Positions 1-64,000 of a stretch of 64,000 nt of DNA are shown one piece after another. Source of the stretch: Pirellulales bacterium (GTDB taxonomy: Bacteria; Planctomycetota; Planctomycetia; Pirellulales; PALSA-1355); NCBI GenBank assembly GCA_022844125.1, contig JALHMI010000009.1, forward strand, positions 62,001 to 126,000, read 5' to 3'. Position 1 is the first letter of the stretch. Every line of letters begins with the position of its first letter. The translations under genes and the position numbers were made by a program. The notes below the pieces were generated by a model, which saw nothing but the letters and a program-made list of their open reading frames with translations, had not been told where the DNA came from and did no database searches.

Positions 1-443
1 ACGAAGTCGCCGGTGAAGATGCCCATCGGCTCGGTGGCGCCGCCCCCCTCGTCGGTCAGCATGAACGAGATGTGTTCGGGCGTGTGTCCCGGCGTATGCA
101 CCACTTCGAGCTTGACGTTTCCCACGCGAAACGTGTCGCCATCGTGCACGAGCTGAACGTCATGCTGGTCGGCGAACAGGTACTTCCATTCGGCAGGGCC
201 TTCGTCTGAGAGATACAGCTTCGCCCCGACCCGATCCGCCAGTTCGCGCGAGCCGGACACAAAGTCGGCATGGATGTGAGTTTCCGCCGCACCGACGATC
301 CGCAGTCCCTCGACCGAGGCGGCTTCCAGATAGGGCTCAATGTTGCGGCCCGGGTCGATTACCAGCGCCTCGCCGCTTCGCTGGCAGCCAACCAGGTAGG
401 ACGCATGGGCGAGCGATTTGTCGTAGAAGTATTTCAGTAGCAT
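1..443 (-). CDS. MBL-fold hydrolase, persulfide dioxygenase-like (3' part beyond left edge)
   Basis: Reading leftward from an ATG at 443-441, the frame stays open to the window edge (about 147 codons), so the C-terminus is missing. The N-terminal half of a metallo-beta-lactamase fold is visible: THIHADF (His56, His58, Asp60) is the HxHxD metal motif and HTPGHTPEH supplies the next His ligand. The N-terminus (MLLKYFYDKSLAHASYLV) matches the single-domain hydrolase group that includes persulfide dioxygenases (ETHE1/Blh) and glyoxalase II. Its position 56 bp behind a rhodanese gene and an ArsR regulator favours a sulfur role, oxidation of glutathione persulfide to sulfite, over glyoxalase activity. 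Family assignment is firm; the exact substrate is inferred. Confidence 0.82.
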   Translation of the reverse strand, partial: MLLKYFYDKSLAHASYLVGCQRSGEALVIDPGRNIEPYLEAASVEGLRIVGAAETHIHADFVSGSRELADRVGAKLYLSDEGPAEWKYLFADQHDVQLVHDGDTFRVGNVKLEVVHTPGHTPEHISFMLTDEGGGATEPMGIFTGDF

Positions 444-499
444 CGCAGCACCTGTCAGTGGGGTTGAATCAATTCATTGAATGGATCGCTGGCCAGCCA

Positions 500-1078
500 T
501 CAGCCGCAGCACTTGGGAGCTCCGCCACTCGGAGAGTTCGCCGCGCTGCAAGTTTTCGGAGCCTGGTTCCACGGCATCCGCGCGAGCATCAGGGCCATGC
601 CGCAGGTGTCGGTCACGCCGGCAAACACGAGGCCGCCACCGACCGCCGCGGCCCCCAAGGCAAAATAGGGATGGACCAGGACGGCCAGGACGCCGAACGT
701 AGCCACCAGTGTTCCGGCTGCAATGCGAACCTGTCGCTCGAGCGAGATCGACTTCTGTCCTCGCTTCACCGGCAGACCGGCCTGCTCCCAGGCCTGCGTA
801 CCACCTTCCACATTGACGACGTTGGCCACGCCGGCGGCCGTGAGCTTCTGGCAAGCCTGGCTGGCCCGACTTCCCGAGCGGCAAATGACGTACAGCGGTT
901 CGCTGACGTGCCGGCCAGTGAATTGCGCGGGTTCCAACTCAGTGAGCGGCAGGTTTCGGGCGAAGCTGACGTGAACCTCGCCAAATTCGGCCGGCGTGCG
1001 GACGTCGATCAACTCGACCGGTGTGCCGGCGGTCAGTTTGTCGTGCAACTGCTGGGGCGAAATCGTGGTGACGGACAT
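500..1078 (-). CDS. Rhodanese domain protein with C-terminal membrane segments (YgaP-like)
   Basis: 192 aa. Residues about 5-105 form one rhodanese domain with the active-site loop CRSGSR (Cys66), which would carry a persulfide. Residues about 115-165 form two hydrophobic segments of the DUF2892 type, so the protein resembles E. coli YgaP: a membrane-anchored cytoplasmic sulfurtransferase. The C-terminus ends in a Cys-rich tail (PKCCG), which is unusual and could bind metal or accept sulfur. It lies between an ArsR regulator upstream and the MBL hydrolase downstream, matching known ArsR-rhodanese-persulfide dioxygenase sulfide-detoxification operons. The start is ATG at 1078 behind a GAGGAG Shine-Dalgarno. 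Confidence 0.9.
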   Translation of the reverse strand: MSVTTISPQQLHDKLTAGTPVELIDVRTPAEFGEVHVSFARNLPLTELEPAQFTGRHVSEPLYVICRSGSRASQACQKLTAAGVANVVNVEGGTQAWEQAGLPVKRGQKSISLERQVRIAAGTLVATFGVLAVLVHPYFALGAAAVGGGLVFAGVTDTCGMALMLARMPWNQAPKTCSAANSPSGGAPKCCG

Positions 1079-1170
1079 GACTAGGTTCTCCTCGTTGGGA
1101 AATCCGTTCTGCGTTTGAGCACGGGCGACCTTGCCCGCACGTTGTGTGCTTTCCTTAAAACGTCGAAATG

Positions 1171-1184
1171 TCGGAATTGTTCTA
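1171..1184. promoter_or_regulatory. Possible second ArsR half-operator upstream of the rhodanese gene
   Basis: TCGGAAT at 1171-1177 is identical to the left arm of the 14-bp palindrome in the arsR promoter; the right arm here (TGTTCTA) is degenerate. It lies 93 bp before the rhodanese start, where an internal promoter could sit. Seen directly as a sequence match; its use as an operator is a guess. Confidence 0.3.
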
Positions 1185-1220
1185 TGTGTGTGTTCAAAAA
1201 AATTTGGCGGCGAGAAGCTG

Positions 1221-1538
1221 CTACCGAGCGCCGGCGACGCCGAAGCGATCCTCGACGCAGCGGAGGATGTTTTTCAGGTGCGGTTCCACGACGCGGTAGT
1301 ACACCTTGCGGCCTTCCTTCTCGCTGGCCAGAAAGCCGCAGCGCTGCATCAGCCGCAAATGCTCCGACGCCATCGCGCTCGGCAGATCGCAGGCCTCGGC
1401 CAGCTCACCGACCGCGAAGTCGCCTTGCAACAGCATCTGCACCATCCGCAGGCGATGCGGATGCGCCAGCGTCTTGAGGCACTCGGCTGCCTGCCCGAGG
1501 GCCTCCAGATCGGTGAGTTTTAGCTTCGTCGTGGCCAT
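1221..1538 (-). CDS. ArsR/SmtB-family transcriptional regulator
   Basis: 105 aa winged-helix repressor. The N-terminal helix ends in LAHPHRLRMVQML, typical of ArsR proteins, followed by the recognition helix region (LPSAMASEHLRLMQRCGFL) and the beta-wing (EGRKVYYRV). Cysteines are at 20, 50, 67 and 94. Sulfide/persulfide sensors of this family (SqrR, BigR, YgaV) use two distant Cys that form a tetrasulfide bridge, and Cys20 with Cys94 could play that role, although their spacing differs from the characterised members. It is the first gene of a leftward operon with the rhodanese and MBL genes and probably represses its own promoter through the palindrome at 1571-1584. Shine-Dalgarno AAAGGGA precedes the ATG. 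Confidence 0.9.
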   Translation of the reverse strand: MATTKLKLTDLEALGQAAECLKTLAHPHRLRMVQMLLQGDFAVGELAEACDLPSAMASEHLRLMQRCGFLASEKEGRKVYYRVVEPHLKNILRCVEDRFGVAGAR

Positions 1539-1564
1539 GTTCCCTTTACGTCCTTCTACTACTC

Positions 1565-1592
1565 ATTATATCGGAATATTCCGACCTGTCAA
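1565..1592 (-). promoter_or_regulatory. Sigma70 promoter of the arsR operon with palindromic operator in the spacer
   Basis: On the minus strand TTGACA (1592-1587) and TATAAT (1570-1565) are both perfect consensus, separated by 16 bp. The spacer contains the perfect 14-bp palindrome TCGGAATATTCCGA (1571-1584). A repressor bound there would directly block RNA polymerase. Transcription would start near 1558, 20 nt before the arsR ATG. Confidence 0.75.
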
Positions 1593-1771
1593 GTAGTTCA
1601 ATTCCAGATTCTGCTCGCCGGCGGGCCATCCTGAACGGCGGAGAAGCGGTGGGACAGGCCTCTCGGCGGCCATTCTGCTGCGTTTCGAGCCAGGCGCGGC
1701 ATTTGCAATCACGGACTGCGACATGCCGCCCGGTTGATCGATGTACCAGCAACCTGAGCTCATCGACTCGC

Positions 1772-2776
1772 ATGCTGAATCTGATTACCTATTTTTACTC
1801 TGCTCCGTTCGTCCCAGGGATCCTCCTGGCCGATGTCTGGCATGGCAAACATTCCGCCCTCGAACCGGCCGGAACCGCCGCCTCAGAAATCGCCACGTTG
1901 TTTTGGGCTATGGCTGTTGGGGCGGCCGTCATCTGGCTGTCGATGATCGTTCTCGGCGTCTACTGCTTCCGCACACACCAGGGGATGCACCCGCCGCGGC
2001 TTCCGTGGTTCATCATCGGGGGCGGGATGGCGGTCCCCTCGGTCGTACTTGCCGTGCTGCTGGGATTTGGCCTCTCGGCAATGCCGCGGCTGGTCGGACC
2101 TGCGCCGGAAGGCTCGCTTCGCGTGCACGTAACTGGAGAGCAATGGTGGTGGCGGGTGTCCTACGAACACCCGCAGGGTCTCGACACGCAGCGCGTCGAA
2201 CTCGCCAACGAAATTCACCTGCCCGTCGATCGGGCGGTCGAGTTCGTGCTCGATAGCGCCGACGTGATCCATTCCTTCTGGATCCCTTCCCTGGCCGGCA
2301 AGGTCGATACATTCCCCGGCCGCGAGACGCGCCTTGTCGTCACTCCCACCAGCGAGGGTGTCTACCAGGGCATCTGCGCCGAGTTCTGCGGCGGAGCTCA
2401 CGCCTGGATGGAGTTCACAGTCGTCGTTGAGTCGCCCGAAGCGTTCGACGCCTGGCTCGCGGAGCAAGCCACTCCCTCGAACACCTTGCATGACGAGGGC
2501 GCCACGCGCGGCCGGACGCTGTTCCGCCAGCAAGGTTGCGGCGCTTGTCACTCGATTCGCGGTAACGTCGCGCGCAGCCGGGTCGGACCCGATCTGACGC
2601 ACGTCGGCAGCCGGCATTCCATCGCCGCCGGCCGCCTGCCAAACGACCGCCTGTCGCTGGTCCGTTGGCTCCGCGATCCCAAGGGTCTGAAGCCCGAGGC
2701 CTTGATGCCATCGTTTGCGATGCTTTCGGACGAAGACCTGGAGTCGCTGGCCGCTTACCTGCACGGACTGAAATGA
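1772..2776 (+). CDS. coxB: Cytochrome c oxidase subunit II with fused cytochrome c domain (caa3 type)
   Basis: 334 aa from the ATG at 1772; an upstream in-frame GTG at 1649 would add a non-homologous N-terminus. Two transmembrane segments (about residues 35-65 and 78-102) precede a periplasmic cupredoxin domain with the CuA motif CAEFCGGAHAWM (two Cys, His, Met). A C-terminal class I cytochrome c domain follows with one haem site, CGACH, and a distal Met in ALMPSF. The subunit receives electrons from cytochrome c and passes them through CuA to subunit I. It is the first gene of the oxidase operon, and its stop overlaps the next start (ATGA). It lies divergent from the ArsR-rhodanese-MBL operon. 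Confidence 0.95.
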   Translation: MLNLITYFYSAPFVPGILLADVWHGKHSALEPAGTAASEIATLFWAMAVGAAVIWLSMIVLGVYCFRTHQGMHPPRLPWFIIGGGMAVPSVVLAVLLGFGLSAMPRLVGPAPEGSLRVHVTGEQWWWRVSYEHPQGLDTQRVELANEIHLPVDRAVEFVLDSADVIHSFWIPSLAGKVDTFPGRETRLVVTPTSEGVYQGICAEFCGGAHAWMEFTVVVESPEAFDAWLAEQATPSNTLHDEGATRGRTLFRQQGCGACHSIRGNVARSRVGPDLTHVGSRHSIAAGRLPNDRLSLVRWLRDPKGLKPEALMPSFAMLSDEDLESLAAYLHGLK

Positions 2777-5334
2777 CTTTCGAGCCCGAACCCTTCGCCG
2801 AACGACCCGCCCTGGTGCCGCCGCTGGCCGCAGCGCCGCCGCTCGAGGTGCAGCGCGCTCAGGAAGAGCGGCTGCTGAATGTCTGGAAGTCTCCCGCGGG
2901 CTGGCGCTACTGGTCCGATGTGAACAACACCTCGGTGGGGCTCTGGTACCTGGTCACCACCTGTGGGTTCTTCCTGTTCGGCGGCATCCTGGCCCTGATC
3001 ATCCGCGTGCAGCTTGCCGTGCCGAACAACGACTTCGTCTCGGCGAACACCTACCACCAGGTGTTCACGCTGCACGGTTCGGTGATGATGTTTCTGTTTG
3101 CCGTGCCGATTTTGGAAGCGTTTTCGGTTTATATCCTGCCCGCGATGACCGGGGCGCGCGATCTGCCGTTCCCGAGGCTTTCGGCCTATGGCTTCTGGTG
3201 TTTCCTATTCGGCGGCGTGTTCGTCTGCATCTCGATCTTTTTCAACATGGCTCCGCGCGGCGGGTGGTTCATGTATCCGCCGCTGACCACGGCCTATCAG
3301 CAGGACGTCGGCGCCGATATTTGGCTCCTGGGTCTTACGTTCATCGAGATCTCGTCACTCGCGCTGGCCGTCGAACTGATCGTGGGCGTGCTCAAGTGCC
3401 GCCCGCCGGGGATGCGGGTGAACCTGATGCCGCTCTATGCCTGGTACATCCTGGTCGTGGCCGTGATGATCGTGTTCGCCTTTCCGCCACTGATCGCGGG
3501 CGACGTGCTGCTGGAAATGGAGCGCGCGTTCGACTGGCCGTTCTTCGATCCCGCGCGCGGTGGAGATCCGCTCCTCTGGCAGCATTTGTTTTGGATCTTC
3601 GGCCATCCCGAGGTGTACATCGTATTCCTGCCCTCGGTGGCGCTGGTGGCGATGATCGTGCCGACCTTCGCGCGGCGGCCGCTGATCGGCTATGGCTGGA
3701 TCGTGTTGGCTGCCGTCGGCACGGGTTTTCTCAGCTTCGGTCTCTGGGTGCATCACATGTTCACCACGGGGCTGCCGGGCATCACGCTGGCGCTATTCTC
3801 CGCGGCGTCGCAAGCCGTGGCCGTGCCGACCGGCGTGCAGATCTTCTGCTTTCTGGCCACCGTGATGGCCGGCCGCGTGGCCTGGAGCGCGGCGATGATG
3901 TTCATCGTCGGCGGGCTGGCCACGTTCATCATCGGTGGTCTAACGGGCGTAATGATCGCACTGGTGCCATTCGACTTTCAGGCTCATGACAGCTACTTCA
4001 TCGTCGGCCATCTGCACTACGTGCTCGTGGGCGGCACGATTTTTCCCATCGTGGGCGGCATCTACTACTACTATCCGCTCGCGCGCAGCAAGGCACTCTC
4101 CGAACGCTTGGGAAAGACCGCCTTCTGGCTGATGACCATCGGCTTTAACATCACGTTCTTTCCGATGCACATCACGGGCCTGTGGGGCATGCCGCGCCGC
4201 GTGTATACCTACGCCGCCGGCCGCGGATTCGAAGAGCTGAATCTGCTGTCGACCGTCGGCGCCTTCGTCCTGGCGTCGGGTTTCGCGATCGTGCTTTGGG
4301 ACATCCTTCGCCCGAAACGCAAGCAACCGCTCATCAAGCGCAATCCCTGGAACGCCGGCACGCTCGACTGGGCCGGCCGCGTGCCGACGATGAACTGGGG
4401 CATTCGTTCGATTCCAGAGATCGACGGCCGTTACCCGCTCTGGGAGCAGCCGAACCTGTTGCGCGACATCGACGAGGGGCGGTACTTCCTGCCCGATGCC
4501 GAGGAGGGACTTCGCGAGACGCTGGTCACCAGCGTGATTGACGCCCGGCCCGAGCAATGCCTGCGCGTGGCGGGGCCCTCGTATATGCCCTTCATCGCGG
4601 CCGCGTTCACTGCGGGGTTCTTTATTCTGGCGACTTTCTACTACTGGCTCCTCGCAACCACCAGCGGCATCGCAGCCGTCGTGATGCTGATTGCCTGGGC
4701 TTGGCGCGGGACAGGCGCCATTCCCGAAAAGCGCGCAAAGGATATCGGCCTCGGCGTCACGCTGCCGCTCTATCGGAGCGGGCCGGCCTCGGTCGGCTGG
4801 TGGGCGATGTTCATCACGATGCTCGGCGACTTCACCGCCTTCATGTCGCTCGTGTTCGGCTACTTCTTCTACTGGACCAGCCGCGACGGCTTTCCGCCCG
4901 ATCCGCTCACCGGGCCGGGCACCTTCTGGCCGCTGGTGGGCGGTGGGCTCCTGCTCGCCGCGTGGGTGGCCACCGTCGTTGCTCGCTATGCGAACCGCCG
5001 CGAACGCGCGGCGGGGATGTACATGGCGCTGCTCGTGGCTGTCGTCCTCGCGCTCGCCGGTTCGCTGGCGCTGTTCGCCGGGCCCTGGACGACCGGGCTC
5101 AATCCTACCGAGCACGTCTATCCCGCCACGGTTTGGGTCCTCGTCGGCTGGACGATCCTGCACGTGCTGCTCGGCGTGCTGATGCTGGTGTTCTGCGCCG
5201 CCCGCCGCGCCGCCGGCAAGCTCACCAGCGAATACGACGCCGACATCGTGAACGTCCTGTTGTATTGGCATTTCCTGGCGCTTACCGCGGCGATCACCGT
5301 TGCCGTCGTGGCCGGCTTTCCGCTCGTTGCTTGA
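2773..5334 (+). CDS. ctaD: Cytochrome c oxidase subunits I and III fused in one polypeptide
   Basis: 853 aa starting at the ATG that overlaps the coxB stop. Residues about 40-560 are haem-copper oxidase subunit I: HGSVMMF (haem a ligand), FGHPEVY (CuB His with the cross-linked Tyr and the A1-type Glu), HHMFTTG (CuB His pair) and VGHLHYVL (haem a and a3 ligands). After a hydrophilic linker (about 560-640), the last 200 residues hold about five membrane segments of subunit III. I-III fusions are known in some caa3-type oxidases. The enzyme reduces O2 to water and pumps protons. Either half alone would be easy to recognise, so the fusion is real unless a sequencing error removed a stop between them. 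Confidence 0.95.
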   Translation: MTFEPEPFAERPALVPPLAAAPPLEVQRAQEERLLNVWKSPAGWRYWSDVNNTSVGLWYLVTTCGFFLFGGILALIIRVQLAVPNNDFVSANTYHQVFTLHGSVMMFLFAVPILEAFSVYILPAMTGARDLPFPRLSAYGFWCFLFGGVFVCISIFFNMAPRGGWFMYPPLTTAYQQDVGADIWLLGLTFIEISSLALAVELIVGVLKCRPPGMRVNLMPLYAWYILVVAVMIVFAFPPLIAGDVLLEMERAFDWPFFDPARGGDPLLWQHLFWIFGHPEVYIVFLPSVALVAMIVPTFARRPLIGYGWIVLAAVGTGFLSFGLWVHHMFTTGLPGITLALFSAASQAVAVPTGVQIFCFLATVMAGRVAWSAAMMFIVGGLATFIIGGLTGVMIALVPFDFQAHDSYFIVGHLHYVLVGGTIFPIVGGIYYYYPLARSKALSERLGKTAFWLMTIGFNITFFPMHITGLWGMPRRVYTYAAGRGFEELNLLSTVGAFVLASGFAIVLWDILRPKRKQPLIKRNPWNAGTLDWAGRVPTMNWGIRSIPEIDGRYPLWEQPNLLRDIDEGRYFLPDAEEGLRETLVTSVIDARPEQCLRVAGPSYMPFIAAAFTAGFFILATFYYWLLATTSGIAAVVMLIAWAWRGTGAIPEKRAKDIGLGVTLPLYRSGPASVGWWAMFITMLGDFTAFMSLVFGYFFYWTSRDGFPPDPLTGPGTFWPLVGGGLLLAAWVATVVARYANRRERAAGMYMALLVAVVLALAGSLALFAGPWTTGLNPTEHVYPATVWVLVGWTILHVLLGVLMLVFCAARRAAGKLTSEYDADIVNVLLYWHFLALTAAITVAVVAGFPLVA

Positions 5335-5345
5335 AGGGGCATGCG

Positions 5346-5756
5346 ATGAACGCCACGTTCGATCCACACGCCGAGCACGCGGGGCACCGCACGCACGAGT
5401 CGAACCAGTCGCTGTGGCTGCTGGTGATCGCGCCTACGATCTGGGCCACGCACTTTTTGGCGTCGTACGTCACCGCCGCGGTTTATTGCGCCAAGTTCGC
5501 GCCGGCCGATGGTTCGCTTGCCACCGTGCGCTGGGCCATCGCCGGCTACACCATCGCGGCACTTATTGGTATCGCGGTCACAGCCTGGTTCGGCTGGCGA
5601 CGGCAGCGCTACGGAACGCCCGAGGACGTGCACATCGACACGCCGCTGGTGCGGCATCGGTTCCTGGGCACTGCCACTCTGCTGCTCTCGATGCTCAGCA
5701 CTGTGGCGACGTTGTACACCGCGATGACCGTTATCTTCCTCGGAGATTGCTCCTGA
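5346..5756 (+). CDS. Small three-helix membrane protein of the oxidase operon
   Basis: 136 aa with three hydrophobic segments (about residues 22-50, 62-85 and 103-130) and a His-rich N-terminus (DPHAEHAGHRTHE). AAGGGG lies before the ATG at 5346. It sits between the fused subunit I/III gene and the CtaG-like gene and shares an ATG/TGA overlap with the latter, so it is probably translated with the oxidase. I do not recognise a named family. An accessory subunit (subunit IV-like) or an assembly factor is plausible; the N-terminal histidines might handle copper. Function is inferred from position only. Confidence 0.75.
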   Translation: MNATFDPHAEHAGHRTHESNQSLWLLVIAPTIWATHFLASYVTAAVYCAKFAPADGSLATVRWAIAGYTIAALIGIAVTAWFGWRRQRYGTPEDVHIDTPLVRHRFLGTATLLLSMLSTVATLYTAMTVIFLGDCS

Positions 5757-6397
5757 TGTGCCGGCTGCTGTTCATCCTGGGAATCGTCGTCCTTGCAGTC
5801 GCGTGGATGGGGCCATTGCCGCGCTTGGCGGGCGAAGCCTTCTGGGCCCACATGACGATGCATGTCGCCGTGGTCGCGGCGGCTGCGCCGTGCCTGGCCT
5901 TGGCGATTGCCGGCGGACGTTTCGATCCAGTCGATCGGCTGCCGTGGCTGTTCTCGCCAATTCCCGCGTCGCTCGTGGAACTGGCCATTGTCTGGGCCTG
6001 GCATGCGCCCAGTTTGCATCATGCGGCCCGCGGCGGAGCGTGGGGCCTGGCGGCCGAACAGGCGATGTTTCTGACCGTTGCTGTCTGGGTCTGGCTGTCG
6101 TCCTTCGGGGGTGACGCCTTACAAGGGTCGCATCGCGCGGCGGCCGGTGTTTTCGCACTATTACTCACTTCAATGCATATGACTTTGCTCGGAGCGCTGC
6201 TGGCGATGTCGCCGCGGCCCCTGTTTCATCCCACCCATGGCGGCCTCGACCCGCTCAGCGATTTGCATCTCGGCGGGGCGATCATGCTCCTGGTCGGCGG
6301 AACGTCGTATCTGATCGGCGGGCTCTGGCTCACAGCACTTATCCTGCGCCGCAGAAGGTCGGCAGATCGACTGCCCGCGAAGGAAGGTGCGCTATGA
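5756..6397 (+). CDS. CtaG-like cytochrome c oxidase assembly membrane protein
   Basis: 213 aa from the ATG overlapping the previous stop. The protein is mostly hydrophobic, with about six predicted membrane segments. Conserved polar motifs are typical of the caa3_CtaG family: HMTMHVAVV near residue 32, WAWHAPSLHHAA near 80, SMHMTLLGALL near 140 and LHLGGAIMLL near 170. The repeated His and Met residues inside helices fit a role in delivering copper to the CuB site of caa3-type oxidases. Its place inside the oxidase operon supports this. A start upstream at 5300 would read through the previous gene in another frame and is rejected. Confidence 0.85.
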   Translation: MCRLLFILGIVVLAVAWMGPLPRLAGEAFWAHMTMHVAVVAAAAPCLALAIAGGRFDPVDRLPWLFSPIPASLVELAIVWAWHAPSLHHAARGGAWGLAAEQAMFLTVAVWVWLSSFGGDALQGSHRAAAGVFALLLTSMHMTLLGALLAMSPRPLFHPTHGGLDPLSDLHLGGAIMLLVGGTSYLIGGLWLTALILRRRRSADRLPAKEGAL

Positions 6398-7515
6398 AAC
6401 GTTGCTTTTTGTGGTTGCTTGCAATTGCCCTCGCGCTTCCGATCTTGGGCTTTCTCGTAGCGGCCTCGGGCATCGTGCCGGTCAATGCCAGCGGCGGCCA
6501 TTGGGCGATTACCACGTGGCTGCTCGAATTCTCGATGAGCCGTTCCGTTGACACGCATTCGCGCGGCATCGAACCTCCGCCACTCGACGATCAGGGCCTC
6601 GTAATTCATGGCGCCGTGCGCTACGACATCGGCTGCGCTCCTTGCCACGGTCGTCCCGGGCTGGAGCACCCGCGGATTGCACAAGCGTTGTTGCCGCGGC
6701 CGCCGTATCTTCCCAAGGTGATCCACGAGTGGGAGCCCCGCGAACTGTTCTACATCACCAAGCACGGCGTGAAGTTCACCGGCATGCCGGCCTGGCCGAC
6801 GCAACATCGCGATGACGAAGTCTGGGCGATGGTCGCGTTCCTCCAGCAGTTCCCAACACTCGATGAGCCGGAATACCGACGTTTGGCGGCGATTCCTGGC
6901 CATCGCGCCAGCGAAGCCGAACCGCGCGTGCTCGAGCAGACCGCCAGCGCCGAGAGCGCGAGCGCTCCGGTGCTGGCCACCTGCATTCGCTGTCACGGGC
7001 CCGACGGCCTTGGCCGCGGTTATGACGTATTTCCGGTTCTCGCCGGACAATCGGCCGAGTACCTTGCGCTTTCGCTCGAGGCCTATCGCAGCGGCGCACG
7101 TCCCAGCGGCACGATGGGACCCGTCGTCGCCGGGCTTGATGCTCGCGATCTGGAACTCCTAGCGCAGCACTATGCCGAGCAGTCTCCCGGTCCCACGGCG
7201 CCGCCCATGCCCGGCGATGGACAGATCGAGCGTGGGCGAACGATTGCCACCGAAGGTCTTCCATCCGATCGCATCGCCGCCTGCAGTGAGTGCCACGGCC
7301 CGGCCGACCACGGATTGAATCCCGCCTATCCTAGTCTCGCCGGCCAGCCGATGAGTTATCTGATCTCGCAACTTGAACTTTTCAAGTCCGGCGTGCGCGG
7401 CGGCGGAGAGTCCGCGCACTTGATGCTGGACGTCGCCCCGCGGCTCACGGCTGAGCAGATCGAAGACGTCGCCCGGTACTATTCGTCACTTCCGCCGGGC
7501 GAGGGTTCTCGCTAA
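6394..7515 (+). CDS. Membrane-anchored tri-haem c-type cytochrome
   Basis: 373 aa with an uncleaved-looking N-terminal hydrophobic segment (residues about 3-27), then three cytochrome c domains with the haem motifs CAPCH, CIRCH and CSECH (near residues 87, 194 and 302). The second and third domains resemble each other (AGQSAEYLALSLEAYRSG and AGQPMSYLISQLELFKSG), the signature of cytochrome c4-like tandem domains. It overlaps the CtaG-like gene by 4 bp and closes the operon. It probably acts as electron donor to the CuA/cytochrome c domain of CoxB, for example from an alternative complex III or directly from periplasmic dehydrogenases. Haem binding is certain; the partner is inferred. Confidence 0.9.
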   Translation: MKRCFLWLLAIALALPILGFLVAASGIVPVNASGGHWAITTWLLEFSMSRSVDTHSRGIEPPPLDDQGLVIHGAVRYDIGCAPCHGRPGLEHPRIAQALLPRPPYLPKVIHEWEPRELFYITKHGVKFTGMPAWPTQHRDDEVWAMVAFLQQFPTLDEPEYRRLAAIPGHRASEAEPRVLEQTASAESASAPVLATCIRCHGPDGLGRGYDVFPVLAGQSAEYLALSLEAYRSGARPSGTMGPVVAGLDARDLELLAQHYAEQSPGPTAPPMPGDGQIERGRTIATEGLPSDRIAACSECHGPADHGLNPAYPSLAGQPMSYLISQLELFKSGVRGGGESAHLMLDVAPRLTAEQIEDVARYYSSLPPGEGSR

Positions 7516-7595
7516 TGGCGGCACTGGCGCATTGCATTCGACCGGTGAGCCGCTCACACTAATTGCTCTCGGCCCCTCTCCCTGGAGAACGTGCA

Positions 7596-8996
7596 ATGCG
7601 ACAAGCGACTTGGCTCTCAGCGATTGTCATCGCGGCTTTGCTGAACACAGACGTCTGTGGCGCCGAGCACCCACTGCTTGCCGGCGCCGCGACGGTCGAC
7701 ATTACGCCTGCCCCCGGCCTGCCCATGTGGGGCTACAGCAATCGCACCGACGGCGCTACCGGCAAACTCGACCCGCTGATGGCCAAAGCAGTGGTGCTGA
7801 AGGCCGGCGAGACTTCGGTCGGCATCGTCACACTCGATCTCGGCCGCGTGCCCGAGTCGCATGTGCTCGAACGCATCCGCCAGCAAGTCCGCGAGCAGTG
7901 CGGCCTGGCGAACCTGTTCATCACGGCCAGCCACACACATGCCGCCCCGAGCCTGGAGGGCGGATCCGAGGACCTGCGAAAGTTCAGCGAAGCGGTCGGC
8001 GACGCGATCGTCCGCATCGTTGTCGAAGCGGCCGGCAAACTAGTACCCGCGAAGCTGGGCATCGGCCGCGGCGAAGCCGACCTCGCTCACAATCGCCGCA
8101 AGTATCTGCCCGATGGCCGCGTGGCGATGCAGTGGCGCAACGCCGAGCGTGAACCAACCGAACCGGTCGACAAGCAGTTCGTCGTGATCCGTCTCGACCG
8201 TGCCGAAGGCTCCGCTGCCGGCAAACCACTCGCCACGCTCGTCCACTACGCTTGCCATCCCGTTGTGCTGGGACCCGACAATCTCCAGTACAGCGCCGAT
8301 TTCGTCGGGGCAGCCTGCGAGCGTGTGCGCGCCGCAACCGGCGCTCCGTGCCTGTACCTCCAAGGCGCCTGCGGCAACATCAACCCGTACGTCGACAAGA
8401 CGCCGCTGGCCGACGGCGGCGTTCGCGAGATGCAGCAGATGGGGCGCGCGCTCGGTGATCTGGTGCTTAGCGTCTCCAAGACCATCGAGACGAAGCCGCT
8501 CGATCAGGCGGCGATCCAGTTCGACGCCCAGGTGATTCCAATCCGCACCCGGTGGGACATTGACGCTGCGGAGGTCCGCGCCGTCTTGAGCCAGGCCTAC
8601 GGCCCGCGGTTCGATAACTACCTGCTGGCCATGTTCAAGGATAACATCATTCCCTGCACCCTCACGGCGCTCAAGGTTGGCGACGCCTTCGCCCTGGTCG
8701 GGATGCCTGGCGAGATCTTCGTCCAGTTCCAGCAGGAGCTCAAAGAGCGTTCGCCCGTCGCCAACACGCTGCTGGTGGGTTACACCGAGGGATATCACGC
8801 TTACTTCCCCACGATTCGCGACGCAGCGGCCGGCGGCTACGGCGGCAAGACAGCGACTTACGTTGAAGTCGGCGCGGGCGAACGGCTCACCAATTCCGCG
8901 CTCGTCGAACTCTATCGCATGAGCGGCCAATTACACGATCAGCCACGCGCGCAGGACTTCAACCTGCTGGAGTACGATGATGTCCGCGGGAAGTAG
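7596..8996 (+). CDS. Secreted neutral/alkaline ceramidase-like hydrolase
   Basis: 466 aa. A signal peptide (about residues 1-22, ending near VCGAE) is followed by the N-terminal domain of neutral/alkaline non-lysosomal ceramidases: AGAATVDITPAPGLPMWGY, then ITASHTHAAPS with the zinc-binding His pair, then VHYACHPVVLG and a further conserved region near GMPGEIFVQFQ. The usual C-terminal immunoglobulin-like domain of true ceramidases is missing, as in many planctomycete paralogues of unknown substrate. GGAG lies 10 bases before the ATG at 7596; a start at 7563 lacks a signal peptide at its N-terminus. It stands alone downstream of the oxidase operon. A hydrolase of an amide bond in a lipid is likely; ceramide itself is not proven. 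Confidence 0.85.
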   Translation: MRQATWLSAIVIAALLNTDVCGAEHPLLAGAATVDITPAPGLPMWGYSNRTDGATGKLDPLMAKAVVLKAGETSVGIVTLDLGRVPESHVLERIRQQVREQCGLANLFITASHTHAAPSLEGGSEDLRKFSEAVGDAIVRIVVEAAGKLVPAKLGIGRGEADLAHNRRKYLPDGRVAMQWRNAEREPTEPVDKQFVVIRLDRAEGSAAGKPLATLVHYACHPVVLGPDNLQYSADFVGAACERVRAATGAPCLYLQGACGNINPYVDKTPLADGGVREMQQMGRALGDLVLSVSKTIETKPLDQAAIQFDAQVIPIRTRWDIDAAEVRAVLSQAYGPRFDNYLLAMFKDNIIPCTLTALKVGDAFALVGMPGEIFVQFQQELKERSPVANTLLVGYTEGYHAYFPTIRDAAAGGYGGKTATYVEVGAGERLTNSALVELYRMSGQLHDQPRAQDFNLLEYDDVRGK

Positions 8997-9026
8997 CGGG
9001 CGACACGCTACAATCCAGCCGCGGCC

Positions 9027-10112
9027 TTACAAATCCGACGCCGGGATGTACAAATTCGCGGCTTGCAGCGTCAGCATTGCCGCCGCCGTGCAGAAGGTGC
9101 GAGCTGTGATGCAGTGATGCCCCGTCCAACTGCCGTCCGCGTTCTGCACGCGCACGATCTTGTCGCGCACCGTGGGATACCACGGCTGCCAGCGCTCGTT
9201 GCGCTCCTGCAGCAGGCATTCGGTCACCAGGTAGAACGCCAGGAACTCTTCGCCCCCGGCCTGAAAGAACGGCCGATCGTCCTCGCGGGCGATCTTCATG
9301 ATCTTCTCGACGCTCGTTTCGAAGATCGGATCTCGTCGGTAGTTCATTGAATACAGCACGCGAATGCTCGAGGCGTTCTTGTAGAACTCGAACATCCAGT
9401 TGTCGCCGTGCGTGGGCGCCTCTTTGAGTTGCTTGAGCAGGGCATCGCCCGCGGCCGTGGCCGAGGCGTCGACCTTCAGCCCGCTCGAGCTGGCCGCTCG
9501 CAGGCACTCCCAGCCGAGCACGGTGCCGAGCACCGGCGCCCAACTCTCTTCGCCCCAGGTGCCGTCTTTCTGCTGCGCGGCGCAGATCCCCGCCGTCAGC
9601 TTTTCGAGGGCCAGGCGAACATCCTTCTCCGCATAGCCGGCTTCGCCTTGCAGTTGGCTCAGGAAAAGCGCCGCCACGAACAGGTCGGCGTTGCGACCGA
9701 TCTTGCGTTGCACGAGCGTCACGGTGTTCGCCTGAGCAGGGCCACTCGGCAGCCGATCGACCATTGCCAGCGTGGCATCAAGCACTCTTTGCAACTCTTC
9801 GCGGTTCGGGCCGGCCACCAGCGTGTTGCCTTGCGAGAGCAGCACCAGGCCAAAGATCGCCGTGCAGCTCAAGTCGGGCGGACGGCCGCGGTCGGTCCCC
9901 AGCGAGCCGTCGATCCGCATCGCGCTGATCAGCCACTCGGTGCCGCGATCGATCGAACGCCGGGTAGCGGGCGTGATGCGGCCCGCTGCCACAGGTGCCC
10001 GCGCGGACGAGTCATTCTCTTTGCCGACCGATCGCGAAAGATGGAATTCGGCCGGAGCTGCCAGCAGGGCCAGCATCAGAATCAGGGCAATTCCGCGGAC
10101 GTGCTTATTCAT
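9027..10112 (-). CDS. Secreted protein with squalene cyclase/prenyltransferase-like fold
   Basis: 361 aa with a signal peptide (residues 1-20). The rest shows repeats of the alpha-alpha barrel seen in terpenoid cyclases and prenyltransferase beta subunits: an early ATRRSIDRGTEWLISAMRIDGSLG, then QKDGTWGEESWAPVLGTVLGWECL, then NADGSWTGHHCITARTFCTAAAMLTL. The DGTWG/DGSW elements are QW-like motifs. The acidic DxDD cyclase motif is not visible, so catalytic activity as a cyclase is doubtful. Secreted, single-gene members of this fold are common in planctomycetes with no assigned function. It is transcribed against the ceramidase-like gene, with only about 30 bp between the two stops. Confidence 0.8.
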   Translation of the reverse strand: MNKHVRGIALILMLALLAAPAEFHLSRSVGKENDSSARAPVAAGRITPATRRSIDRGTEWLISAMRIDGSLGTDRGRPPDLSCTAIFGLVLLSQGNTLVAGPNREELQRVLDATLAMVDRLPSGPAQANTVTLVQRKIGRNADLFVAALFLSQLQGEAGYAEKDVRLALEKLTAGICAAQQKDGTWGEESWAPVLGTVLGWECLRAASSSGLKVDASATAAGDALLKQLKEAPTHGDNWMFEFYKNASSIRVLYSMNYRRDPIFETSVEKIMKIAREDDRPFFQAGGEEFLAFYLVTECLLQERNERWQPWYPTVRDKIVRVQNADGSWTGHHCITARTFCTAAAMLTLQAANLYIPASDL

Positions 10113-10329
10113 CAGGAAAGCTCCTCTCTCTTCAAGACTATCCTACGGGTGCGTGCAACTGCTAGAGTGAAATCGGCCGCCTGTGCCGGCATTCACGGCG
10201 CGGCGAAAAAATCATCGTCCGTGACGATTCGATCGCCAACTCGGCCCGCCGCCCGGTTGCATTACCGCGCCATGCGGTTTACACCTTACGCAGCCCCGCA
10301 CAAGCGCACCGATTCGGACCGAAACAAAC

Positions 10330-11415
10330 ATGGATCCTCCCGCCACGCCGGCACTCGTTATCGACGGAACGACGGTCGTCCAGAATCTCAACCGGATGGC
10401 GGACTACGCCGACAGCCACGACCTCGACCTGCGGCCACACACCAAAACCCACAAATCGCTCCAGCTTGCCGATCTGCAGCTTGGCGCAGGGGCCGTCGGC
10501 CTGACCGTGGCCAAGGTGGGCGAAGCCGAGGTGATGTCCGAGGTCTGCCAGGACGTCCTGGTTGCCTATCCGGCAATCGACCCGGCCCGCACCGCGCGAT
10601 TGGCGCATCTGGCAAAGCACATTACGCTCCGCGTGGCCGTCGATTCGATTGAGGGCGCCAAGCAGATCGCCGCCGCGGCCAATCGGGCCAAGACCACGAT
10701 CGGCATCCTGGTCGATCTCGATGTCGGCATGGGGCGCACCGGCCTGCAAACACCGGGCGAAGCACTGAAGCTCGCCGCCATGGTCGATCGCTCGCCGGGA
10801 TTGCGGCTCGATGGCCTGCTGTTTTATCCGGGGCACATTCAATGTCCTCCGGCGGAGCAGGAGCCAGCCCTCGCCGAGGTTTCACGCAAGCTGAGTGATG
10901 CGCTCGAACTGTGGGCCGAGCACGGGCTGGAGGCGCGCGTGATCTCCGGCGGCTCAACACCGACAGCGTTCCAGTCGCACCTGGTGGCCGACCTCACCGA
11001 GATTCGACCCGGCACGTACATCTATAACGACATGAATGGCGTCCACGGCGGATTCTGCACGCTGGAAGACTGCGCCGCGACGATCATCTGCACGGTCGTC
11101 AGCACCGCTGTCCCCGGCCAGGTCGTGCTCGACGCCGGCACCAAGACGTTCACCAGCGATCGCTGCGGACCCGCGCCCGACAGCGGCCACGGTTACATCG
11201 TCGAATATCCCGATGCGGTGATCAACAAACTCACCGAGGAGCATGGCCAGGTGGACGTTCGCAAGTGCAGCCGCGTGCCCAAGCTCGGCGAGCGGGTGAC
11301 CGTGATTCCGAACCACGTCTGCCCCTGCATCAACCTGCAGACCGCGGTCTGGCTGCGCGACGAGGATGGCACGCTTGTCGAACTGCCGATCGATGCCCGG
11401 GGGCTGGTGATCTAG
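10330..11415 (+). CDS. DSD1-family PLP enzyme (D-threonine aldolase / D-serine dehydratase-like)
   Basis: 361 aa. The N-terminal alanine-racemase-type TIM barrel opens with TPALVIDGTTVVQNLNRM and the PLP lysine motif RPHTKTHKS (Lys about 40). The C-terminal barrel carries the metal motif VIPNHVCPCINL, in which a His and a Cys of the NHVCPC segment bind the divalent metal of this family. Members cleave D-3-hydroxyamino acids, as D-threonine aldolase or D-serine dehydratase. The gene faces away from the cyclase-fold gene and runs into the MFS transporter gene transcribed toward it, so it appears monocistronic. Class is confident; which substrate is used cannot be told from sequence. Confidence 0.88.
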   Translation: MDPPATPALVIDGTTVVQNLNRMADYADSHDLDLRPHTKTHKSLQLADLQLGAGAVGLTVAKVGEAEVMSEVCQDVLVAYPAIDPARTARLAHLAKHITLRVAVDSIEGAKQIAAAANRAKTTIGILVDLDVGMGRTGLQTPGEALKLAAMVDRSPGLRLDGLLFYPGHIQCPPAEQEPALAEVSRKLSDALELWAEHGLEARVISGGSTPTAFQSHLVADLTEIRPGTYIYNDMNGVHGGFCTLEDCAATIICTVVSTAVPGQVVLDAGTKTFTSDRCGPAPDSGHGYIVEYPDAVINKLTEEHGQVDVRKCSRVPKLGERVTVIPNHVCPCINLQTAVWLRDEDGTLVELPIDARGLVI

Positions 11416-11434
11416 GATCCCCTGGCGGCCGAAC

Positions 11435-12835
11435 TTACTCCGGCAGGTCTTCCGCTGGCGGTTCGGGCAGCCAGAAGCAGGCGATCGTGCCCACCAGGTA
11501 CACGAAAAACGCCACGCCGGCCGCGGTGTACGCCATGTTCATCGACGGCAGGTTACTGCTGGGCAGCATCACCGCGATCGTATTGGTCACCCAGGCAAAT
11601 GAGGTGCCGATCATGCGGCCGCCAATGTTCGCGGCAAAGCCTTCGCCCGTGCCGCGCAAGTGCATGGGATACACGCGAGGTAAGTAGTTTCCCCAGAAAC
11701 TGAACTGTCCGACCGTGAATACGCCGGCCAGGAAAGCGCCAATCGACAGCGCCGTCAAGCTGTGCATGGGCGTCAAGGCGAACACCAGCGGCACGATGAT
11801 CAGGCCCGGAATCTGAAACACGCGGAGCAATTTTCGCCGGCTGACGATTCGCACCACGAGAACCGCCAGCAGGAATCGGCCGAAGAGCCCACCGATTTCT
11901 TGCGCGGTGCCAACCTTCGAGGCATTCAAGCCTTCAATCCGCTTTTGCTCCGGCACCGGCTTGCCCTCCGTGGCGGCACGAACTTCGGGCACCCCGGGCA
12001 CGATCTGCGGCAGCTGCTGGATCGCGCCAAAGGCCGCGCCATAGCTGCACGCGAACATGATCGTGGTGATGATCGTTGTGGTGCGAAGCTGCGGCGCGAA
12101 CAGCTCACGAATGCTGGGGCGACGCAGCGTGCCGGCAGCGCGTCGCGCGGCCCAGGCTGGCGACTCGGGCAGGAACGGCCGAATCAAGATCAGCGGCAAC
12201 GCAGGGAACAGCCCCGACATCAAGGTGTACCGCCAAGGAGCGTGCGGATCTTTGATGGTGCCGAGCGACGAGAGCCACTCAGGAAGGGCGATCGCTGGCA
12301 GGCTCAGCGCGTTGGCCGTCGCAAGCCCGAAGGCCAGTGCCACGAGCAAACCACCGAACGAACTGAACGCTTGCGTATACCCCAGGACGTTCTCTCGTTG
12401 CCGTGGGTCGTTAAAAAGCTCGGCGAGCCAGGCCACGGCCGCCACAAACTCAACGCACACGCCGACGAACGTCGTGCAGCGCAGGATTAGCAGCATTTCC
12501 ATCGACGTCGAATAGCCGGCGGCGAATGCGGAGAAGGCATACAGCAGAATGCTCCAGGTGAGCACGCGCCGGCGACCAAGCCGGTCCGTCAGGTAGCCGC
12601 CGAGCAGACCGAAGATGCCGCCGGCAAAGGCTGGCACATAAAACAACCGCCCCGCCCAGCGCGCGAACTCCGGCGTGCCGGGTTGAGCACCTGTCAGTTC
12701 CATGATCGCCGGACGCACGATGAACTGGGCCATCAATAGTTCATAGATGTCGAACGCGAATCCGATCGCGGCCAGCGAGACGATCAACCATTGCGAGGGA
12801 GTGAGCCGGCTGGGAGCGGATGCCGATGCGTTCAT
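11435..12835 (-). CDS. MFS transporter (metabolite:H+ symporter type)
   Basis: 466 aa with twelve predicted membrane segments. The cytoplasmic loop 2-3 motif DRLGRRR is the MFS signature. The N-terminus (FAFDIYELLMAQFIV) resembles the metabolite:H+ symporter / sugar porter branch. A long loop between helices 6 and 7 (around residues 215-285) contains the EGKPVPEQKRIEGLNASKVG stretch, which is larger than usual and partly periplasmic or cytoplasmic. It converges on the DSD1-family gene and is divergent from the KamA operon. Substrate unknown; a carboxylate or amino-acid derivative is possible. Confidence 0.87.
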   Translation of the reverse strand: MNASASAPSRLTPSQWLIVSLAAIGFAFDIYELLMAQFIVRPAIMELTGAQPGTPEFARWAGRLFYVPAFAGGIFGLLGGYLTDRLGRRRVLTWSILLYAFSAFAAGYSTSMEMLLILRCTTFVGVCVEFVAAVAWLAELFNDPRQRENVLGYTQAFSSFGGLLVALAFGLATANALSLPAIALPEWLSSLGTIKDPHAPWRYTLMSGLFPALPLILIRPFLPESPAWAARRAAGTLRRPSIRELFAPQLRTTTIITTIMFACSYGAAFGAIQQLPQIVPGVPEVRAATEGKPVPEQKRIEGLNASKVGTAQEIGGLFGRFLLAVLVVRIVSRRKLLRVFQIPGLIIVPLVFALTPMHSLTALSIGAFLAGVFTVGQFSFWGNYLPRVYPMHLRGTGEGFAANIGGRMIGTSFAWVTNTIAVMLPSSNLPSMNMAYTAAGVAFFVYLVGTIACFWLPEPPAEDLPE

Positions 12836-13226
12836 GCGGAACCTTATGCGGGGCGAGGCGTGATCGTGGATTGCGGAGAGACAGCCGCGCCGGATCGATA
12901 AGCTCGATCGATCGGCCCAGAGTCACCGGAGGGAGGGCTGAAACTTGGTCGCGAGGCGACTTCCTGTCGCGCTGCCAGCCGTGGACTTCCGCCGATCATA
13001 GTGGACCCGCGGAAGTGCTGGCAAGGTGCGCTACGAATCGACCTGCCAGTGGGCACTCCCGCGGATGCTTTGCGTGCGAACTAAATCCTTTGACATTCAA
13101 GGGTTGCCTAGCTTGTGAGGCCGCCTGGCAACTGGTATAAGCACGCGAATCTGCTTGCGAGCCGCGGGTGTTGCCGCAGTCGCCAAAGCTGTAGGACGGC
13201 TTACTTTGTGGAGGGATTCACCGCAG
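12836..13226. other. 391-bp divergent intergenic region between MFS transporter and kamA
   Basis: No coding potential was found on either strand. It holds promoter-like elements for the rightward KamA operon (13113-13141) and presumably the transporter promoter on the other strand, which I could not pinpoint. No riboswitch-like structure was recognised. Confidence 0.6.
13113..13141 (+). promoter_or_regulatory. Candidate promoter of the kamA operon
   Basis: TTGTGA (13113-13118, four of six consensus bases) is followed after 17 bp by TATAAG (13136-13141) with an extended -10 TG one base upstream (TGGTATAAG). Transcription would start near 13148, giving an 80-nt leader before the ATG at 13227. 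Confidence 0.4.
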
Positions 13227-14666
13227 ATGAACCGCGCTGATGCCGCACTTGTGGCGGCCCCCCGGGATGGAGTCCAGCACGACGACTTTGAGGAGCCTCC
13301 AGGTACCAGCCGTCGGCACCCCAAATGGAATGACGTTGCCGACGACAAATGGGATGACTGGCGATGGCAGATGCAAAACGCCATCCGCACGACTTCGCAG
13401 CTCGCGGAGTTCTACGCGTTCAGCCCCGAGGAGCATGCCGCCCTCGAAGAGCTCGAGCAGAAGTACAAGCTGGCGATTCCGCCGTATTACTTCTCGCTGA
13501 TCAACACGCTCGATCCGGCCGATCCGATCGCGCTCCAGTCGCTCCCCTCGCTGCTCGAAACCAGCAGCACGGCCGGCGTGGAGCTCGAGGATCCGCTCGA
13601 GGAAGACAAAGACTCGCCGGTGCCGGGCCTGACGCATCGTTATCCCGATCGCGTGCTGATGGTCACGACCCACGTCTGCTCGATGTACTGCCGGTTCTGC
13701 ACGCGGAAGCGCGTGACGATGGACCGCGACGGTTGGGACGCCCCCAGCCACGACGACGAGCGGATGATCGCCTATGTTCGCGAGCATCAGGAGATTCGTG
13801 ACGTCGTCATGAGTGGTGGCGATCCGTTGTCGCTGCCACCCAACCGGCTGCGGTGGTTCATCACCAACCTGGCCGCGATCGACCACGTCGACGTCATCCG
13901 GATCGGCACGCGCGTGCCGGTCACGCTGCCGCAGCGGCTGTTCGACCTGGATCTCGTAGCGCTGTTGCACAGCGCCGGCAAGATCTGGATTCAAACGCAC
14001 TTCAATCACCCTCGCGAGATCACCCCCGCCACTGCCCAGGCTGTGCGCAACCTGGTGAATGCCGGCATGCCAGTCAGTAATCACGCCGTACTGCTCAAAG
14101 GTGTGAACGATTCGGTCACCACGATGCGACAGCTCGTCCGCGGACTGCTGCGGATCAAGGTGCGGCCGTACTACCTGTTCCACTGCGATCCGGTCACCGG
14201 CGCCGGCCACTTCCGCACTTCGGTTTGGAAGGGGCTCGAGATTATCGAAGGTCTCCGCGGGCACGTCTCCGGTCTGGCTGTGCCGACCTATGTCGTCGAC
14301 GGCATGCACGGCGCCGGCAAGATTCCGCTGATGCCGAACTACCTGGTCTCGGCTTCGGACAACGCGGTGGTGCTGCGAAACTATGAGGGCATGCTCTTCC
14401 GCTATGCGCCGGAAGACAAGCCTGATGGCCTGGCGGCCGGTTACCCAACGCTGGGTGTCAGCTCGCTGCTCAGCGGCACGCGGACTGCGCTGGTGCCGGA
14501 AGGCACGCCGCGTTTCCAGCGGCGCGCCGATCATGCCGAAGCGCTGCACGCCGACGCGCAGCAGGTCGAAGCAGCAGGTCCCGACGTCATTCAGCTTTCC
14601 GGTTATCAGGCCGAAGAGCCGCCATCCGCCGAACACGACGGCTGGTCGCGCTCACGCGCGAAGTGA
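13227..14666 (+). CDS. KamA-family radical SAM aminomutase (lysine 2,3-aminomutase-like)
   Basis: 479 aa from the ATG at 13227 (GGAGG 12 bases upstream); a TTG at 13155 would add 24 residues. The radical SAM cluster motif CSMYCRFCTRKR (CxxxCxxC) lies near residue 150. The PLP lysine lies in GAGKIPLMPNYL. Both acidic residues that hold the lysine side-chain amino group in clostridial lysine 2,3-aminomutase appear conserved: one in the HCDPVTGAGHFRT segment and one in the VVDGMHGAGK segment. This suggests L-lysine to beta-lysine conversion rather than a diverged substrate. The usual family length is about 420-470 aa. It is followed after 29 bp by two ATP-grasp ligase genes, suggesting that its product is ligated to something. 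Confidence 0.92.
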   Translation: MNRADAALVAAPRDGVQHDDFEEPPGTSRRHPKWNDVADDKWDDWRWQMQNAIRTTSQLAEFYAFSPEEHAALEELEQKYKLAIPPYYFSLINTLDPADPIALQSLPSLLETSSTAGVELEDPLEEDKDSPVPGLTHRYPDRVLMVTTHVCSMYCRFCTRKRVTMDRDGWDAPSHDDERMIAYVREHQEIRDVVMSGGDPLSLPPNRLRWFITNLAAIDHVDVIRIGTRVPVTLPQRLFDLDLVALLHSAGKIWIQTHFNHPREITPATAQAVRNLVNAGMPVSNHAVLLKGVNDSVTTMRQLVRGLLRIKVRPYYLFHCDPVTGAGHFRTSVWKGLEIIEGLRGHVSGLAVPTYVVDGMHGAGKIPLMPNYLVSASDNAVVLRNYEGMLFRYAPEDKPDGLAAGYPTLGVSSLLSGTRTALVPEGTPRFQRRADHAEALHADAQQVEAAGPDVIQLSGYQAEEPPSAEHDGWSRSRAK

Positions 14667-14695
14667 TGCAGTAATGCAGTAGTCAGGAGCGACTG

Positions 14696-15766
14696 GTGAG
14701 AATCGGTTTGACCTTCAACGTTCGCCGTGCCGATGTCCCCGCGGGCGCAAGTGTTTCGGGAGTCCTGCCGCTGCCGGGCGACGATCTCGACGAGGAGTTC
14801 GATTCGCCCGAGACGATCGCGGCCATCGCGGCCGCGCTCCAGTCGCTCGGCCACGAGGTGGAACTGCTGGGCTACGGCGAACCGCTGCTCCAGCGGCTGC
14901 ATTCCGGTCCGCGGCCCGACCTCGTGTGGAACTTTGCCGAGGGACACGGCGCCGGACGATCGCGCGAAGCCCGCGTGCCGGCCGTGCTCGAGATGCTGGA
15001 CATTCCCTACACGGGCAGCGATCCGCTGACGCTTTCCGTGACGCTCGACAAGCCGATTGCCAAGCAGCTTGTGGCCGCCGTGGGCGTCGCCACGCCGCGG
15101 TGGTTCGTTTACGAAGGCGATGCCAGCTCGATTGATCGTGAGGCCGAGTCACTACGCTTTCCGGTCTTTGTCAAACCGGCCTGCGAAGGTTCCAGCAAAG
15201 GCATCCTCAACAGCAGCGTGTTGTACAACCTCGAGTCCCTCCGTGCCGCCCTCCAGCAATTGCACCAGGTCTACCAGCAGCCGGTCCTGGTCGAAGAGTT
15301 CATCGTCGGCGACGAGCTGACGGTCGGTGTTGTTGGCAACCATCCGCCGCAGGTGCTGGGCATCATGCGCGTATTGCCACGCGAGCAGAGCACACAGCCG
15401 TTCGTCTATAGCCTGGAAGTGAAGCGCGATTGGCAGCGGCAGGTACGCTACGAGTGCCCCGCGGCGCTCACACCCCACGACTCCCAGGCCGTGCTCGACG
15501 CGACGCTGGCCGCCTGGCGAGCCCTGGGATGCCGCGACGTCGCGAGATTTGATTTCCGCCTCCGCGAGGGAGTACCTTACTTCCTGGAATCGAACCCGCT
15601 GCCGGGATTGTCGCCCACGTCGGGTGATCTGGTGCTGCTCAGCCGATCGCTGGGCATCGAGCATCGCGAGCTGGTCGCGCGCATCCTCGCGGCGGCGATC
15701 GACCGCGTCGGCCTCGTAAACGCGCCTAGTGACGCCGCCGTAACCGCGCACATCACATGCATCTAA
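14696..15766 (+). CDS. ATP-grasp ligase 1 (D-Ala-D-Ala ligase-like)
   Basis: 356 aa starting at GTG (AGGAG 6 bases upstream). The N-terminal preATP-grasp domain opens with MRIGLTFNV. The ATP-grasp core shows FVKPACEGSSKGI (nucleotide-binding Lys and glycine-rich loop), LVEEFIVGDELTVGV and the metal-binding end VPYFLESNPLPGLSP (Glu and Asn). This is the D-Ala-D-Ala ligase superfamily, which forms amide bonds through acyl phosphates. It lies 29 bp after the KamA-like gene and directly before a second ATP-grasp gene, whereas a cell-wall Ddl would normally sit alone or in the mur cluster. Its TAA stop lies at the edge of a dispersed hairpin. The likely substrate is an amino acid or beta-amino acid; this is inferred from context. 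Confidence 0.88.
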   Translation: MRIGLTFNVRRADVPAGASVSGVLPLPGDDLDEEFDSPETIAAIAAALQSLGHEVELLGYGEPLLQRLHSGPRPDLVWNFAEGHGAGRSREARVPAVLEMLDIPYTGSDPLTLSVTLDKPIAKQLVAAVGVATPRWFVYEGDASSIDREAESLRFPVFVKPACEGSSKGILNSSVLYNLESLRAALQQLHQVYQQPVLVEEFIVGDELTVGVVGNHPPQVLGIMRVLPREQSTQPFVYSLEVKRDWQRQVRYECPAALTPHDSQAVLDATLAAWRALGCRDVARFDFRLREGVPYFLESNPLPGLSPTSGDLVLLSRSLGIEHRELVARILAAAIDRVGLVNAPSDAAVTAHITCI

Positions 15767-15793
15767 AGCCAGGGGAATACCCTTCCCTGGAAA
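15764..15793 (+). repeat. Dispersed hairpin repeat, copy 1
   Basis: After TAAAGC, arms CCAGGGG and CTTCCCTGG enclose a TACC loop region (15769-15790). It matches three other intergenic copies near 24080, 29004 and 49187. It begins at the stop codon of ligase 1. Confidence 0.6.
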
Positions 15794-15820
15794 GTGCCCG
15801 CGAACCGCATGAGGGCATCC

Positions 15821-16837
15821 GTGAAAGTCCTCATTCTCTACAACGAGCCGGCGCTGCCGCGCGATCATCCCGACGCGGCCTCCGAAGCCGGCGTGCTGGA
15901 ATCCGTTGAGGCGGTCAACACGTCGCTCGCCGCCCACATCCATCGTTGCTTTGCACTCGGCCTGGGACCGACCGTGGACGAAGCCATCGCCTCGATTCTC
16001 GACCTCGAGCCGTTCGACGTCGTGGTCAACCTGTTCGAAGGCTTTGGCGGCGTCGGACGCGGCGAAGCAGTGATCGCGGGACTCCTCGAGCTGCGCGGGC
16101 TGGCCATGACCGGTTCGCCGCCCGAATGCCTGGAACTGGTGCGACATAAACCGCGCACCAAGTGGCTGCTCGCCGGGGCGGGCATACCGACTCCCGAATT
16201 CTTCCTCGTTTCGCCGAACTGCCAGGTCGATCGCGCGCAGTTCGCCGTGCTGCTCGAACAGGGACCGCTGATCGTCAAGCCAGCGCACGAAGACGCCAGC
16301 CTGGGCATCTCGCTGGCGAGCGTGGTGACAACCGAAGCGGAACTCAACGAACAGTTAAAGCAGGTGCACGATCGCTTCGGCCCCGCACTGGTCGAACGCT
16401 TCATCGCCGGCCGCGAGTTCAACGTTAGCGTGCTGGCGCTGCCCGAGGCTCAGACGCTGCCGCTGGCCGAGATCGAGTTCGGTGAAGCCTTTCCGCCGGA
16501 TCGGCGAATCGTAACGTATGATGCCAAGTGGGCCGCCGACAGCGACGAGTGCGTCCAATCGGCAGTGCGCTGTCCGGCCGATGTCGAGCCCGACCTGGCA
16601 GCCGAGATACGCCGCGAGGCTCTGGCCGCATTTCGCGCCACGGGCTGCCGCGATTATGCCCGCGTCGACATGCGGGTCGACGTTCAGGGCCGGGTGTTCG
16701 TGCTCGAAGTGAACGGCAATCCCGACATCAGCCCCACGGCCGGTTTTGCCAAGGCACTCGAGGCTGGCGGAATCGAGTATGATGGCTTCATTCACCGCCT
16801 GGTAAAAAACGCCTATGCCCGCCGACCCCCAGCCTGA
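15821..16837 (+). CDS. ATP-grasp ligase 2
   Basis: 338 aa from a GTG at 15821 (MKVLILYN; GAGGG five bases upstream). An ATG at 15809 and a GTG at 15794 are alternatives, but the chosen start begins at the first beta strand, as in ligase 1. ATP-grasp motifs are IVKPAHEDASLGI, LVERFIAGREFNVSV and VFVLEVNGNPDISPTAGF. The fold matches ligase 1, but the two differ strongly in sequence, so they are old paralogues with different roles. The C-terminal EVNGNPDISP resembles ATP-grasp enzymes acting on amino-acid substrates. It overlaps the following LssY-domain gene by 23 bp. A dispersed hairpin copy lies between the two ligase genes. Confidence 0.86.
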   Translation: MKVLILYNEPALPRDHPDAASEAGVLESVEAVNTSLAAHIHRCFALGLGPTVDEAIASILDLEPFDVVVNLFEGFGGVGRGEAVIAGLLELRGLAMTGSPPECLELVRHKPRTKWLLAGAGIPTPEFFLVSPNCQVDRAQFAVLLEQGPLIVKPAHEDASLGISLASVVTTEAELNEQLKQVHDRFGPALVERFIAGREFNVSVLALPEAQTLPLAEIEFGEAFPPDRRIVTYDAKWAADSDECVQSAVRCPADVEPDLAAEIRREALAAFRATGCRDYARVDMRVDVQGRVFVLEVNGNPDISPTAGFAKALEAGGIEYDGFIHRLVKNAYARRPPA

Positions 16838-17681
16838 AAAACGCAACGACGGCTCACAGCCGGCCTCCGCGCCCGCGCCAGCAAAGCGCCGATATGGTAA
16901 GCTTCGCCGCATGATTCACCTCATTATCTGGTCAATCGTGCTGTGGCTGTTCATCGCTTACCTGCTGCTGCCCACGCTCTGGAAGCACTACGAACATCAT
17001 CCCGAACTGGCCGTCGCGCCGCGCACGACCGAGACTGTCGACCACATACCGGGCGATCCGCTGAATGTGACGCTGGTGGGCACCAAGGAAGAGGTCATCC
17101 GCGCGTTTCTCTCCGCGGGCTGGTATCCGGCCGATCCGATCACGCTTTCAAGCTCGCTGAAGATTGCCGAGACCGTGCTTCGCGGCAAACAGTACGATCA
17201 CGCGCCGGTCAGCAATCTGTTCGTGTTCGGACGCAAGCAGGACCTGGCGTTCGAGAAGCCCGACGGCAATAGTCCCAAGAAGCGGCAGCACGTGCGGTTC
17301 TGGCTCTGGGAGGGTCACGAGGAAGACGGCCGGCCTGTCTGGCTGGGCGCGGCCACGTTCGATCACAGCGTGGGTCTTAGTCATTACACGGGTCAGATCA
17401 CGCATCACATCGCGCCCGACGTCGACGCCGAGCGCGACCGGATGATGAATGACCTCGCCGACGCGGGACAGCTCACCAGTCGCTCGCAGGTGACCGGCGT
17501 GGGGCCGACGCTCTATGGCCGCAACGGAGGCGGCGACCGGTACTACACCGACGGCGAAGTGGACGTCGGCGTCCTCTCGGCCCACAATGCGCGCGTGGCC
17601 GAGGAGCCCGTGCCGCTCGAGAACCCGCCGGCCGTGAAGCTCAAGAACCGCATCTGGTCGTGGATTCGGCCGTGGCTGTGA
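16815..17681 (+). CDS. LssY C-terminal domain membrane-anchored protein
   Basis: 288 aa. A proline/alanine-rich N-terminus is followed by one membrane segment (about residues 38-58), then an LssY C-terminal domain: NVTLVGTKEEVIRAFLSAGW, NLFVFGRKQDLAFEKP, ATFDHSVGLSHYTGQITHHI and VDAERDRMMNDL. The domain is named after the Legionella LssY protein, where it is attached to PAP2-type phosphatases; here there is no phosphatase part. Its biochemical role is unknown. The 23-bp overlap with ligase 2 shows co-translation, so it should work with the KamA/ligase products at the membrane, outside or inside depending on topology. Confidence 0.85.
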   Translation: MPADPQPEKRNDGSQPASAPAPAKRRYGKLRRMIHLIIWSIVLWLFIAYLLLPTLWKHYEHHPELAVAPRTTETVDHIPGDPLNVTLVGTKEEVIRAFLSAGWYPADPITLSSSLKIAETVLRGKQYDHAPVSNLFVFGRKQDLAFEKPDGNSPKKRQHVRFWLWEGHEEDGRPVWLGAATFDHSVGLSHYTGQITHHIAPDVDAERDRMMNDLADAGQLTSRSQVTGVGPTLYGRNGGGDRYYTDGEVDVGVLSAHNARVAEEPVPLENPPAVKLKNRIWSWIRPWL

Positions 17682-17911
17682 GGCTTGCTCAAGCAGCCCA
17701 AGCACCGCTGATTCTCTGGCGCCCGACCGCATTAAGGAATCGACAGTATTCCCTCGACTGGCCAGAACCAAACTCGCTTCTAGAATGAGTCGTCCAGTCT
17801 TCGCACAGCAGCTTTACCCGTTTACCCTTAGCGCTGAACCTTGCGGAGTCGGCGGCTGTCGTTGTCAGCAGTGAATGCGCGCACGCCTGGGCGGGAGAGG
17901 ATTTTGGCTGA

Positions 17912-19258
17912 ATGCCAGATGAGCAAGTAGTAACCGATCCCGCCCCTCGGCCGTCCGCCAGTCGGCGCTTCGGCGCGGCCGAGTGGTCTCTCGTCGCAAT
18001 CCTCGCGGCCATCAACTTCACGCACATTCTCGACTTCGTGATCATCATGCCGCTGGGCGATCAGCTCCGCCGGCAGCTTTCGATCAATCCCCAGCAGTTC
18101 GGCTTCGTCGTATCGGCCTACGGCATCGCCGCCATGTTCGCCGGCATTGCCGCCTCGGCTGTTGTCGACCGCTTCGATCGCAAACGCGTGCTGCTCATCG
18201 CCTTCGCCGGCTTCATCGTTGCCACGCTCTATTGCGGTCTGGCCAGTAGCTATCTCAGCCTGGTGGTGGCCCGGGCGCTCGCCGGATTGTTCGGCGGCGT
18301 GACCGCGGCCAGCATCATGGCGATCATCGCGGACGTGTTCCGACCTGAACAACGCGGCAAGGCGATCGGCGCGGTCACTTCGACCTTCGCTCTGGCCTCG
18401 ACGATTGGTCTGCCAGCGGGTCTGACAATCGCGGACATCTTCGACGACTTCGCCGCGACGTTTCTGGCGATCGCTGCTCTGGCCGTGCCAGTCTGGCTGT
18501 TTACGCTCTGGCGATTGCCGTCTCTGACGGGGCATCGCACCGCCGGGCGAGCAAATCCCATCGCGCAGTTCGCCGCCGTGGTGCGCCAGCCAAACCACCT
18601 GATCTCCTTCGCGTTCATGCTCGCGATGGTGCTGGGCACGTTCATCATCGCACCCTACATCGCGCCGTACTTGCAGTCGAACTGCGGCCGCACCGCGAGC
18701 GACCTGCCCATCATCTACGCGATCGCAGGCTTCGCCGCCCTGATCACGATGAATCTATTTGGCCTGTTGACCGATCGCTTCGGGCCGCGCCCCGTGTTCT
18801 TGTTCACCGCCTGCGGGGCCGTTGCCATGACCTTTGTGCTGACTAACCTGCCGGACGTCGGGCTGTGGGGGGCGGCCGCCGCCATGGGAGGATTCATGGT
18901 GCTGGCCAGCGGCCGGGTTGTGCCGGCTCAGGCCATGATGCTCGCCTCGGCCGATCCCGAGCTACGAGGCGCCTTCACAAACCTGACCACGGCCGTCTCG
19001 CACCTGGCGACCGGAACCGGCCCGCTGATCTCCGGAGCCATCGTGGGCGAAGCCTACCGCGGCGGACCACTCACGAACTACAACGTCGCGGGATACGTCG
19101 CCATGTCGTTCGGCCTCGTGGCGATCGGCCTTTCCTTCCTCTTGCGACCCGCGCGGATCGAGCGTCTCGAGTCCGGGCCCATCGTGGCGCGCAAGAAACC
19201 GGCCGAGCCCGCTTCCGCCGAGACGCTTCGCGCCACCACTGACACGATCAAGTCGTGA
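17912..19258 (+). CDS. MFS transporter (DHA1-like efflux type)
   Basis: 448 aa with twelve predicted membrane segments starting with WSLVAILAAINFTHILDFVI. The loop 2-3 motif DRFDRKRVLL is the MFS signature, and a proline/glycine motif GLPAGLTIAD lies in helix 5 as in drug:H+ antiporters. The ATG at 17912 follows GGGAGAGG by 11 bases. It stands 230 bp after the LssY gene with no clear transcription signal between, so it may or may not belong to that operon. Its 3' end overlaps the convergent DUF3050 gene by 11 bp. The exported compound is unknown. Confidence 0.87.
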   Translation: MPDEQVVTDPAPRPSASRRFGAAEWSLVAILAAINFTHILDFVIIMPLGDQLRRQLSINPQQFGFVVSAYGIAAMFAGIAASAVVDRFDRKRVLLIAFAGFIVATLYCGLASSYLSLVVARALAGLFGGVTAASIMAIIADVFRPEQRGKAIGAVTSTFALASTIGLPAGLTIADIFDDFAATFLAIAALAVPVWLFTLWRLPSLTGHRTAGRANPIAQFAAVVRQPNHLISFAFMLAMVLGTFIIAPYIAPYLQSNCGRTASDLPIIYAIAGFAALITMNLFGLLTDRFGPRPVFLFTACGAVAMTFVLTNLPDVGLWGAAAAMGGFMVLASGRVVPAQAMMLASADPELRGAFTNLTTAVSHLATGTGPLISGAIVGEAYRGGPLTNYNVAGYVAMSFGLVAIGLSFLLRPARIERLESGPIVARKKPAEPASAETLRATTDTIKS

Positions 19259-20024
19259 TCGCGCGGCTGATGCCGTCCCATAGCTCCCCGCGTGCCACAA
19301 GCGTCGCGCGCGCGGCTTCGGCCGCGGCCTGCCACTTCGTGACGTCGTCGCCGCACAGATTGGCCACCAGCTTGTGCGCAAGTGGGCCGTGCTCGCCGCC
19401 ATCGAGCTCGATGTGCCGCTCCAAGTAGTAGATAAACTCCGCCAGGTTGCCGCCGGAGATCTCGTTCAGCTCGTGCACAATTCGGGCAAACACATCCGGC
19501 AGCAGGTCCTCGCGTCCAAACGTGAACACGGCGGCCAGGACCGGCAGACTATCGCGATCGATGATCTCAAACGTGTGGCCGACGAACGCCGTAACTGCCT
19601 GCGGCGCTTCGCAACCGGTGAGCGCTGAGTCGACGTCGCTTGCCCCGGCCAGTCGATCGACAAAGCCGTCAATCCAGACCGTGGGCGCATCGCACTCGCG
19701 CATCGCCCGCAGGTAGAGCTCAAAATGACTGGCAAAGCCGCCCCGACCGTCGGAGTCGCATTCCTCGCCGAGAACGATCTCGTTCACCAGCCGGCAGGCC
19801 AGGGGGTCGACCGGCGGCAACCATGGCACGCGGACCGTTGTGAGTGACTTCTGCAGCGATTTCAGCAGCGACATGAAATCCCAGACCGCGAACACGTGGT
19901 GCTGCATGAACACGCGGAGCGCGTCCAGGTTCGTGATCTGCCGGTAGACGGGATGCTCAAGCAACTCCGTACGCACGGGGTCAATCGTCTCGCGGATCAG
20001 TGCCAAGCCATCTTCGGGTTTCAT
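19248..20024 (-). CDS. DUF3050 domain protein
   Basis: 258 aa from the ATG at 20024; a TTG at 20048 with AGAGGA close upstream is a possible longer start. Helical, with a histidine-rich motif [20 protein letters not shown] near residue 40 and [11 protein letters not shown] and [17 protein letters not shown] further on. These are features of DUF3050, a haem-oxygenase-like four-helix fold whose members may hold a di-metal or haem site (His/Glu pairs such as ERHIELDG). No function is established. It converges on the MFS transporter gene, overlapping its stop by 11 bp. Confidence 0.8.
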
Positions 20025-20266
20025 ATTTTTTAGTCGATTCTCCGGCAAGCTTCCTCTTGCGACCCATGCACGCCGTGGATTTTAGGCTGGGCCTTCCCGT
20101 TTGGGCGATGGCTGATTGGCGTCCAGCGCGCCAGTTCCCGGCCCACAGGGTGCACGGATACAGACGCTGTGCGGGTCTCGACGGCCGATTTTACAGTTCG
20201 GCACGGTCCTTGCGTCAGGGGTGCTACGGCGAATGGACCCACCAACTACTGCGTATAAGGGGATTG

Positions 20267-20449
20267 ATGATGAACCTGCTCTATTGGGCTCTTGTGGCTC
20301 TAGTCGTGGCCATCGTGGCTGGTGCACTCGGTTTTGGCGGGATCGCCGCCGGCGCCGCGTCGATCGCCAAGATTCTATTCGGCATCTTCCTGGTGGTGTT
20401 CGTGATCTTGCTGATCATGGCCATCATCGGAACACGCAAGATGGTGTAG
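20267..20449 (+). CDS. DUF1328 small membrane protein (YtjA-like)
   Basis: 60 aa with two hydrophobic helices joined by a glycine/alanine-rich turn ([15 protein letters not shown]), matching DUF1328 (YtjA) proteins, which occur widely and are often stress-associated. AAGGGG precedes two adjacent ATGs at 20267 and 20270; either may start. Function unknown. It stands alone, with about 240 bp upstream that hold no gene. Confidence 0.85.
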
Positions 20450-20536
20450 CGAACTCGCGCTTACGCGTGCGTGAAAAGCAGCGGCGCGCTCAAACTTGCC
20501 GCCTCACTCGTGACCGAATGCATTCGTCGCGAGTGG

Positions 20537-20560
20537 GGCGGTTCGAGTTTTCGAACCGCC
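20537..20560. terminator. Hairpin between convergent genes
   Basis: Perfect 10-bp stem (GGCGGTTCGA and TCGAACCGCC) with a GTTT loop, lying between DUF1328 (rightward) and the vWA gene (leftward). No U-tract follows on either side, so it is a Rho-type or bidirectional terminator candidate rather than a classical intrinsic terminator. Confidence 0.5.
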
Positions 20561-20571
20561 GCCGGCTTGCC

Positions 20572-21933
20572 TCAATCGACGCGGCGATACGTGCCGAGAT
20601 TTTGAGCGGCGAGCGCCTGCAGGAATGAATCGGTCAAACTACCCGGCTCTCCAGGCGCCAGCCCAATCGTATAGATACTGATCCGCCGCAGCCGATTCGT
20701 GCCGGAAACCGATTGCACAATGGCCGGCGGGGCCACAATCTGTCCACCGGTGGGCGCGCCATCGGTCAGGAAATAAATCGCCTCGACATCGTACTCCAGG
20801 GCCGCGGCCAGGGCGTCATACGTCGCAGTGCTCGCCTGTGGAGATAAACCCTCGATAAAAAGCTCGGCCAACTTTTTGTGCGTCACATCCGCGTTCACCA
20901 GGTGCCGCTGCCAGCGGCTCACGCTCGCGTTGAACGCGATGATGTTAAACTTCACGTCCGACCGCAGTCCGGCAATAGCCTGCACGAGTTCGCGCTTGGC
21001 CGCGGCGAAGCGAGCCCCCTGCATGCTCCCCGAAGTGTCCAGCACGAACAGCAGCTTGTTGGCGTAGATCGGCATGCCGTAGTAGTGCCCACCCTCGCTG
21101 GCGACTTCCTCGGCACGCTGCACCGTCGCGGTTAGCCGGGCCGGCGTTTCGCCTGTGGGCAGCGGCGTGCCGCTGGTCGCTGCCAGCCAGCCTTGCCAGC
21201 GCTCGGTGTCCATTCCAAATCGTTGACCGGTCATCCGCGTGAGATACGCAGCGGCGTCGGCCTTGGCTTCGCCCCCCAGTTTGTCCAGCATCCCGACCAT
21301 GACCGGCGTCGATTCGGCGAGCGGAGTTTTCGTGAGCGCCTGAGCCACTGCGCGACGGACGCCAAACTGCTCGGCAAACAGCCGACTATTCGCCAATCGC
21401 GCCAGTGGCAGGATGTCGATCGCTTCGCCGTGCGCGCCCAGGTTGTCGGCCAGGCCAACCACGATTTCCGATCCCCGCGGGTGACTGGCAACTTTCTGAT
21501 CGAGCAGCATTTGCGCCCGGCAGCGGGCCAGTGGCAACTCGGAAGAGAGCAGGGCGGCCAAGGCCGGCTGCGCCATGTTCGCGTCCTCGCGCGACTTGAG
21601 GCTCGCTTCGGCTAGCGCGATCAATTCGTCGCACACTTCCTGCACATTGTTCATCTCGTGCAGCGTCGCGAAGGCCGCGCGGCGAACGGCTTCGTTTTCA
21701 TCGTCGAAACAGCCGTGCACCAGGGCGGCCGCCCCCGCCGTGGGGAAGTGTTGCAGGGATTTAAGCGCGCTCAACCGTTCATCGGTCCGCTGACTTCGCA
21801 GTTGCCGCGCGAGCGCGGGGCGCATCTCGTCGAACCGCTCGTGCAGGTGCTGAGCACGCGCGGCCCACGCCCCGCAGACCACGCTCGCGATTGTGAGCGC
21901 AGTGGCCAGCAGTGGTGGCAGGCGACGATGCAT
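20572..21933 (-). CDS. Secreted HEAT-repeat and von Willebrand factor A protein
   Basis: 453 aa from the ATG at 21933 with a signal peptide (MHRRLPPLLATALTIASVV, cut near ARAQ); a longer frame to 22053 is not supported. Residues about 30-250 are helical repeats of HEAT type (LQHFPTAGAAALVHGCFDD, AVRRAAFATLHEMNNVQEV). A vWA domain follows with the MIDAS motif DTSGSM, the conserved Thr region (STATYDAL) and the Asp of FLTDGAPTGG. vWA domains bind partners through a divalent cation. It is the last gene of the MoxR-DUF58-membrane protein series, in which MoxR ATPases often act on vWA partners. Confidence 0.86.
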   Translation of the reverse strand: MHRRLPPLLATALTIASVVCGAWAARAQHLHERFDEMRPALARQLRSQRTDERLSALKSLQHFPTAGAAALVHGCFDDENEAVRRAAFATLHEMNNVQEVCDELIALAEASLKSREDANMAQPALAALLSSELPLARCRAQMLLDQKVASHPRGSEIVVGLADNLGAHGEAIDILPLARLANSRLFAEQFGVRRAVAQALTKTPLAESTPVMVGMLDKLGGEAKADAAAYLTRMTGQRFGMDTERWQGWLAATSGTPLPTGETPARLTATVQRAEEVASEGGHYYGMPIYANKLLFVLDTSGSMQGARFAAAKRELVQAIAGLRSDVKFNIIAFNASVSRWQRHLVNADVTHKKLAELFIEGLSPQASTATYDALAAALEYDVEAIYFLTDGAPTGGQIVAPPAIVQSVSGTNRLRRISIYTIGLAPGEPGSLTDSFLQALAAQNLGTYRRVD

Positions 21934-22088
21934 CGAAAAGGCCTCTCTACCAAACTCGCGATCGCCCCGCTCTGTGGGGCTGGCGGCCGCGCGTGCTCTC
22001 CCGTCCCGCGAACAGGCTCCATTCTCGCGAGCGGATGATCCGCTTGTCAACAAATCGTCCGGTGACGGCCTCCCAACAACGGCCAGCT

Positions 22089-24059
22089 TTAGACGCTGAC
22101 GCGCAAAGTTCGCGTCATCTGCCGCCAGAGAGATTCGAGCTGCGCGGACGCGTTAGCCGGCAATTGCCCGCGCGCGAACGCGGCCCGGGCATACAGCTCA
22201 GCCAGGTTTCGGGCGTCCGCCGCAATGTGGGCATTCAGCCTGGCCACCTCGCGTACCAACTCGTGCGGCGTCTGGTCCGGTTCGTGCGGACAGCCGTGCT
22301 CGCCGGACCAGGCCTCGAATGCGCTGAAGCTATAACGCACCAGTTCCTCGGGCGACATTCGCCCCGCGGTTCCGCTGGCAAACGGATTGGCGAAAGTCGC
22401 GAATGCCGGCGGCGGGACGCGAATTTCGAGCGGTCCCTCGGCGGCGACAGCGGCAATCTGCTTGCCCCCCCACAGCGACCGCCACCACTCGGCCAGCTCT
22501 TGAAGGAAGTTGCGAATCCCGGCGATGATTTCGCGCCGGTAATACCACACGGCGAAGATCGTCCCCAGGATGACGACGCCATAGAATATATACTGCAGGA
22601 TCGTGGCCAGCCATCCCAATGGCGGCTCGATCGGCGGGATCTCCGGCGAATCGACTTCGCTCGCTTCGGCCTCGTTCGCCTGCTCCTGCTCGTCCTTGCT
22701 CTCCTCGTCCCGGGGTTTGTCTTCGTACTTCGCCGCCAGTTCGCGCTCCAACTCGCGAAACTTCTTCATATTCTCGAGCGGGTTCTTGCCCGATTTCGTC
22801 TCGCGCTGCTTGCCATCACCCGACTTCTGCTTGTCGTTTTGTTGCGGTTGCGAATGGTCGCCCGCCTGTTCGGCGTTTTCTCCCTTCGATTGCGATTCGC
22901 CGCCGTCTTGTTGTTCGCTTCCTTTTGCCGAAGCCTTACCGGACTTGTCTTGCGACCCGCCCGCTTTAGAGTCGGAGCTCTTTCCTTCGCCGCCCGACTT
23001 CTCGCCCGAGCCCTCGCCGCCAGACTTGGATCCTTCCCCACTCGCTGTTGGCTCTTGATTCGGATCCGCGTTCGGATCCGCCTGGCCGCTGGCTTGCGAA
23101 TCGTCGTCCTGCGTGCCGTTGCGCTCGATGGGAGCGGCATCGGACGCTTCTTGTTCCGGCGAACCCACGGTGAATGGCAACTGCGAGATGGCATACTCCG
23201 CGCTCGGTCGCGGCAAGAGCGCCGCCGCTACCAGCAGCACGGCGATGATCGCACCGCCAGTGGCCAGCCACAGGTTGGCCATCGAGGTGGGCATCTCGAT
23301 CCGCCGCTGCCGCAGATAACGTCTGAGGCCAAGAAAGCTTGTCGTCACCAGCAGCGCCAACCCGCTGGCGACGTACACGCCCAGCAGCCAGAAGACATGC
23401 CGCCGGCCGGCCACGTCGCTCACCGGAATGAACCACTGGCCAATACCAAAGATCGGTAGCGCTGCGAGCGAAAAATACACCACCCACACGCCCGGCGTAT
23501 GTGGCCGCCGTTCCTGCTTCGCATACCGCTGCCAGAAGCTGGCCGGCACTTCGCGGCTGGTGGTTCCTTCAGTCTCCTCAGTCGCCGGCTGCGCGCTGCT
23601 TTCGTCGTTCGAATCGGCTGCCCGTTCGAGTCCGACCACCTGCATCAGGCCCTCGCCCGAGGCGTCCTGATCCTCGTCAATGACCGTGCAGTCCCAGGTG
23701 AGTTGATGGATGCACCACCACACCAGGCCGATGATTCCGAAGTTGATGACCCAGCCGAAGTTATCGACCCAATCGCCCCGGTATTCCATGAAACGATTGG
23801 CCGCGATACCCACCAGAATCGCCAGCGCCGCGCCGAACGGGGCAGCCCGCTCGAAGCCCTCTTCGATCGAGATCCGCGCGATCAGCACTGCCGCGAACAC
23901 AAAGCAGGCCATCACCCAGTGCAGCCGTTCGTTGTATTGTCCCTGGTAGAACACGCGCAGCAGAAAGAACATCAAGCTCCCCACCAGCGCCATGATCAGC
24001 GCCGGGCTGATGGCGATCACCAGGTAATCGGCCAGCGTTTGTGGAAGCCTTCGAACCAT
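22089..24059 (-). CDS. Large membrane protein with acidic/Ser-Gly-Lys linker and DUF4129-like tail
   Basis: 656 aa from the ATG at 24059. Several membrane segments fill the first 300 residues (two near 15-70, others to about 130, then three between 200 and 290). Residues about 310-460 are a low-complexity hydrophilic stretch dominated by Ser, Gly, Lys, Glu and Gln. One more membrane segment (GWLATILQYIFYGVVILG) precedes a C-terminal helical domain of DUF4129 type (RYSFSAFEAWSGEHGCPH, TPHELVREVARL, LAELYARAAFARG). DUF4129 proteins accompany MoxR/DUF58 genes and transglutaminase-like proteins. Here no transglutaminase domain is present. Role unknown, presumably a membrane scaffold of the MoxR system. 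Confidence 0.8.
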   Translation of the reverse strand: MVRRLPQTLADYLVIAISPALIMALVGSLMFFLLRVFYQGQYNERLHWVMACFVFAAVLIARISIEEGFERAAPFGAALAILVGIAANRFMEYRGDWVDNFGWVINFGIIGLVWWCIHQLTWDCTVIDEDQDASGEGLMQVVGLERAADSNDESSAQPATEETEGTTSREVPASFWQRYAKQERRPHTPGVWVVYFSLAALPIFGIGQWFIPVSDVAGRRHVFWLLGVYVASGLALLVTTSFLGLRRYLRQRRIEMPTSMANLWLATGGAIIAVLLVAAALLPRPSAEYAISQLPFTVGSPEQEASDAAPIERNGTQDDDSQASGQADPNADPNQEPTASGEGSKSGGEGSGEKSGGEGKSSDSKAGGSQDKSGKASAKGSEQQDGGESQSKGENAEQAGDHSQPQQNDKQKSGDGKQRETKSGKNPLENMKKFRELERELAAKYEDKPRDEESKDEQEQANEAEASEVDSPEIPPIEPPLGWLATILQYIFYGVVILGTIFAVWYYRREIIAGIRNFLQELAEWWRSLWGGKQIAAVAAEGPLEIRVPPPAFATFANPFASGTAGRMSPEELVRYSFSAFEAWSGEHGCPHEPDQTPHELVREVARLNAHIAADARNLAELYARAAFARGQLPANASAQLESLWRQMTRTLRVSV

Positions 24060-24073
24060 GATTGTAACTCTAG

Positions 24074-24105
24074 CTAAAGCCGGGGGCATGCCTTCCCCCG
24101 GAACT
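24074..24105 (+). repeat. Dispersed hairpin repeat, copy 2
   Basis: Arms CCGGGGG and CCCCCGG (24080-24101) preceded by TAAAG and followed by AACT. It lies in the 55-bp gap between DUF58 and the large membrane protein gene. Confidence 0.6.
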
Positions 24106-24114
24106 CGTACGTGT

Positions 24115-25452
24115 TCACCACACGCTGCTCGGCGCATCCGGCGCACTCTGCAGCACATGCGCCTGGCAGACGTGGCTCACCGCGGCCTCGTCTCGCAGAT
24201 GCCGGGCATCGATCCGCTGCGCGAGTAGCTTTCCCGCCGCCTCGGAATACTCACGATCGTCGTACACGTTCACCAGCGCGCTCACGGCATGCCCCCTTCG
24301 CACCAGGTTCCCTAGCGCCACGGCCGTTTCTTCGGTCACGGCGGTCACGATTGCCACTACCGTCGCGTCGCGCGGCAACCGGCTTCCCGTTTCCGACACC
24401 AGCCCCGCCATTGAGAGCCCATCGGTGAGTTCCGCTCGGGCCAGCGTCTCCAGAATCCGCAGGAACTGTTCCGGTCCGCGGCGCGTCTCGACCACCAGAG
24501 GCTGCAGACGCGTGCTGGTTTCGGTCATCGCCGCCGCCTTGAGGGCCGCGTCGCGCGTGCGAATGTCAAAGTCCCAGCCTTCCTGCCGAATTCGATCGGC
24601 GGCGTCGCGCGCATTCGTGACCAGCCCCACCTGCTGTCCCATCTCAAAGACGGCGCTCGCCAGCGAGACGGCCGCGGTAATGGCCAGTTCCGAACGCACC
24701 GGTTCGTGTTTGGCCGCGAACGAACCCTGATGAAAATCCAGCAGCACCGTGATCCCGGCCACGGTCGTCGGCTCATAGATTTTGCTGTGCAGCTCGCCGG
24801 TTCGGGCGGTCGCTCGCCAGTGAATCCGGTTCAAGGGATCGCCGCGCTCGTAACGCCGCACACCGGCCATCCGCGTCGGATCCTCGAACAGCCGGTAGCT
24901 CATCTTCACCTCGCCCACGGGACGTCGCGAAGCCAGATCAAACCCCGCCAGCGGAATCACCTTCGGATAAACGAGCAGAAAATTCGGTTCCGTGGCCACA
25001 CGATATCGTCGGTGCAGACCGAACACGTCACCCGTTTCGAGCACCAGTGGCCCGATCTGGTAGTACCCGCGGCGATTGCATTCGAGCTGATAGTGAGCCG
25101 TCTTCTGGCTCCGCGGACCGAGCATCGCCAGGTGCAGTCGCTTGCCCACCGGTCGCAGGCTTGGCGGATCGTGAATCAGCGCATGCCTGGGCAGCAGGTC
25201 TTCGGCCAGCACCCAGGCGATCGGCAGCGCGCCGCGATTCTCGAGCTTAATTACAACTGCCACGCTCTCGCCAATGTAAGCGGTGAGCCGATTGCATTCC
25301 CGCGTCGCGTGCAGGTTCTCGCTCCACGTGCGGGCCACGAACCGGCTGACCAGCATCACGCCTAACAGCGCGTACATGGCGTAAGCCAGCAGCCCCAGGT
25401 TGAACACCAGGGCGATCACCAGCAGCACGCTTGCGCCCAGAAACCATTTCAT
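24115..25452 (-). CDS. DUF58 domain membrane protein
   Basis: 445 aa. Two N-terminal membrane segments (residues about 4-37) are followed by a beta-rich domain and the DUF58 core: RRYERGDPLNRIHWRATART (the conserved YxxGDxxRxIxWxxTA motif), then a vWA-like fold with ITVLLDFHQG. DUF58 proteins are partners of MoxR AAA+ ATPases. Its ATG overlaps the MoxR stop by 3 bp, so the two are translated together. It is probably an inner-membrane component in a chaperone-like assembly system. Confidence 0.9.
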   Translation of the reverse strand: MKWFLGASVLLVIALVFNLGLLAYAMYALLGVMLVSRFVARTWSENLHATRECNRLTAYIGESVAVVIKLENRGALPIAWVLAEDLLPRHALIHDPPSLRPVGKRLHLAMLGPRSQKTAHYQLECNRRGYYQIGPLVLETGDVFGLHRRYRVATEPNFLLVYPKVIPLAGFDLASRRPVGEVKMSYRLFEDPTRMAGVRRYERGDPLNRIHWRATARTGELHSKIYEPTTVAGITVLLDFHQGSFAAKHEPVRSELAITAAVSLASAVFEMGQQVGLVTNARDAADRIRQEGWDFDIRTRDAALKAAAMTETSTRLQPLVVETRRGPEQFLRILETLARAELTDGLSMAGLVSETGSRLPRDATVVAIVTAVTEETAVALGNLVRRGHAVSALVNVYDDREYSEAAGKLLAQRIDARHLRDEAAVSHVCQAHVLQSAPDAPSSVW

Positions 25453-26408
25453 GACACGCGGGCTTCGGCAGCCAGAGTGGGAACGGGAACTTCGCCCAGA
25501 ATCTCGTCAACGATTGAAGCGCTGGTCACTTTGCGCAACCGGCTTTCCGGCCTTACGATCAACCGATGCGTGAGCACCGCCGGCGCGACGCGCTTTACGT
25601 CGTCAGGCAGCACGAAATTGCGGCCCAGAATCGCGGCCATCGCCTGTGAAGTACGAAACAGCGCGATCGAAGCCCGGGGACTTCCGCCCAGGCTCAGTTC
25701 GTCGTGCGAGCGCGTTTCATGCACGATCTGCATCAGGTAGCGGCGGACCTTCTCGTCGACGTGCACCTCGCGCACGGCTTGCTGGCACGCGAGTAGCTCC
25801 GCGGCCGAAACCACGGGGCCCAGCTTGTCCAGCGGGTGACCGCGCTCGAGCATGTCGAGCATCTTCAGTTCCTGATCCATGCTTGGATAGCCAAGGCTGA
25901 ACCGCACCAGGAACCGGTCGAGCTGGGCCTCGGGTAGCGGAAACGTTCCTTCGTGATCGACCGGGTTTTGCGTGCCGATCACCAGGAACGGCTTTTCGAG
26001 CGTATGGGTAATCCCATCGACCGAGACGCGCCCCTCGGCCATCGCTTCCAAAAGCGCGGACTGCGTGCGCGGCGTGGCCCGGTTGATTTCATCCGCCAGC
26101 ACGATCTGGGCGAAGATCGGCCCCGGGCGAAACTCAAACTCGGTGGTCTTGGGATTGAACACGCTCGCGCCGGTCACGTCCGTGGGCAAGAGATCCGGCG
26201 TGCACTGAATGCGCTTGAATGAGCAGCCGACGCTCGCCGAGAGCGCCCGGGCGAGCATCGTCTTGGCTACGCCTGGCACGTCTTCCAGCAGGATATGCCC
26301 CTCGCAAAACCAACTGACCAGCGAGAGAACAATCTGCGAACGCTTGCCGACGATGACGTTCTCGACGTTGCCGATGATGCGTTTGGCCGTGGTCGCGACT
26401 TCCGCCAT
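25449..26408 (-). CDS. MoxR-family AAA+ ATPase
   Basis: 319 aa. The Walker A motif is the MoxR form GVAKTML (within LLEDVPGVAKTMLARAL), Walker B is VLADEINR, and the sensor/arginine region follows (ALLEAMAEGRVSVDG, PFLVIGTQNP). MoxR ATPases act as chaperones for vWA-containing partners, for example in metal insertion or envelope assembly. It is the head of a leftward run MoxR-DUF58-membrane protein-vWA. Upstream, 134 bp separate it from the ABC permease gene. Confidence 0.95.
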   Translation of the reverse strand: MAEVATTAKRIIGNVENVIVGKRSQIVLSLVSWFCEGHILLEDVPGVAKTMLARALSASVGCSFKRIQCTPDLLPTDVTGASVFNPKTTEFEFRPGPIFAQIVLADEINRATPRTQSALLEAMAEGRVSVDGITHTLEKPFLVIGTQNPVDHEGTFPLPEAQLDRFLVRFSLGYPSMDQELKMLDMLERGHPLDKLGPVVSAAELLACQQAVREVHVDEKVRRYLMQIVHETRSHDELSLGGSPRASIALFRTSQAMAAILGRNFVLPDDVKRVAPAVLTHRLIVRPESRLRKVTSASIVDEILGEVPVPTLAAEARVS

Positions 26409-26512
26409 GGTGGGCGTGCCTCTACAGTGTGCTGTGACCCGGTTCCGACAGGGAGATGAGCACCTTCAATGCTACCCCGGCATGGGGCCGTTTGCCACAG
26501 TGCTCGACGCGA

Positions 26513-26533
26513 GCCCGAAGTAACGCTTCGGGC
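26513..26533. terminator. Hairpin after the ABC permease gene
   Basis: Arms GCCCGAAG and CTTCGGGC with a TAACG loop, 10 bp past the permease stop on the minus strand. No T-run follows. It lies in the 134-bp gap before MoxR. Confidence 0.4.
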
Positions 26534-26542
26534 AGGGATCCA

Positions 26543-28174
26543 TCACTCCCCGTCGACCATGTTTTCGCTCGGATCGTAGTGTTTGAACAGCAGCACGACG
26601 ATCCACAGCGTCATCAGGCCTTCCAGCACCAGCACCAGCCAGGCGGCCGTAATGTAGACTGCCGGCAGGTCGGGCAGCAGCAGTCGACCACCCACCAATA
26701 CCGCACCGGCAATCGCTCCGGCCAGGATCGCCAGCATCACCTTGGCGAAATTCACGAGAGCTACCCGCACTCCCACCAGCAGGTCTCCCGGCGCGAAACG
26801 GCGAACCGCCGGAAAGACGAGCACCAGCGCGCTATCGCAGGCGATCGTCAGCAGGTTGATCGGCACCGCCAGCGCGAGCGCGGCGCCCATTATTGGTGTC
26901 AGCTTACCGAGCACGGCTGCCATTGCCGCGATGGCCAGCGACTGCAGAAACAGGACGTACAACAGCGAACCGCCAAGCGACCCCCAGACGATCGTCCGCG
27001 GCCGAATCGGCAGCGTCTTGATCACGTCGATATGATCGAGGTCCGTCCTCAGCCCAAGCGGCATGATCGTCGTGACCAGGAGCCCGATGATCATCGTCAC
27101 CGTGACGACCAACGCATCGCCAGGCGTCCCCTGTCGACGCGTGGAAGCGAGCAACATGCCCGACATCGGCCCGGCCGTGATGAGCAGCACGAACACGATC
27201 CGACTTGAACCGCGAATCATGTCGAGCGCCTGCCGCCAGGCGATCGGGCCGGCTCCGCCGAGGCGCGGAAAGTTAACGAGCCCCAGCCGCGGCTTGCTGC
27301 GCGCACCGATCGTGGGCAATCCGCCGGAGCGCTTGAGCTGGTCGATCATGTCGGCGCGCCGGCGGCTGGCGTCGAGGCTCGCTTCAAGAAAGTGCCGATC
27401 GAGCACGAGTACGCCCGCGGCCACGATCAGGTTCAGTGCGATCCCCAGTGGCCCCCACGTGAACAGTTCGGCATACGTCTTGGCCCCGATCGTTCGGCTG
27501 AACACGCCGAACGGAGCGAGCAGCGTCCGCGCCGCGCCGCTCGCTTCGAGCGCCAAGGCACGATCGCGCCAATCGATGCCTGGATCGAACACGCCGGATC
27601 GATATGCCGACAGCGCGACCACAACAACCAGCGCCGTGGCGATGGAAATCAGCACCAGCCGATACCGCCGGCCAAGCCAACTGCCGGCGACGGCCAGAAA
27701 GATCGTCGACCACTGCATGAACGTCAGCGCCAGCCAAATCCCGATCAGCGCCGCCGGCCCCCAGATCATGGGCATCACCAGCGGCATTAAGATCGCAAAT
27801 CCCAGCGTGCCGAACGTGCTCACCGCCAGCTTGTACGCCAGCAATTGCCGCCGCTTGAACGGCCCCGGAAACAGAAACTCCACCTCCGGCAGGCTGAACG
27901 CGATCGGACTGCGAAAGTGCCCCCCCAGAATGCTGAATGCCCACAGCACCAGCAGCGCCGCCGGGTGCAGAAACCAGGTCATCAGATACAACCGTTCGCG
28001 CGGCACCGGCGAGTCCAGCCCGCGCGTCATCAAGTACGGCAGAAACATCAGGCTGAAAAACGCGACGCCGAGCAGCGCCATCAGAATCCCGCGCGGCGTT
28101 GAAACCGAGCGCCGCAGCTTGCGCAATTGCCCCTTCGCGCGAAGCCACGACAGCAGTAGCAGCGAGCGAACCAT
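26543..28174 (-). CDS. ABC exporter permease
   Basis: 543 aa with about a dozen membrane segments, starting after a short cytoplasmic N-terminus (MVRSLLLLSWLRAKGQL). It resembles the putative ABC exporter family in which the permease is a single polypeptide partnered with an ATPase. The ATPase gene ends 24 bp upstream on the same strand, and ATPase then permease is the normal order. Substrate unknown. The hydrophilic loop around residues 270-315 (SLDASRRRADMIDQLKRSG) could contact the ATPase. Confidence 0.85.
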   Translation of the reverse strand: MVRSLLLLSWLRAKGQLRKLRRSVSTPRGILMALLGVAFFSLMFLPYLMTRGLDSPVPRERLYLMTWFLHPAALLVLWAFSILGGHFRSPIAFSLPEVEFLFPGPFKRRQLLAYKLAVSTFGTLGFAILMPLVMPMIWGPAALIGIWLALTFMQWSTIFLAVAGSWLGRRYRLVLISIATALVVVVALSAYRSGVFDPGIDWRDRALALEASGAARTLLAPFGVFSRTIGAKTYAELFTWGPLGIALNLIVAAGVLVLDRHFLEASLDASRRRADMIDQLKRSGGLPTIGARSKPRLGLVNFPRLGGAGPIAWRQALDMIRGSSRIVFVLLITAGPMSGMLLASTRRQGTPGDALVVTVTMIIGLLVTTIMPLGLRTDLDHIDVIKTLPIRPRTIVWGSLGGSLLYVLFLQSLAIAAMAAVLGKLTPIMGAALALAVPINLLTIACDSALVLVFPAVRRFAPGDLLVGVRVALVNFAKVMLAILAGAIAGAVLVGGRLLLPDLPAVYITAAWLVLVLEGLMTLWIVVLLFKHYDPSENMVDGE

Positions 28175-28198
28175 GCCGACGGCGTACTCCCGGAATCC

Positions 28199-28930
28199 TT
28201 AAACGGCTTCCTGCCCCTCGATCGCGCGAAAGAACACGTCCTCGAGCGTCTCCGCGCCGAGCGATCCAAACCGCTCGCGCGCTTCCTGCACGGGTCCGCA
28301 GAACAAGGCCCGGCCGCGCCGCAAGATGAGCAGATCCGTGCACAGGTTTTCGACCAGCACCAGCAGGTGCGAGCTGACGATGACCGCGGCGCCGGCCGCG
28401 GCCCGCGCCACGATCGAAGCCTTCAGCGTGCGAATGCCATGCGGATCGAGTCCCGTAAGTGGTTCGTCAAACAGGATCGCCTGTGGGTTGTGAAGATACG
28501 CGCACGCAATCGCCACCTTCTGCCGCATCCCGCGGGAGAGCTCCTGCGTCACGGTGTCGCGCTTCTCCACGAGCTCGAACATCGCCAGGTATTCTTCGGC
28601 CGCGGGCTCAAAGTTCTCCACGCCATAGGCTGAGGCCACGAACCGCAGATGCTCCCAGACCGTGAGCGATTCGAAAAGCTTCGGATCGTCAGGGATGTAG
28701 GCCAGCTGCCGCTTGGCCGCGACGGCGTCGGTTTCGATGTTGTGGCCCGCAATCAGAATCTGTCCGCGCGAGGGCGGAATGATCCCGGCCAGGGCGCGGA
28801 GCGTGGTGGTCTTGCCGGCGCCATTGGGACCGACGAGCCCCAGAATCGAGCCGCTCTTCACTTCGAAGCTCAGGCCGGAAACCGCAACCAGGTCGCGGTA
28901 GATCTTGTAGTAGTCGACGACCTGGATCAA
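28199..28930 (-). CDS. ABC transporter ATP-binding protein
   Basis: 243 aa from a TTG at 28930, where the conserved beta strand IQVVDYYKIYRDL starts; a GTG at 28993 would add 21 residues (MVLGVGYNSV). Walker A GPNGAGKTTTL, signature LSRGMRQKVAIA (degenerate from LSGGQ), Walker B AILFDEPLTGLDP and the switch His (VSSHLL) are all present. It is the ATPase partner of the permease immediately downstream and drives export, probably of a lipid, drug or envelope component. Confidence 0.9.
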   Translation of the reverse strand: MIQVVDYYKIYRDLVAVSGLSFEVKSGSILGLVGPNGAGKTTTLRALAGIIPPSRGQILIAGHNIETDAVAAKRQLAYIPDDPKLFESLTVWEHLRFVASAYGVENFEPAAEEYLAMFELVEKRDTVTQELSRGMRQKVAIACAYLHNPQAILFDEPLTGLDPHGIRTLKASIVARAAAGAAVIVSSHLLVLVENLCTDLLILRRGRALFCGPVQEARERFGSLGAETLEDVFFRAIEGQEAV

Positions 28931-28997
28931 AGCGGAGAGTCTCCGGTGAGGCTGGCCTGAGCTAACCGAATTGTACCCCACGCCGAGAACCACGCCC

Positions 28998-29030
28998 GCA
29001 AAGCCCGGCGAATACTTTCGCCGGGAATCT
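28998..29030 (+). repeat. Dispersed hairpin repeat, copy 3
   Basis: Arms CCCGGCGAA and TTCGCCGGG (29004-29025) around TACT, 5' flank CAAAG and 3' flank AATCT. It lies between the ABC ATPase and ftr genes. Perfect 9-bp stem. Confidence 0.65.
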
Positions 29031-29039
29031 TCTGCTTCG

Positions 29040-29972
29040 TCACGCCGGCTGCTTTTCGGGATGCAGGTAGATGAAGCTCTTCCCCAGCCTTCCGCCGTAG
29101 TTTCCGGCCGAGATCTTCACCAGCCCCGGCGTGGGCGCCGCCGCTTCAATCGCCCGGTGCGTGGCGGTGGCGATCGTCGCCAGGTCGCGGCCGTTGATGA
29201 TCACTTCCATGACGCTGGCCACGCCGGCCGGCACGCGGCTCTTTTCACCCAGCTTTTCACGCAGTGTGGGGCAGAACTCGGCGTAGGTGCTGGCGATCGA
29301 AAACTTGTAGCGGCTGCCGGCCTTTGAGCCGCTCCCCGCCAGTCCGCCGGGGAAGGGCATGATCACGCCCGGCGAATCCGCCACCGCCGCGGCCGCCCGC
29401 TCGGCCGCCAGCAGAGCCGAGTCGACCGAGTCGCCCAGAAACCACAGGTTGCCCCCCATCAGCCCATCGCGATAACCGAACCGCCGGTCGATGATGAACT
29501 CGCCGCCCAGGATCGGCACGACCCACACCGCCCGGCCGTAGCGCGTATCGCGAAACTGATAGCCGTCGCCAAAGAACGCCAGCTTGCGACCGAGCTTGAA
29601 ATAGTCCTCGGTGTCCAGCAGGTTGAACGCAGACGCCGTGGGGCAGGTCAGCACGTTCTGACTGATCCGCACGAGCAGCGACTTCTCGAGCGCTTCCCGC
29701 CGATCCTTGCGAAACCGCGGAATGTGAAACTGCACGACCGCGCCGGGGCGACCGTCGGGCGTGACGAAATCGGCATCGCCCCCAGGACCGAGGTATCGGT
29801 CGAGGCCCGCCTCGCAATCGCACATGATTGTGCTCGAAGCGTTGCCCGTGGCCGCGGCCACGGCATGGCCGAGCCAGGTGCGATCGCGAGCCGTGATCAG
29901 AACCTCGGCATAAATGCTGCGAAACGCCTCGGCGTAAGTATCCTCGACCTCGGCGCGAATCGTCTCGGCCAC
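29040..29972 (-). CDS. ftr: Formylmethanofuran:tetrahydromethanopterin formyltransferase
   Basis: 310 aa from a GTG at 29972, directly after the TAA of the gene upstream. The sequence is a full Ftr: an N-terminal ETIRAEVEDTYAEAFRSIYAEVLITA, GNASSTIMCDCEAGLD, the region SGSKAGSRYKFSIASTYAEFCPTL, and a C-terminal GLVKISAGNYGGRLGKSFIYLH. Archaeal Ftr is about 297 aa, so length is normal. It moves a formyl group between methanofuran and tetrahydromethanopterin in the H4MPT-linked C1 pathway. That pathway is known from methanogens, methylotrophs and several planctomycetes, where it oxidises formaldehyde. The other pathway genes (fhc, mch, fae, mtdB) are not in this window. It pairs with 5-formyl-THF cyclo-ligase upstream. 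Confidence 0.93.
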   Translation of the reverse strand: MAETIRAEVEDTYAEAFRSIYAEVLITARDRTWLGHAVAAATGNASSTIMCDCEAGLDRYLGPGGDADFVTPDGRPGAVVQFHIPRFRKDRREALEKSLLVRISQNVLTCPTASAFNLLDTEDYFKLGRKLAFFGDGYQFRDTRYGRAVWVVPILGGEFIIDRRFGYRDGLMGGNLWFLGDSVDSALLAAERAAAAVADSPGVIMPFPGGLAGSGSKAGSRYKFSIASTYAEFCPTLREKLGEKSRVPAGVASVMEVIINGRDLATIATATHRAIEAAAPTPGLVKISAGNYGGRLGKSFIYLHPEKQPA

Positions 29973-30578
29973 TTACCGCCCCTTCCCTGGAATGACCCGC
30001 TCTTCCGTGATGATCTTGTCCATGTACACGTCGTGCGCGTCGGTCGGAATCTCGGGAAACAACTGGCATTCAAACGCCAGCGCGATCAGAGGAGCATCCG
30101 GTCGGGCGTGCTCCAGCAGCTTGTCGTAGTAGCCCATCCCGTGACCCATCCGCGCTCCGCGGGCGTCGAACGCCACGCCCGGCACCATCACCAGGTCGAG
30201 CTCTTCGACATCGACCTTCTTGGCCGGCACTTCGCGCAGCTCGACTTTCGGCTCCAGAATTTTGTACATGCCGATTTCCAACTCATCCATGTTCTCGAGC
30301 AGAAACAGTTCGAGCTCGCCATCGACGCAGTAGGGAACCACGATCCGCTTGTCCCCTGCGAGCAGCTTGGGCAGATGCTGCCGGGTCTTCACCTCGGTGC
30401 GAACGTCGATATAGACCATCACGGTCTTGGCGGCCGCAAACTCCGGCTGGGCAATAAACGTTTCGCAGATTCGCTCGCTGAGTGGTTCCTTGTTTTCCTG
30501 AGCCTTGCGGTTGGCGTGGGCCTGTTCGCGAATCGCTTTCTTGGCTTCCCGGGGGTCCATGAGCTGTTCCTGAGACAT
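29973..30578 (-). CDS. 5-formyltetrahydrofolate cyclo-ligase
   Basis: 201 aa. Family features: the N-terminal AKKAIREQAHANRKA, the sugar-phosphate-isomerase-like core with VVPYCVDGELELFLL, the metal/ATP region VMVPGVAFDARGARMGHGMGYYDKLLE (conserved GxRxGxGxGYYD), and IALAFECQLFPEIP. The enzyme turns 5-formyl-THF into 5,10-methenyl-THF with ATP. It abuts the ftr gene without a gap, and AGGAAG precedes its ATG. Pairing with ftr is an odd mix of folate and methanopterin C1 chemistry; a role in methanopterin-linked C1 metabolism is possible. Confidence 0.93.
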   Translation of the reverse strand: MSQEQLMDPREAKKAIREQAHANRKAQENKEPLSERICETFIAQPEFAAAKTVMVYIDVRTEVKTRQHLPKLLAGDKRIVVPYCVDGELELFLLENMDELEIGMYKILEPKVELREVPAKKVDVEELDLVMVPGVAFDARGARMGHGMGYYDKLLEHARPDAPLIALAFECQLFPEIPTDAHDVYMDKIITEERVIPGKGR

Positions 30579-30719
30579 GTCGATGCTTCCTGCCGGTCGT
30601 GAATCTCGTAAGTGCGCGCGCCGCGCGTCGCCGACTATCGTACTGGACGCATCGCGAAAGGAAAACCACCTCTCGCAATGCCGTGAAGCTGGGGGCAGGC
30701 CCGCTTTGCGCTTGCGGCG

Positions 30720-31640
30720 TTAGACGACCGCTCCGCCTGCCAGCTTCGCCACCGCAATCATCTCGCGAATTGTCTTGTCGAGCATCTCCTGCCCGCCGAA
30801 TTCGAATCCCAGGGACCGGAGCTTGCCGGTCTCGATCTGGTTCTTCGGCCGCAGCGGCTCGCCGAGAACCTCGCCATGCCCGCCGGCCATCGCGTGGGCT
30901 CGCTTGGCCACGTCGTACTCTGAGATGTACTGATCCACGCAATTGAAAGACTCGCCGGCCACCCGCTCGGCCTCGGCATGGACTAGAAGACTCGTCGCCC
31001 GGGCCACGTCGGCCGCGTGAACGTGCTTGCTTCCGCGTGTGCATTCGACGGGTTCGTTCCGCACCACGCCGGCCACCAGGTCGTACCACTTGCTCTTCTC
31101 GATCGGATAGGCCAGGCCATAGATCGCTGTCGGCCGCAGCGCACAAATCGTGCACTTTTCGTGCAAGGCGTAGCTGTGCACAAATGCTTCGACCGCTGCC
31201 TTGTGCGCACCGTAGTGCGAATCCGGCCACAGGGGATGTGTCTCGTCCAGTGGGCGCGCTTCGAGAATCTTGCCATAGACTGCGCAGCTCGAAATGAACA
31301 CGATCCGTTCGGCGCCCGCCGCCTTGGCCGCTTCGAACAACTGCATTGACGCGGCAAAGTTGTGCAGGGCCATCGCCGCACCGAAGTTGAACGTCGTGAA
31401 GTCCATCCGCGCAAGCGCGGCATGTACCAGCACGTCGCAGCCACGCGCCAGCTCGCGACAGGCCTCGAAATTGCCGAGCGTGCCGCCGTCGACCCATTCG
31501 ATGTGCCGCTCGACGTGCTCGAGTCCGCCCAGTTTGCTCTCGGGTCTGCGCCAGGCCCGGACCGTGTGTTGTTCGGCGGCGAACTGGGCGAGCAGATACC
31601 GGCCGAGAAAACCCGTTGCTCCGGTGAGTGCGATTCGCAT
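30720..31640 (-). CDS. NAD-dependent epimerase/dehydratase family protein
   Basis: 306 aa from the ATG at 31640 (AGGGAG nine bases upstream); the frame continues to 31703 without family support. Short-chain dehydrogenase fold with the nucleotide motif TGATGFLG at the N-terminus, the serine region FISSCAVYG and the catalytic YGAHKAAVE (YxxxK). Extended SDRs modify nucleotide sugars or act as reductases. It stands alone between the ftr/cyclo-ligase pair and the thiolase gene, which is transcribed the other way. Confidence 0.88.
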   Translation of the reverse strand: MRIALTGATGFLGRYLLAQFAAEQHTVRAWRRPESKLGGLEHVERHIEWVDGGTLGNFEACRELARGCDVLVHAALARMDFTTFNFGAAMALHNFAASMQLFEAAKAAGAERIVFISSCAVYGKILEARPLDETHPLWPDSHYGAHKAAVEAFVHSYALHEKCTICALRPTAIYGLAYPIEKSKWYDLVAGVVRNEPVECTRGSKHVHAADVARATSLLVHAEAERVAGESFNCVDQYISEYDVAKRAHAMAGGHGEVLGEPLRPKNQIETGKLRSLGFEFGGQEMLDKTIREMIAVAKLAGGAVV

Positions 31641-31745
31641 GGCGGAAGCTCCCTGGTGGCTGGTGACTACCAGTAATTTGCCGCGCATGCCCTCAAACGT
31701 CAAAGATTACCGCCCACCCTCGGTCGCAGTCGCCGCGTTTTCCTC

Positions 31746-31804
31746 ACCCGACGCGTGAGAGCGCGAGCGAGGTTCTTTTGGTAGAGTCAGCTCACGCGTC
31801 GGGT
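31746..31804. repeat. Perfect 14-bp inverted repeat with 31-nt spacer
   Basis: ACCCGACGCGTGAG at 31746-31759 and CTCACGCGTCGGGT at 31791-31804. It lies in the 264-bp divergent region before the thiolase gene. The left part runs into AGCGCGAGCGAGG. It looks like a dispersed hairpin element, not an IS end, because no transposase is nearby. Either strand could fold. Confidence 0.7.
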
Positions 31805-31904
31805 TAAGATTGGGCGGGCACCCAATTGGCCAGACTCGCGGTCGGCCGTTAAACTGCACGAAGTCCCATCCAACCTCACATCCACCTTCTCGCGAAGCAT
31901 TCTG

Positions 31905-33077
31905 ATGAGCACCGCTTACCTTCTCGCCGGCTGTCGGACTCCCATTGGCAGACTTTTGGGCTCGCTCTCGTCCGTGCCCGCCACAAAACTGGGCGCTGTG
32001 GCCGTGGCCGAAGCGGTACGCCGGGCGGGTCTGCCCGTCGATGCGGTCGACGAGGTGATTATGGGCAACGTCCTTTCAGCAGGACTCGGTCAGGCCCCGG
32101 CTCGCCAGGCCGCGCTTCGCGGCGGATTGCCGGCGACCGTCTCTGCACTGACGATCAATAAAATGTGCGGTTCGGGCCTCAAGGCCGTGATGCTGGCCGA
32201 TCAGGCAATCCGCTGCGGCGACGCGCGGGTGATTGTCGCCGGCGGCATGGAAAGCATGAGCCAGGCTCCGTTTCTGCTACAAGGCATGCGGGCCGGCTGG
32301 AAGTTTGGCGATCAGACGGTTCGCGACTCGATGCAGTACGACGGACTGTGGTGCGCCTTCGAGGACGTGGCCATGGGCGCCGAGGCCGACTACATCGCCG
32401 AATCTCGCGGAGTCTCCCGGGCCGATCAGGACGCCTTTTCCGTCGAGAGCCATCGCCGCGCCGCGCTGAAGTCGGCACGGGCCCTCGACGAAATCGTGCC
32501 GGTCAATGTACCCGGTCGCAAGGGGGACACGGTCATCTCGGTCGACGAAGGCCCTCGCCCCGACACGACGCTCGAGGGTCTGGCCAAGCTGCGCCCGTCG
32601 TTTGGTCCGACCGGTACCGTCACAGCCGGCAACGCGTCGCAAATCAGCGACGGCGCCGCCGCGCTCGTCGTGGCCTCGGAAGACATCGCCCGCGAGAGTC
32701 TGTCGCCCTTGAAGGCCCGGATCGTGGCCACGGCCGTAAGCGGCGTCGAGCCGAAGGAGATCTTCATCGCTCCGATAACCGCCATTGAGAAAGTGCTGGC
32801 CAAGGCTCGACTGAAGATGGAAGACATCGACCTGATCGAGCTCAACGAAGCATTCGCCGCGCAAGCCCTGGCCTGCATGCGCCCCGTGGATGCCGATCCC
32901 GAGAAGACGAACGTTCACGGCGGGGCGATCGCCCTGGGGCACCCGATCGGCGCGAGCGGCGCCCGGGTGCTGGTCACGCTGATGTATGCGCTGGCCGAAC
33001 GCGGCCTGAAGCGGGGGCTGGCCTCGCTGTGCCTCGGCGGCGGCAATGCCGTGGCGATGATCATCGAGCGGGTGTGA
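31905..33077 (+). CDS. Acetyl-CoA C-acetyltransferase (thiolase)
   Basis: 390 aa, standard length. The nucleophile lies in NKMCGSGLKAVMLA (Cys about 89), the second motif is ALGHPIGASGARVLV (His) and the last is SLCLGGGNAVAMI (second Cys), as in biosynthetic and degradative thiolases. It condenses two acetyl-CoA to acetoacetyl-CoA or the reverse in beta-oxidation. No other fatty-acid or PHB genes lie close by. Divergent from the epimerase gene. Confidence 0.94.
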   Translation: MSTAYLLAGCRTPIGRLLGSLSSVPATKLGAVAVAEAVRRAGLPVDAVDEVIMGNVLSAGLGQAPARQAALRGGLPATVSALTINKMCGSGLKAVMLADQAIRCGDARVIVAGGMESMSQAPFLLQGMRAGWKFGDQTVRDSMQYDGLWCAFEDVAMGAEADYIAESRGVSRADQDAFSVESHRRAALKSARALDEIVPVNVPGRKGDTVISVDEGPRPDTTLEGLAKLRPSFGPTGTVTAGNASQISDGAAALVVASEDIARESLSPLKARIVATAVSGVEPKEIFIAPITAIEKVLAKARLKMEDIDLIELNEAFAAQALACMRPVDADPEKTNVHGGAIALGHPIGASGARVLVTLMYALAERGLKRGLASLCLGGGNAVAMIIERV

Positions 33078-33083
33078 GCCGAC

Positions 33084-33377
33084 CTAGCTCATCAGTTCAT
33101 CGATGTCTCGAGCGCCGTGGAACACGCGCAGAATTTCCACGACGTCACCCAGATACCGATAACACACCACGTAACGGCGAACCGAGAAAGTTCGCACGTT
33201 TTCCAGCCGAAACTCGGGCTGTCGCGTTCCGAGTTCGGGCGACTTGCCGAGCAAATGAAACGCCTTGTAAATCTCTCGAGTCAGCCGTCTGGCTGCTTCA
33301 ATGTTATCGGCGGCGATGTAAGCGAAGATGTCCGTCAAATCTTGCCGTGCAAGTAGCGTGAGCCGGTAATGGCGCAT
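33084..33377 (-). CDS. RelE/ParE-family toxin
   Basis: 97 aa. Typical ParE-like fold: the N-terminal RLTLLARQDLTDIFAYIA, then SPELGTRQPEFRLENVRTFSVRRYVVCYRYLGDVVEILRVFHGARD. The C-terminal VFHGARD is the usual end of ParE/RelE toxins. These either poison DNA gyrase (ParE) or cleave mRNA (RelE). It follows the antitoxin gene by 6 bp. Confidence 0.88.
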   Translation of the reverse strand: MRHYRLTLLARQDLTDIFAYIAADNIEAARRLTREIYKAFHLLGKSPELGTRQPEFRLENVRTFSVRRYVVCYRYLGDVVEILRVFHGARDIDELMS

Positions 33378-33383
33378 GCGTCG

Positions 33384-33638
33384 CTAGTTGTTTTTGGGCG
33401 ACTGGCGGGCCAGGGCTTCGATATCAGCCACGAACTTCTCCTCCTCGTCCTCGCCATACTCGACAAATTCCCCGCGTTCCAATTGATCGATGCCTTGTTG
33501 AACTGCGAGCCGAATCGACTCGCGCTCACGTAACAAGCTCACCGCTTCGTCCAGTGCGCGGGATTGATCGGGAAACAGCCCAGCAGCTACCGCCTGTTCG
33601 AGAAAATCTTGGTTCTGCTGTGAGATGAAAACATTCAT
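33384..33638 (-). CDS. ParD-like antitoxin
   Basis: 84 aa. An N-terminal short beta strand (MNVFIS) and a helix with AAGLFPDQSRALDEAVSLLRERE form a ribbon-helix-helix dimer, followed by an acidic C-terminus (GEFVEYGEDEEEKFVADIEALARQ) that would wrap the toxin. AGGAG eight bases before the ATG. Likely autoregulates the pair by binding its own promoter. Confidence 0.85.
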   Translation of the reverse strand: MNVFISQQNQDFLEQAVAAGLFPDQSRALDEAVSLLRERESIRLAVQQGIDQLERGEFVEYGEDEEEKFVADIEALARQSPKNN

Positions 33639-33683
33639 AAGAGGGCTCCTACCCCCGATTGTACTAGCGCCGGAGCAAAACGT

Positions 33684-34742
33684 TCAACTTTTCGGCCGTC
33701 CCGGCGTATACAAGCAGCAATCCACCGGACACACGTCGTGGCTCGGCCCAAATTCGCCGATGGCCAGACGCGGCCCCCCTGCAATCCGTTCCTCGACCAG
33801 CTCGCGAATCATCGTCACGAACTTCGGGTGGCTGCCAACTGTGCCGGCCCGCACCAGGTTCAAACCCAACTCGGCGGCCAGATCCTTCGCTTCGGTATCC
33901 AGGTCGAACAAGACTTCCATGTGATCGCTCAAGAATCCGCTCGGCACGATGACCACGTCTTGCAGGTCACCGGCCGCCTTCAGCTCGCGCAGCACGTCGA
34001 GCACATCCGGCTCGAGCCACGGTTGCTGCGGGGGCCCGCTGCGGCTTTGATAGGCCACGCGCCAGTTGCGAATGGATAGCGCATTTGAAACCAGCCGCGC
34101 CGTCTCCGCCACCTGCTGGGCGTAGTTGCAGTTATCGGCCATCGCATTAGGAATGCTGTGTGCCGTGTAGATCACCTGGGCCGCTTCGCGCCTTTCGGCC
34201 GGAATCCCGGCCAGCGCCCCAGCCACCCGTTCGGACTGCGCTTCGACAAACAGCGGATGGTTATAGAACATCCGCAGCTTTTCGATCCGCGGCGCGCTTG
34301 CGCCAACCTGTTCCTGGGCCGCCGCGATGTTTTCGCGATACTGCCGGCAGCCTGAGTAAGAACTGTACGCGCTGGTGAAGTAAGCCAGCGCGCGGCGCAC
34401 ACCGTCGCGCTGCATCTGCTCCAACGTGTCGGCGAGCAGCGGATGCCAGTTGCGGTTACCGAAGTAAATCGGCAGCGAGATGCCGTACTGCTTGAACTCG
34501 GCTTCGAGCGCGGCAATCAGTTCACGATTCTGATCGTTGAGCGGACTCTTGCCGCCAAAGTGCCGGTAGTGTTCGGCCACCTCGAACATCCGCTCACGCG
34601 GAACGTTCTTGCCGCGGAGCACGTTTTCGAGAAACGGAATCACGTCGTCCTGCGACTCGGGACCGCCGAACGACACGACCAGCAGTGCGTCGTACGACTC
34701 GCGGGAGTCGTCAGCCGGGGGAACGTCACGGGGCTGATTCAA
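33684..34742 (-). CDS. hemH: Ferrochelatase (coproporphyrin type)
   Basis: 352 aa from a TTG (GAGGG nine bases upstream); no ATG fits better. Family motifs are ALLVVSFGGPESQDDV, YSSYSGCRQYREN, YTAHSIPNAM (metal-binding His) and FLSDHMEVLFDLD (catalytic Glu). The Cys in SGCRQYR and the C-terminal cluster VCPVDCCLYTPG match the arrangement of [2Fe-2S]-bearing actinobacterial enzymes, which insert iron into coproporphyrin III. This suggests a coproporphyrin-dependent haem pathway. Haem is needed by the many cytochromes in this window. Confidence 0.93.
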   Translation of the reverse strand: MNQPRDVPPADDSRESYDALLVVSFGGPESQDDVIPFLENVLRGKNVPRERMFEVAEHYRHFGGKSPLNDQNRELIAALEAEFKQYGISLPIYFGNRNWHPLLADTLEQMQRDGVRRALAYFTSAYSSYSGCRQYRENIAAAQEQVGASAPRIEKLRMFYNHPLFVEAQSERVAGALAGIPAERREAAQVIYTAHSIPNAMADNCNYAQQVAETARLVSNALSIRNWRVAYQSRSGPPQQPWLEPDVLDVLRELKAAGDLQDVVIVPSGFLSDHMEVLFDLDTEAKDLAAELGLNLVRAGTVGSHPKFVTMIRELVEERIAGGPRLAIGEFGPSHDVCPVDCCLYTPGRPKS

Positions 34743-34834
34743 CGGACGGCCCTCGGCCAGCTGATGCCAGAGAAGTCAGACGGCTGGTTCACTGCCGGTC
34801 GCAGTTCATCCCGGCCGCTGAAGAAGTGATAAAG

Positions 34835-34909
34835 TGACCCCGACGGGATTTGAACCCGTGTTATCGGCGTGAAAGGCCGGTGTCCTAGACCAGGCTAGAC
34901 GACGGGGCC
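34835..34909 (-). tRNA. tRNA-Glu (anticodon TTC)
   Basis: 75 nt on the minus strand. Acceptor stem 5' GGCCCCG pairs with 3' CGGGGTC (one G-U), T-loop GGTTCGAATCC is canonical, and the anticodon loop is CTTTCAC with anticodon TTC. CCA is not encoded (the discriminator A is followed by CTT). The anticodon stem has a C-A mismatch at its top pair (27-43), which is unusual but tolerated. Confidence 0.95.
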
Positions 34910-35102
34910 GCAAGTCAGCTCGGCAGATCCGGCCGCCGGAGCATCCCGTGTATGATGGCCATTTAGGCCGCTACGTCAAGTGCTGTCTGGCCAGTCGTTT
35001 GCGAGCCGGACGGCGCGAGCGAAAGAGAAGTGAGTTTCAGCGAAAGACGTGTGGTGAAAGCGCGGCGCAGCCTCTCGCACGCGCTGCCCTGCGGCGGCGT
35101 GC

Positions 35103-35342
35103 TTAGCTACCAGCCTTCTCGTCGCGTTCGACATCGGACTCTTCGCCGCTGCCATGCTGATCGGCGGATAACTCGGCTTCCGCGCGATGAATCGCGTCGA
35201 ACACCTCGCGCCGGTGGACGGGCACCTCTTTCGGCGCTTCTACGCCCAGGCGCACTTTGTCGCCGCGGATCTCCACGACGACAATCTTGATGTCATTGTT
35301 AATGACAATGCTCTCGTTCTTCTTGCGAGATAGAACCAACAT
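35103..35342 (-). CDS. csrA: Carbon storage regulator CsrA
   Basis: 79 aa. MLVLSRKKNESIVINNDIKI with the following DKVRLGVEAPKEVPVHRREVFDAI is the full CsrA fold; Leu4 and Arg44 region residues for RNA binding are present. The tail (SADQHGSGEESDVERDEKAGS) is an acidic extension beyond the usual 60-65 aa. It binds GGA-containing leaders and blocks or stabilises translation of target mRNAs. AAGGA precedes the ATG. It lies alone between tRNA-Glu and the complex I operon. Confidence 0.95.
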   Translation of the reverse strand: MLVLSRKKNESIVINNDIKIVVVEIRGDKVRLGVEAPKEVPVHRREVFDAIHRAEAELSADQHGSGEESDVERDEKAGS

Positions 35343-35743
35343 GGGGCCATTCCTTCGATGATGTCGCGGGGCTTCCTTGTTCGTCTGTACCCCTCGAAGT
35401 CGCTCCGTGCATCGGGCGGTACCTCACCGCATGCCCTGGGGGGAGACTTCACGGTGCAGACGCGCGCACAGGCTCTTACTAACATTCACTCTACGTAGGC
35501 ACTGGTCAGAGTCAAGCTTGGGTGGTGTCAAAACGGCCCGCTTTTGCGGGGGATCGCCGGCTGCGGCTGCAGGCACGTCACCTAGATTGCCTATTTCGCC
35601 ACTCAGTGGCGGTTGGCGGTGCGCATCCTGCCGAATTCGTTTCCTGCTGTACATTTACCGCGACCCTGCAAGCCCAGAACCTACGCGCCCAGAATCTGGC
35701 CGTTCGTAGAGGGAGTAGTTTGCCACCGCAAGCGTCCCGTCGA

Positions 35744-35783
35744 CATCCACATCGGTGACGCCTCATCCACATCGGTGACGCCT
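35744..35783. repeat. 20-bp tandem duplication
   Basis: CATCCACATCGGTGACGCCT occurs twice without a gap (35744-35763 and 35764-35783). Intergenic and noncoding. Confidence 0.85.
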
Positions 35784-36011
35784 CGGGGGGCCCTTTCCCG
35801 TCGTTGAAAGGTGGCCGCAGTACCAGGCGAAAAGCGGAGATTGCGAATCCGCCAGCCGGATTACTCCAGAGAAACCTCTGGCAATCGCAAGCGACGAATA
35901 TAATCTCCGAGGAATTCGACCATCCATCCGACACGGTAGTGGCAGCGCGAATGGCAACTCCTGAGTCGCGCTACGCAGTGCGTGTGCGGCGCGGCGCGCG
36001 TGCAACCACGC

Positions 36012-36039
36012 TTGCGGGTCAACTGCCCCTGCCTATAAT
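36012..36039 (+). promoter_or_regulatory. Candidate promoter of the complex I operon
   Basis: TTGCGG (36012-36017) and a perfect TATAAT (36034-36039) with a 16-bp spacer, giving a start near 36046 and a leader of about 108 nt before nuoI. Confidence 0.5.
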
Positions 36040-36153
36040 GAATGAGGTGTAGGCTTGTTGAGTGCGGCCGCCGGGGCAGTGCCTGACTTGAATCGGCCGG
36101 CACCGCAGGTTTCGTCAAAACCAGATTCGTTTCAGCCTCCTGTGGGAGCTTCG

Positions 36154-36681
36154 ATGGGCCGTTGGTTCCGTAATATTTGGGACGCCGTGTTCACTGTCGC
36201 CTACGGCATGTGGATTACGTTGCGTTACTGGCTCATTACCTACAAACGCGACCGCAAAACCTTCACCGAGCACTTCGAATATCCTGAGTTGCCGGTGCCG
36301 GTGTCGGCTCGCTATCGCGGTTTCCATCGCTACGATCTGACGACCTGTATCGCTTGCGACCAATGTGCGAAGGCCTGCCCGGTCGATTGCATTTACATTG
36401 GCAAGGAACGCGTTACCACGGGCAAAGGCTTCAAAGTTACCGGCTTTACGATCGACTACTCGAAGTGCATGTTTTGTGCGCTCTGCGTCGAACCTTGCCC
36501 GGTGGATTGCATCTTTATGGGTGCGACGCATGACCTGAGCTGCTATAGCCGCGACGGATGTCTGGTGGATTTTGCCCGCCTGCCGGTGGATGTGGCCTGG
36601 GGCCGGGCCACGCTCAATCCCACGGCGGTGGCCGCGTCGAAAACGATTGTCGAACCCGTTCACGGCGGACCGAACCAGTAG
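36154..36681 (+). CDS. nuoI: NADH-quinone oxidoreductase subunit I
   Basis: 175 aa from the ATG at 36154 (GGGAG six bases upstream); a TTG at 36055 lacks support. Two [4Fe-4S] motifs, CIACDQCAKACPVDC and CMFCALCVEPCPVDC, form the N6a and N6b clusters that carry electrons to the quinone site. The N-terminal helix (WDAVFTVAYGMWITLRYW) anchors it to the membrane arm. In most bacteria nuoI sits between nuoH and nuoJ; here it opens the operon. Confidence 0.94.
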   Translation: MGRWFRNIWDAVFTVAYGMWITLRYWLITYKRDRKTFTEHFEYPELPVPVSARYRGFHRYDLTTCIACDQCAKACPVDCIYIGKERVTTGKGFKVTGFTIDYSKCMFCALCVEPCPVDCIFMGATHDLSCYSRDGCLVDFARLPVDVAWGRATLNPTAVAASKTIVEPVHGGPNQ

Positions 36682-36764
36682 TCGTCTGAAGCCCTCTCCA
36701 ACCGCTTCGGCACCGTTCAGCTTCCTGGCAAAAGCGTCTGACTCCGAACAAGCGAGTGATGTCC

Positions 36765-37262
36765 ATGGCCGACGAGTACCAGCCCGCGAAGTTGTTCACC
36801 GTCGAACAGGCAAACGCCGTGTTGCCATTGGTTCGCGCCATCACGCACGACCTGGTGCAGCTCTCGCGCGAGGTGATGGAGCGTCGCGAGCGGTTGGCCC
36901 TGCTTTCGGGTGGCCGCAAGCCGACGGCCAAGGATCCTTATTCGGAAGAGTTGCGCCAGATCGAAGAAGAGCTCGACAAGGACAGCGAACAGCTCGAAGC
37001 CTTTGTCGAAGAGCTCCGCGAGCTGGGCGTTGAGCCCAAGAGCGGCACCGAAGGGCTCGTCGACTTCCCCAGCCTGATGGACGGTCGGGTTGTCCTGCTC
37101 TGCTGGAGACTCGGCGAAACCGAGGTTACCCACTGGCACGAGTTGAACGCCGGTTTTGCCGGTCGCCAGTCACTCGTGGCGGGCAGCCTGGCCGACGGTA
37201 GCGATAACCACGACGGCGGCGAGCTTCACAACGGCAGTGGACCGCACGACGAATCGCTCTAA
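36765..37262 (+). CDS. DUF2203 family protein
   Basis: 165 aa; ATG at 36765 is chosen, with 36759 possible. KLFTVEQANAVLPLVRAITHDLV and the C-terminal DFPSLMDGRVVLLCWRLGETEVTHWHELNAGFAGR are DUF2203 hallmarks, with a helical coiled-coil region between them. The His/Glu motif (THWHEL) could bind a metal. The tail is Asp/His/Gly-rich and looks disordered. It lies between nuoI and nuoA in the same direction. Function unknown; placement hints at a complex I or iron-sulfur accessory role. Confidence 0.87.
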   Translation: MADEYQPAKLFTVEQANAVLPLVRAITHDLVQLSREVMERRERLALLSGGRKPTAKDPYSEELRQIEEELDKDSEQLEAFVEELRELGVEPKSGTEGLVDFPSLMDGRVVLLCWRLGETEVTHWHELNAGFAGRQSLVAGSLADGSDNHDGGELHNGSGPHDESL

Positions 37263-37545
37263 TTATCTCCATGCTGTTTAGCGCTGACGCGGCTTGCCAG
37301 CGGGGCCTCTGCTCTTTTAGAATGGCCCCGTCTAGCGGGACGGAGATGGTGCCGCCGCCGGAGCTTGCCGAACGCTCCGCAGGTCCCCTCTCCTCGCCGC
37401 GTTTCCAACGTGTGGCGTGTTTGCGCGGGTGATGTCTCCAGCGGAGATCGCCAGGAGCGCGAGCGCCGAAACAGGCCGCCGGCCTCTGCATGTTCGACAT
37501 GTTCGAGCGTGCCGCGGATCGGCACAGATCGAGAAAAGACGCACC

Positions 37546-38193
37546 ATGGCATCGCCGACAACCGTCGCGGCGTACATCGCGCTGTTTGCGACGCTGGGCT
37601 TTCTGTTCCTGTTTGTCACCCTGGTCGTCGGCCGCTTCCTGCGTCCGAAGGATCCCAACTTCGAAAAGCTCGAAGTGTACGAATGCGGCGAACCAACGAT
37701 CGGTTCCAGCTTCGTGCAGTTCGACTTGCGGTTCTACGTGGTCGCACTGTTGTTCATCATTTTCGACGTCGAAGTCGCGCTGTTCTTTCCCTGGGCCACG
37801 GTCTACGGCAAAGCCACGCACCTGATGGATCCCGAGTTCCAGAAGGTCACCGCCGCGGGCGAACTCACGCCCGGCGCCAGCGCGATCTTCACCGAGTTGG
37901 GCGTTCCCAGTCCGACGGTTCCGCCGCTGCGTGAAGAACTCGCCGCCTCGGCCGTGGGGCTCGACGTGCAGCAGCAGGGCGCGCTCGCGATCGAAGATCT
38001 CGCCCGGCGAATCGCCCTGTTTTCAATCATCGACATCGCCGTGTTTTTTGCCGTGCTCCTGATCGGCTTTGCTTACGTCTGGCGTCGCGGCGATCTCGAC
38101 TGGGTGCGCGCACTCAGTAAACAACGCGCGGCGGATACGCGCCCCCGCGGGCCGGCCCTGGTCAGCGAAGAGCAGCCCGTCGTCTCGGCCTGA
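37546..38193 (+). CDS. nuoA: NADH-quinone oxidoreductase subunit A with long insertion
   Basis: 215 aa against the usual 120-145. Helix 1 (AAYIALFATLGFLFLFVTLV), the quinone-site loop YECGEPTIGSS, and helix 2 (FYVVALLFIIFDVEVALFFPWA) are typical. A hydrophilic insertion of about 65 residues (ATHLMDPEFQKV to LAIEDLARR) separates helices 2 and 3. Helix 3 (IIDIAVFFAVLLIGFAYVW) then ends the core. The insert faces the periplasm by normal topology. Subunit of the quinone junction of complex I. Confidence 0.9.
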   Translation: MASPTTVAAYIALFATLGFLFLFVTLVVGRFLRPKDPNFEKLEVYECGEPTIGSSFVQFDLRFYVVALLFIIFDVEVALFFPWATVYGKATHLMDPEFQKVTAAGELTPGASAIFTELGVPSPTVPPLREELAASAVGLDVQQQGALAIEDLARRIALFSIIDIAVFFAVLLIGFAYVWRRGDLDWVRALSKQRAADTRPRGPALVSEEQPVVSA

Positions 38194-38258
38194 TCTGCGG
38201 CAGTGAGCGTAAGCCCGGCGTCACGATTCATACCCCTCTCGATTTTGCAGCATACTCC

Positions 38259-38789
38259 ATGAGCGGACAAACGTTTGTCGACCGGTTGAAGCAGAAGTTT
38301 GGCGACGGCATCGTCGGGGCAAACTTTACGGCCATCGACCCCTGGATTGAAGTCGCGCCCGCCGGGCTCGTCCCGCTCTGCGAGTATCTCCGCGACGAGC
38401 CGGATCTCGCCTTCAACTACTGCAACTGCATCACGGGCGTCGACTGGTTGGAAACCGACCCCAAGAAGGCCGCCAAGAACGACTGGCAGCCGCACATCGA
38501 GGTCGTCTATCACCTCTCGAGCCTGACGCACAAGACCTCGCTGGTGCTGAAGGTCATGGTCCCCCGCTGGCAGAACGACGAGGTCGGCAGCATTCCGGAA
38601 ATCCCCTCGGTGGCTAATGTCTGGCGTACGGCCGACTGGCATGAGCGCGAAGTGTTCGACCTGACCGGCGTGCGCTTCACAAACCACCCTGACCTGCGGC
38701 GGATCCTGTGCCCCGAGGACTGGGTCGGCCATCCGCTCCGCAAGGATTACGAGTTCCCGCTCGAGTACCACGGCATCCGCGGCCGGTAG
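38259..38789 (+). CDS. nuoC: NADH-quinone oxidoreductase subunit C
   Basis: 176 aa. The 30-kDa subunit pattern is clear: FNYCNCITGVDWLE, HIEVVYHLSSLTH and the signature ANVWRTADWHEREVFDLTGVRFTNHPDLRRILCPEDWVGHPLRKDY. It bridges subunit D and the hydrophilic arm. It follows nuoA by 65 bp, where nuoB is usually found but is absent. Confidence 0.94.
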   Translation: MSGQTFVDRLKQKFGDGIVGANFTAIDPWIEVAPAGLVPLCEYLRDEPDLAFNYCNCITGVDWLETDPKKAAKNDWQPHIEVVYHLSSLTHKTSLVLKVMVPRWQNDEVGSIPEIPSVANVWRTADWHEREVFDLTGVRFTNHPDLRRILCPEDWVGHPLRKDYEFPLEYHGIRGR

Positions 38790-38840
38790 GGCTGTTGTCT
38801 TCCTTCTTGTCACCGATCACTAACCACTAGCCTCGAAGCC

Positions 38841-40049
38841 ATGGCCACTCATCTGGACGACCCGCGGATTATCGAGTTCGACGTTCGCACCGACGAAATG
38901 TTGGTGAACATGGGACCGCAGCATCCCAGCACGCACGGCGTGTTGCGCCTGGTGCTCAGGACCGATGGCGAAGTCGTCTCCGAAGTCACGCCCCACATCG
39001 GTTATCTGCATCGCTGTGCGGAAAAGATCGGCGAAAACCTCACGCCGCGGCAGTGGATTCCCTATACCGACAGGATGGACTACCTCGCCGCGATGAACAT
39101 GAATCTCGGCTGGGCGCTCACCGTCGAGAAGCTGATGGGGCTGGAGCTTCCGGAAAAGGCCCGCCACCTGCGCGTGCTCATCGCCGAGCTCAACCGCATT
39201 GCCAGCCACCTGGTCGGCATGGGTGCTTACGGCCTCGATCTCGGCACGTTCAGCCCGTTTTTGTATGCCTTCCGCGAACGCGAAAAGATTCTCGACCTGT
39301 TCGAGGAGGTCTGCGGCGCGCGGCTCACCTACAGTTACATCACGGTCGGCGGCGCCACGGCCGATCTGCCGCCCGGCTGGCTGCACAAGCTCGAGGCCTT
39401 CCTCGACCAGCTCCTGCCGGTCATCACCGAGTATCACGCGCTGCTGACCACAAATGCGATCTTCGTTCGCCGCACGGCGAATATCGGCCTGCTCTCGCCC
39501 GAAAAGGCGATTTCCTACGGCTGCTCCGGCCCGGTCCTTCGCGGCTCGGGCATCGACTACGATCTGCGTCGCGACGGCGAATCTCGCTACACCGAGATGT
39601 ACGACGGCTATGCGTTCGAAGTGATCGTCGAAAAAGACGGCCACTATCCCAAGGATCACGACTATCCGGCCGTGCCGAGTTCCGCGGTCCTCGGCGATTG
39701 TTGGCACCGGTTCTACGTGCGGATGCTCGAAGTGATGCAGTCGATTGACCTCTGCCGCCAGGCGATGGATCGCTACAGCATGGCCACGGGTTCCTGGGGC
39801 GTCCCGGTGAAGCTCACCGAAAAACTGCCCAAGGGCGAAGCCTACATGGAAACCGAGGCTCCGCGCGGTCAGATGGGTTTCTACGTCGTCAGCACCGGCA
39901 GTGGAGCGATTCCCTGGCGCGTACGGGCTCGCAGCAGTTCGTTCTGCAATCTCTCGGTCACGCACGACCTGTGCCGCGGCTGTTTGATTGCCGACGTGCC
40001 GGCCATCGTCGGTTCGCTGGACATCGTGATGGGAGAAATCGACCGGTAA
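38841..40049 (+). CDS. nuoD: NADH-quinone oxidoreductase subunit D
   Basis: 402 aa. The 49-kDa subunit: MGPQHPSTHGVLRL at the quinone site (His near 35), HRCAEKIGE, IPYTDRMDYL, and the C-terminal PRGQMGFYVVSTGSGAIPWRVRARSSSF and LDIVMGEIDR. Ancestral relation to NiFe hydrogenase large subunit, without metal site. Standard length for the family. It forms the quinone-binding cavity with subunit B, which is not encoded nearby. Confidence 0.96.
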   Translation: MATHLDDPRIIEFDVRTDEMLVNMGPQHPSTHGVLRLVLRTDGEVVSEVTPHIGYLHRCAEKIGENLTPRQWIPYTDRMDYLAAMNMNLGWALTVEKLMGLELPEKARHLRVLIAELNRIASHLVGMGAYGLDLGTFSPFLYAFREREKILDLFEEVCGARLTYSYITVGGATADLPPGWLHKLEAFLDQLLPVITEYHALLTTNAIFVRRTANIGLLSPEKAISYGCSGPVLRGSGIDYDLRRDGESRYTEMYDGYAFEVIVEKDGHYPKDHDYPAVPSSAVLGDCWHRFYVRMLEVMQSIDLCRQAMDRYSMATGSWGVPVKLTEKLPKGEAYMETEAPRGQMGFYVVSTGSGAIPWRVRARSSSFCNLSVTHDLCRGCLIADVPAIVGSLDIVMGEIDR

Positions 40050-40375
40050 AGCTCTCCCAATGAGGAGCGGCTTGGACGGTAGCCTCCGGCATTTGCCGGG
40101 GGGTAATTCGATAGTCTGTGCGATCGGCACGCTCGGCCGGTTGTAGCGTCCGCACTCGCGAGCCGGAAGGAAAAACTTGAAGTTCGAGGGGCTTGTCGGT
40201 GCAGGGTAGTTTGTGCGATATTTCACGATCTTAAACCTGCGTCGAAACAGGCAGTTGCGGCACCCAGCCCGACTGCCGGCAAAGAAACAAACCGTTGGTT
40301 TACTGGGCTCGTTGGTTTACTGGGCTCGTTGGTTTACTGGGCTCGCGGCCTGGCACTCGTCTAGCAGGACTAAGT
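40050..40375. other. 326-bp gap between nuoD and nuoH
   Basis: No gene found. It contains a palindrome with arms CCGGCA and TGCCGG around TT (40086-40099) and three 17-bp direct repeats (40295-40345). This is by far the largest gap inside the nuo cluster after nuoA and may hold an internal promoter or processing site. Confidence 0.6.
40295..40345. repeat. Three tandem copies of a 17-bp unit before nuoH
   Basis: TTGGTTTACTGGGCTCG is repeated three times exactly (40295-40311, 40312-40328, 40329-40345). The 17-bp length is not a multiple of three, which argues against coding and against the upstream TTG start of nuoH at 40295. Confidence 0.9.
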
Positions 40376-41650
40376 GTGGCTGAATTCCTGAAACAGTACT
40401 TGTCGCCCGAGTGGTTGGCTTACGCCATCGTGGCGTTCATCCACGCCTTCATCCTGATCAACATCGTTGCCGTCGGGGCCTTGGTGTTCATCTGGCTGGA
40501 GCGGAAGGTTTCCGGCCGCATTCAGGATCGCCTCGGTCCGACGCGCGTCGGCGGCAAATTTGGCTGGCTGCAAACGCTGGCCGATGGCCTGAAGCTGGTC
40601 ACCAAGGAAGATCTGTGCCCTAAAGGCGCCGACCAGCTCCTGTTTTTGGCCGCGCCCTACGTGTCCTTCTGCGCCTCGTTTGCGGCCTACATGGCGCTGC
40701 CGTTCGCCGATGGTTGGGTTGGTATCCGCCTGAACGTCGCGGTGTTCTTCATCATCGCGGTGATCGGCTTGGAAGTCTTCGGCGTGATCCTGGCCGGCTA
40801 TGCTTCGGCATCCAAGTGGTCGCTCTTTGGCGCCATGCGTGAAGCCGCCCAGGTGGTGAGCTACGAAGTGCCGCTCGGCATGTGCGTCGTCGTGCCGGTG
40901 CTGCTGGCCGGTTCGATGGACCTGATCACGATCGCCCAGATGCAGACGGCCGGGGCCGCGCAGATGGGCTGGTTCACCCACTGGTACGTCTTCAACGACC
41001 CGTTCACCTTCATCACGTTCTGGGTCTACTTCACCTGCGCCACGGCCAGCGTGAACCGCGCCCCGTTCGACCTGGCCGAGGCCGAAAGCGAACTCGTGGC
41101 CGGTTTCCACACGGAATACTCCGGCCTGCGCTGGAGCATCTTCTTCATGGCCGAGTACGGCTCGATGTTCGCCGTCAGCGGACTCGCCGCGCTGTTGTTC
41201 TTCGGCGGCTGGAACGGCCCGCTCCCAATCACGCATTGGCTGGGCCTGGCCGACGCGTCGAATCCCGTGCTGCACTACGCCGGCAACCTGCTGGGCGCGC
41301 TCAACTTTGTTGGCAAGTGCGTGTTCGGGGTCACCTTCATGATGTGGGTTCGCTGGACGTTGCCTCGCCTGCGGATCGACCAGGTGATGACGACCTGCCT
41401 CAAGTACTGCACGCCGCTGGCCGCCGCGATGTTTGCCGGCGCCGTGATCTGGCGATTCCTGCTGCCTGGCGGCCTGATCCTGCCCAGCGATCAGGGCCTC
41501 GTGCGCGAAGCCCACACCGAAATCCAGGCGGCGGCTCCGGCTGATCCCGCTGCCCCCGCGGCTGCTGATGCGTCCGAACCGGTCGGCGACCGCGTCGCTC
41601 ACGTTACTCCTCAGAACGAACTCGTAGGTGCGGGCCGTGGAACCCATTAA
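40376..41650 (+). CDS. nuoH: NADH-quinone oxidoreductase subunit H
   Basis: 424 aa from the GTG at 40376 (AGGA six bases upstream). Eight or so membrane segments; conserved WLERKVSGRIQDRLGPTRVGG and KLVTKEDLCPKGAD loop, and FDLAEAESELVAGFHTEYSG, the quinone-channel motifs. The last 45 residues (EIQAAAPADPAAPAAADASE onward) are an Ala/Pro-rich extension not usual in NuoH. It overlaps the nuoJ start by 14 bp. Confidence 0.94.
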   Translation: MAEFLKQYLSPEWLAYAIVAFIHAFILINIVAVGALVFIWLERKVSGRIQDRLGPTRVGGKFGWLQTLADGLKLVTKEDLCPKGADQLLFLAAPYVSFCASFAAYMALPFADGWVGIRLNVAVFFIIAVIGLEVFGVILAGYASASKWSLFGAMREAAQVVSYEVPLGMCVVVPVLLAGSMDLITIAQMQTAGAAQMGWFTHWYVFNDPFTFITFWVYFTCATASVNRAPFDLAEAESELVAGFHTEYSGLRWSIFFMAEYGSMFAVSGLAALLFFGGWNGPLPITHWLGLADASNPVLHYAGNLLGALNFVGKCVFGVTFMMWVRWTLPRLRIDQVMTTCLKYCTPLAAAMFAGAVIWRFLLPGGLILPSDQGLVREAHTEIQAAAPADPAAPAAADASEPVGDRVAHVTPQNELVGAGRGTH

Positions 41651-42236
41651 CTGGCATTCCGTTTTCTTCCTGGTGTTCGCGCTCTTGGCGTGCGGCTTTG
41701 CCGTGGCCGTGCTGCTCACCAGCAACATCGTGCGGATGGCCTTTTATCTGGTGCTTTCGCTCGCGGCCACCAGTGGTTTGTTCTTTCTGGCCGGAGCTGA
41801 CTTCGTCGGCGCCATGCAGGTCATGATCTATGTCGGCGGAACGCTGGTCCTGTTGATCTTCGGCGTCATGCTTACGGCCCAGGGACCCTTCATCTCGATG
41901 AAGACCTCGGCCGGCGAATGGACGCTTGGCATCATGGTCGGCGGGTTGCTGCTCGCGGTCCTGTTGCAAGCCGCCACCAGCATCGACGCCTGGCAGCCAC
42001 AGGCCGTCATCGAAGGCGACGCGCGACCCACCGCCACCCGGCTCGGCATGGGCCTGCTTGGCGCTCGCGTCGACAAACTCGACGAAGTCGATCCCGTGCA
42101 GCGCGGCGGCATGTCGGGCTATCTGCTCCCATTTGAAATCGTCTCGGTGCATTTGCTGGTCGTGCTGGTCGGTTCGGCGTATCTCGCCCGCCCGAAGAAG
42201 CGCGCGCAGAACAGCTCGTGGGAGGGCCTGAAATGA
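41637..42236 (+). CDS. nuoJ: NADH-quinone oxidoreductase subunit J
   Basis: 199 aa from the GTG at 41637 (MEPINWHSVFF); a GTG at 41628 is an alternative. Five membrane segments, with VGAMQVMIYVGGTLVLLIFGVML as the conserved NuoJ core. A hydrophilic loop of about 45 residues (AATSIDAWQPQAVI to GGMSGY) precedes the last helix and is longer than usual. Stop overlaps nuoK start (ATGA). Confidence 0.92.
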   Translation: MEPINWHSVFFLVFALLACGFAVAVLLTSNIVRMAFYLVLSLAATSGLFFLAGADFVGAMQVMIYVGGTLVLLIFGVMLTAQGPFISMKTSAGEWTLGIMVGGLLLAVLLQAATSIDAWQPQAVIEGDARPTATRLGMGLLGARVDKLDEVDPVQRGGMSGYLLPFEIVSVHLLVVLVGSAYLARPKKRAQNSSWEGLK

Positions 42237-42574
42237 ACCTGCTGACCGACCCCGTGGGCATCACGCACTACCTGATCGTTGGCGCGATCCTGTTCGTGAC
42301 CGGCGCCGTTTGCATGGCCACCAAGCGCAATGCCCTGGGCGTGCTGATGGGTATCGAACTGGTGCTGAACGGCGCGAACGTGAACTTCGTGGCCTTCGGC
42401 AGCGAGTACCTGCGGCCGGGCGTCCTGGGCATCGGCCTCGACGGGCAACTGATTGCCCTGTTCGTGATCATTCTCGCCGCCGCCGAAGCTGCCGTGGCCC
42501 TGGCCATCGTGCTGAACTTTTACAACAACCATTCGACCGTCGACGTCGATCGGGCTGACGAGCTTAAAGGCTGA
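42233..42574 (+). CDS. nuoK: NADH-quinone oxidoreductase subunit K
   Basis: 113 aa from ATG at 42233 after GGGAGGG. Three helices with the conserved membrane Glu of GIELVLNGANVNFVAF and the second Glu of AAAEAAVALAIVLNFY. Standard NuoK, one of the small proton-path subunits. Its stop overlaps the nuoL ATG. Confidence 0.95.
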   Translation: MNLLTDPVGITHYLIVGAILFVTGAVCMATKRNALGVLMGIELVLNGANVNFVAFGSEYLRPGVLGIGLDGQLIALFVIILAAAEAAVALAIVLNFYNNHSTVDVDRADELKG

Positions 42575-45045
42575 TGGATCCTGTCACGACACTACCTGTG
42601 CTGTTGGGGATCGCCTGGCTGGTGCCACTGGCGTCCTTCACGCTGATCTTGCTGTTCGGCCCCCGCATGGGCAAGCACGGCCAAGGCGCCGGCATGCTCG
42701 CCACGGCTGCCATCGGCACCAGCGCCGTTCTCTCGCTGATCGCGCTCTTCTTCGTGTGGGTGCCCGCCTACGACTGGGCTCCCGAGCATCACGCCGCTCA
42801 TGCTGAGCACGGCGCCGCCGAGCATCATGACGCCGGGCACGGCGAAGCGGGGCATGATGACGCTCACGATAAGGACGCTCACGGCGCCGACGAACATCAA
42901 GCCGAAGAGCACAAGACCGAAGAGCACAAGACCGCTGACGAGCATCACGACTGGCGGAAGCCCTATGTCGCGGGCGAATGGTACACGCTCGGCCAATTCG
43001 GCAAGCTCCGGATCGGCATCAGCTACTACATCGACTCACTCACGGTGACGATGTTCGCGATGATCACGTTCATCGCCACCATGATCCACTTCTATGCCAA
43101 TGGCTACATGCACGATGAGCTGCATGAGATCACCGACCACGAAGTGACGCTTTCCAACGGCCATCACCTGCATCGGCCCGGCCGGTTCCACCGCTTCTTT
43201 CAGTACCTGTCGCTGTTCTGCTTCAGCATGCTCGGCATCGTCATCGCCGGCAACATCGCAATGGTGTTCGTGTTCTGGGAACTGGTGGGCATCTGCTCCT
43301 ACTTCCTGATCGGCTTCTACATCGAGCGCAAGAGCGCCTCGAACGCCGCCAACAAAGCCTTCATCGTCAACCGGGTCGGCGACTTCGGCATGATCATCGG
43401 CTTGATGATCCTGATTGCCACGCTCGGCACGTTCAGCTTCGGCGACATCGATACCGATGGCGACGGAACGGCCGAACCCGGCATCTTCAGTCTCGTCCGC
43501 ACCGAGGCGAACAATTACGCCCTGGTCGTCCCCGATGGCATGGTCCGGGCGGCCGCTGCCAGCGAGATCGCCGCCGGCGTCGAACCCTCGGCCGAGCAAA
43601 TCGCCGCGTGGCGCGCCGAAACCGGCCCCGGCGGCATCGGTCGCACGGCCTATTGGCTGCTGATCGTCGCGGGCCTGGGGATCTTCTGCGGCTGCGTGGG
43701 CAAAAGCGCCCAATTCCCGCTGCACGTCTGGCTTCCAGACGCGATGGAAGGTCCCACGCCCGTCAGCGCACTGGTGCACTCGGCCACGATGGTCGCCGCC
43801 GGCGTGTATTTGGTCGGACGGTTTTATCCAGTCTTCACGCCCGAAACGCTGCTGGTCATCGCGGTCATCGGCTGCATCACGCTATTCATCGCGGCCACGA
43901 TCGCCATCGTCGCGGTCGACATCAAACGCGTGCTGGCCTATTCGACGGTCAGCCAACTCGGCTACATGATGCTGGCTCTCGGCGTCGGTGGCTGGAGCGC
44001 CGGTATGTTCCACCTGATCACGCACGCGTTCTTCAAGAGCCTGCTGTTCATGTGCTCGGGCTCTGTGATTCACGCCGTGCACACCAACGACATGACCAAG
44101 ATGGGCGGCCTGCGGCACAAGATGCCGTTCACCGCCTACACCATGCTCGCCGGGTGTTTGGCGATCATGGGCGCCGGCATTCCGTTCATGATCGGGCTAA
44201 GCGGTTACTACTCGAAGGACGCCATCCTGGCCCAGGCCTTGTCCTTCAAGGCGTCGAACCCGCAGTGGGGCTTCCTGTTCTACGTGGCCGCGGCAGGCGC
44301 CGCGATCACCGCGTTCTATATGTTCCGGCTGTGGTTCATGACGTTCGCCGGCAAGCCGCGCGATCATCACGCCTACGATCACGCCCACGAATCGCCCAAG
44401 ATCATGTACTACCCGCTGATCGTGCTGGCGGTCTTGGCCGTCGTCGTGGCCTGGCCGTTCTGGCCAGTGAGCATTGTCGCACTGCTTGAGCAAGCTCGGC
44501 CCGAAGGTTTTCACGAAACGGTCAATGGCGTGCTGGTTTCCAACCTCACGCACCCCGCCGAGCACATCTCGCACGAACCGAATTTCCACATTCAGGCCAC
44601 CTGGGTCGCCACCTTCGTGGGCCTCTCGGGCCTGGGCCTGGCGATCGTGTTCTATGGCCTCTCGCTGCTGAACCCGGCCGAAGTGGCTCGCCAGTTCAAG
44701 CCGGTCTACACGTTCCTGTGGAACAAGTGGTATTTCGACGAGCTGTACGACTACATCTTCGTCAGGCCGGTGCTGTTCGTGGCCAACCGCGTGGCCGAGT
44801 TCGACAAGGTGGTCATTGACGGCATCATCGACAGCCTCGCGATGCTCACCCGAATGGTCGCCCGGCTGGACGATCTGTCGGATCGCTACCTGGTCGACGG
44901 CTTTGTGAACGGCCTGGCCGCCTGGACCTATGCCACCGGCAGCAAGCTTCGTTCGGCCGAGACGGGCCGCATTCGCCAATACGTGATGTTCATCGTCGTC
45001 GGGACCGTGGCGATGTTCGTGCTGATTTCGCTGTATATCTCCTAA
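42574..45045 (+). CDS. nuoL: NADH-quinone oxidoreductase subunit L with His-rich insertion
   Basis: 823 aa, longer than the usual 610-680. The antiporter-like core is complete: the Glu of VFVFWELVGICSYFLIGFY, FPLHVWLPDAMEGPTPVSAL with its Lys partner nearby, and STVSQLGYMMLALG. Residues about 69-128 form an insertion with about 17 histidines plus Glu, Asp and Ala (AEHGAAEHHDAGHGEAGHDD), placed between the first two helices. A second short insert lies near residues 285-350. The C-terminal lateral helix is present. The His-rich part could bind metal or protons; its role is not known. Confidence 0.93.
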   Translation: MDPVTTLPVLLGIAWLVPLASFTLILLFGPRMGKHGQGAGMLATAAIGTSAVLSLIALFFVWVPAYDWAPEHHAAHAEHGAAEHHDAGHGEAGHDDAHDKDAHGADEHQAEEHKTEEHKTADEHHDWRKPYVAGEWYTLGQFGKLRIGISYYIDSLTVTMFAMITFIATMIHFYANGYMHDELHEITDHEVTLSNGHHLHRPGRFHRFFQYLSLFCFSMLGIVIAGNIAMVFVFWELVGICSYFLIGFYIERKSASNAANKAFIVNRVGDFGMIIGLMILIATLGTFSFGDIDTDGDGTAEPGIFSLVRTEANNYALVVPDGMVRAAAASEIAAGVEPSAEQIAAWRAETGPGGIGRTAYWLLIVAGLGIFCGCVGKSAQFPLHVWLPDAMEGPTPVSALVHSATMVAAGVYLVGRFYPVFTPETLLVIAVIGCITLFIAATIAIVAVDIKRVLAYSTVSQLGYMMLALGVGGWSAGMFHLITHAFFKSLLFMCSGSVIHAVHTNDMTKMGGLRHKMPFTAYTMLAGCLAIMGAGIPFMIGLSGYYSKDAILAQALSFKASNPQWGFLFYVAAAGAAITAFYMFRLWFMTFAGKPRDHHAYDHAHESPKIMYYPLIVLAVLAVVVAWPFWPVSIVALLEQARPEGFHETVNGVLVSNLTHPAEHISHEPNFHIQATWVATFVGLSGLGLAIVFYGLSLLNPAEVARQFKPVYTFLWNKWYFDELYDYIFVRPVLFVANRVAEFDKVVIDGIIDSLAMLTRMVARLDDLSDRYLVDGFVNGLAAWTYATGSKLRSAETGRIRQYVMFIVVGTVAMFVLISLYIS

Positions 45046-45117
45046 CTAACACGATAAGTAACGAGCGCAACGCTCGACTGCGGCCGCGGCCGCGAAACGA
45101 CTGGGAAACCGCTGAAC

Positions 45118-46890
<1,773 letters not shown>

Positions 46891-46920
46891 GCTACCAACC
46901 TTCATCGGTAACCGATCACC

Positions 46921-48660
46921 GTGAACCTGTACGAACTGTTTAACTCACTGGCAGCCGATTCCGCCCGCAGCATCGCCGGGTTCCAAGGCGAGCTCGCGCT
47001 GTGCGTGACGATCGTACTGCTGTTGCTGCTGCGAATCCCCCGGCTCACCAGCCGGATCGATTCGTTCTTCGTGATGCTCATTGGTTCGTCGGTCGCGCTC
47101 TACCTGGCCGGACCCTGGCGTCCGCTGGAGCAGCCGTCCGAGATCTTCACGGGCCTGTTGGTTTACGACAACTTCACGGTTTACTTCCGCACGCTGCTGA
47201 TGGCGTTCGCGGTGCTGTTTGCCGTGTTCACCAAGATCTCCGGCGTTCCGGATCGCGACGCCGCGCCGGATATCTATGCCCTGGTGCTTGGCGCCACGCT
47301 CGGCATGTGCATCATGGCCTCGGCCAACAACATGCTGATGATCTTCCTGGGCGTCGAGATGGCAAGCGTGCCGAGCTACGCCCTGGCCGGCCTCTTGAAG
47401 GGCCGCCGGCAAAGCAGCGAAGCCGCCCTCAAGTACGCCGTCTATGGCGCAGGCGCCGCCGGCATCATGCTCTATGGCATCAGCCTGATCTCCGGCATCC
47501 TGGGCACCGTCCACCTGCCGACGATGGCCGTCCGCTTGGCCGAGCTCTTGCAGCCGGCTAACCTCGAAAGCGGCCTTGGCTCCGACACGCACATGGTGCT
47601 CGCCCTGGGCGGGATGATGATCATGGTCGGCCTGGCGTTCAAGCTCTCGGCCGTGCCGTTCCACTTCTGGTGTCCCGACGTGTTCGAAGGCGCTACTGCC
47701 GAAGTGAATGCGTTCCTCTCCGTAGCTTCGAAGGCCGCGGCACTCGCGCTGCTGGCTCGCGTGGCGATCGGGTTTGGTTACATTCCGGCGCCGGTGCTGG
47801 TTGAAACGGCCCCCGCCGCCAGTGTCGAAACCGCCGCGCTATACAACGTGGCCGACCCCCCCGGCGAAGCACCTGCTGCTCCCGCGGCCAGAACGCCTGC
47901 CGAAAACGCCGAAGCGAAGGCCGAGGCCGCTGTCGGCTTCGGTCCGCTTCCCAACCGCGAAGCTCAGATTGCCGCGCTCGCGCCGGCCCGCGAGTTCATC
48001 TGGAAGCTCGTGGCCTTTGTCGCCGTGATTACCTGCACGTTCGGCAACCTGGCGGCTTACGGCCAGACGAACATCAAGCGCCTCCTGGCTTACTCGACGA
48101 TCGCGCAGGCCGGCTACATGATGATGCCGGTCGCTTCGGCGATGGTCCTGGCCGGCACGAACGCTCCGGCCGCTCGCGACGCGATCAGCGCGGTCGCGTT
48201 TTATGCCGGGGCGTACGTCTTCATGAACCTGGGCGCCTTCGCCATCGTGGCCTTCCTGCGAAACATGCTCCACTCCGAAGAGATTGCCGATTACGCTGGC
48301 CTGCTCCACCGGGCGCCGGTCACCGTGATCTGCTTCTGCATCGTCCTGGTCAGCCTGATCGGCCTGCCGCCACTGGCCGGGTTCTTTGGCAAGTACCAGA
48401 TCTTCGCCTCGCTGGTCGATGCGAAGTTGTGGTTCGTGCTGTTCATCGCCGGCCTGAACACCGCCATCAGCCTGTACTACTACCTCCGGGTCGTGAAGAT
48501 CATGACGATCGATCCCGAGCCCGACACCCGCCGCCCGGCCAGCATGTCATTCATTCCCGGCACGTTCATCGTCCTGATCACGGCCCCGATCGTCATCCTC
48601 GGCGTTTGGCCCGACAGTCTGAACGCGCTGGCGCGGATCGCCACCGGCCAGTTGTTCTAG
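46921..48660 (+). CDS. nuoN: NADH-quinone oxidoreductase subunit N with Pro/Ala-rich insertion
   Basis: 579 aa from GTG at 46921. Third antiporter-like subunit: LMIFLGVEMASVPSYALAGL, FKLSAVPFHFWCPDVFEGA and AYSTIAQAGYMMMPVA. Residues about 285-355 are an insertion rich in Ala, Pro, Glu (VADPPGEAPAAPAARTPAEN) between conserved helices. It closes the nuo operon; the next gene lies 43 bp downstream in the same direction. Confidence 0.94.
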   Translation: MNLYELFNSLAADSARSIAGFQGELALCVTIVLLLLLRIPRLTSRIDSFFVMLIGSSVALYLAGPWRPLEQPSEIFTGLLVYDNFTVYFRTLLMAFAVLFAVFTKISGVPDRDAAPDIYALVLGATLGMCIMASANNMLMIFLGVEMASVPSYALAGLLKGRRQSSEAALKYAVYGAGAAGIMLYGISLISGILGTVHLPTMAVRLAELLQPANLESGLGSDTHMVLALGGMMIMVGLAFKLSAVPFHFWCPDVFEGATAEVNAFLSVASKAAALALLARVAIGFGYIPAPVLVETAPAASVETAALYNVADPPGEAPAAPAARTPAENAEAKAEAAVGFGPLPNREAQIAALAPAREFIWKLVAFVAVITCTFGNLAAYGQTNIKRLLAYSTIAQAGYMMMPVASAMVLAGTNAPAARDAISAVAFYAGAYVFMNLGAFAIVAFLRNMLHSEEIADYAGLLHRAPVTVICFCIVLVSLIGLPPLAGFFGKYQIFASLVDAKLWFVLFIAGLNTAISLYYYLRVVKIMTIDPEPDTRRPASMSFIPGTFIVLITAPIVILGVWPDSLNALARIATGQLF

Positions 48661-48703
48661 TTCTCGCCTTTGAACATTCTTCTGACATAACGGAACGACG
48701 TGT

Positions 48704-49162
48704 ATGGCCCAGCCAGGCAATCACGAGGTGTTGAACCGATTGCTGACGGTCTTGCACCGTTCGCTGCCGGTGTACCTGAAGGACGCCGCACCCTGGCGCA
48801 CCGCAGGAGACGAGCGGGCGATCGGGGTCATGCAGCGCATCGTCGAAGACCAGGAACAACTCGGCGCGCGGATCGGCCAGCACATCCTCGAGCATTACGG
48901 CCCGATCGAACTCGGCAGCTTTCCGCTCGACTTTCCAGACACGAACAACCTGGCGTTCGACTACCTGCTCGGCAAGCTGGTCGCCTGCCAGCGTCAGGAC
49001 GTCGCTTCGATCGAACGCTATGTCTCACAGATCGGCGGCGGAGACTTCGAAGCCCGCGCACTGGCCGAGGAAGCACTCGGCGCGGCCCGCGGCCATCTCG
49101 AGTCGCTCGAAGAGCTGGCCGCCGAAGTGACCAAGGCCGGCGCCACCTGGGTCAAGCGCTAA
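48704..49162 (+). CDS. Helical hypothetical protein, possibly ferritin-like
   Basis: 152 aa. No cysteine-rich motif or signal peptide. Predicted as a bundle of four helices; the pattern HEVLNRLLTVLHRSLPVYL, VEDQEQLGARIGQHIL and ARGHLESLEELAAEVTK places Glu and His residues at regular positions, as ferritin-like bundles do, but I cannot confirm a di-iron site. It follows nuoN by 43 bp and may be co-transcribed with complex I. ATG at 48704. Confidence 0.72.
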   Translation: MAQPGNHEVLNRLLTVLHRSLPVYLKDAAPWRTAGDERAIGVMQRIVEDQEQLGARIGQHILEHYGPIELGSFPLDFPDTNNLAFDYLLGKLVACQRQDVASIERYVSQIGGGDFEARALAEEALGAARGHLESLEELAAEVTKAGATWVKR

Positions 49163-49180
49163 CGCGCGAGTGTTACTCCT

Positions 49181-49212
49181 CTAAAGCCCAGGGAATGCTT
49201 TCTTTGGGAACT
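49181..49212 (+). repeat. Dispersed hairpin repeat, copy 4
   Basis: Arms CCCAGGGAA and TTCTTTGGG (49187-49208) around TGCT, with two G-U pairs, 5' flank CTAAAG and 3' flank AACTC. Between the hypothetical gene and tatD. Confidence 0.55.
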
Positions 49213-49254
49213 CTTCTCTCCTGAGTTCGCCGCGAAACCCCTTCGCCACTGCGG

Positions 49255-49260
49255 TATACT
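49255..49260 (+). promoter_or_regulatory. Possible -10 element of a leaderless tatD transcript
   Basis: TATACT lies seven bases before the tatD ATG at 49267, so transcription would start at or next to the start codon. No good -35 was found. Confidence 0.25.
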
Positions 49261-49266
49261 TCCTCC

Positions 49267-50052
49267 ATGCGCCTCATCGACTCGCACTCGCACATCAACC
49301 AGAAAGAATTCAACGACGACCGCGCCGAGGTGATCGCCCGGGCGCACGCGGCCGGCGTCGAGGCCGTGATCGCCGTGGGCGTCGACGCGGTGACCAGCGA
49401 AGTCGTCTGCGACCTGGCCGAGCACAACAAGGGCGTTTACGCCGCGGTGGGCATCCAGCCCAACTACACGGCCGAGGCCCAGCTTGGCGATTGGAACCGC
49501 ATCGTCGCGCTGGTGAATCGCCCGCGCGTCGTGGCAATCGGCGAGACGGGCCTCGATCGCTACTGGAAAGACGCCCCGATCGAGATCCAGCGCGACTATT
49601 TCGATCGCCACCTGCGGCTCTCGCAAGAGCGCGATCTGCCGTTCATCGTGCATATGCGCGATTGCGAAGCCGACATCCTGGAGATGCTCCGCGCGGCGCA
49701 CCGCCGCGGCCCCTTGCGCGGGGTGATGCATTCCTACACCGGCAGCGCCGAGGGCGCCGCCGAGTGCGTCGCGATGGGTATGTACATCAGTTTCGCCGGC
49801 ATGGTCACCTACAAAAAGTCCGATGATTTGCGATCCGTGGCCAAGGTTGTGCCCGATGATCGCATTCTGGTCGAGACGGACAGTCCTTACCTTTCGCCGG
49901 AACCGTTCCGCGGAAAACGCAACGAGCCGGCGAATGTGGCCCATACCGCGCGACGTCTGGCGGAAGAGCGCGAACAGGACTTCGAGATATTTTGTGAGCT
50001 AACGACTCGCAACGCACGCACGTTGTTTCGCCGCTTCAGCGACGAATATTAG
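49267..50052 (+). CDS. TatD-family metal-dependent hydrolase
   Basis: 261 aa. Metal ligands of the TatD fold are all visible: DSHSHI at the N-terminus, the Glu of IGETGLDRYW, the His of FIVHMRD, the His of MHSYTGS and the Asp of VETDSPYL. Enzymes of this group are 3'-5' DNases or act on D-aminoacyl-like esters. Length is typical. It stands alone. Confidence 0.92.
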   Translation: MRLIDSHSHINQKEFNDDRAEVIARAHAAGVEAVIAVGVDAVTSEVVCDLAEHNKGVYAAVGIQPNYTAEAQLGDWNRIVALVNRPRVVAIGETGLDRYWKDAPIEIQRDYFDRHLRLSQERDLPFIVHMRDCEADILEMLRAAHRRGPLRGVMHSYTGSAEGAAECVAMGMYISFAGMVTYKKSDDLRSVAKVVPDDRILVETDSPYLSPEPFRGKRNEPANVAHTARRLAEEREQDFEIFCELTTRNARTLFRRFSDEY

Positions 50053-50172
50053 TGCAAGTGCCTTTTGGCAAACTCGACTTGGCACGCCGCAGCGGACATA
50101 ATCGTCCCTTCGGCTCACGTTTCTCTTCTGCCTTCCATTTCGACGAGCCGCTGGCGCGAGCTTCTGAGTTTC

Positions 50173-51627
50173 ATGGCCAAAACCAGTACCTCGATCGCAG
50201 CCCTCTCGAGCAAGGGTGCTTGGGTTGGCCCGCTCGTTTATCTAGCCATGCTGGCTGTGGGCGTCGCTGCGTTCCTGCTGATTCGCTCAGTCGGCGAAAC
50301 GCTCCAGCCGCCGGCCGAAGTCGCCAATGAAGTCGCCCAGGCCGAACGAGCGATTCCCAAAGTCGATGTCGTGTTTCATGTGCTCGCCACGCTGGCGGCG
50401 ATCGTCACGATGGGAATCTTCTTCGGTCGCGCGCTGCGCTACTTTGGTCAACCACCCGTCATTGGTGAAGTCCTGGCCGGCATCGTCCTCGGACCGTCGC
50501 TGCTGGGCTTGCTCAGCCCCGAACTGGCCAGCTTCTTCGTTCCCAACGCCCAGCAGGATCCAGCCGGCGTCGTGGTCAGCGCGCTGACGGCTGTCTCGCG
50601 GCTCGGCATCGTGCTGTACATGTTCCTCGTTGGGCTGGAGTTGAACCTGCCCGAATTGCGGCACAAAGCGCACGCCGCGGTGGCGATTTCTCACGCAAGC
50701 ATCCTGGCGCCCTTCGTGCTTGGCGCGGCGCTTGCGCTGTGGATCTATCCCCGCGTTTCGTCGGCCGACGTCGCCTTCACCAGCTTCGCGCTGTTTATGG
50801 GCGCTGCGATGGCAATCACGGCCTTTCCTGTCCTGGCACGCATCCTGACCGATCAGAAGCTCGACAAGACCGAACTCGGCGTGCTGGCGCTCAGTTGCGC
50901 GGCGGCCGATGACGTCACCGCCTGGTGCCTGCTGGCCTTCGTGATCGGCATGGCCCAGTCCCAACTCAGCGAGGCCTTGTTCGTCATCACCGGCGCGGTC
51001 ACTTACGTGGCCGTGATGCTGCTGGTCGTCCGACCGCTGCTGCACAAACTGCTGGCTCGTTTTGAAAATCAGGAGTTTCCCTCCTGGATGTTCCCCGCCG
51101 TGCTCGTCGCGATCATTATCTCGGGCCTGATCACCAAGACGATCGGCATCCATACTCTGTTCGGCGGTTTCGTCATGGGGGTCGTCCTCTCCAGCAACGA
51201 CCGCCTGAACGTCGTCCTCCGCGCCAAATTGCACGACCTGGCTACGATCCTGCTCCTCCCCGCGTTCTTCGCCATCACGGGACTCCGCACACAGATCACG
51301 CTGCTCAACACGGCCGAGGATTGGCTGCTCACCGGCTTGATCATCGTGGTGGCCACCCTCGGCAAGTTCGGCGGCACGCTCGCCGCGGCCCGGCTCACGG
51401 GGCTCTCCTGGCGAGATTCCTCGGCCCTGGGCATCCTGATGAACACACGCGGCCTGATGGAGCTGATCGCGCTCAACATCGGCCTCGAGATCGGCGTCGT
51501 TTCGCCGCGACTGTTCGCGATGATGGTCATCATGGCACTCGTAACCACCCTGGCCACCGCCCCGCTTCTGCACTGGCTGTGGGGACCCGACCATCGCAAG
51601 GTTCGAGCCGCCGTCTCGCACACTTGA
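50173..51627 (+). CDS. Cation:proton antiporter (CPA2 family)
   Basis: 484 aa from the ATG at 50173; a start at 50065 would add an unsupported N-terminus. About 12-13 membrane segments. The conserved CPA2 region GQPPVIGEVLAGIVLGPSLLG, LEL in FLVGLELNLPEL and SCAAADDVTAW (Asp-Asp ion-binding pair) are present. It exchanges Na+ or K+ for H+. No regulatory nucleotide-binding (TrkA-N) domain is attached. Separate from the TetR operon downstream by about 280 bp. Confidence 0.9.
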   Translation: MAKTSTSIAALSSKGAWVGPLVYLAMLAVGVAAFLLIRSVGETLQPPAEVANEVAQAERAIPKVDVVFHVLATLAAIVTMGIFFGRALRYFGQPPVIGEVLAGIVLGPSLLGLLSPELASFFVPNAQQDPAGVVVSALTAVSRLGIVLYMFLVGLELNLPELRHKAHAAVAISHASILAPFVLGAALALWIYPRVSSADVAFTSFALFMGAAMAITAFPVLARILTDQKLDKTELGVLALSCAAADDVTAWCLLAFVIGMAQSQLSEALFVITGAVTYVAVMLLVVRPLLHKLLARFENQEFPSWMFPAVLVAIIISGLITKTIGIHTLFGGFVMGVVLSSNDRLNVVLRAKLHDLATILLLPAFFAITGLRTQITLLNTAEDWLLTGLIIVVATLGKFGGTLAAARLTGLSWRDSSALGILMNTRGLMELIALNIGLEIGVVSPRLFAMMVIMALVTTLATAPLLHWLWGPDHRKVRAAVSHT

Positions 51628-51807
51628 CCATTTCCGGGTCCGAATGAACCCACCCGAAATGCCAAGGGCCTTGTTCCGTCGCTTGGCTGGAGCGCGGCGT
51701 TGGCCGAGAGCATCAGCAGTAAAGCGTTTTGGAGATTGCGCTTAGGTCGAATTCGCGCAGGCCTGGAAGCAACCTCGCTGAGATTCCTTGCTTGCAATAA
51801 AGCACGA

Positions 51808-51832
51808 CCGTACTACAATCATTACAGTACGG
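51808..51832. promoter_or_regulatory. Inverted repeat upstream of the tetR gene
   Basis: CCGTACT (51808-51814) and AGTACGG (51826-51832) with an 11-bp spacer, 74 bp before the TetR start. A plausible operator for the TetR protein that would control the efflux operon. Confidence 0.5.
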
Positions 51833-51905
51833 GTGTAATATTTACCCGCGATGCCAGCTAGTTGGCAACGGGCAGGCGGCAACGAAACGTCAAGGCGGCA
51901 AGTAA

Positions 51906-52538
51906 ATGCGATATCCCTCAGGACACAAGAACCGATCTCGGCAGCAGATTCTGGACTCCGCGGCGCGGGTGTTTCGCGAGCGCGGCTATGCCGGCGGTGG
52001 CGTTGGCGAGGTGATGCAAGGCGCGGGAATGACCAAGGGCGGATTTTACGCCCACTTTCGTTCCAAGGAATCACTGTTGGCGGCGGCTCTCGAGCAGGCC
52101 TTTGAAACCGGCTACCAGCAATTGACCGGGGGCCTCGGCGACCAGCATGGCAGTGCCTGGACGGCAGGTGTGATTAGTCGCTATTTGAGCATTGAGCACT
52201 TTGACCAGCCGCTGGGCGGCTGTCCTGTTCCGGCGCTCTTGTCGGAAGTGCATCGCGCCGGCGCGGAACCGCGCAAGACTTTTGAAACTCACATGCTGGA
52301 ACTCGCCAACCGGCTGTCTCAAGGTTTGGCCGGCGAAACTACCGAGCATCGTCTGGACCAGGGTTTGGCGGTTCTGGCCTTGCTTGTTGGCGGCATGTCC
52401 ATGGCCCGCGCTACCAACGACCGTGCCTTGGCTGAGCGGCTTCTGGCGGCCTGCCGAGCATTCGCCCTGTCAGCGGTGCCTCCGTCAGACGAGGGCAGCC
52501 ACGACTCTCCCGCGACAGAGGACTCCGATCGCAATTAG
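51906..52538 (+). CDS. TetR/AcrR-family regulator
   Basis: 210 aa. N-terminal helix-turn-helix: RQQILDSAARVFRERGYAGGGVGEVMQGAGMTKGGFYAHF. The C-terminal ligand domain has a GGCPVPALLSEVHRA segment seen in TetR proteins controlling efflux pumps. It is followed after 39 bp by the membrane-fusion gene and so is the local repressor of the RND pump. AAGGCGG precedes the ATG. Confidence 0.93.
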   Translation: MRYPSGHKNRSRQQILDSAARVFRERGYAGGGVGEVMQGAGMTKGGFYAHFRSKESLLAAALEQAFETGYQQLTGGLGDQHGSAWTAGVISRYLSIEHFDQPLGGCPVPALLSEVHRAGAEPRKTFETHMLELANRLSQGLAGETTEHRLDQGLAVLALLVGGMSMARATNDRALAERLLAACRAFALSAVPPSDEGSHDSPATEDSDRN

Positions 52539-52577
52539 TTTTTGAAAGTCGTGCTTCGAACATCGCTTCACCGCCCG

Positions 52578-53954
52578 ATGGGACTCCCTCCGATGTCGCA
52601 CCTTTCGCCAGCGCCCGGCAGTTCTGACGTCGCAGTGGCAGTAGCCCGTGAACGCGACCCGTTTTTGCGTCCCGCGTGGCGTCGCTGGGCGGTCGTCGGC
52701 AGCATCCTGGTGCTGGCTGCTGTCGGTATCGGGTTGTCGGACCTGGGCGGAGCAGGGACTCCTCCGAATGGCGCGCAGCGGTTGCTAGCGGTCCAGGTTT
52801 CCCCCGTGCAGCTTCTCGAGGGCTATGTTGCGCCGCGCAAGTTTGTCGGCAAGGTCGAAGCCAATCGCGAGAGCTCGATGAGCTTCGAGCTCGACGGCAA
52901 GTTGGTCGCGATCGAAGTGGACGAAGGGCGATCCGTACGGCGCGATGAGGTGATCGCCCTGCTTGACACGGCTCGTTTGCAGGCCCAGCGCAAGGTGCTC
53001 GAGGCCCGGCAGTCAAGTGCCCGCGCGTTGCTTCAGGAACTCCTCACAGGTCCCCGCGCCGAAGTGATCGCCGCGGCCCGCGCCGAATTGGCCCGGCTCC
53101 GCTCGGCGCTCACCCTGGCCGAACGCAACGCCGGCCGGGCGCGCAAATTGATCAACGGCCGCGCCATCTCGGAGGAAACTCTGGACGACGCCGTGCTCGG
53201 CGAGGCGGCGGCTTCCGCCGCGCTGGGGTCCCAACAGGCCAGGCTCGACGAATTATTGGCCGGCACGCGCGCCGAACAGATCGATGCCCAACGGGCGGCC
53301 GTCGAACAGATCGCGGCCGAGCTCAACTCGATCCAGGTCGATCTCGAAAAATCCCAGCTTCGCGCAACGTTCGATGGCACGATTGCCCGTCGCTATCTTG
53401 ACGAAGGCGAGGTCGTCGCCGCCGGCGCTCCCGTTGTCGATCTGATTGAATCGGCACGGCCCCGGGTTCGGCTCGGGTTAACTCGCCAGGCAGCCGAGTC
53501 CCTGGCCGTGGATGACATGGTCAGCGTGTCGATCGAGAATGTCAATCAGCCGGCCCGGGTCGTGGCCAAACGCCCCGATCGCGACAGCACTACCCGAACC
53601 GTCACGCTGCTCCTGGAACTGACCGGGCCCGGCGCCGAGATCCGGATCGGCGATCTAGCGACGCTCGAAGTTTCGCAGTCGATTTCAACGCCGGGCTTCT
53701 GGCTTCCCACAAGCGCCTTGACTGAGGGGGCGCGCGGACTGTGGGCCTGCTACGTGGCGACTCCAGCCAAGGCCATCGACGAGCCTGGCATATACCAGCT
53801 CGATCGAAGGCCGCTTGTACTGATCGATTCGGCCACGGATCGAGCCTACGTGCAGGGGCCCGTCGAGAACGATGCGCTCTTTGTCATGCAGGGCGTGCAG
53901 CGTCTTGTGCCTGGGCAAATCGTGCGCATCGCTAAGTCGGAGGACGGGCCGTGA
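52578..53954 (+). CDS. RND efflux membrane-fusion protein
   Basis: 458 aa from the ATG at 52578; a TTG at 52542 is possible. One N-terminal membrane segment (WAVVGSILVLAAVGIGLSDL) anchors it. Lipoyl-like half motifs (FVGKVEANRESSMSFELDGKL, YLDEGEVVAAGAPVVDLIES) flank a long coiled-coil hairpin (residues about 120-260). It joins the RND permease to an outer-membrane channel, which is not encoded here. Its stop overlaps the permease start by 4 bp. Confidence 0.93.
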   Translation: MGLPPMSHLSPAPGSSDVAVAVARERDPFLRPAWRRWAVVGSILVLAAVGIGLSDLGGAGTPPNGAQRLLAVQVSPVQLLEGYVAPRKFVGKVEANRESSMSFELDGKLVAIEVDEGRSVRRDEVIALLDTARLQAQRKVLEARQSSARALLQELLTGPRAEVIAAARAELARLRSALTLAERNAGRARKLINGRAISEETLDDAVLGEAAASAALGSQQARLDELLAGTRAEQIDAQRAAVEQIAAELNSIQVDLEKSQLRATFDGTIARRYLDEGEVVAAGAPVVDLIESARPRVRLGLTRQAAESLAVDDMVSVSIENVNQPARVVAKRPDRDSTTRTVTLLLELTGPGAEIRIGDLATLEVSQSISTPGFWLPTSALTEGARGLWACYVATPAKAIDEPGIYQLDRRPLVLIDSATDRAYVQGPVENDALFVMQGVQRLVPGQIVRIAKSEDGP

Positions 53955-56900
53955 GCACGTTCTTGATGCGCAACAAGCATCTGCTGTTCATCTGCATTGT
54001 GGTGAGCCTGATCGGAGGAGTATCGGCGCTCTTGTCGATGCCGCGTCTCGAAGACCCGCGGATCACGAATCGCAATCCATTGATCATCACCGAGGTCCCC
54101 GGCGCGTCCTCGGCTCGTGTCGAAGCGCTGGTGACGGAAAAGATTGAAGACGTGCTTGACGAGATCGAAGAAATCAAGGACCTCGAGTCGACCTCTCGGG
54201 CTGGGATCTCGCTGGTGGCCGTGGAACTGGCCGACTCGGTCAGCAGCGATGACAACGACGCGATCTTTTCCGAGATTCGCGACAAACTCGGCGAGGCCGC
54301 GCAGACGTTTCCGGTCGAGGCCCGGCCCCCGATTCTCGACGTACAGCGCGGTGCGGTCGCCTACACGCTGATCACCTCGATTACCTGGAACTCGCCGCGC
54401 CCGGCAGAGTTGGGCATGCTGGGACGTCTCGCCGACGAACTCGCCGATCGCTTGCGCAACGTGCGGGGCACCGAAGTCGTGCGGCTTTACGGTGAGGCCG
54501 ACGAAGAGATCTCGGTCACGGTTGACTCCCATGAGTTGGCAGCCCTGGGCCTTTCGCATGAGGACGTCTCTCGGTTGATCGCGGAAGCCGACGCCAAGGC
54601 CCCTGCCGGTGTGATGCGCACAGCGCGGGCAAACTACCTGCTGGAGGTCACCGGAGAAGTACAGTCGCTGGAGCGCGTGGCATCGATTCCGCTGCAAACC
54701 AGCGATGAATTAGCCGTGGTGCGTTTGGGCGATGTTGCAGAGATTCGCCGCGAGTGGCGAGATCCGCCCGGAGCGATTGCCCTGGCCGGCGGCCAGCGCG
54801 CGGTTTACGTCGCGGCCCGGATGGGCACTGGCCAACAAGTGGACGTGTGGGCTGCGGACGCCAAGCAGATCGTCGAGCAATTCCGCCTTGAAAGCGGCAG
54901 CGGGGTGCGAGTCGAGACGGTTTTTGATCAGGATCAGTACACCTCCGCCCGGCTCAGTGAGCTGGCCGGCAATTTGCTGCTGGGCGCGATCGTCGTGATG
55001 GTCGTCGTGCTAGTGGTGATGGGGTGGCGGGCATCCTTGTTGGTCGGCGCGGCGCTGCCGATCGTGGCGGCCCTGTCACTCTTCGCACTCCTCGTCGGGG
55101 GAGCCTCGCTGCACCAGATGTCGATTTTCGGAATGATCATCGCATTGGGGCTGTTGATCGACAACGCAATCGTGGTCGTTGACGAAGTTCGGAAGTTCGT
55201 GCTGGCCGGCGAATCGCCCGAGCGGGCCGTCGATCACGCCGTTAAGTATCTCTTTGCGCCGCTTTTGGCCTCGACCTTCACGACGGTTCTGGCCTTTGCC
55301 CCGATCCCGCTGCTGCCCGGCAATGCGGGCGACTTTGTTTCCATGATCGGCGGCGCCGTCATCATTGCCGTGGCGGCGTCGTTCCTGGTCTCGTTGACGA
55401 TCATCGCGTCGCTGGCCGGGCTGTACGGACGTTTTACCCTCCCGCTTGTGGGTGAACCTTGGTGGTGTGACGGCCTGTCGTTGCCGCGAGTTGCTTCCCG
55501 TTTTCGCGAGGCGCTGGCCTGGAGCATGCGTCATCCGCTGCTAGCGCTGCCCATCGCCTGCGCGCCGGCCCTGGTCGGGTTCGCCGTTGCGCCCTGGTTG
55601 GGCAAGCAGTTTTTTCCGCCTGTCGATCGGGACATGTTCCACGTGCAGGTCTGGATGTCGCGCGAAACCTCCTTGGATGCAACCAGCGAAGCCGTCGCTC
55701 AAGTCGACGAACAAATCCGAGCCCACTCCGGCGTGCTCGACATCGATTGGCTTATCGGCGGCAGCTTTCCGTCGGTGTACTACAACCTGATCATGAATCA
55801 GGACAACTCCGCCGATTATGCCCAAGGGATCATCACCGCCGAGTCCGCCGAGTCGGTGAACGCGCTGATCGAGCAGTTGCAAACCCGATTGGACGGCGAT
55901 TTTCCCGGAGCACAGATCGTGTTTCGCGAGTTCGGGCAGGGTCCGCCTGTCGAGGCCGACGTCCAATTCCGTATCCGCGGTGCCGACATCGCCACCCTGC
56001 AAGATCTCGGCGAGCGTGTCCGGCTAAAGTTGCAATCGCATCGCGAGATTCTGCATACCCAGGTCACGATGCCGCGGGGCGAGCCCAAACTGTGGTTCGA
56101 GGCTAACGAAATTGAATCGCGCCTCGCCACGTTCAACCTCCGCGATCTGGCCGGGCAGCTGCACGCGAATCTCGAGGGAAGCACAGGTGGTTCGATGCTG
56201 GAACAACTCGAGGAGCTGCCGGTCCGCATCCGGTTCGCCGGTCACCGCCGCAGCGCACTCGACGAAGTGAGTTCGACGAACTTCGTTCTGCCCGGTCGTC
56301 AATGGATCCCTCTCGAGTCCTTAGGCCGCTTGACGCTGAAGCCTGAACTTGCCGGCATCACGCATTTCAATGGCCAGCGCTGCAACACCGTCAAAGGGTA
56401 CACCCGCAACAAGGCCCTTCCGATCGATGTCACGCATGCCGTACTGACCGAGCTGGAGGCCGAAGGTTTTACCTTGCCGCCGGGCTATGCGTTAGAACTT
56501 GGCGGCGCAGTGGAGCAGGACAGCGAGGCCATGGGTAATCTCTCGACCTTTGTGCCGCTGCTGGCGACCTTGATGATCGCGACTTTGATTCTCACCTTTC
56601 GCAGTGTTTGGCTGGCTCTGCTGCTCGGTTGTGTGGCGGCCTTGTGCGTCGGGCTGGCGTTCTTGTCCACCTGGTCGATGGGGTTTCCCGTCAGCTTCAA
56701 CACCATCCTCGGCACCCTGGGGCTAATCGGGGTCGGGCTGAACGATTCCATTGTCGTGCTGGCCGCAATTCGGGCCAACCCGTCAGCCCGTCGTGGGGAG
56801 CCGAGCGCGATCGTGGACGAAGTGATGGGTTGCAGCCGGCATGTACTGGCTACGACGCTCACCACGATCGGGGGTTTTCTGCCGCTGCTAATCCTGGTCG

Positions 56901-57109
56901 GCGGAGACTTTTGGCCGTCGCTGGCGATCGTGTTGGTAGGCGGCGTGGCCGGAGCAACGCTCCTGGCGGTCGGCTTCATTCCGCCAGCCTATCTGCTGAT
57001 CGTTACCCGCCACCTGCGGAATCGCGGCTCAGCCGATCACCAGGTTGTCAAGGTACTCAGCGAGAATCCGCATGATTTGCACTATGCCGACACGGCGCAT
57101 GCGACCTGA
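53951..57109 (+). CDS. RND-family efflux permease
   Basis: 1052 aa from GTG at 53951, full RND length. Twelve membrane segments and two large periplasmic domains. The proton-relay acidic residue lies in GLLIDNAIVVVDEVRKF, and the sister motif GVGLNDSIVVLAAIRAN is in the second half. The N-terminal segment LLSMPRLEDPRITNRNPLIITEVPGAS resembles the HAE-type pumps of drugs or other amphiphiles. Partner gene upstream. Substrate unknown; loss of the outer-membrane channel gene here means it uses one encoded elsewhere. Confidence 0.94.
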   Translation: MSTFLMRNKHLLFICIVVSLIGGVSALLSMPRLEDPRITNRNPLIITEVPGASSARVEALVTEKIEDVLDEIEEIKDLESTSRAGISLVAVELADSVSSDDNDAIFSEIRDKLGEAAQTFPVEARPPILDVQRGAVAYTLITSITWNSPRPAELGMLGRLADELADRLRNVRGTEVVRLYGEADEEISVTVDSHELAALGLSHEDVSRLIAEADAKAPAGVMRTARANYLLEVTGEVQSLERVASIPLQTSDELAVVRLGDVAEIRREWRDPPGAIALAGGQRAVYVAARMGTGQQVDVWAADAKQIVEQFRLESGSGVRVETVFDQDQYTSARLSELAGNLLLGAIVVMVVVLVVMGWRASLLVGAALPIVAALSLFALLVGGASLHQMSIFGMIIALGLLIDNAIVVVDEVRKFVLAGESPERAVDHAVKYLFAPLLASTFTTVLAFAPIPLLPGNAGDFVSMIGGAVIIAVAASFLVSLTIIASLAGLYGRFTLPLVGEPWWCDGLSLPRVASRFREALAWSMRHPLLALPIACAPALVGFAVAPWLGKQFFPPVDRDMFHVQVWMSRETSLDATSEAVAQVDEQIRAHSGVLDIDWLIGGSFPSVYYNLIMNQDNSADYAQGIITAESAESVNALIEQLQTRLDGDFPGAQIVFREFGQGPPVEADVQFRIRGADIATLQDLGERVRLKLQSHREILHTQVTMPRGEPKLWFEANEIESRLATFNLRDLAGQLHANLEGSTGGSMLEQLEELPVRIRFAGHRRSALDEVSSTNFVLPGRQWIPLESLGRLTLKPELAGITHFNGQRCNTVKGYTRNKALPIDVTHAVLTELEAEGFTLPPGYALELGGAVEQDSEAMGNLSTFVPLLATLMIATLILTFRSVWLALLLGCVAALCVGLAFLSTWSMGFPVSFNTILGTLGLIGVGLNDSIVVLAAIRANPSARRGEPSAIVDEVMGCSRHVLATTLTTIGGFLPLLILVGGDFWPSLAIVLVGGVAGATLLAVGFIPPAYLLIVTRHLRNRGSADHQVVKVLSENPHDLHYADTAHAT

Positions 57110-57147
57110 ATACTTGACCATCCGCGCCACGTGCGCGACAATTGGCG

Positions 57148-57166
57148 GAGTCCGCGGGAGGGACTC
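57148..57166. terminator. Possible terminator after the RND operon
   Basis: GAGTCC and GGACTC arms with a 7-nt loop, followed 10 bases later by GGTTTT. Weak candidate. Confidence 0.3.
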
Positions 57167-57236
57167 GTCGGATGCGGTTTTAAGGTTGGGCTAATCTTGC
57201 CCATCCGCAGAGGCTTCCCCATTCGTCAGGCTCCGC

Positions 57237-57947
57237 ATGGTTGCGCTCCCCGACGCCAAGCGGCATGCCGCCCAAGTCGTTCGGCGGCTGAAAGCTGCCT
57301 ATCCTGACGCCCACTGCGCGCTCAACTTCCACACGCCGCTCCAGCTTCTGGTGGCCACGATCCTCTCGGCCCAGTGCACGGACGTCCGCGTGAACATCGT
57401 CACCAAGGACCTGTTCCAGAAGTATCCCGATGCGGCCGCCTTTGCCGCGGCCAAACCGGCCGACCTCGAGCGGGCCGTCCAAAGCACCGGGTTCTTCCGC
57501 AACAAAGCCAAAAACATCAAGGCCTGCTGTACCGCCCTGGTCGAGCAGCATGGGGGCCATGTGCCCGAAGAATTGGACGCCCTGGTCCGCCTGGCCGGCG
57601 TCGGCCGCAAGACCGCCAACGTCGTCCTCGGCACCGCGTTTGGCATCCCCAGCGGAGTGGTGGTCGATACGCACGTAGGTCGCCTAAGCGGGCGTCTCGG
57701 TCTCACACGGCATACCGACGCCGTGAAGATCGAGCGCGACCTGATGGCCCTCTTACCCAAAAAGGAGCGGGTCGATTTCTCGCACCGCATGATCGCTCAT
57801 GGGCGAAAGATCTGCATCGCCCGCAAGCCGAAGTGCGAGGAGTGCCCTCTGCTCACGATTTGCCCGCAAATTGGCGTGGCCGCAAAGCATTCCATGAAGC
57901 CTGGTGTCGAGCCGAAGAAGCGTGTCGCAAGGACGGTGAAATCATGA
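57237..57947 (+). CDS. nth: Endonuclease III
   Basis: 236 aa. Helix-hairpin-helix with the catalytic Lys (LAGVGRKTANVVLG), the catalytic Asp (VVDTHVGRLSGRLGL) and the [4Fe-4S] ligands of CIARKPKCEECPLLTIC (C-x6-C-x2-C-x5-C). It removes oxidised pyrimidines and nicks at abasic sites. The dcd gene starts in its stop codon, so the two are co-translated. Length slightly above the family average because of a short C-terminal extension. Confidence 0.96.
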   Translation: MVALPDAKRHAAQVVRRLKAAYPDAHCALNFHTPLQLLVATILSAQCTDVRVNIVTKDLFQKYPDAAAFAAAKPADLERAVQSTGFFRNKAKNIKACCTALVEQHGGHVPEELDALVRLAGVGRKTANVVLGTAFGIPSGVVVDTHVGRLSGRLGLTRHTDAVKIERDLMALLPKKERVDFSHRMIAHGRKICIARKPKCEECPLLTICPQIGVAAKHSMKPGVEPKKRVARTVKS

Positions 57948-58522
57948 TTCTATCGGGCCACGAAATCCGCCGCCGCCTCGGTGCCTCGATCAGCATCGAT
58001 CCGTACAACGAGGCGAACCTGAATCCCAACAGCTACAACCTCACGCTGCATAACGAGCTGATGACCTACGAAGAGGTCGTGCTCGACATGGCCAAGTCGA
58101 ACCGCGTGCGCAGGATCACCATTCCGCCCGAGGGGCTCGTGCTTGGCCCGAATCAACTTTACCTGGGGCGCACCGCCGAGCGCACCGAAACCCGCGGTCT
58201 GGTGCCCCAGATCGAGGGCCGCTCCTCGGTTGGCCGGCTGGGGCTCTTCGTCCATGTGACGGCCGGCTTTGGCGACGTTGGCTTCTGCGGCTTCTGGACG
58301 CTCGAGATGTTCGCCGTCCAGCCGGTGCGAATTTATGCCGGCGTGCCAATTTGCCAGATCTTCTACCACGAGATCACTGGCTCGTACACCGAGTACACCA
58401 GCGACAAGTACCAGCACAACCGCGACATCCAGCCCAGCTTGCTCTTCAAAGAGCTGAACCCCGAAAGCGAGCGCGACCCGCAGCTCAAGCTGAACTTTGG
58501 CATGGAGCGTTCGCATCGCTAA
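57944..58522 (+). CDS. dcd: dCTP deaminase
   Basis: 192 aa from the ATG at 57944 overlapping nth. The dUTPase-fold motifs IDPYNEANLNPNSYNLTL, QIEGRSSVGRLGLFVHVTAGFGD and WTLEMFA (catalytic Glu) fit Dcd. The segment GFGDVGFCGFW differs from the usual RIDPGWQG, so a bifunctional or divergent deaminase is possible. It makes dUTP from dCTP (dTTP precursor). Confidence 0.9.
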   Translation: MILSGHEIRRRLGASISIDPYNEANLNPNSYNLTLHNELMTYEEVVLDMAKSNRVRRITIPPEGLVLGPNQLYLGRTAERTETRGLVPQIEGRSSVGRLGLFVHVTAGFGDVGFCGFWTLEMFAVQPVRIYAGVPICQIFYHEITGSYTEYTSDKYQHNRDIQPSLLFKELNPESERDPQLKLNFGMERSHR

Positions 58523-58548
58523 TCGACTCGCGCGCACTATTTGGGTGG

Positions 58549-58570
58549 CCCTGACAACCTGTTGTCAGGG
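58549..58570. promoter_or_regulatory. Dyad 1 with core GACAAC/GTTGTC
   Basis: CCCTGACAAC and GTTGTCAGGG around CT form a perfect 10-bp inverted repeat just after the dcd stop. It could be a terminator stem, but no T-run follows. Confidence 0.5.
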
Positions 58571-58666
58571 AGCCTCCGGCTCAAGAGGGTTCGCTATTCG
58601 CGTCACCTGAAGCTGGATTCTCTGGTGCGGACACGCTGTCCTGATCCCTCCTGTTGCGAGCAACAC

Positions 58667-58682
58667 CGACAACAAGTTGTCG
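58667..58682. promoter_or_regulatory. Dyad 2 with core GACAAC/GTTGTC
   Basis: CGACAAC and GTTGTCG around AA. It shares the GACAAC-N2-GTTGTC core with dyad 1, 112 bp away centre to centre. Confidence 0.5.
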
Positions 58683-58847
58683 CTGCCATCCCAGGGCGCA
58701 ATTGCACGCTCGAATTCAGCCTGATCCTCCTCCAAAAATTGTGGACTCCCGCCCCGCGCTGGGTTATACAAGGACCAAGATAATTGCCGGTGCCGCAGGC
58801 AAGCGGACCGGCTCCCCCGCGACCCCAGGCACGGGAAGTTTTGCAGC

Positions 58848-60467
58848 ATGGCGGATGCGACAGTCACGGCGGTCGAGCACGAGCAGGAACCTCTCGCGCC
58901 CTGGCCCGGTTCACACGAGATGCCCCGCTGGGAAGTCGGCCACCTGGTCGATGCTCCCACGTTCACGTGGAAGAACTGGTTCGCCCTGTTGGGCCCCGGC
59001 CTGATTGTCGGCGGATCGGCCATCGGCGGCGGCGAGTGGCTAATGGGCCCCGCCGTGACGGCTCGCTACGGCGCCGCCTTGATGTGGCTGGCCACGATGA
59101 GCATCCTCGGCCAGGTGATCTACAACATCGAGATCAGCCGCTACACGCTGTATACCGGCGAGCCGATCTTCACCGGCAAGTTCCGCACGCTTCCCGGCCC
59201 CCGCTTCTGGCTGGGCATGTACTTGTTCCTCGACTTCGGCGCGGTATTTCCTTACCTCGCGGCCAACGCAGCCACGCCGCTCGCCGCGATTTACCTGGGC
59301 CGTATTCCCGCGGGCGTGGCCGACGAGTCGCTTGTCCGCGGCCTCGGTATCGGCATTTTTCTCGCCGCCATGCTCCCCTTGATCTTCGGCGGCCGCATTT
59401 ATCACACGCTTAAGCTCGTGATGACGTTCAAGATCGTCACGGTGCTGGGCTTCTTGCTGTTCCTGGCCGTGTGCTTCTCGGACTTCGAAACCTGGCGCGA
59501 AATCCTGACCGGCTTCTTCAAGTTCGGCACCGTGCCTGTCGTGGGTGAAGGCCCTGGCGCAACCGACAACTTCATCCTCTCGCTGCTCCGCGGCGAGGGC
59601 TTTCCAGAGCTCAATCTCGAGATGATTGCCATCCTCTCCGCCTTCGCCGCCGTGGCCGGCAGCGGTGGTCTCTCGAACACGCCCATCAGCAATTACACCC
59701 GCGACCAGGGGTGGGGCATGGGACGCCACGTCGGCGCGATTCCCAGCATGGTCGGCGGCCGCGATATCGAGCTCTCGCACGTGGGCATGGTGTTCGAAGT
59801 CACGCAGCAGTCGCTCGCCCGCTTCAAGCGCTGGATGCATCACGTCCGCCGCGATCAGCTTGCCGTCTGGATGCCCGCCTGCTTCCTGGGCATCGCGCTT
59901 CCCAGCATGCTCAGCGTGCAGTTCCTGCCGCGCGGCACCCAGGCCAGCGACTGGTACGCCGCGGCGATGACGGCCGGTGGCGTCGAGACCGCCGTGGCCG
60001 ATGCCTGGGGCCCCGCGATCGGCCGTGGGTTCTGGTATGCCACGCTCTTCTGCGGCTTCCTCGTGCTTGCGCCCACCATGGCCACCAGTGCCGATGGCAC
60101 GATCCGCCGCTGGGTCGACGTCATCTGGACCAGCAGCCGCCACTTGCGCAAGTGGGATCCCAGGAACATCCGCTACGTGTACTTTGGGGTGCTGATGGGC
60201 TACATGCTCTTGGGTCTGTTCCTGCTCTCGATCGGCAAACCGCTCGCGCTGTTGACCTCGGCCAGCGTCATCATGAATTACGCTCTCGGCATCAGCAGCT
60301 TCCACACGCTCTGGATCAACCTCACGCTGCTCCCCAAGCCGCTCCGCCCCGGCTGGTTCCCCTGCACGGGCCTCGTGATCGGCGGGCTGTTTTTCACGAT
60401 CCTGGCCACGATCACCGCCTTCGACCAGGTGCCCAAGCTGATCGAGCAATTCCGCGAGCTGTTTTAA
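58848..60467 (+). CDS. Nramp-like transporter
   Basis: 539 aa with 11-12 membrane segments. The overall pattern (GPGLIVGGSAIGGGEWLMGP near residue 50; SGGLSNTPISNYTRDQGWGMG in the middle) places it in the Nramp/APC superfamily branch common in planctomycetes. The DPGN metal motif of true Nramp helix 1 is replaced by the SAIGGGEW segment, and no MPH motif was found in helix 6, so classical Mn/Fe transport is doubtful. Standard length. It may be regulated through the dyads upstream. Confidence 0.8.
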   Translation: MADATVTAVEHEQEPLAPWPGSHEMPRWEVGHLVDAPTFTWKNWFALLGPGLIVGGSAIGGGEWLMGPAVTARYGAALMWLATMSILGQVIYNIEISRYTLYTGEPIFTGKFRTLPGPRFWLGMYLFLDFGAVFPYLAANAATPLAAIYLGRIPAGVADESLVRGLGIGIFLAAMLPLIFGGRIYHTLKLVMTFKIVTVLGFLLFLAVCFSDFETWREILTGFFKFGTVPVVGEGPGATDNFILSLLRGEGFPELNLEMIAILSAFAAVAGSGGLSNTPISNYTRDQGWGMGRHVGAIPSMVGGRDIELSHVGMVFEVTQQSLARFKRWMHHVRRDQLAVWMPACFLGIALPSMLSVQFLPRGTQASDWYAAAMTAGGVETAVADAWGPAIGRGFWYATLFCGFLVLAPTMATSADGTIRRWVDVIWTSSRHLRKWDPRNIRYVYFGVLMGYMLLGLFLLSIGKPLALLTSASVIMNYALGISSFHTLWINLTLLPKPLRPGWFPCTGLVIGGLFFTILATITAFDQVPKLIEQFRELF

Positions 60468-60622
60468 CACACCATTGGAAGTCAAGCGGGGGTGGCACGG
60501 GTGGCCGCGTGGCTCACCTGTGTACGACGCCGATCAGTTGCTCCTGCCTCTGCCGTGAGTTATCAATAAACGGTGACTCCTACCACCGTATCATCCTCGC
60601 TCGCCTCTCCCTGGAGTCTCGC

Positions 60623-62236
60623 ATGCAATTGTGGACGATCTGTCGTGCGGCTGCGATCACGTTGATTTCGTGCCCGATACTTCTGGATGTCGCCTGCCTG
60701 TCCGCCGAACCAGCTCCTCCGGAAGGCTTCCGCGCGATTTTCAATGGCCAGGACCTTACCGGCTGGCACGGCCACAATCCGCACGCGTCCGCCAAGCTCA
60801 CGGGCGACGAGCTCGCGGCGAATCTCGCCCAGCAGCGAGCCGAGTTCGCCACGCATTGGCGCGTCGAGGACGGCGCGCTCGTGAACGACGGTCACGGTCC
60901 GTACGCCACGACCGACAAGGAGTTCGGCGACATTGAAATGTTGCTCGAGTACAAAACCGTCGCCGACGCTGACAGTGGGATCTACCTCCGCGGCACGCCG
61001 CAGGTGCAAATCTGGGATTGGCACCAGAAGTTCGATCCCAAGAATCCCAGCCGCCGGCCGCAGCTCGGCTCGGGCGGACTGTTCAACAACGATCCGAACA
61101 GCGCCGGCCGCGATCCGCTGTCGCTCGCCGACCGTCCGCTCGGCGAGTGGAACGCGTTCCGCATTCGGCAGATCGGCGATCGAACGTGGGTCTGGCTGAA
61201 CGACAAGCTCGTGGTCGACGGCGCCGTGATGGAGAACTACTGGGATCGCAGCCAGCCGCTCCCGGCGCGCGGTCCGATCATGCTCCAGACCCACGGCGGC
61301 GAAATTCGCTGGCGGAACATCTTCGTCCGCGAGATCGGCCCGGACGAAGCGAAAGACTCGCTCGCCAAGGCCGACGCCGCGACGAAGACGGCTCTCGCCG
61401 AGGCGCTCACCTTGCACGCACCCTTCGACGAGGCATTCAACGCCGCGTTCGCAAAGGGTGACAAAGCTTGCTACGTGAGCAAGGACGGCCAGCTCGTCCC
61501 GGCCGAGGCGACCGACAACGTCAAGCTGGAGCCATCCGCCGGCCGCTTCGGCGGCGCACTCCACTTCACGCGCAAGGCGAACGAGTGGCCGCTGTTCAAC
61601 GACGGCGGCAACGTCGGCTACAACGACAAAGACTGGAGTGCGACCGTCTCGGTCTGGTTGCGGCTGAACCCGGACGAAGACCTTGAGCCCGGCTATTGCG
61701 ACCCGGTACAGATCATCGGCGAGGACACCAAGCGGGGCTTCATTTTCATGGAGTGGTCGAAAGGCGACGTCCCCCGGCATTTCCGCTATGCGATTCGCCC
61801 GCTGTTCGAGATCTGGAACCCCATGAACCTGGCCTGGGACGCGATACCCGCTGACAAGCGTCCCATGGTGCAGGTCGAGCGTGCGCCGTTCTCGCGCGAC
61901 AAGTGGACGCACGCGGTGTTCACCGTCGAGCACATCAACGACAAGTCGGCGGGCCGCCCTATACCGACAGATGATGGCAAATCGAATCGCCAGCGCGGCC
62001 GGCTATTTCTCAACGGCAAGCCCCAAGGGACCATCGAAGGCTGGGACCTCACCTTCGGCTGGGATCCCGAGCAGGTGCGCCTCGTGCTCGGCGCCGCCTA
62101 CGTCGGCCACCTCGACGACCTGGCCGTCTTCAACCGCGCACTGACCGACGGCGAAGTACGATACCTCCACGAACTCAAACAGGGCGTAGCTGAGTTGGAT
62201 GGCGGTATGCCCCTGCGTTCGCCGGAAGGCGAATGA
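60623..62236 (+). CDS. Secreted DUF1080 and LamG-like protein
   Basis: 537 aa. A signal peptide (residues about 1-28, ends near CLSAEP) leads to a DUF1080 (3-keto-disaccharide hydrolase) domain: EGFRAIFNGQDLTGWHGHN, DSGIYLRGTPQVQIWD, GEWNAFRI and ARGPIMLQTHGGEIRWRNIFVREI. The C-terminal half is a concanavalin-like LamG domain (ATVSVWLRLNPDEDLEPGY, GHLDDLAVFNRALTDGEVRYLHEL). This pairing is frequent in planctomycetes and suggests extracytoplasmic carbohydrate breakdown. GGAG precedes the ATG at 60623. Confidence 0.9.
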   Translation: MQLWTICRAAAITLISCPILLDVACLSAEPAPPEGFRAIFNGQDLTGWHGHNPHASAKLTGDELAANLAQQRAEFATHWRVEDGALVNDGHGPYATTDKEFGDIEMLLEYKTVADADSGIYLRGTPQVQIWDWHQKFDPKNPSRRPQLGSGGLFNNDPNSAGRDPLSLADRPLGEWNAFRIRQIGDRTWVWLNDKLVVDGAVMENYWDRSQPLPARGPIMLQTHGGEIRWRNIFVREIGPDEAKDSLAKADAATKTALAEALTLHAPFDEAFNAAFAKGDKACYVSKDGQLVPAEATDNVKLEPSAGRFGGALHFTRKANEWPLFNDGGNVGYNDKDWSATVSVWLRLNPDEDLEPGYCDPVQIIGEDTKRGFIFMEWSKGDVPRHFRYAIRPLFEIWNPMNLAWDAIPADKRPMVQVERAPFSRDKWTHAVFTVEHINDKSAGRPIPTDDGKSNRQRGRLFLNGKPQGTIEGWDLTFGWDPEQVRLVLGAAYVGHLDDLAVFNRALTDGEVRYLHELKQGVAELDGGMPLRSPEGE

Positions 62237-62280
62237 TTTAGCCGATCCGACGACATCAAGAGTCGCTGGCGAACGAATCG

Positions 62281-62508
62281 CTAATGGGGCTTCCCTGAGT
62301 TCGTTGGCGGTACGGAAGTCACGTCGCTTTCCCGCGCATCCCATCTCTGCATACACTCCCGGCACAGCGGTCCGCGCTGGCTCGCGAAACTCGCGGCCGC
62401 CTCGGGCGTCATGCCCACGACATCGCAGTAGCGCTTGATGGTGCGCGATGTTTCGCCCGCGACTTCAATGCTGATCTCGGTGTGGCATTGCTTGCATTGC
62501 ATGGGCAT
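62281..62508 (-). CDS. Small zinc-ribbon-like protein
   Basis: 75 aa from the ATG at 62508, or 62502. CKQCHTEISIEV and CRECMQRW give a four-Cys (CxxC...CxxC) arrangement with about 40 residues between, typical of a small zinc ribbon. The CxxCH could be mistaken for haem c, but there is no signal peptide. Function unknown. No Shine-Dalgarno was seen. Confidence 0.6.
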   Translation of the reverse strand: MPMQCKQCHTEISIEVAGETSRTIKRYCDVVGMTPEAAASFASQRGPLCRECMQRWDARESDVTSVPPTNSGKPH

Positions 62509-63296
62509 ATTTTAACCGGGGCCACCGTAATCGACCCAGAGGAATTCCAGGGCTTTGATCCCGCCAAGGGAACTGGCCGAACACGAGTCACACATTTGCC
62601 CCCTGCTAGTGATAGCGTGCTGATAGGCCCCGTAAGCGACGCTTCTCGACGACAATGGACTCATCACACCGACCGAATTGTCGTGGGGACGCAAATGGTC
62701 CGGACGTCAACTCATCGCCGATTATTGATGTGCTCGCTGGCCGTGGGCTTCGTTCTCTACTGCGGCTCGTAAGTCTATTCTCTCGCGGTTGACCTCCGCT
62801 TTCCGGTCTCGCCGGGCAGAAAAAATCGCCCCTTGCGGCGCTCTTGCCTGCGTGTGTGGCGCCAACCCCGCGTAACTCGTTTGCCCTCACGGCGCTGGCG
62901 TGCGCACGGCGCACACCGCCCACGTGTCCACCGACTCTAGAAATCTGGCCAGGACTTCGGTTAGGGTAAGGTCACGACATTAGGTAGAGACCAAGGCACG
63001 ACCATGACGCAGACGATCGTCACCGTGAAACTGGAGGAAATGCAAAGCCCGCAGACCCGCCGCCAGGGCGTGTGTGTGGCGCTGAAACTGCATTTTCGCG
63101 CGTTTCTAAATCCACACTCAAGAAAAACGCGCGTGCAAAAAACAGCCGGGGAAAAAGTAGCCCCCATTCTCCTTTTCCCGGGGAACTTCCGCGGGGCAGG
63201 GGGCGTCAAAGAGCTAGAATTGCCTGCTGCACGCTGTTCGCTTCTCGGGTAATCAGCAGCAGGCACACCGGAACAACTTACTGGAGAGCCATCCCC
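62509..63296. other. 788-bp gene-poor region before the right-edge gene
   Basis: No convincing gene. It has an inverted repeat with arms CGCGCGTTT (63097-63105) and AAACGCGCG (63125-63133) and an imperfect hairpin between about 63146 and 63183 (ends CCGGG and CCCGG). An 82-codon frame at 63004-63252 shows no protein-like features. Confidence 0.55.
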
Positions 63297-64000
63297 ATGG
63301 TCCGTTTCCCATCGCTATTTCCCACGCGCCGCACGTTCGGCGCCGGTCTCGTCGCCGTCAGTTTGCTGGGCGCGGCCGCGCCCGCCACGTTCTTCCCGCA
63401 GCAGGCCGCCGCTCAAGAGCAGGCTGCTGCGGAGAAAGTTGCCGCCGGCGGCGTCCCGCTGAAGACGGTCATCATGTTCAACTCGGGCGTCGGCTACTTC
63501 GAACACCAGGGCGATGTCGAGGGGAACGCCAAGGTTGAACTGAAGTTCAACGCCGACGACATCAACGACTTGCTCAAGAGCATGGTCCTGCAAGACTTGG
63601 GCGGCGGCAAGATCTCGACCGTCACCTACGGCTCGCGCGATCCGATCACCAAAACGCTGGCCACGTTCCCCATCGATCTGACGAACAACCCCACGCTGGG
63701 CGACATCCTCAATCAGGCTCGCGGGCAGAAGGTCGAAGTCACCGCGCCCGATGTTATCACCGGAACGCTGTTGGGCATTGAGAAGCGCAAGAAGCAGGTC
63801 AAAGAAGACACGGTCGACGTGGAGTTCGTAAATCTGCTCACGGCCGAAGGCCTGCAAAGCCTGCCGCTCGAATCGGTCGGCCGGATCAAGCTGCTCGACG
63901 AAAAGCTCAACTCCGAGTTTCAGCAGGCACTCGTCATCCTGGCCGGCGCACACAACAACGACAAGAAGACCGTGACGCTCGATTTCACCGGAAGCGGCAA
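63297..64000 (+). CDS. Secreted conserved protein, DUF4139-like (3' part beyond right edge)
   Basis: About 234 codons from the ATG at 63297 to the window edge, so the C-terminus is missing. A twin-basic signal peptide (FPTRRTFGAGLVAVSLLGA) ends near AAAQ. Then GVPLKTVIMFNSGVGYFEHQGDVEGN, ELKFNADDINDLLKSMVLQDLGGG and ITKTLATFPIDLTNNPTLGDIL are N-terminal motifs of a planctomycete secreted family related to DUF4139 proteins. GGAG 11 bases upstream. Function unknown. Confidence 0.8.
   Translation, partial: MVRFPSLFPTRRTFGAGLVAVSLLGAAAPATFFPQQAAAQEQAAAEKVAAGGVPLKTVIMFNSGVGYFEHQGDVEGNAKVELKFNADDINDLLKSMVLQDLGGGKISTVTYGSRDPITKTLATFPIDLTNNPTLGDILNQARGQKVEVTAPDVITGTLLGIEKRKKQVKEDTVDVEFVNLLTAEGLQSLPLESVGRIKLLDEKLNSEFQQALVILAGAHNNDKKTVTLDFTGSG

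What the first reader, a model, noticed from the sequence alone, without database searches (positions are those of the whole stretch)
13227..17681. KamA-like aminomutase, two ATP-grasp ligases and an LssY protein in one operon
A lysine 2,3-aminomutase-like enzyme with the lysine-binding acidic residues retained is followed by two divergent D-Ala-D-Ala ligase-fold enzymes and a membrane LssY-domain protein, with tight spacing and a 23-bp overlap. The set suggests production of beta-lysine (or another beta-amino acid) and its ligation into a peptide, wall or lipid-linked product, analogous in logic to EpmB/EpmA beta-lysylation of EF-P but with ATP-grasp ligases. I know of no described pathway with this set.
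Basis: partly seen in the sequence, partly recalled or inferred. Interest (0 to 1): 0.78.

Follow-up and report, generated by a model that had tools for sequence, protein, structure and literature searches.

The report
Conserved beta-lysine and peptide-ligase operon
Three neighbouring genes belong to a widespread bacterial pathway, for which I found no description, that seems to turn lysine into beta-lysine and join it to another small molecule, probably making a small peptide whose identity is unknown.

Summary
KamA (13227-14666) keeps the radical-SAM cysteines, the PLP lysine and both lysine-binding aspartates of lysine 2,3-aminomutase. AG1 (14696-15766) and AG2 (15794-16837) have the D-Ala-D-Ala ligase fold with ATP/Mg residues intact, but substrate-side residues replaced by group-specific ones.

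KamA and AG1 form a real functional pair. Of 80 loci chosen by AG1 alone, 63 also carry KamA; 16 of the other 17 genomes have a close KamA elsewhere. In 148 genomes of the phylum, 24 have both, 2 only AG1, 4 only KamA. A recurring order in several phyla is KamA-AG1-AG2-GNAT acetyltransferase (22 of 80 loci), sometimes followed by a CxxCxxCC protein. LssY is not part of it: next to the module it was seen elsewhere only as one fragment.

Best reading: beta-lysine is made, ligated into a small peptide and, where a GNAT is present, N-acetylated: a ligase-extended relative of the abl (N-acetyl-beta-lysine) osmolyte operon. Every chemical step is inferred. My paper searches found no description, but a likely survey is not held.

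The parts
13227..14666 (+). KamA: lysine 2,3-aminomutase-type radical SAM enzyme
   Evidence: (best NCBIfam model AblA TIGR03820, 466.8 bits, below its cut-off 525.4)
14696..15766 (+). AG1: Ddl-fold ATP-grasp ligase, core partner of KamA
   Evidence: co-occurrence with KamA
15794..16837 (+). AG2: second Ddl-fold ATP-grasp ligase, about 31% identical to AG1
16815..17681 (+). LssY_C-domain membrane protein; lineage-specific neighbour, not part of the conserved module
   Evidence: only LssY_C protein of the genome; beside the module elsewhere only as a fragment

Best explanation
KamA, AG1 and AG2 are the window's copy of a widespread pathway module. KamA converts L-lysine to beta-lysine (inferred from residues). 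AG1 uses ATP to couple beta-lysine to a second molecule, giving a beta-lysyl dipeptide or similar (inferred from fold, intact ATP/Mg residues and near-obligate co-occurrence with KamA; AG1 with KamA is also the smallest unit seen). AG2, probably a sister ligase, adds a further unit or makes a variant. Where a GNAT is present it acetylates a free amine, giving a charge-masked small peptide, most likely kept in the cell as a compatible or stress solute. This is the logic of the abl operon (aminomutase plus acetyltransferase) with ligases added. In the window the GNAT is not in the operon; a 34% identical stand-alone GNAT on another contig may or may not serve. LssY is a lineage-specific neighbour. 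Shown: genes, residues, linkage, co-occurrence. Inferred: every chemical step, and the solute role most weakly.
For: KamA in 63 of 80 loci chosen by AG1; KamA elsewhere at E <= 1e-92 in 16 of the other 17 genomes. Of 148 genomes of the phylum 24 have both, 2 AG1 only, 4 KamA only, 118 neither. Of 57 relatives 15 have both, 1 (G025) AG1 only, 0 KamA only. Lysine-binding D293/D330 kept. ATP/Mg residues kept and substrate-side residues changed in AG1 and AG2. GNAT in 26 of 80 loci, fused to AG2 in three relatives scanned. Precedents: N-epsilon-acetyl-beta-lysine from aminomutase plus acetyltransferase, and an acetylated glutamine dipeptide osmolyte (passages of a review).
Against: No substrate or product is shown. 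GNAT is in only 26 of 80 loci and absent from the window's operon, so acetylation is not universal. AG2 is in 51 of 80 loci on the same strand over 100 bits. No tool result links the module to salt. Three Bacillota loci have wall-recycling-type neighbours. Second-substrate identity is unknown. Four KamA-only and two second-copy controls also carry D/D, so those residues do not mark the module.
Confidence: 0.45

Rival explanations
1. Cell-wall or envelope use: beta-lysine is ligated into a peptidoglycan stem, bridge or other envelope peptide.
For: Ddl fold. In the Bacillota loci L103, L106 and L107 the AG1-KamA pair lies near genes that look like a MurR/RpiR regulator; in L107, the one scanned, MurQ is over its cut-off and a BadF-type kinase is present. 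LssY is a membrane protein.
Against: The mur context was seen only in those three related loci; neither AG reaches an NCBIfam Ddl cut-off and the genome has its own ddl; a GNAT capping step and KamA-AG1-only units do not call for a wall role; LssY is not conserved.
Confidence: 0.18
2. Secondary metabolite: the module makes a beta-lysine peptide with antibiotic or signalling action.
For: Patchy distribution (26 of 148 genomes of the phylum); beta-lysine occurs in known antibiotics (recalled); an MFS gene follows at 17912-19258.
Against: No other constant biosynthetic, resistance or export partner in 80 loci; the short unit is conserved across 14 named phyla by record title.
Confidence: 0.14
3. 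Protein modification: a beta-lysyl tag is put on a protein, as in EF-P.
For: beta-lysine is the EF-P modifier; ATP-grasp enzymes can modify proteins (recalled); a CxxCxxCC protein recurs (11 of 80, one weak).
Against: The genome has EpmB, EF-P and EpmA together on another contig, over cut-off; no conserved target gene beside the module.
Confidence: 0.1
4. The neighbours are unrelated and merely adjacent.
For: Each family is common alone; genes are unlinked in some genomes (G018, G007, G121, G134).
Against: Co-occurrence survives loss of linkage and the order recurs in many phyla.
Confidence: 0.03

Closest known systems
abl operon (ablA lysine 2,3-aminomutase, ablB beta-lysine N-epsilon-acetyltransferase), N-epsilon-acetyl-beta-lysine osmolyte
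   Same: Aminomutase of the same family; in 26 of 80 loci a GNAT acetyltransferase
   Different: One or two ATP-grasp ligases are added; the two GNATs scanned do not match AblB and the window's genome has no AblB hit; the window's operon has no GNAT
EpmB/EpmA beta-lysylation of EF-P
   Same: KamA-family enzyme and ATP-driven use of beta-lysine
   Different: EpmA is a class II synthetase relative, not ATP-grasp; the genome carries that system separately; window KamA scores 232.8 with EpmB, cut-off 369.3
D-Ala-D-Ala ligase (Ddl) and D-Ala:D-lactate/D-serine ligases
   Same: Fold and ATP/Mg residues
   Different: Below Ddl cut-offs; the Ddl His is Glu, the Ddl Tyr is Arg or other residues in AG1 and Trp in AG2; tied to KamA
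N-acetylglutaminylglutamine amide osmolyte
   Same: An acetylated dipeptide kept as an osmolyte (passages)
   Different: No beta-amino acid; its genes were not compared here (their make-up is recalled only)
L-amino acid ligase (BL00235, PDB 3vot)
   Same: ATP-grasp dipeptide synthesis; distant profile match to AG1 and AG2 (E 2.5e-14 and 9.6e-16)
   Different: Far weaker match than Ddl; no aminomutase partner known to me (recalled)

Membership tests
Lysine 2,3-aminomutase (KamA/AblA) | Radical SAM CxxxCxxC, PLP lysine, Asp293 and Asp330 | tested here: met
Lysine 2,3-aminomutase (KamA/AblA) | Score over the NCBIfam AblA equivalog cut-off | tested here: not met
   466.8 against 525.4; over the KamA subfamily cut-off (320.8 against 199.2)
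Lysine 2,3-aminomutase (KamA/AblA) | Makes beta-lysine | not testable with these tools
   Needs biochemistry
EpmB | Score over the EpmB cut-off; the genome's EpmB | tested here: not met
   232.8 against 369.3; another gene of the genome scores 448.3
D-Ala-D-Ala ligase (Ddl) | Fold and ATP/Mg residues | tested here: met
D-Ala-D-Ala ligase (Ddl) | Ddl subfamily cut-offs and substrate-side His and Tyr | tested here: not met
   AG1 166.1 and AG2 131.6 against 243; residues; the genome's own Ddl 266.9 against 243
abl operon | AblA next to an AblB-type acetyltransferase | tested here: not met
   No GNAT in the window operon; no AblB hit in the genome (the controls rang in 5 of 14); two relatives' GNATs do not match AblB at E 0.001
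KamA-AG1-AG2-GNAT module (defined here) | KamA with AG1 | tested here: met
   Window; 63 of 80 loci
KamA-AG1-AG2-GNAT module (defined here) | GNAT after AG2 | tested here: not met
   Absent in the window; 26 of 80 loci have a GNAT; a 34% identical GNAT stands alone in the genome
KamA-AG1-AG2-GNAT module (defined here) | Product contains beta-lysine | not testable with these tools
   Needs biochemistry

The most novel reading that the evidence does not exclude
An undescribed pathway present in more than ten bacterial phyla makes a family of small beta-lysine-containing, in part N-acetylated peptides, using two Ddl-fold ligase families that act on a beta-amino acid. If the product is a bulk solute, a whole class of compatible solutes has been overlooked.
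Probability: 0.42. Interest if true: 0.82.

Novelty: new variant of a known kind. Interest (0 to 1): 0.67.

Why it matters
It joins genes that would be annotated as lysine 2,3-aminomutase and D-alanine--D-alanine ligase into one testable pathway shared by many phyla. It would correct a likely mis-annotation of two ligase families as wall enzymes, and it predicts beta-lysyl peptides that can be looked for by mass spectrometry in cultured hosts such as Zavarzinella formosa (L082, KamA and AG1 adjacent).

Tried and rejected
LssY as a member: rejected. It is the only LssY_C hit in the genome.

Glutamate or arginine aminomutase: the window KamA scores lower with those models (416.8, 373) than with AblA (466.8) and keeps both aspartates. 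For the Bacillota KamA of L107 the glutamate model is slightly the best (465.1, against 458.2 AblA and 446.0 arginine); there only the residues favour lysine.

AGs as the only wall Ddl: rejected. KamA as EpmB: rejected. AblB-type acetyltransferase in the genome: none found.

CxxCxxCC protein: in 11 of 80 loci (L057 weak). No role assigned; one such protein used as query found nothing in the window's genome, with no positive control. The paper listing gave nothing on function.

AG1 residue D311: it lies opposite Ser281 or Leu282 of the Ddl depending on the aligner, so I drew nothing from it.

Ten paper searches ran; others returned no paper. Of the others I saw listings only, apart from passages of PMC3543383 and PMC1224877. 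None of the listed titles or abstract beginnings describes this set. A 2009 survey of amidoligases and ATP-grasp neighbourhoods (recalled) is not held and may mention it.

Full report
THE OBSERVATION. The four genes are real and placed as stated: KamA 13227-14666, AG1 14696-15766, AG2 15794-16837, LssY 16815-17681. KamA and AG1 have Shine-Dalgarno-like sequences upstream. Pfam gives LAM_C with Radical_SAM, Dala_Dala_lig_C twice, and LssY_C. KamA aligns over residues 28-433 with the solved lysine 2,3-aminomutase 2a5h (E 7.6e-122) and keeps C125, C129, C132, R134, D293, D330 and K337 (the roles of these residues are recalled).

IS IT MORE THAN CHANCE? Yes. I used AG1 as bait in one genome per species. 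KamA lies in 63 of these 80, within 1.5 kb of AG1 in 60 and about 3.9 kb away in three (L091, L092, L094). For the other 17 I searched the whole genomes: 16 of 17 have a KamA at E <= 1e-92 elsewhere, and the last (G208) has only a 35% identical one, which still has both aspartates. In 148 genomes drawn evenly from the window's phylum (Planctomycetota, judged from the named record of its relative L053), AG1 at E <= 1e-45 is in 26 and KamA at E <= 1e-80 in 28. Both are in 24, AG1 alone in 2 (G058, G059), KamA alone in 4 (G077, G086, G147, G148), neither in 118. By the listed coordinates the two lie within about 2.2 kb in 22 of the 24; in G121 and G134 they do not. Of 57 nearer relatives 15 have this KamA (in G007 split over contigs), and all 15 have AG1; one more (G025) has AG1 only. 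Where genes have drifted apart they still coexist: G018 and G007 have an AG1-AG2 pair away from KamA, and G023, G047 and G051 have the best AG2 match on another contig.

THE SHAPE OF THE MODULE. Profiles (recounted) find AG2 on the same strand and over 100 bits in 51 of 80 loci, GNAT in 26 and a CxxCxxCC protein in 11 (L057 weak). KamA-AG1-AG2-GNAT in that order is in 22 of 80, and six of these continue with the CxxCxxCC gene. In L129 the CxxCxxCC gene sits between KamA and AG1. GNAT is fused to AG2 in L046, L043 and L048 (Pfam); in L045 a GNAT-like ORF follows AG2 (by eye). In nine loci AG1 precedes KamA; five of these are Bacillota. Record titles give 14 named phyla for 72 of the 80 loci, with 8 unassigned; 39 are Planctomycetota. 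Nearly all are metagenome assemblies, and the Bacteroidota record (L062) has a KamA nested among planctomycete ones, so it is probably mis-binned. Clustering of ORFs showed no other constant partner. Other clusters reached at most 16 loci and by their sequences looked like common families (response regulators, ABC ATPases) or shared local gene order in about ten planctomycete loci. Pairwise distances co-vary: KamA-AG1 rho 0.63 (61 loci), AG1-AG2 0.65 (49), KamA-AG2 0.52 (39), KamA-GNAT 0.53 (20), AG2-GNAT 0.45 (23), 0 of 500 permutations as high in each. Shared organismal ancestry explains part of this.

WHAT KamA MAKES. All 63 KamAs in the 80 loci keep D293, and the 62 with a letter at 330 keep D330; so do the 17 from the other genomes. 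Five EpmB-type controls have Glu at 330. But six D/D sequences outside the module (four KamA-only genomes, two second copies) also have both aspartates, so these residues mark lysine use, not membership. In a quick tree (SH-aLRT only) the five EpmB-type rows split off with support 100, and the window KamA lies in a starred set of 27 linked rows. The 64 linked rows are not one clade: 5 label changes against a shuffled mean of 13.1, 0 of 500 as low.

WHAT AG1 AND AG2 ARE. AlphaFold2 models are confident (mean pLDDT 90.5 and 91.6). The 50 best PDB matches listed for each are D-Ala-D-Ala ligases or the related D-Ala:D-lactate ligase. Compared with the genome's own Ddl, AG1 keeps K119 79/79, K160 80/80, E207 80/80, K243 77/79, and R284, D286, E298, N300 each 79/79. 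AG2 keeps K119, K162, K245, R290 each 49/49, E208 46/49, D292 48/49, E305 42/48, N307 48/48 (the AG2 rows include the AG2-like copies beside AG1 in L096, L097, L099 and L100). Substrate-side residues differ: the Ddl His is Glu in 79/79 AG1 and 48/48 AG2; the Ddl Tyr is Arg in 54 of 80 AG1 rows (others Glu, Gln, Ser, Lys) and Trp in 46/49 AG2; a Ddl Met near the catalytic Arg-Asp is Arg in 77/79 AG1 and 49/49 AG2. They look like working ligases that are not D-Ala-D-Ala ligases; the shared Glu and Arg suggest sister enzymes.

THE REST OF THE GENOME. It has a Ddl over one NCBIfam cut-off (266.9 against 243; 217.6 against 245.65 for TIGR01205, though the piece scanned was N-terminally trimmed), in a cluster whose neighbours I read by eye as MurB, MurC, MurG, MraY, MurF and MurE. 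On contig C4 it has EpmB (448.3 against 369.3), EF-P and EpmA (336.8 against 286.9) together. So the window KamA is not the genome's EpmB and the AGs are not its wall Ddl. No AblB was found. A GNAT 34% identical to the fused domain stands alone at C14:23786-24259. One LssY_C protein exists.

LssY. It overlaps AG2 by 23 bases and may be co-transcribed in this lineage. Beside the module elsewhere it was seen only as a fragment in the nearest relative.

HOW IT MOST LIKELY WORKS. Lysine to beta-lysine (KamA), ATP-driven coupling to a second molecule (AG1), a further coupling or variant (AG2), and in part of the lineages N-acetylation (GNAT). The nearest described logic is the abl operon; a review also describes an acetylated glutamine dipeptide as an osmolyte (passages). 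A masked beta-lysine peptide used as a solute fits both, but nothing here shows a role in salt stress. The wall rival draws on three Bacillota loci with MurR/MurQ-type neighbours (L107 confirmed by profile; L103 and L106 by clustering and by eye) and on the enzyme family itself.

NOVELTY. None of the ten paper searches listed a description of this set (see Tried and rejected). The library lacks most subscription papers and one likely survey is not held. I call it a new variant of a known kind, with a real chance of being a new pathway.

Noticed in passing
L140 6279-7439 (G000:C8:336416-337396): A third Ddl-like ATP-grasp gene of the window's genome, 32% identical to AG2 and away from mur genes; similar matches occur in G023 (C199), G007 (C59) and G051 (C25).
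   Followed up: partly
L103, L106, L107: In three related Bacillota loci an AG1-KamA pair lies downstream of a MurR/RpiR-like regulator; L107 has MurQ (over cut-off), a BadF-type kinase and an MFS gene in between.
   Followed up: partly
L099 10212-11462, homologues by clustering in L100 and L121: A peptidase family S58 gene beside the AG genes in loci without adjacent KamA; some members of that family cleave beta-peptides (recalled).
   Followed up: partly
L091, L092, L094: AG1 and KamA-AG2 are separated by about 3.9 kb holding genes that look like a sensor kinase and a response regulator, hinting at regulation of the module.
   Followed up: no
L110 11619-12155 and ten other loci: A CxxCxxCC-domain protein recurs after AG2 or GNAT (11 of 80 loci, one weak); role unknown.
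   Followed up: partly
window 11435-12835 (-) and L039 12650-14056: A divergent MFS transporter gene upstream of KamA is shared with the nearest relative G001.
   Followed up: partly
window 10330-11415 (+): Alanine racemase N-domain plus D-serine dehydratase domain protein, two genes upstream of KamA.
   Followed up: no
window 19248-20048 (-): DUF3050 protein (309.8 bits) with a weaker iron-containing redox enzyme match.
   Followed up: no
L209 and L210 (G153, G071): Second, unlinked KamA copies with D/D residues that group together in the tree; in L209 neighbouring ORFs look by eye like agmatinase and deoxyhypusine synthase.
   Followed up: no
L141 7481-10287 (G000:C4): EpmB, EF-P and EpmA genes side by side in the window's genome.
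   Followed up: yes
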